From Porphyromonadaceae bacterium (lineage in GTDB: Bacteria > Bacteroidota > Bacteroidia > Bacteroidales > Paludibacteraceae), in the NCBI GenBank assembly GCA_905372605.1, contig CAJPPQ010000011.1, positions 1-17,275 of the forward strand: a stretch of DNA of 17,275 nt, written 5' to 3'. Shown piece by piece: positions 1 through 17,275 of this stretch (its first letter is position 1; each line of letters opens with the position of its first letter). The position numbers were made by a program, and so were the translations under genes. The notes below the pieces were generated by a model. The model did no database searches. It was not told the origin of the DNA and saw only the letters and a list, made by a program, of their open reading frames with translations.

Positions 1-16
1 TTACAAGTACTTTCAT
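1..16 (-). CDS. 5' end of an unidentified gene (MKVLV...), truncated by window edge
   Basis: Read on the minus strand, an ATG at 16-14 is followed by codons for MKVLV and then runs off the left edge. Only five codons are visible, so no function can be assigned. The start is supported by a TAnnTTTG -7 element at 53-46, 29 nt upstream. That is the same promoter-to-start distance as for several recognised genes in this window. Confidence 0.4.
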
Positions 17-45
17 ATTATTCTTATTGCGTGTATTATTTTCTG

Positions 46-53
46 CAAAGTTA
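46..53 (-). promoter_or_regulatory. Predicted -7 element for the left-edge gene
   Basis: The minus strand reads TAACTTTG followed by CAG, which matches the Bacteroidota TAnnTTTG consensus. The start codon lies 29 nt downstream. No good -33 TTTG was found at 19-21 nt spacing. Confidence 0.4.
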
Positions 54-173
54 ATACTTCGATTACGAATTTGTTTTACAAAAAAGTTAGGTATAAATTT
101 CGATTTCTTCAATCTTATCTAAATTACTCATTGAAAGGTTTACTACTCCCAGTTTTACACTCTTTTTTACGTG

Positions 174-181
174 CAAAGATA
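174..181 (-). promoter_or_regulatory. Second predicted -7 element upstream of the left-edge gene
   Basis: The minus strand reads TATCTTTG followed by CACG, an exact match to TAnnTTTG and to the TTTGCAC extension shared by several promoters here. The expected -33 position is T-rich but has no clear TTTG. It would give a leader of about 150 nt for the left-edge gene, or drive a 14-codon ORF at 131-87. The stretch 17-352 otherwise holds only this promoter, the one at 46-53 and a hairpin at 266-283; no convincing gene is seen in it. Confidence 0.35.
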
Positions 182-265
182 GTTTTTCCTTGACTAATCT
201 TAAAAAAACAGACGTGTTTTGAGATGTTCTTATTCTTATATTATGAAAAAGTGAGGAGAAAGACG

Positions 266-283
266 CTCCGACCGTATTCGGAG
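266..283 (-). terminator. Possible weak terminator hairpin after the Xre gene
   Basis: CTCCGA (266-271) pairs with TCGGAG (278-283) around a 6-nt loop, about 70 nt past the stop of the Xre gene on the minus strand. The tract that follows is T-rich but interrupted (GCGTCTTTCTCC). Termination is plausible, not strong. Confidence 0.3.
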
Positions 284-352
284 ACACACTCTCTCCCCCT
301 TCACTCTTTGCTGTCGATACTCTTTGATTTTTGAGTTCCGCGATACCTTGTT

Positions 353-553
353 TTAGTCTTTGTCTTCGAGGCTAAAAAGCTCGTTGACAGTAATATTGAA
401 TATCTGCGACATTTTAAGTGCTAGAACCGTCGAGGGGTTGTATTTGCCGAGCTCTATAGCATTGATAGTCTGCCGACTGACACCTGTCATATCTGCCAGT
501 TGCCCTTGAGTGATGTTTTTACGGGCACGCTCTACCTTTATACTGTTAGTCAT
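353..553 (-). CDS. Small Xre/Cro-type helix-turn-helix transcriptional regulator
   Basis: A 66-residue protein if translation begins at the ATG at 553-551 (MTNSIKVERARKN); an upstream in-frame ATG at 577 would add eight unlikely residues. It is almost entirely one HTH_3/Cro-C1 domain: RKNITQGQLADMTGV at about 11-25, the recognition helix SRQTINAIELGKYNPS at about 26-41, and the terminal NITVNELFSL typical of the short YgzD-like family. It has no ligand or dimerisation domain. The start overlaps the stop of the upstream membrane-protein gene (ATGACTAA), so the two are almost certainly co-transcribed and translationally coupled. Proteins of this size usually repress their own operon by binding DNA as dimers. 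An inverted repeat over the operon promoter (1054-1090) is a possible operator, which is inference. Confidence 0.85.
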   Translation of the reverse strand: MTNSIKVERARKNITQGQLADMTGVSRQTINAIELGKYNPSTVLALKMSQIFNITVNELFSLEDKD

Positions 554-1019
554 ACTCGCCGTTATTTTTGGAAACACAGTGCAACAACCAATAAAACCGA
601 AGTATAAAGATTATCGGGATAGTAAACATATTGCCCACGAGTACCCAGAAGAAAGGGAAATCGTATACAAAAACGATCGCAAACAACAGTATCGCACAAT
701 TCGTCAAAACTGCCCACGACAGTGCATTTAGCCGTAGGGAAGCGATAAACTCATCTTCGTTTTTCTCTTTGGAAAACATAATGAATACGCCACCGACTAT
801 TGTCATTATGGCAGCGATTTCGTCGAGAACACTATTCTCTACGATTCCACAAAAACCGGTACCTAAAATACCGACATTATAAAAGAGAGCAAAAACTTTA
901 GTTTGTAATATGTCTGTGTTTTGCAGACACATACACAAAATACATAATAAAAAACCGATGGCGAAAACAGCCCATCCAAGAGGTTTAAACCTGTTTGACA
1001 ATAAAAAACTCTGTTTCAT
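546..1019 (-). CDS. Integral membrane protein coupled to the Xre regulator
   Basis: A 157-residue protein with four to five hydrophobic segments at roughly 13-32, 43-60, 66-83, 97-118 and 121-145, so it sits in the inner membrane. The loop at 84-95 (SKEKNEDEF) is charged. No catalytic motif is seen and the biochemical role is unknown. The stop TAA at 548-546 lies inside the first codons of the downstream Xre gene. Pairs of a small multi-pass membrane protein and a roughly 66-residue HTH repressor recur in Bacteroidota and Firmicutes, which suggests a two-gene unit in which the membrane protein may influence or be controlled by the regulator. The start at 1019 is supported by a TTTG-N20-TACTTTTG promoter ending 29 nt upstream. 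Confidence 0.75.
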   Translation of the reverse strand: MKQSFLLSNRFKPLGWAVFAIGFLLCILCMCLQNTDILQTKVFALFYNVGILGTGFCGIVENSVLDEIAAIMTIVGGVFIMFSKEKNEDEFIASLRLNALSWAVLTNCAILLFAIVFVYDFPFFWVLVGNMFTIPIIFILRFYWLLHCVSKNNGEYD

Positions 1020-1048
1020 GATAGAATAAATTTAAAAATTAGACATCG

Positions 1049-1080
1049 CAAAAGTAATGTTTATTTTACATATAGACAAA
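1049..1080 (-). promoter_or_regulatory. Promoter of the membrane protein/Xre operon
   Basis: On the minus strand, TTTG (1080-1077) and TACTTTTG (1056-1049) are separated by 20 nt, matching the Bacteroidota primary-sigma consensus. The ATG is 29 nt downstream. Confidence 0.6.
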
Positions 1081-1090
1081 CAAACATTAC
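1054..1090. repeat. Perfect 9-bp inverted repeat overlapping the promoter (candidate operator)
   Basis: GTAATGTTT at 1054-1062 and AAACATTAC at 1082-1090 are perfect reverse complements separated by 19 nt. The left arm starts on the last bases of the -7 element and the -33 element lies between the arms, so a dimer bound here would block transcription of the membrane protein/Xre operon. The geometry fits an autorepressor site. Assignment to the Xre protein is inferred from position. Confidence 0.45.
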
Positions 1091-1269
1091 AAAAAAACAA
1101 AAATAAAATGACATAAACAATGTAATTCTCTCATTTATAGCGTAAAAAAATACATCTTTATATGGAGATAATTTCTTTATCTGCCAAGAATAAGGTAATA
1201 TCTCGGCAACAAAGTACTAGCTGAAAAACATTAGATATCCGCATTTTCGAGATTTTACAACAAACGACA

Positions 1270-1295
1270 CGTACAAACATTTGTTTAACAGTACG
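1270..1295. repeat. Interrupted palindrome upstream of lpxB
   Basis: CGTAC-AAACA (1270-1279) is mirrored by TGTTT (1282-1286) and GTACG (1291-1295), with a 4-nt bulge on the right arm. It lies in the 369-nt gene-free interval 1020-1388. That interval also holds the divergent promoters at 1049-1080 and 1353-1360 and the inverted repeat at 1054-1090; I see no gene in it. Function unknown. Confidence 0.3.
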
Positions 1296-1352
1296 TTTAC
1301 AACATTCAGCCTTATTTGAAATTTCAAGACCCATTTTTCATCAAAAAATATC

Positions 1353-1360
1353 TAAATTTG
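1353..1360 (+). promoter_or_regulatory. Predicted -7 element for lpxB
   Basis: TAAATTTG followed by CAC matches TAnnTTTG and ends 28 nt before the lpxB ATG. The -33 region is T-rich (CATTTTT) but not consensus. No similar element was seen before the ECF sigma gene, so this promoter may also serve the genes downstream of lpxB. Confidence 0.5.
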
Positions 1361-1388
1361 CACTTCAACCTTTACAATCGACCACACT

Positions 1389-2525
1389 ATGAAATATTTT
1401 TTGATAGCAGGCGAGGCTTCAGGCGATATGCACGGAGCCGCACTTATGAGAGAGCTTAGAGCGATAGACCCTCAGGCACAGTTTTGTTTCCTTGGAGGCG
1501 ACCTTATGCAGCACGAGGGAGGCAATATGATAAGGCATTATAGAGATATGGCTTTTATGGGTGTGGTAAATGTGATATTGAATTTACATAAGATTGCCAA
1601 GAATTTCGACCTCTGCACCAAAGCTATAAAAGACTTTTCGCCCGATGCTGTAATACTTATAGACTACCCCGGATTCAATCTGAAGGTGGCAAAATATGTA
1701 AAAAACAACTTAGATATCCCTGTATATTATTATATAGCACCTAAACTTTGGGCGTGGAAAGAGTACCGTATCAAGAGTATCAAACGCTATGTCGACCGTA
1801 TGTTTACCATATTTCCGTTCGAGACCGAATATTTCGGTAAACTCGGCTACAATGTCGAATATGTGGGCAATCCTACGGCTGAGGCTATCGATAATTTTCT
1901 AAACAACAATGCCATTCCCTCCGAGACGGATAAGTCGACGACTATCGCCTTATTGTGTGGTAGCCGCCGACAAGAAGTGCTTAAATGTTTGCCTATAATG
2001 GCTCGTATGACGGGATATTTTCCTCAGTATAAGTTCGTTGTGGCGGCTGCCCCTAATATCGACCACAGTATCTATACCCGAATATTGAGAGGAAACACCG
2101 ATGTAGTATACGGCGATACATACAACGTACTTCGAAAAGCTCAAGCCGCAATAGTAAATTCGGGTACGGCAACGCTCGAAACGGCAATAATAGGCACTCC
2201 TCAAGTAGTTGTATATCATGTGATAGGGGGGCTTTTCGTGCCGTTGCTCAGAAAGATTTTTATAAAGATACCTTTCGTGTCGTTGGTAAACCTCATAGCT
2301 GGCAAAGAAGTAGTAACTGAGCTTATTACACCGAAATTTACAGAAAGGCAACTATATATCGAACTCAACAAAATAGTATTTTCTCCAAAAAGATATCAGG
2401 AAATCAAGGAAGGGTATCAGACAGTAACACAGCGTCTTGGAAAAGAATCTGCCTCTAAAAATACTGCAAGATTGATATACGGATATTTAGAAAGCGACAA
2501 ACAGTTAAATAAGGTTAAACAGTGA
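1389..2525 (+). CDS. lpxB: Lipid-A-disaccharide synthase
   Basis: LpxB joins UDP-2,3-diacylglucosamine to lipid X to form the tetra-acyl disaccharide of lipid A, at the cytoplasmic face of the inner membrane. It is a GT19 glycosyltransferase. The 378 residues match the usual length. Family motifs include GEASGDMHG near the N-terminus (8-16), DYPGFN (92-97), the hydrophobic APKLWAWKEYR stretch (118-128), VGNP (159-162), the C-domain CGSRRQEV (190-197) and the nucleotide-binding NSGTATLE (257-264). The start gives the canonical MKYFLIAGEASGD beginning. In Bacteroides lpxB is often next to surE; here it has no surE neighbour and is followed 58 nt later by an ECF sigma gene. That makes an envelope-related transcription unit plausible. 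Confidence 0.96.
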   Translation: MKYFLIAGEASGDMHGAALMRELRAIDPQAQFCFLGGDLMQHEGGNMIRHYRDMAFMGVVNVILNLHKIAKNFDLCTKAIKDFSPDAVILIDYPGFNLKVAKYVKNNLDIPVYYYIAPKLWAWKEYRIKSIKRYVDRMFTIFPFETEYFGKLGYNVEYVGNPTAEAIDNFLNNNAIPSETDKSTTIALLCGSRRQEVLKCLPIMARMTGYFPQYKFVVAAAPNIDHSIYTRILRGNTDVVYGDTYNVLRKAQAAIVNSGTATLETAIIGTPQVVVYHVIGGLFVPLLRKIFIKIPFVSLVNLIAGKEVVTELITPKFTERQLYIELNKIVFSPKRYQEIKEGYQTVTQRLGKESASKNTARLIYGYLESDKQLNKVKQ

Positions 2526-2583
2526 TTGATGTGTGCAACATTTTGTAGAACGTTGGTCCTAATATAGAAGTAAACGAAGATTA

Positions 2584-3147
2584 ATGCTTTCGGTCGATAC
2601 GGTAAGATTAGATGGTATCATAGAGGGTTGTAAAGAAGGTAAAGAAGATAGTCAAAGACGCCTTTATGAACTTTATGCAAAGCGAATGACAGCAGTGTGT
2701 CTGCGATATACCGACGATTACGAGACTGCACGCGACCTGATGCACGACGGATTTATAAAGGTATTCGGTCATATAGGAGATTACAGTGGTACAGGGAGTT
2801 TCGAGGGATGGCTTAGGAGGATTTTTGTGAATATTTCGCTCGATCACATAAGGAAGAGAGTCGAAAATATAGATATAGATAAAGTAGAATATTTGCTCGA
2901 CCAAAGCGACGACGATTGGGAAATATATAGCGATATAAGTATCGACGATATATTCGAGGCTATAAAACAGCTGCCCGAAGTGGCAAGAACTATATTCAAT
3001 ATGTTCAATCTCGATGGATATTCTATAAAAGAGATTTGTAACGAGTTGAATATGACTAGTGAAGCGGTAAGGTCGCAACACTGCAGAGCTAAAGAAAAGC
3101 TCCGCAAGATTTTGAAAACTAAAGAACAAAGATTATATAACAAGTAG
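2584..3147 (+). CDS. ECF-type RNA polymerase sigma factor
   Basis: A 187-residue sigma-70 family protein with only regions 2 and 4. Region 2 spans about 23-92, including the helix with ARDLMHDGFIKVF (49-61) and the region 2.4-like GSFEGWLRRIFVNISLDHIRKR (71-92). An acidic linker (93-120, DQSDDDWE) follows. Region 4 spans about 121-176, with the helix-turn-helix GYSIKEICNELNMTSEAVRSQ (145-165). It should direct core RNA polymerase to a small regulon. The next gene, 38 nt downstream, encodes a protein with an anti-sigma-like cytoplasmic tail, a membrane helix and an outer-membrane barrel, which is the likely regulator of this sigma. No TAnnTTTG promoter was found in the 58 nt after lpxB, so it may be co-transcribed with lpxB or use its own ECF-type promoter. 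Confidence 0.92.
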   Translation: MLSVDTVRLDGIIEGCKEGKEDSQRRLYELYAKRMTAVCLRYTDDYETARDLMHDGFIKVFGHIGDYSGTGSFEGWLRRIFVNISLDHIRKRVENIDIDKVEYLLDQSDDDWEIYSDISIDDIFEAIKQLPEVARTIFNMFNLDGYSIKEICNELNMTSEAVRSQHCRAKEKLRKILKTKEQRLYNK

Positions 3148-3185
3148 AACGATAGGCGATTACTATCAAGTAAATATTATTTCTA

Positions 3186-4505
3186 ATGAAAAAAATATTC
3201 GACGATAATATAGCAAACCAACTCAATCAATTGGAAGTAGACCTTCCGCAAAACGATTGGGACGTACTATTGGCAAAGATACCAACCAAGAAACGCCGTG
3301 CTATACCTATATGGTATTATGTATCAGCGGCTTCTGTTGTCCTATTGCTTGGATTCGGTTCGTTGTTTATGCTTTATAACGATAGCTCAAAAGGCAATAG
3401 TCAACAATTTACTGCCCAAGTGGTATCCGACAGTAAAACAGATGTTTACAGTGAGGAAAATGAGCAAGCGTCTGTCAACTATAATAATTCACCTATTGCC
3501 GTAAATGAAATTTATGAGCGCAATAGTAAAGTATACGATACACCAAGAGCTTCAGAAACAAATAGTAGGGCTATCTCTTCCGGTAAAAAAAGAAATACAA
3601 ACTCTTTTCTCGATGGTACCCGAAGCAATAGCAATCTAAGCATAGATATACAAGAATTACCATCGGAAGCTAATATTCAAGATACTAATACAGATAGTCG
3701 TAAGGCAGACTCTACTCCTAAAAAACATAAAACAATACAACAACACGATACCGATAAGTCGCTCGATGAATATAGGCAAGAATATCGACAGCAGACAATA
3801 CCCAAAGACAATATACGCAAGCAGCGGCAGCAACTCAAAGACCGCAACTCTCTTACAAGAGACTACTATGCAGATATACATACTTCGGTATCGCCTTTAT
3901 CGGGCAATAGTGGTATCCGTACAAGTAACAACGACCTTGTGTCTACAAATGGAATAATGTCTATAACAAGTCCGTACGATGTACAGACCCGACACAATAT
4001 CCCCGTATCGATAGGAATGAGTATTGGTATTCCCGTAATACGGAATAGGCTGTATTTCAGTACGGGACTGAGGTACACATATTTGTATTCTGTGTCGACT
4101 ACTATAGATAGAGAGACAAGTAAAGCGATATCGGCAGATGAGCAGAATCTGCATTATATCGGCATTCCGCTTGGATTATCTTATCAGTTTGTAGAAAAAG
4201 GTATTTTCAGAGCCTATCTGTCCGCCTCTGCTACTTTGGAAAAAGGTATATCGAAAGTTACAAGACATGTTAATTATGTGACATCGAGCTACGAAAGTAA
4301 CTTTACTGAGAGTATCGACGGATTTGCTACCTCTTTTGCTGTTGGTGGAGGTGTAGGAGTGAAGATAGTACGTAGTCTTGAATTTTACTTGGACCCCGAA
4401 TTCTCGTGGTTTATTTTTAGTAAAAAATACCCGCAGCCTGAGAGTAGAATTACTCAAAATCCTATTAATATTGGTGTTACGGGAGGTCTCAGATGGAATT
4501 TTTAA
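3186..4505 (+). CDS. Putative dual-membrane-spanning anti-sigma factor with C-terminal outer-membrane barrel
   Basis: A 439-residue protein with four parts. Residues 1-39 are a short, presumably cytoplasmic, tail with NDWDVLLAKI and a basic KKRR just before the membrane. Residues 41-64 form one transmembrane helix. Residues about 66-265 are a low-complexity, hydrophilic linker rich in Ser, Asn, Thr, Asp, Gln and Arg/Lys. Residues about 270-439 show alternating beta-strands (IGMSIGIPV, LYFSTGLRYTYLYS, FAVGGGVGVKI, LEFYLDPEFSWF) and end in WNF, the aromatic C-terminus typical of outer-membrane barrels. No cleavable signal peptide is evident, so the protein would be anchored in the inner membrane and inserted in the outer membrane at once. 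This matches the Dma-type proteins reported for Bacteroides, partners of an ECF sigma. Gene order (sigma first, 38-nt gap) supports the pairing. Anti-sigma activity is inferred. Confidence 0.72.
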   Translation: MKKIFDDNIANQLNQLEVDLPQNDWDVLLAKIPTKKRRAIPIWYYVSAASVVLLLGFGSLFMLYNDSSKGNSQQFTAQVVSDSKTDVYSEENEQASVNYNNSPIAVNEIYERNSKVYDTPRASETNSRAISSGKKRNTNSFLDGTRSNSNLSIDIQELPSEANIQDTNTDSRKADSTPKKHKTIQQHDTDKSLDEYRQEYRQQTIPKDNIRKQRQQLKDRNSLTRDYYADIHTSVSPLSGNSGIRTSNNDLVSTNGIMSITSPYDVQTRHNIPVSIGMSIGIPVIRNRLYFSTGLRYTYLYSVSTTIDRETSKAISADEQNLHYIGIPLGLSYQFVEKGIFRAYLSASATLEKGISKVTRHVNYVTSSYESNFTESIDGFATSFAVGGGVGVKIVRSLEFYLDPEFSWFIFSKKYPQPESRITQNPINIGVTGGLRWNF

Positions 4506-4540
4506 TTGATATGAAATAACAATATTCAATTGAAATAGTA

Positions 4541-4548
4541 TAATTTTG
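4541..4548 (+). promoter_or_regulatory. Predicted -7 element for the lipoprotein gene
   Basis: TAATTTTG matches TAnnTTTG and ends 29 nt before the lipoprotein ATG. No -33 element was found at normal spacing. A perfect 10-bp palindrome, TTCAATTGAA, lies at 4525-4534 immediately upstream, where a regulator could bind. Confidence 0.4.
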
Positions 4549-4577
4549 TAAGTTTAATTTTTAAATCAGTTTTTTAT

Positions 4578-5660
4578 ATGAAGAGAGTATTTAATTTTAG
4601 TCTGCTATTGGTAGCAGTGTTAGTGATTGGTTTTGCTTCTTGTAAAAACAACAGGTCCGAACCTCCCCAACCAAATCCCGATACTACGAAGGAAGAAAAT
4701 GTTAAGTACGAATTTCTCTATGCGGGATTTTTAGAGTATCGAAATATGCATGGTCAACAAATGTCAATGTACGAAATTTCTTTTGTAGAAGAGGGTGTAT
4801 TGAAAGGAAAAAGTATATTGAAAAAGGGTAAGGCTATCAGTGTAATATTAGCTGTAAAAGAAGCTACGACAAATGTAGGATTCAGACCGGCAAATAACAC
4901 TTATACGAAAGAAAATGGTCTCATGTTAAATCATGGAAACCGAATATTTTCAGACGTGTATGATGTAGAATTAGACGGTAAAATGAAGGAAAAGGGAATC
5001 GGATTCAAAGACGATGCTCAACTGATAGTAGGCGATGGCGGTAAAGTAACTTTCAAAGCTACAGATACCAAAGGCATAAAGTACACAATATCTGTAGATA
5101 ATGCTACTTATACAAATATCGGAAAATTTAAGAACGAAGACTTCTCGCTTGTACCTCAGGATAAGTACGCAAATCTAAGTGTTAGTGGTAATAAGAAATT
5201 AGAGTCTGAGATTATAGAAGATAAAGTAAAGGCAATGTATCTTGTTACTAAAGAGGAAACTATCTCTGGCGATAAGCTTATGGCACACTTTGTATTATAT
5301 ACCAAGAAAGATGCTTCTGTCGTAGAAGAAGGTAATTATACTGTAGGTAGAAGTCTAACGGCGAATACCTTCCTTACCTCTAACGGTATTACGAATAAAG
5401 AAACAAAATTAGGTATCATGGTCGACGGTTCTTGCTTATTCAATACAAAGAAAGAAGGAACTAAGGAATATTTTAATAAGATACTTCATATTGCAAGTGG
5501 AAATGTTACTGTTACTGCCTCTAATCCACCTACTAAGACAGAGGGAGACATCTCATTTATAGGGAAATCTTATTTTGGTCATAATATAAAATTTGTGTAT
5601 ACAGGTAGCTTGAAGCCCTCAGCCGCTTCACCTGCTCCTATGAGAGTATTAAGCAAATAA
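4578..5660 (+). CDS. Lipoprotein with a duplicated beta-rich domain, function unknown
   Basis: A 360-residue protein with a lipoprotein signal peptide: a hydrophobic stretch at 7-19 and the lipobox FASC with the lipidated Cys at 22. A Pro/Asn/Lys-rich tether follows (23-40). I do not recognise the family. Two regions look like copies of one beta-rich module, about 40-180 and 215-345. Both carry an N(N/-)TYT or GNYTVG strand, a VELDG or MVDGS strand, a GGKVTF or SGNVTV strand, and an end of the form IKYTISVDN or IKFVYTGSL. The tether has no strong acidic surface-export signal, so periplasmic or surface location is open. It follows the sigma/anti-sigma pair by 72 nt and could be a regulon member or a sensor partner, although it has its own -7-like element. 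Confidence 0.75.
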   Translation: MKRVFNFSLLLVAVLVIGFASCKNNRSEPPQPNPDTTKEENVKYEFLYAGFLEYRNMHGQQMSMYEISFVEEGVLKGKSILKKGKAISVILAVKEATTNVGFRPANNTYTKENGLMLNHGNRIFSDVYDVELDGKMKEKGIGFKDDAQLIVGDGGKVTFKATDTKGIKYTISVDNATYTNIGKFKNEDFSLVPQDKYANLSVSGNKKLESEIIEDKVKAMYLVTKEETISGDKLMAHFVLYTKKDASVVEEGNYTVGRSLTANTFLTSNGITNKETKLGIMVDGSCLFNTKKEGTKEYFNKILHIASGNVTVTASNPPTKTEGDISFIGKSYFGHNIKFVYTGSLKPSAASPAPMRVLSK

Positions 5661-5676
5661 GTAAATCAATCATTAT

Positions 5677-5724
5677 AAAGAAAGAAGGTATAGGCTCTTA
5701 TCTGAGAGTCTGTACTTTCTTTTT
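5677..5724 (+). terminator. Intrinsic terminator after the lipoprotein gene
   Basis: AAAGAAAG (5677-5684) pairs with CTTTCTTT (5715-5722), with partial inner pairing of the GGTATAG..CTC and GAG..CTGTAC arms, ending in a T run. It lies 16 nt after the lipoprotein stop. The pdxA -33 region lies inside its 3' arm. Confidence 0.6.
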
Positions 5725-5747
5725 ACAAACAAAAAGTTATATCTTTG
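5716..5747 (+). promoter_or_regulatory. Promoter of pdxA-panD
   Basis: TATCTTTG at 5740-5747, followed by CAC, matches TAnnTTTG. A TTTC at 5716-5719 lies 20 nt upstream as a near-consensus -33. The pdxA ATG is 42 nt after the -7 element. Confidence 0.5.
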
Positions 5748-5789
5748 CACTTCGAAAATAGTCTCATATCGTTATATAGATAAACATCA

Positions 5790-6851
5790 ATGAATAAAAG
5801 ACTTAAAATAGGTATCACACACGGAGATATCAATGGTATCAGTTACGAAATCATTATAAAAACTCTCAGCGAACCTCAGCTATTGGAGATGTGTACTCCT
5901 ATTGTCTACGGGTCGCCAAAGGTGTTTGCTTTCTACAAAAAAATGTTCGATATCGGCAATACACATGTTGTCCCTATCGACTCTCCTGCAGCTGCTCATC
6001 AGGGCAAGGCTTATATAATAAACTGTTGTGGAGAGGATATAAAGATAGAGACGGGCAAGCAGTCGCTCGAAGCCGGAGCATTGGCTCTCGATGCTCTCAA
6101 TGCCGCCTCCAACGACTTGGCAGCAGGTAGTATCGATGCTCTTGTAACTGCCCCTATCAATAAGAGTACCATACAGTCCGATAAATTCCATTTCCCCGGA
6201 CACACCGAATATCTCGAAAAGATAGCAGGAGAGCATTCTATAATGATGCTTACTTCCGACAACGTCAGAGTAGCTCTGGCTACCAACCATACGCCTATAA
6301 AAAAGGTAAGCAGCGAGCTATCGAAAGAGTTGATAGTAAGTAAGTTAAAAATGTTGCATCGTTCGCTTATACAAGATTTTTGTATCACTTGTCCCCGAAT
6401 AGCTGTCTTGGCACTCAACCCACACTCTTCGGACAACGGACTCATAGGAGACGAAGAGGAACGTATTATCGTACCTGCTATATCAGAGGCAAACAGTGCC
6501 GGCATTGTCTGCACCGGACCGTTGTCTGCCGATGGATTCTGGGGAGCAGGCTCTTACACTAAGTATGATGCAATACTTGCCATGTACCACGATCAAGGGT
6601 TGGCTACATTCAAAGCTCTATTTCAAGATAGTGGGGTAAACTTCACCGCAGGGCTACGTTTTGTACGTACCTCCCCTGCTCACGGAACCGCATACGACCT
6701 TGCTGGTAAAAATATGGCAAGCCACCAATCAATGCTCAATGCGATATATTTGGCTATAGACATAGTAAACAACCGCAACATATACAGCCAGATATCCTCT
6801 AATCCTCTTAGAGTAGAGCAACACGGTGAAAGAAACGAAGTCTCGGAATAA
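5790..6851 (+). CDS. pdxA: 4-hydroxythreonine-4-phosphate dehydrogenase
   Basis: PdxA is a cytoplasmic NAD(P)-dependent, divalent-metal enzyme. It oxidises 4-phosphohydroxy-L-threonine, giving 3-amino-1-hydroxyacetone phosphate for pyridoxal phosphate synthesis by the DXP-dependent route. The 353 residues are close to normal. The three metal-binding histidines are visible: H138 in PGHTEY, H212 in NPHSSDNG and H267 in YHDQG. TAPINK (120-125), GPLSADGFW (243-251) and [11 protein letters not shown] (293-303) are also family motifs. The N-terminal GDINGISYE (12-20) is the Bacteroidota variant of the usual GDPAGIGPE. A 37-nt gap separates it from panD on the same strand, so a two-gene vitamin operon is likely. 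Confidence 0.96.
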
Positions 6852-6888
6852 TATCATCTATCACTTTATAAAAAAAAAACAAAAGTAT

Positions 6889-7236
6889 ATGCAAATCAAT
6901 GTATTGAAGTCTAAGATACACAGAGCCACCGTAACGGAAGCCAACCTTAACTACATCGGGAGTATCACTATCGATGAGGCTCTAATGGAAGCCTCGGGTA
7001 TATATGAATATGAGAAAGTAGCTGTAGTCGATGTTACCAATGGTGCTAGGCTCGAGACTTACGCCATATGTGGCGAACGCTATTCGGGAGTAATCTGCCT
7101 CAACGGTGCAGCCGCTCACCTTATGCACAAAGGCGATATCGTGATTATAATGGCCTACACATGGATAGAACACTCTGAGACAGCAGGCTTTACTCCTAAA
7201 GTCATTTTCCCTCAGGAAGTTACGAATAAAATATAG
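6889..7236 (+). CDS. panD: Aspartate 1-decarboxylase (pyruvoyl enzyme)
   Basis: PanD decarboxylates L-aspartate to beta-alanine for pantothenate and coenzyme A. The proenzyme cleaves itself between Gly24 and Ser25 to create the pyruvoyl cofactor. Starting at the ATG at 6889 ([13 protein letters not shown]) gives 115 residues and places G24-S25 in YIGSITID exactly as in characterised PanD, along with K9, R54, T57, Y58 and N72. An in-frame ATG at 6826 lies inside pdxA and would add an unconserved 21 residues, so it is rejected. The gene follows pdxA by 37 nt with no intervening promoter match. No panB or panC is in the window. Confidence 0.96.
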
Positions 7237-7272
7237 CTTGTCTAACAAAATTAAGAATATAAATCATCTCGA

Positions 7273-7302
7273 TTGAGAAGTAGAAAATAATTTTTATCTT
7301 TG
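7273..7302 (+). promoter_or_regulatory. recA promoter
   Basis: TTG (7273-7275) and TATCTTTG (7295-7302) are separated by 19 nt, and the -7 is followed by CAC. The recA ATG is 28 nt downstream. I saw no obvious LexA-type dyad in the 94-nt interval, so SOS control is not supported by this sequence. Confidence 0.65.
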
Positions 7303-7330
7303 CACTTGACAATTTTAAAAAACTAATAGT

Positions 7331-8356
7331 ATGAGTACTCAAAATAATAACGCAACACCACCCGCCGAAAAACTAAAAGCCTTGCAGTTGGCGATGGATA
7401 AGATAGAAAAAGACCACGGCAAAGGTACTATAATGAAACTTGGCGACAACAACATCGAGCACGTAAGCGTCATACCTACAGGCTCTATCGGTCTCAATGC
7501 CGCTTTAGGCGTGGGAGGCTATCCGCGTGGAAGAATCATCGAAATATACGGACCCGAATCGAGCGGTAAGACTACACTTGCCATACATGCTATAGCCGAA
7601 GCACAGAAGGCAGGAGGCATAGCAGCGATAATCGACGCCGAACATGCGTTCGATAGGTTCTATGCTCAAAGTCTTGGCGTCGACGTCGACAACCTGCTTA
7701 TCTCTCAGCCCGATTCGGGAGAGCAGGCTCTCGAAATAGCAGACCAACTGATTCGCTCTTCGGCACTGGATATCCTTGTGGTAGACTCTGTTGCGGCTCT
7801 TACTCCCAAAGCCGAACTCGAAGGCGATATGGGTGAAAATAAAGTGGGGTTGCAAGCCCGACTGATGTCGCAAGCTCTGCGTAAACTTACAGCATCGATA
7901 TCTCGCACAAACACTACATGCATATTTATCAATCAGTTACGAGAAAAAATAGGAGTTATGTTTGGATCGCCCGAGACCACTACCGGCGGAAATGCTCTAA
8001 AGTTCTACTCCTCGGTACGCTTGGATATTCGCCGTATAGGACCTATCAAAGACGGTGAGAATCAGATTGGTAATGAGACACGAGTAAAGGTGGTAAAGAA
8101 TAAAGTTTCTCCTCCGTTCCGCAAGGCAGAGTTTGATATAATGTTCGGTCACGGTATATCGCGTAGTGGAGAAATCATAGATTTGGGCGTCGACTTCGAC
8201 ATTATCAAAAAGAGCGGTTCGTGGTTTTCGTACGGCGATAGTAAGTTGGCACAGGGTCGCGATGCCTCTAAAAAGATAATCGAAGACAATCCCGAACTCG
8301 CTAAAGAGATCGAAGACAAGATAATGGAAAAACTAAAGGACAATATTATCAGATAA
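7331..8356 (+). CDS. recA: RecA recombinase
   Basis: RecA polymerises on single-stranded DNA, pairs homologous duplexes with ATP hydrolysis, and stimulates LexA-type self-cleavage where such repressors exist. The 341 residues are normal and uninterrupted, with no intein. Walker A is GPESSGKT (74-81), Walker B is the [12 protein letters not shown] strand, and the DNA-binding loop regions include [21 protein letters not shown] and [19 protein letters not shown]. The [10 protein letters not shown] stretch belongs to the core. The C-terminus is acidic/basic ([17 protein letters not shown]), as is typical. It is transcribed alone, from its own promoter, ahead of greA on the same strand. Confidence 0.98.
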
Positions 8357-8359
8357 ATA

Positions 8360-8389
8360 TTTGGATGTCCGATTTTTTTTGTACCTTTG
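8360..8389 (+). promoter_or_regulatory. Promoter of greA-HIT
   Basis: TTTG (8360-8363) and TACCTTTG (8382-8389) are separated by 18 nt. The greA ATG lies 143 nt after the -7 element, far more than the 22-42 nt seen for the other genes here. This leaves a leader of about 135 nt with a strong hairpin. Confidence 0.55.
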
Positions 8390-8459
8390 TATTATATATA
8401 AGTATACGAAGTCAAATAATGTAGAATCGTTTTTGAGTTAATTTGGATATAGAGATGAT

Positions 8460-8505
8460 GAGAGTTTCGGCTCATAGCCGAGATTCTTGTTGTTTTCATT
8501 TTTTT
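8460..8505 (+). terminator. Terminator/attenuator hairpin in the greA leader
   Basis: GAGAGTTTCGGCT (8460-8472) pairs over 13 positions (three G-U) with AGCCGAGATTCTT (8476-8488) around a CAT loop. It is followed at once by a T-rich tract (8488-8505) that ends in seven T. It sits between the greA promoter and ATG, with the stem ending 44 nt before the ATG. It could terminate recA read-through, attenuate greA, or release a leader RNA of about 95 nt. Confidence 0.6.
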
Positions 8506-8532
8506 ACTGACAAAATAAAATTATTACAAGAT

Positions 8533-9003
8533 ATGGCAATAGTTTATATGACAGAAGAGGGCTATAAAAAATTAGCCGATGAGATAGTACAACTGGAGGC
8601 AGTCGACCGCAAAGCTATTTCGGCACAGATAGCTGAGGCTCGCGATAAAGGCGACTTGTCTGAGAATGCTGAGTACGACGCAGCAAAAGAGGCTCAGGGA
8701 ATGCTCGAAATGAAAATATCTCAGATGAAAGAGACTCTGGCAAACGCACGAATAATCGACGAGAGTAAGCTGAAAACAGATAAAGTACAAATACTCAATA
8801 CTATAAAAGTGAAGAATTTAAATAATAATCAGGAAATGAGTTATACGCTTGTATCTGAAAACGAAGCAAATATCCGTCAGGGTAAACTTGCTATAAATAC
8901 TCCTATCGGTCAGGGACTTTTGGGCAAAAAAGTAGGCGAAGTAGCCGAGATAGTAGTTCCTGCCGGTGTGTTACGTTTGGAGGTAATAGATATTTCCCTG
9001 TAG
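8533..9003 (+). CDS. greA: Transcription elongation factor GreA
   Basis: GreA enters the RNA polymerase secondary channel and stimulates transcript cleavage in backtracked complexes. The ATG at 8533 gives MAIVYMTEEGYKKL and 156 residues, the family length; an in-frame TTG at 8443 would add 30 unconserved residues across the leader hairpin. Residues 1-75 form the antiparallel coiled coil, with the acidic tip residues D41 and E44 in GDLSENAEYDAAKE. Residues about 80-156 form the FKBP-like C-terminal domain with GQGLLGKKVGEVAEI. The HIT gene follows after 26 nt. A long leader with a terminator-like hairpin suggests leader-level control. Confidence 0.96.
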   Translation: MAIVYMTEEGYKKLADEIVQLEAVDRKAISAQIAEARDKGDLSENAEYDAAKEAQGMLEMKISQMKETLANARIIDESKLKTDKVQILNTIKVKNLNNNQEMSYTLVSENEANIRQGKLAINTPIGQGLLGKKVGEVAEIVVPAGVLRLEVIDISL

Positions 9004-9029
9004 TTTAATCAATAATATCACATATAGAT

Positions 9030-9428
9030 ATGACTGTATTTTCGAAAATCGTAGCAGGTGAGATTCCCTGCTACAAGGTAGCCGAAGACGAAAATTTTCT
9101 GGCATTTCTCGATATAAATCCTCTTGTAGAGGGGCATACTCTCGTGATCCCCAAGAAAGAGGTAGACTATATCTTTGATTTGGACTCAGATACATATAGC
9201 GGGCTCATGGCATTTGCTCGTAAGGTAGCGAAAGCTATAAAATCGACAATAGATTGTAAAAGGGTAGGAGTAGCAGTTTTGGGGATGGAGGTACCGCATG
9301 CACATATTCATCTGGTTCCACTCCGAAAAGAGTCGGATTTGAACTTTTCTAATCCCAAAATAGAACTCACAAACGACAATATGAACAAGATTGCCAATAA
9401 AATTTCGAGTAAAGTAGTTGATTTCTAA
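9030..9428 (+). CDS. HIT family nucleotide-binding hydrolase
   Basis: A 132-residue histidine-triad protein. It begins with the classic TVFSKIVAGEIPCYKVAED, has the FLDINPLVEGHTLVIPKKEVD segment (27-46) and carries the catalytic triad HAHIHLVP (H90, H92, H94). Members (Hint/YcfF-like) hydrolyse phosphoramidate or adenylated compounds such as AMP-lysine or AMP-NH2 in the cytosol; the substrate cannot be told from sequence. It lies 26 nt after greA and is almost certainly in the same transcript, a neighbour relation common in Bacteroidota. No promoter or hairpin lies between them. Confidence 0.93.
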   Translation: MTVFSKIVAGEIPCYKVAEDENFLAFLDINPLVEGHTLVIPKKEVDYIFDLDSDTYSGLMAFARKVAKAIKSTIDCKRVGVAVLGMEVPHAHIHLVPLRKESDLNFSNPKIELTNDNMNKIANKISSKVVDF

Positions 9429-9454
9429 AGAAGAAATTTTTTTTCGAAAAAGTA

Positions 9455-9484
9455 TTGCGGATTAGAAAAAATGTAGTACTTTTG
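9455..9484 (+). promoter_or_regulatory. tRNA-Asn promoter
   Basis: TTG (9455-9457) and TACTTTTG (9477-9484) are separated by 19 nt, and the -7 is followed by CAC. The mature tRNA begins 68 nt downstream. Confidence 0.6.
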
Positions 9485-9552
9485 CACGTAATTCAGATGA
9501 GAAGTTTTTTGTTTCATAATCAAAAGGTTTTTAAAGGTTAATAATTAATGAT

Positions 9553-9626
9553 TCTTCCTTAGCTCAGTTGGTTAGAGCATCTGACTGTTAATCAGAGGGT
9601 CCTTGGTTCAAGTCCAAGAGGGAGAG
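9553..9626 (+). tRNA. tRNA-Asn (anticodon GTT)
   Basis: A full cloverleaf can be drawn by eye. The acceptor stem TCTTCCT pairs with AGGGAGA (one G-U pair), followed by the discriminator G73 expected for Asn. The D-arm starts GCTC. The anticodon stem TCTGA/TCAGA holds the loop CTGTTAA with anticodon GTT at 9587-9589. The T-stem CTTGG/CCAAG holds the loop TTCAAGT. The CCA end is not encoded. Confidence 0.96.
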
Positions 9627-9664
9627 CAAAAAGAGCGACATCAAATCGCTCTTTTTGTTTTTTA
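9627..9664. terminator. Bidirectional terminator between tRNA-Asn and murD
   Basis: CAAAAAGAGCGA (9627-9638) and TCGCTCTTTTTG (9646-9657) form a perfect 12-bp stem with a 7-nt loop, then a further T run. It starts right after the tRNA discriminator base and lies 22 nt past the convergent murD stop. The A-rich 5' arm gives a U tract for minus-strand transcripts too. Confidence 0.85.
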
Positions 9665-9686
9665 TGGATATCGGAGTACGTCGTTA

Positions 9687-11102
9687 CTACGATTTTTTCA
9701 TCTCCAATACAGCTTGTTTAAACTGGTCGCCTCTATCTTCGTAATTGTTGAAGAGGTCGAAGCTTGCACAGCAAGGCGAAAGTAGCACCGTATCACCTGC
9801 CTGTGCCGCATTGGAAGCCAAGCAGATAGCCTCTTTCATCGACCGAGCTTCGTGATACGGAATTTTTTCACCGCCGACCGTACGGTAGTGCTCGAAAAAC
9901 TTTATTAGCTTGCTATTATCTACTCCGAGAAAAACGAGCGAACGCACTTTCTGTCGGACAAGTTCGTCTATTTCAGCATAATCGTTTCCCTTATCGGTGC
10001 CGCCAAGTATGAGTATGGTAGGAGTCTTCATACTTTGCAGAGCATACCAACAAGAATTGACGTTAGTCGCCTTAGAATCATTGATATAGCGTACTCCGTC
10101 GACGGTAGCGACATACTCCATACGGTGTTCGACCCCTTCGAATGTCGCTAAGGCTCTACAAAGATTAGCACCCTCTACACCAACCAATTGAGCGGCAATA
10201 GCTGCTGCCATAGAGTTGTAAATATTGTGTGTACCTTTGATAGCAAGACTCTCGATAGGTATATCGACAAAATGGCTGTGGCTCGGCGTCTGTATCACAA
10301 TATTATCTTTATCGTCTACAAAAGCGAAATTCTTTACGCCCGATGTTGTAGTCCGATTCAGGTCGAAAGTCAACATTATAGAGACAATATTACGCTTCGA
10401 TATCTCCGCTGCAACAATCGGGTCGCTTGCCCAGAAAATAAAGTAGTTAGACTCTGTTTGGTTCTGTAATATTCTGAATTTGGAGTCGATATAATTCTGA
10501 AACTTATATTCGTATCGGTCTAAGTGGTCGGGAGTAATATTGGTAATGATAGCAATATCGGCTCTAAAGTCGTACATATCATCGAGCTGGAAGCTGCTTA
10601 TTTCCAATACATAATAGTCGAAATCAGCCTCCGCTATCTGCAAAGCGAAACTTTTCCCGATATTGCCGGCAAGTCCAACGTTCAGTCCTGCGCTTTTCAG
10701 TATATGATAAATGAGCGTCGTAGTGGTGGTTTTGCCATTAGAGCCTGTTATACAGATAGTTTTCGCATTCGTATATCGAGAGGCAAACTCTATCTCGGAT
10801 ATAACTTTGATATTTTTAGCACGTATAGCCTTTATTATAGGAGACTTTTCGGGTATTCCCGGACTTTTTACCACCTCTATAGAGTGCTCTGTGTCTGACG
10901 TTCGGTCTATTATATCATATACTTTGTCGTGAGCTTTTTCTTCAAAACAGATACCTTTGTTTATCAATATGTTGCGGTATTGGTCTTTTATGCTTCCAAA
11001 GTCGGATACCAATACATTGAATCCTTTCTTTTGGGCTAATATTGCCGACCCGATGCCACTTTCGCCCGCTCCGAGCACTATTATCATTTTCTTGCTGTCC
11101 AT
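9687..11102 (-). CDS. murD: UDP-N-acetylmuramoyl-L-alanine--D-glutamate ligase
   Basis: MurD adds D-glutamate to UDP-MurNAc-L-Ala in the cytoplasmic phase of peptidoglycan synthesis, using ATP. The 471 residues fit the family. The N-terminal Rossmann-like domain starts IIVLGAGESGIGSA (7-20). The Mur-ligase ATP loop is GSNGKTTTT (120-128). NITPDHLDRY, GTHNIYNSMAA and FEGVEHRMEY are Mur-ligase signatures, and YINDSKATN plus ILGGTDKGND are the MurD-type C-terminal motifs. Unlike the usual arrangement, it is not inside a division and cell-wall cluster: a tRNA lies on one side and a divergent rhomboid gene on the other. Confidence 0.96.
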   Translation of the reverse strand: MDSKKMIIVLGAGESGIGSAILAQKKGFNVLVSDFGSIKDQYRNILINKGICFEEKAHDKVYDIIDRTSDTEHSIEVVKSPGIPEKSPIIKAIRAKNIKVISEIEFASRYTNAKTICITGSNGKTTTTTLIYHILKSAGLNVGLAGNIGKSFALQIAEADFDYYVLEISSFQLDDMYDFRADIAIITNITPDHLDRYEYKFQNYIDSKFRILQNQTESNYFIFWASDPIVAAEISKRNIVSIMLTFDLNRTTTSGVKNFAFVDDKDNIVIQTPSHSHFVDIPIESLAIKGTHNIYNSMAAAIAAQLVGVEGANLCRALATFEGVEHRMEYVATVDGVRYINDSKATNVNSCWYALQSMKTPTILILGGTDKGNDYAEIDELVRQKVRSLVFLGVDNSKLIKFFEHYRTVGGEKIPYHEARSMKEAICLASNAAQAGDTVLLSPCCASFDLFNNYEDRGDQFKQAVLEMKKS

Positions 11103-11132
11103 CTTAATCGTTGTGCTTAAACAAAAATCTCA

Positions 11133-11140
11133 CAAAGGTA
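11133..11140 (-). promoter_or_regulatory. Predicted -7 element for murD
   Basis: The minus strand reads TACCTTTG, matching TAnnTTTG, and ends 30 nt before the murD ATG. No -33 at ideal spacing was seen. Confidence 0.5.
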
Positions 11141-11257
11141 CTGATATTTTGGTATTTGTTGGCAATTCAATTGTAAAAAACATACGATAGCCCATAAAAA
11201 ACGGGCTGAATCTTGTTGAAATAGGCTTAGACAAAGTATTTTCACCGAAAAATGTAC

Positions 11258-11265
11258 TAACTTTG
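11258..11265 (+). promoter_or_regulatory. Predicted -7 element for the rhomboid gene
   Basis: TAACTTTG matches TAnnTTTG and ends 22 nt before the rhomboid ATG. No clear -33 was found. Confidence 0.45.
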
Positions 11266-11287
11266 TTCTATAATTTTCTCAGCGATT

Positions 11288-12172
11288 ATGACTCTAAATG
11301 AAATAAAGCATAAGTTTAGTATTTCGAAACCGTATACTCAGCTTATTTACATCAATATAGCGGTTTTTATAATAGTAGCTATTGTAAATATCGTCGTAAC
11401 TCTCGGTTCGTTTCGGTTTGTAGGTTTTAGCGATGTGTTGCAACTCTCATCGGATTTCAGTCTGTTTACAAAACATTTTTGGACGATAATATCGTATATG
11501 TTCGTGCATATAAGCCTATTACATCTGTTTTTCAATATGATATGCTTATATTGGTTCGGGCAATTGTTCTTAATGTCGTTTACAGGTAAGCAATTGATAG
11601 GCATATATATACTTGGCGGCATTCTTGGTGGAGTGGTTTATATGCTGTCGTACAACTATATACCGTTTTTCGAAGGGAAGATTTCGCTTTTGTCGGGAGC
11701 CTCGGCATCGATAATGGCTATTATTGTTGCTACTGCCCTCGATATGCCAAATATGCCGATAAGATTGCTATTGGTAGGTAGCGTGAGACTCAAATGGTTA
11801 GCTGTGATTACAGTACTCATAAGTGTCTTAGGAATAACATCGAACAATGCAGGAGGCGAAATCGCCCATATAGGCGGTGCTTTAGCAGGCTGGCTTTGGT
11901 TTGTGCTATTAAAGAGAAATATAAACATCATAAAACCAATAAACTACATTATCTCTGCGATAGTAAATTTTTTCAGTAGCAAACCGAGATTAAAAAAAGA
12001 TAGAAGACGAGCAAAATATCACTATGTAAAGTCCGACGAACAGTATAATATGGAGCAGAAACAAAACAATAGAAATCTCGATGCTATTCTCGATAAAATA
12101 CGTCAGTCGGGCTACAACTCCCTTACAGAAGACGAAAAAAAACAACTTTTCGATATAAGTCGGAAAATATAA
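11288..12172 (+). CDS. Rhomboid family intramembrane serine protease
   Basis: A 294-residue polytopic inner-membrane protein. The first hydrophobic segment is at about 20-40. HISLLHLFFNM carries the rhomboid H-x3-N motif (H79, N83). The nucleophile is predicted to be S139 in SGASASIMA, and the catalytic partner is H194 in EIAHIGGALAGW. Rhomboids cleave transmembrane segments of other proteins; the substrate here is unknown. Residues about 210-294 form a cytoplasmic basic tail ending in a small helical segment (NLDAILDKIRQSGYNSLTEDEKKQLF), a C-terminal extension common to Bacteroidota rhomboids. The next gene follows after 10 nt, so the two are co-transcribed. Confidence 0.92.
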   Translation: MTLNEIKHKFSISKPYTQLIYINIAVFIIVAIVNIVVTLGSFRFVGFSDVLQLSSDFSLFTKHFWTIISYMFVHISLLHLFFNMICLYWFGQLFLMSFTGKQLIGIYILGGILGGVVYMLSYNYIPFFEGKISLLSGASASIMAIIVATALDMPNMPIRLLLVGSVRLKWLAVITVLISVLGITSNNAGGEIAHIGGALAGWLWFVLLKRNINIIKPINYIISAIVNFFSSKPRLKKDRRRAKYHYVKSDEQYNMEQKQNNRNLDAILDKIRQSGYNSLTEDEKKQLFDISRKI

Positions 12173-12182
12173 TTGTCTCTAA

Positions 12183-13316
12183 ATGAGTGCTTCGAAAACA
12201 AATTTCAAGACAATATTCAGAGCTACAATACGTAATACGGTTTTGTTGGCGAATATCTTTTTTGTCTTACTGTATGTGCTTGGAGTACTGTCGACTATCG
12301 TTTCTCCACAAAAATTACTGTATCTTAGCTATTTTGGTCTGTTTTTCCCTTTTATAGTAGCAGTCAATATCTTTTTTATTGTTTTTTGGATGATAAAGAG
12401 GCGGCGCTATTGGCTTATATCTCTTTGCCTTATCGTATGTACTTTCTACCATGCCAATAATGTATTTACAATTCCGTTCGGGCGACTGTCGAAAAAGAGC
12501 TATAATACAGAGGTAAAACTACTTTCTTATAATATCTCGTCGCTTAGTGAGGTGAAAAAAATCGACGACTTTATAGATTTCATCGACTCCGTATCGCCCG
12601 ATATAGTATGTTTCCAAGAATTCGGTTTTTATCAGAACGACCACAACAAAAACAGGCTCAAAAACGCTATGAAAAAGCGTTTCCCATTCTCTCATATATG
12701 GTACAAAAATCAGACAAAAAACTATTCGTGGGGAGTAGCTACCTTTTCGAAATACCCTATAATCAAGAAAAACAAGATAGATTACGAAAGCCTGTACAAT
12801 ATATCCATATATTCGGATATAGTAATAAATTCGGACACGATACGCCTGATAAACAACCACTTGGAGTCTAATAAATTCACTCTGTCGGACATAAAGCAGT
12901 ACCGCTCGCTCGACGACAATCTCTCGAGCGATAATATCAAAAACATATCGGCTCTCTTATCGCGTAAGATGAGCAAAGCATACAAAATAAGGGCTTCGCA
13001 GGCGATTATTGTGCGTAAAGAAATCGACCGATCGCCTTATAAGACCGTCGTATGCGGAGACTTCAACGACGTGGTAGAATCGTATGTGTATCACAAAATT
13101 AAGGGTAATCTTCGAGACGTTTTTACTGCTACTTCGTGGGGCTACAGATACTCTTTTCGTAAAAACTATATGTTCGTAGGAATAGACCACATCCTGATAG
13201 ACAAAGACTTAATCCCCATATCGCTACATATCGAGCCTAAAACATTTTCAGACCATTATCCTCTTATCGGTATTTGGGGCATAAAACAGACAAAACGGCA
13301 GGCGGAAGAGGGTTGA
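12183..13316 (+). CDS. Membrane-anchored endonuclease/exonuclease/phosphatase family protein
   Basis: A 377-residue protein with three N-terminal membrane segments (about 20-40, 48-71, 77-96) and a C-terminal EEP domain (about 110-370), probably on the periplasmic side. The EEP metal and catalytic residues are present: N117 (LLSYNISS), E146 (CFQEFG), H226 (NNHLES), D293 and N295 (CGDFND), D335-H336 (GIDHIL) and D357-H358 (SDHYPL). The family hydrolyses phosphodiester or phosphomonoester bonds in nucleic acids, lipids or inositides; the membrane anchor and probable outside location argue against DNA repair. It is 10 nt after the rhomboid, a frequent pairing in Bacteroidota, though a functional link is not established from sequence. 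Confidence 0.88.
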   Translation: MSASKTNFKTIFRATIRNTVLLANIFFVLLYVLGVLSTIVSPQKLLYLSYFGLFFPFIVAVNIFFIVFWMIKRRRYWLISLCLIVCTFYHANNVFTIPFGRLSKKSYNTEVKLLSYNISSLSEVKKIDDFIDFIDSVSPDIVCFQEFGFYQNDHNKNRLKNAMKKRFPFSHIWYKNQTKNYSWGVATFSKYPIIKKNKIDYESLYNISIYSDIVINSDTIRLINNHLESNKFTLSDIKQYRSLDDNLSSDNIKNISALLSRKMSKAYKIRASQAIIVRKEIDRSPYKTVVCGDFNDVVESYVYHKIKGNLRDVFTATSWGYRYSFRKNYMFVGIDHILIDKDLIPISLHIEPKTFSDHYPLIGIWGIKQTKRQAEEG

Positions 13317-13424
13317 GTCGGAAATTTTGTCTCTATTCACGTCTCGAATCGTATTGGTATATATTTTGATTATCTATGTGTGTAGAAAAAACATATTTTA
13401 ATCGTAATAAATAACAAAAAAAAT

Positions 13425-13430
13425 AGGAGG
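13425..13430 (+). promoter_or_regulatory. Consensus Shine-Dalgarno site of hsp20
   Basis: AGGAGG lies 9 nt before the hsp20 ATG, within an A-rich leader. No other gene in this window has such a site, and Bacteroidota generally lack them. It fixes the start at 13440. Confidence 0.75.
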
Positions 13431-13439
13431 AACAGAAAA

Positions 13440-13868
13440 ATGACACTTATCAGAAGAAATCAGAATTGGTTACCTAACGTATTCAACGATATGTTCGACA
13501 ATGGTTGGGTAACAAAAACGAGCTCTACGGCTCCCGCTATCAATGTAGTAGAACACAAAGACAGATTTGAGGTCGAAGTAGCAGCTCCGGGTATGTCGAA
13601 AGAGGACTTTTCGGTACGTATCGACGAGGATACAAATCTTGTAATAAGCATGGAAAAGAAGACTGAAGACAAGTTTGAAGACCCCGAAAGTCGATATCTC
13701 AGACGCGAATTTGGTTATTCAAAGTTTATGCAGACGATACTTCTGCCCGACAACGTAGACGAGCAGAAAATCAATGCGAAAATGGAAAACGGCGTATTGC
13801 ACATCAATATTCCGAAGCTTACCGAAGAAGAGGTAAAAAAGGCTCAGCGTCAAATTCAGATATCATAA
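13440..13868 (+). CDS. Small heat shock protein, Hsp20/alpha-crystallin family
   Basis: A 142-residue cytoplasmic holdase chaperone that would bind unfolding proteins without ATP. The N-terminal arm (1-32) includes NWLPNVFNDMFD. The alpha-crystallin domain spans about 33-125, beginning APAINVVEHKDRFEVEVAAPG and ending with the conserved A-x3-NGVL motif (AKMENGVLHI, 113-122). The C-terminal IxI oligomerisation motif is IQI (139-141). It is a single-gene unit with a terminator 32 nt downstream. I found no TAnnTTTG element in the 123-nt upstream interval; only a looser TATATTTTG occurs. Transcription may depend on another sigma factor or a variant promoter. Confidence 0.95.
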   Translation: MTLIRRNQNWLPNVFNDMFDNGWVTKTSSTAPAINVVEHKDRFEVEVAAPGMSKEDFSVRIDEDTNLVISMEKKTEDKFEDPESRYLRREFGYSKFMQTILLPDNVDEQKINAKMENGVLHINIPKLTEEEVKKAQRQIQIS

Positions 13869-13900
13869 CAAAGCGGTTAAAGCCTTAGTACAGACTAATG

Positions 13901-13939
13901 AAAAGGAGATTCCAACTCTACAGACGGAGTCTCTTTTTT
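13901..13939 (+). terminator. Intrinsic terminator after hsp20
   Basis: AAAAGGAGATTCC (13901-13913) pairs with GGAGTCTCTTTTT (13926-13938) over 13 positions with two G-U pairs and a 12-nt loop, ending in six T. Confidence 0.8.
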
Positions 13940-13979
13940 GTATTGCCGTTTGTATGGAGTATAGTTCGATAATTTAGTG

Positions 13980-13987
13980 TACATTTG
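13980..13987 (+). promoter_or_regulatory. Predicted -7 element for the TonB receptor gene
   Basis: TACATTTG followed by CAC matches TAnnTTTG and ends 28 nt before the ATG at 14016. The leader is too short for a cobalamin riboswitch. No -33 at standard spacing was found. Confidence 0.5.
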
Positions 13988-14015
13988 CACGATTTTTTTT
14001 TACAAATAATATTTC

Positions 14016-16082
14016 ATGGAAAAACAACAGTTTAAATCATTTGATGTCATTCGTTTCAAGCGGTTTACACGTAAGTCGTACAGTGTTTTTGCCAGTATGA
14101 ACAAAGCCATTACTATCGGAGTACTATCAGGTTTCACTCTGGCGAGTGCTCATGCGACTTCCGTGAATCCTACCGAAAAGACGAATATAACGACATCTGT
14201 AGACTCTATAGCTCACAAAGAGCTCGAAGAGGTAGAGGTTACTGCTACAAAGATAGGCTTGCCTATGGAAATGGCAGCCAAGCAGGTAACCGTAGTAGGT
14301 AGAAAAGAGATAGAGCAGGCACCGGTCAAGAGTGTCCAAGATCTATTGAATTATGTAGCAGGAGTAGACCTCCAACAACGCTCTCCCCACGGCGTACAAG
14401 CCGACGTGTCTCTGCGAGGCGGTTCGGCAGACCAAGTAGCAATACTGCTAAACGGCGTCAATCTCACCAATCCACAAACAGGGCATTATAGCCTCGACAT
14501 ACCGATAAATCTCTCTGATATAGAACGTATCGAGATAGTACAGGGACCGACCTCTCTGGCATACGGAGCAAGTGCTCTATCGGGCGGTATAAACATTATC
14601 ACCCGACGCGATACTTCGTCGAACCTGTTTTGTCGATTAGAAGGCGGTATGTACGGACTTTTTGGAGCCGAGGCACGTGGAGCATACAAAGGAGAGGTTG
14701 CTTCTGTGAGTGTATCGGCAAGTTACGGAAGGTCTGATGGATATATACGTAATAGTGATTATAACATAATAAATACATTGCTACACAGTAGATTGTCGGT
14801 AAGCGACGTAGCAGATATATCGATACAGATGGGCTATAACGGTAAAAAATACGGAGCCAACACGTTCTATACGCCAAGTTACCCCGACCAATACGACGAT
14901 ACCAAAAGTATATTCGCCTCTATAAGTGGCCAGACATACGGAAAACTCAAACTAATACCACAGATGTATTGGAGCCGACACTACGACTGTTTCCAACTAA
15001 TAAGAGAAGGAACACCCGACGTACCGGCTTGGTATACAGACCACAATTATCATCGTAGCGATGTATTCGGCATCAGCCTCAACACCCAATATATGTGGGC
15101 TCTCGGTATAACGGGATTCGGCGGCGAGATACGAAACGAAGGTATACTCAGCTCCGTACTTGGCGAGAAAATGAAAGATACTATCGGCAAATATACGAAA
15201 TCGTACGGAAGGACAAATATCAATTATTTCGTCGAACACAATATCGTATTCGATAAAATCACTATTTCGGCAGGAGGCATACTCAATCACAACACTGCGA
15301 TAGTGAATAAAATGGCTTTTTATCCGTCTATAAACATATCGTATCGTCCTGTAGATAAGCTAAATATATACATCTCTTGGAACACTGCTACACGTATGCC
15401 TACATTTACAGAAATGTATTATACCACTCGTACGCACGTAGGTAACCCCAAGTTGCTATCCGAATATACTCGTTCGATAGAATGCGGTGCGCGTTTGAAT
15501 GGTAGGTGGATGAATATAAGCGGATTACTCTTTGTCTCTGAGGGCGAAAACCTTATCGACTGGATGTATAACGACAGCGATAAGAAATGGTACTCTACCA
15601 ATATAAAACAAGGGAGCCTTCTGCGTACGTTAGGGGCAAGCATAAACACCTCTATAGGCTTCAAACAGCTGATAGGCAGCAATCAACCTATCGAAAGCCT
15701 ACAAATAGGCTATCAATATCTTACTCAGAATAGTACCGATGCCAGTGAAACAAATCCGATATCGAGATATGTATTCAACTATCTGAAACACAAACTCACA
15801 GCTACACTGAGACACGATATCGTAAAAAACATGTCGATGGTATGGAAATGCCGTTGGCAAGACCGCGAAGGAGTATACACCCAATACGTAGACCTTAAAG
15901 AAAACGGAGTAGTAGAGTACAAACCGTTTTTCATTTTAGACCTCAGAGTCGAGTATAAACTTAGTGGGTTCGACCTATTTGTAAATGCTAATAATATATT
16001 CAATAACAGATATGTAGATTTCGGCAATATCCCGCAATCGGGATTCTGGCTATCTGCAGGAGCCTCATATTCATTCAATTGA
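14016..16082 (+). CDS. TonB-dependent outer-membrane receptor, BtuB-like
   Basis: A 688-residue receptor that would import a scarce ligand across the outer membrane using TonB energy. After a long N-terminal extension and signal peptide (1-47, ending ASAHA), a TonB-box-like EEVEVTA lies at 71-77. The plug domain spans about 85-200 (VKSVQDLLNYVAGVDLQQR, VSLRGGSADQVAILLNGV, ERIEIVQGPTSLAYGASALSGGINII). A roughly 480-residue beta-barrel ends in SAGASYSFN. The plug resembles vitamin B12 receptors, but heme or metal chelate ligands are equally possible. There is no SusD partner and no cobalamin riboswitch. Residues 11-27 (VIRFKRFTRKSYSVFAS) precede a normal signal peptide starting at M28 (14097). 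The upstream ATG is preferred because it sits 28 nt after the promoter. Confidence 0.88.
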   Translation: MEKQQFKSFDVIRFKRFTRKSYSVFASMNKAITIGVLSGFTLASAHATSVNPTEKTNITTSVDSIAHKELEEVEVTATKIGLPMEMAAKQVTVVGRKEIEQAPVKSVQDLLNYVAGVDLQQRSPHGVQADVSLRGGSADQVAILLNGVNLTNPQTGHYSLDIPINLSDIERIEIVQGPTSLAYGASALSGGINIITRRDTSSNLFCRLEGGMYGLFGAEARGAYKGEVASVSVSASYGRSDGYIRNSDYNIINTLLHSRLSVSDVADISIQMGYNGKKYGANTFYTPSYPDQYDDTKSIFASISGQTYGKLKLIPQMYWSRHYDCFQLIREGTPDVPAWYTDHNYHRSDVFGISLNTQYMWALGITGFGGEIRNEGILSSVLGEKMKDTIGKYTKSYGRTNINYFVEHNIVFDKITISAGGILNHNTAIVNKMAFYPSINISYRPVDKLNIYISWNTATRMPTFTEMYYTTRTHVGNPKLLSEYTRSIECGARLNGRWMNISGLLFVSEGENLIDWMYNDSDKKWYSTNIKQGSLLRTLGASINTSIGFKQLIGSNQPIESLQIGYQYLTQNSTDASETNPISRYVFNYLKHKLTATLRHDIVKNMSMVWKCRWQDREGVYTQYVDLKENGVVEYKPFFILDLRVEYKLSGFDLFVNANNIFNNRYVDFGNIPQSGFWLSAGASYSFN

Positions 16083-16098
16083 ATCGCTTAAAATAAAG

Positions 16099-16134
16099 AA
16101 AGGACAGGCTCTCATATAGGTCTGTCCTTTTTTT
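16099..16134. terminator. Bidirectional terminator between the TonB receptor and rpoD
   Basis: AAAGGACAG (16099-16107) and CTGTCCTTT (16122-16130) form a perfect 9-bp stem with a 14-nt loop, followed by more T on plus and by TCTTTATTTT on minus. It lies between the convergent receptor and rpoD genes. Confidence 0.8.
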
Positions 16135-16193
16135 CGTAGGATAAACAAAGTAAGTATTATCCCTCTTATCCAAGTGTTTTTTTTACTAAAACA

Positions 16194-17057
16194 TCAACCC
16201 AAATATACTTTGAGCAGTTTGTTTTTGGAGTTGTTTCTCAGGCGTCTGATAGCCTTTTCTTTTATCTGCCGTACTCTCTCGCGAGTAAGCCCAAACTGGT
16301 CGCCTATCTCTTCGAGAGTCATTTCGGGACCTCCTATACCAAAAAACATTTTTACGATATCTCTCTCTCTTTCTTGCAACAACGCATCCAACGTACGCTC
16401 TATCTCTGTAAGTAACGACTCGCTCATAAGCGATTGGTCGGCTATGGGCGAATTGTCGTTCATAAGCACGTCGAGCAACGAATTGTCTTCGCCGTCTACG
16501 AATGGTGCATCTACCGATATATGTCTGCCCGATACTTTCATAGTATCGGATACTTTTTCGAGAGGTAGGTCTAAGTCTGCGGCTATCTCTTCGATAGACG
16601 GAAGTCGTTCATGCTCTTGCTCGAAACGCTGAAATGCCTTGTTGATTTTATTGAGCGAACCTACCTGGTTCAGCGGTAGGCGTACTATCCTCGACTGCTC
16701 TGCTAATGCTTGTAAAATCGACTGACGAATCCACCATACGGCATAAGAAATAAATTTAAATCCTCTGGTTTCATCGAATTTTTCGGCAGCTTTTATCAGA
16801 CCGAGGTTGCCTTCGTCGATAAGGTCGGGAAGAGATAATCCCTGATTTTGATACTGTTTGGCAACAGATACTACAAAACGCAAATTGGCTCGTACGAGCT
16901 TGTCGAGTGCGGCATGGTCGCCTTTGCGAATCCTCTGTGCCAGCTCTACCTCTTGCTCAATAGTAATAAGTTCCTCTCTGCCAATTTCTTGTAGGTACTT
17001 ATCCAATGAGTCACTTTCACGATTTGTAATAGATGGTGTGATTTTAAGTTGTCTCAT
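16194..17057 (-). CDS. rpoD: Primary RNA polymerase sigma factor (Bacteroidota type)
   Basis: The housekeeping sigma-70, 287 residues, lacking region 1.1 as in other Bacteroidota. Region 1.2 is at about 15-48. Region 2 includes the core-binding [15 protein letters not shown] and [15 protein letters not shown]. The -10 recognition helix is [22 protein letters not shown] (93-114). Region 3 covers about 115-200. Region 4.2 holds the helix-turn-helix [28 protein letters not shown] (247-274). It should recognise the TTTG/TAnnTTTG promoters seen throughout this window. It has its own -7 element 32 nt upstream and ends against a bidirectional terminator. Loss of region 1.1 is normal for the lineage, not truncation. 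Confidence 0.96.
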
Positions 17058-17089
17058 TTTCTATTATTTATGTTATGAGAATAAGTTTG

Positions 17090-17097
17090 CAAAGGTA
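17090..17097 (-). promoter_or_regulatory. Predicted -7 element for rpoD
   Basis: The minus strand reads TACCTTTG followed by CAA, ending 32 nt before the rpoD ATG. A TTTG at 17124-17121 lies 23 nt upstream, slightly too far for an ideal -33. Confidence 0.5.
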
Positions 17098-17169
17098 CAA
17101 AAAAATATTACACCTTCGCACAAAAAGTGATATAAAGTACTATTGCCTATAAATCAACCTAATACGCCA

Positions 17170-17275
17170 TCACACCTTGAACGCTTCGGCAATAGCGTCG
17201 TCGAGCCCGTTGGGGTTCTTGCCGCCCGCCTGAGCAAAGAACGGCTGTCCGCCACCACCGCCCTGTATGTGTTTG
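17170..17275 (-). CDS. alaS: Alanine--tRNA ligase, C-terminal end (partial)
   Basis: The last 34 codons and TGA stop of a gene entering from the right edge. The residues include the Gly-rich [15 protein letters not shown] followed by [12 protein letters not shown]. This is the characteristic end of the AlaRS C-Ala domain (compare GGGRPDMAQAGG in E. coli). AlaRS charges tRNA-Ala and edits mischarged Ser and Gly. The stretch is richer in G and C than its surroundings, due to the Gly codons. A 112-nt gap with its own promoter separates it from rpoD downstream on the same strand. Confidence 0.9.

Follow-up and report, generated by a model that had tools for sequence, protein, structure and literature searches.

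A candidate dual-membrane anti-sigma factor encoded with an ECF sigma factor behind lpxB in a Paludibacteraceae genome

In the window (the whole 17,275-nt stretch analysed here), lpxB is followed by genes for an ECF sigma factor and for a 439-aa protein that probably spans the envelope from the cytoplasm to the outer membrane and restrains the sigma factor, as in a few gut Bacteroides. The two almost certainly form a Dma-type pair. The kind of anti-sigma factor is already known: by architecture and description it follows the published Dma design (PMC13088901), described as EcfO-Reo in PMC9308784 and PMC13114119. The comparison adds as new the lpxB-sigma-dma order, a TGCAAC-type motif and a target set, which suggest that this branch tunes outer-membrane genes, those of lipid A included. 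We consider it probable that a Dma/Reo pair, released upon assembly failure and serving an envelope regulon, best explains the locus overall.

Locus and architecture of the anti-sigma candidate

All features lie on the forward strand. LpxB, the lipid-A-disaccharide synthase (positions 1389..2525; PF02684, E 2.6e-76; TIGR00215 above cut-off), is followed by the 187-aa ECF sigma factor (2584..3147; Sigma70_r2, E 5e-14; Sigma70_r4_2, E 2e-13; TIGR02937). After a gap of 38 nt comes the 439-aa candidate dual-membrane anti-sigma factor of Dma/Reo type (3186..4505), recognized by its AlphaFold2 model, fold match, and tail/TM profile, and then a 360-aa lipoprotein (4578..5660; lipobox FASC with Cys22, by eye). 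The gene calls and domain matches bear out the order lpxB, ECF sigma factor, tail/TM/linker/barrel protein, and lipoprotein proposed by an earlier sequence-only reading. Its comparison with Dma-type dual-membrane anti-sigma factors and their ECF sigma partners also holds for the architecture, given the profile, the AlphaFold2 model, and the fold match.

Residues 1-39 (3186..3302) are predicted to be a cytoplasmic, sigma-binding tail with an invariant Trp25 and two modeled helices (4-15 and 24-31, pLDDT 51-59). The usual class I anti-sigma domains are longer than 40 residues. The motif KKRR (residues 35-38) precedes the TM helix; therefore, the N-terminus is probably cytoplasmic. The inner-membrane helix is placed at residues 41-64 (3306..3377); the best hydropathy window from residue 45 and a modeled helix at 42-68 agree with a single TM helix there. 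The helix is likely uncleaved, judging from the 40 residues ahead of it and from conservation. The AlphaFold2 model has a mean pLDDT of 64.2 and a pTM of 0.48.

Residues 65-224 (3378..3857) form the predicted periplasmic tether, which is disordered over 66-187 (pLDDT < 50) and ends in helices 193-202 and 207-224 (AlphaFold2). A low-complexity linker of roughly 200 residues had been proposed; the disorder covers some 120 residues, and about 160 separate the TM helix from the first modeled strand. In 39 sequences, several of them near copies, the distance between the end of the TM helix and a conserved proline of the barrel is 159-216 residues (mean 199, sd 14). The mean pairwise identity is 13% for the linker versus 36% for the barrel (31 relatives' sequences).

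Residues 225-439 (3858..4502) are predicted to form an outer-membrane barrel of eight strands (our count), ending in GLRWNF. Structure prediction had been set beforehand as a check, and in the model the C-terminal part does form a barrel: the strands span 228-438, and the model matches PDB barrels over 222-439. The barrel expected at 270-439 with the end WNF is thus present, but starts at about 225, some 45 residues earlier. The model suggests that it is OmpA-like. PF13568 scores 24.3 bits against a cut-off of 27, other barrel families are likewise below their cut-offs, and such families are above cut-offs in the homologues of four relatives.

A genome scan with the anti-sigma alignment yielded no close relatives, and the sigma alignment was then used. 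In 76 of 80 loci picked by sigma similarity (the best 80 of 586 from that scan), the gene after the sigma factor matches the tail/TM profile, indicating that a tail/TM protein beside the sigma factor is not there by chance.

Promoter motif, predicted targets, and the lipoprotein

The motif TGCAAC(A/G)TTT-N12/13-C(A/G)TCT is found directly upstream of the sigma genes in relatives. The window has one match against 0.01 expected from shuffles, under a pattern broadened so as to include the variant of the window, which ends in GGTCC and has a spacer one base shorter than that of its nearest kin. This candidate autoregulatory promoter, TGCAACATTT...GGTCC (2534..2559, forward strand), is located 50 nt before the sigma start. 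With the motif conserved in relatives, autoregulation of the sigma factor from the TGCAAC promoter is highly likely. An EcfO motif has been published for B. fragilis (Ndamukong 2013, through PMC7366714).

In 19 relatives, the motif has 45 sites versus 3 for a reversed control; a strict site is missing from G172, G198, G170, and G001. Thirteen sites precede sigma genes, and most others precede lipoprotein genes, some of them NigD-like. A lipobox is present in 22 of 32 non-sigma first genes (by a simple rule; two are doubtful), and five more have a hydrophobic N-terminus; the 32 include L298/L299, which are seemingly inside a Wzi-like reading frame, and L284 and L288, whose starts are doubtful. 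Among 20 scanned motif targets of relatives, NigD_C is above the cut-off in four and below it in one more, and ten have no Pfam family. Among the gene-mapped regions, only L216 and L217 also have the motif before lpxB. The motif offers a route to predicting, throughout the family, which genes such pairs control.

No sigma-type motif precedes the lipoprotein gene in the window. A -7-like element of the housekeeping type, TAnnTTTG (4541..4548, forward strand; consensus quoted in PMC7366714), is found there, and the gene may, by its sequence, have a promoter of its own. The lipoprotein has no Pfam match at E<=1, and its structure model is weak (mean pLDDT 58); its best PDB match (E 0.0095) was rejected for a TM-score under 0.2. 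It aligns with eight lipoproteins of seven loci (hhalign probability 99.0, E 3.2e-18), a separate homologue search found only three, and its kin follow the sigma/anti-sigma pair in several relatives. In G201, however, an unrelated MACPF lipoprotein occupies its place, and in the Paludibacter/Microbacter-type loci L213-L218 no lipoprotein is next in line. An obligate role as sensor partner is therefore unlikely for the lipoprotein.

Link to lipid A and the release of the sigma factor

Of 120 genomes searched in the window's family, 38 carry the sigma gene, and 17 of these have the lpxB-sigma-dma arrangement; across the taxonomic order, it was seen, among the matches listed, in 1 of 149 genomes. 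As to a single origin of the lpxB linkage, the sigma tree needs four changes for 18 rows, and a single clade of 20 rows, which includes G238 and G252, is not rejected (p-AU 0.343). A relaxed motif precedes lpxD in 12 of 16 lpxB-linked genomes, 1 of 10 paralog-only genomes, and 1 of 30 others (lpxB-linked versus paralog-only, Fisher p 0.004, kinship ignored). The lpxB-linked genomes are related, so that 12 of 16 corresponds to fewer than 12 events, and the lpxD sites were discovered in two of the 16, G221 and G182. The lpxD motif is absent in G201, the window's nearest relative, and in G198, G170, and G172.

The lpxB neighbor had been read as pointing to lipid A. The conserved order and the lpxD motif in most lpxB-linked relatives speak for this link, and G201 speaks against it. 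We regard lipid A genes as likely members of the regulon in the lpxB-linked clade, and as possible, though doubtful, members in the window's own organism. Tentatively, the lpxB-linked branch could be a lipid A homeostat, in which the barrel senses how LPS or the outer membrane is being assembled and the sigma factor, once freed, raises expression of lpxD and of the lipid A genes downstream. If so, one polypeptide across both membranes would close a transcriptional feedback from the outer-membrane state to lipid A synthesis. Literature listings and review passages gave no account of such control in Bacteroidota, and a term search of the main text of a review from 2025 on how lipid A is regulated (PMC12444477) found no 'bacteroid'; transcriptional feedback of this kind in Bacteroidota would thus close a gap. 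For Dma/Reo proteins, the lpxB order and the lpxD motif offer a named candidate signal and target.

Alternatively, the pair could serve general envelope stress in the manner of EcfO-Reo, the lpxB adjacency being a frozen accident and lipid A genes no special targets. The mostly exported non-sigma targets, the lack of the lpxD motif in G201, and the response of known relatives to toxins and probably to outer-membrane stress (PMC9308784 and PMC13114119) are consistent with this reading, but the contrast in lpxD motifs between lpxB-linked and paralog-only genomes speaks against it, and we consider it unlikely.

For the Dma/Reo pair that we favor, the gene order, architecture, motif, and targets in relatives are computed, and we infer the binding, the signal, the release route, and that the window's organism follows its relatives. 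The 40-residue tail would bind the ECF sigma factor at the inner membrane; one helix would pass through that membrane, the disordered tether, whose length is conserved, would bridge the periplasm, and an OmpA-like barrel would lie in the outer membrane. With the barrel correctly positioned, the sigma factor would stay bound. A failure of outer-membrane or LPS assembly would lead to loss or cleavage of the anti-sigma factor, and the freed sigma factor would use the TGCAAC promoter to transcribe its own operon, together with a few envelope genes, for lipoproteins (NigD-like ones among them) and outer-membrane proteins. In the lpxB-linked branch, lpxD, and with it lipid A synthesis, would usually be among the targets.

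Proteolysis after failed barrel assembly has about an even chance of being the release route, and a route that is neither proteolysis nor direct tension is less probable. It is improbable that the barrel state is passed directly through the linker to the tail, the linker acting as a gauge of tension or reach without proteolysis. A linker conserved in length and not in sequence speaks for such a gauge and would suit a tether, but about 120 disordered residues are a poor conductor of shape change. At about 0.36 nm per residue of extended chain, a stretched linker could far exceed the periplasm and, short of a considerable widening of the gap, would hence be slack. The excerpts of the cited Dma/Reo papers hold no data on the release step.

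That the barrel protein is a mere neighbor with an N-terminal signal anchor is very improbable: we infer the sigma contact, and the tail is below the usual class I domain size, but the tail/TM profile matches the post-sigma gene in 76 of 80 loci, including those without a barrel match in the C-terminal part, and the published relatives are anti-sigma factors (PMC13088901 and PMC9308784).

Comparison with known systems

The 439-aa protein combines the tail and a small barrel in one polypeptide and is not of the FecR type, which works with a separate TonB-dependent transducer. In the FecI-FecR-FecA system, an outer-membrane protein likewise controls an ECF sigma factor, but the sensor barrel and the anti-sigma factor are two proteins and the barrel is TonB-dependent. 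In E. coli, sigmaE is freed from RseA on envelope stress, and the lpxD region belongs to the sigmaE regulon. We liken the release on envelope stress; RseA differs in that it has no barrel, and the outer-membrane signal arrives through free OMP ends and proteases.

The pair shares with Dma systems the C-terminal barrel, the single TM helix after a short N-terminal domain, the long disordered tether, and the adjacent ECF sigma factor. Further Dma features are a sigma-binding N-terminal domain, a sigma factor of group ECF21, and an increase of sigma activity and vesicles upon loss. According to the excerpts of PMC13088901, Dma2-Das2 of Bacteroides thetaiotaomicron (BT_1558/BT_1559) likewise consists of a sigma factor and a polypeptide of tail, TM helix, disordered tether, and C-terminal barrel, in an operon with further gene(s) of unknown function. 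In the dma2 mutant, the sigma gene and its neighbors rank among the most strongly induced genes, as predicted here from the autoregulatory motif. The system differs in its read-outs, vesicles and PULs, and an lpxB neighbor is not described in those excerpts. Dma3 of B. thetaiotaomicron, which the same authors assign to the same family, has a sigma-like domain fused at the N-terminus, whereas the genes are separate here (PMC13088901). EcfO-Reo of Phocaeicola vulgatus and Bacteroides fragilis (PMC9308784 and PMC13114119) shares the architecture and a likely outer-membrane stress cue, has NigD lipoproteins in its regulon, and yields anti-sigma mutants with altered LPS (O-antigen length). There, however, the LPS effect is on the O-antigen, whereas here the predicted targets in relatives include lpxD and the pair stands behind lpxB.

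Gene order behind lpxB

In the window, lpxB (1389–2525), an ECF sigma gene (2584–3147) and the gene for the 439-residue anti-sigma candidate (3186–4505), all on the plus strand, lie ahead of a lipoprotein gene (4578–5660, plus strand). Downstream, pdxA starts at 5790 and has its own housekeeping-type −7 element, TATCTTTG (5740–5747); the housekeeping consensus is TAnnTTTG, as quoted in PMC7366714. Upstream of lpxB, a 157-residue membrane protein (546–1019, minus strand) matches no Pfam family at E ≤ 1. By eye, the ORF listed at 6826–7236 has a PanD-like body; as listed, it uses an upstream GTG start and overlaps pdxA, and translation probably begins at the internal ATG (6889).

By its similarity to G201, the organism of the window belongs to the family of genome G001. 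Of 120 genomes from that family, 38 carry the sigma (E ≤ 1e-34) and 113 carry lpxB. In 17 of the 38, lpxB is directly upstream of the sigma gene on the same strand (tables read by hand): G201, the nearest relative of the window, and G221, G172, G182, G198, G209, G170, G164, G194, G169, G001, G245, G230, G185, G256, G212, and G266, with G172 counted though a contig end cuts its lpxB. The anti-sigma gene follows the sigma gene in all 17. LpxB and the sigma of G201 are 70% and 69–71% identical to those of the window. Across the order (149 genomes), G001 alone among the matches listed has the link, and direct inspection of the 1.5 kb on either side of lpxB at 34 loci shows a sigma gene in L081 (from G001) and L090 (from G110, in the wider order sample). 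The ECF sigma of L090 is more distant (32% identity) and begins roughly 960 nt past lpxB.

A lipoprotein gene is next downstream of the anti-sigma gene in the window, L020, L203, L204, L206, L208, L209, and L212 by rule and in L207 by eye. The next gene is not a lipoprotein gene in L205, L210, and L213–L218, and L211 ends before it. Profile comparison joins the window lipoprotein to eight lipoproteins of seven loci (L020 twice, L204, L206, L208, the second one of L209, L212, and L219) with a probability of 99.0, the signal peptide making up part of the match; L219 supplies one of them, though its sigma gene is not behind lpxB. The G201 lipoprotein (L203, 6655–7566) is a MACPF protein (PF01823, E 2.6e-10). 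It is unrelated to the window lipoprotein, and its frame runs past the contig end.

Spread of the anti-sigma architecture

Searched against 5.8 billion proteins, the 439-residue protein has 27 homologues with E ≤ 0.001, of which 24 share at least 76% identity with it, two 38–39%, and one 27%. Among the best 80 of 586 genome loci, selected on sigma similarity, the gene behind the sigma matches the tail and helix profile at 76 loci (E values up to 0.02) and the barrel profile at 34 (E < 1e-5). By taxon labels read by eye, the 34 comprise 29 from Bacteroidales groups, three labelled Bacteroidia only, one Carboxylicivirga, and one Flavobacteriales. Flavobacteria, Sphingobacteria, Chitinophagales, and Saprospiria make up most of the other 46, which also include L021 (Tannerellaceae, with a split gene) and L072 (Bacteroidales). 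In L021, a MAG locus, the anti-sigma gene (8515–9833) is broken across two frames, either as a pseudogene or through sequencing error. Because of these matches and their taxon spread, the tail and helix seem to be shared by membrane anti-sigma partners across the phylum, and the barrel would be the form that the outer module takes chiefly in Bacteroidales.

Sigma promoter motif and its targets

Ahead of the sigma genes lies a motif of two blocks. Its strict form in sigma regions, TGCA(A/G)C(A/G)TTT and C(A/G)TC(T/C) at fixed spacing, occurs 18 times on both strands of 35 sequences (the window, L020, and 33 family regions), 17 times directly ahead of the annotated sigma start and once within a misplaced start. 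The relaxed form, TGCA(A/G)C-N15-18-(C/T/G)(A/G)TC, derived from the same sigma promoters that it then scores, lies within 200 nt upstream of 25/35 sigma genes vs 4/242 other genes. When 60 nt into the frame are allowed, it is found for 14/17 lpxB-linked sigma genes, 14/17 others, and the sigma gene of the window, whose candidate promoter is TGCAACATTTTGTAGAACGTTGGTCC (2534–2559; expected 0.01, with the pattern widened to admit this variant). The relaxed motif is present in 45 of 79 loci of a wider set, and therefore belongs to the sigma clade at large.

LpxD was found in 29 of 30 family genomes searched, with no match in G209. In the 200 nt upstream of lpxD, the relaxed motif occurs in 12/16 lpxB-linked genomes (10/14 without the discovery cases G221 and G182), being absent there in G201, G198, G170, and G172, vs 1/10 genomes taken as paralog-only (Fisher's test, p 0.004, kinship ignored). 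That one site, in G246, overlaps a housekeeping-type TTTGCA. G228, which was partial, was excluded, and direct check of four of the ten (G257, G254, G241, and G231) found lpxB flanks without a sigma gene. Shuffling the 16 regions 1000 times gives a mean of 0.12 and a maximum of 2, and 1/30 hand-picked other genomes of the order has the motif before lpxD. It also precedes lpxD in G238 and G252; in both, the sigma clusters with that of the window in the tree but does not adjoin lpxB on its own contig. In G182, the site heads lpxD and then lpxC/fabZ- and lpxA-like genes (by eye; LpxD alone Pfam-confirmed); in G221, a different gene follows lpxD.

Genome-wide, TGCAACRTTTN{12,13}CRTCT gives 45 sites vs 3 for the reversed control in 19 family genomes, with zero in G172, G198, G170, and G001. 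With one mismatch at fixed spacing, there are 23 vs 3 in four genomes and 25 vs 6 in ten. Thirteen of the 45 sites precede a sigma gene of the same clade (12 main type, one paralog in G221). Downstream of each of the other 32, a reading frame of 60 codons or more begins after 33–183 nt; 22 of these first genes encode lipoproteins by a simple lipobox rule (two doubtful), and five more have a hydrophobic N-terminus. Twenty first genes were scanned: NigD_C is above cut-off in four (L273, L281, L285, and L287) and below it in L272, LpxD accounts for two (L280 and L296), a serpin (PF00079) for L286 of G185, and a Wzi-like protein for L298, where the site is seemingly intragenic; ten have no Pfam family. 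The regulon prediction is supported by the NigD genes, since such genes are part of the EcfO regulon in P. vulgatus according to PMC13114119.

By eye, a NigD-like target is followed by an FKBP-type-isomerase-like lipoprotein in L285, L292, L295, L287, and L289, and then by a flotillin-like gene in the first three. Also by eye, a second sigma–anti-sigma paralog of the family lies downstream of a gene of about 700 residues ending in WLDK(W/Y)LK (L223, L227, L229, L230, L232, L233, L235, and L236, from G154, G186, G224, G241, G254, G213, G176, and G204); several of these loci have lipoproteins with a serpin-like end behind the pair.

Relation to known dual-membrane systems

The gene order, the architecture, the motif, and its targets in relatives are established by computation. 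The mechanism is modelled on Reo-type pairs. The window anti-sigma would likewise restrain its sigma, and the cue may be barrel or LPS assembly. Release of the sigma by proteolysis after failed assembly is favoured, because a barrel that fails to assemble would in its own right be a defective outer-membrane protein, and because of the disorder in the linker.

In listings of the openly available literature, we found no description linking a Dma/Reo-type pair to lpxB or lpxD. The architecture is already known: the Dma kind of dual-membrane anti-sigma has been described (PMC13088901). According to PMC9308784 and PMC13114119, a Reo-type anti-sigma keeps its sigma in check, the pair responds to toxins, probably via envelope stress, and loss of the anti-sigma lengthens O-antigen and induces NigD.
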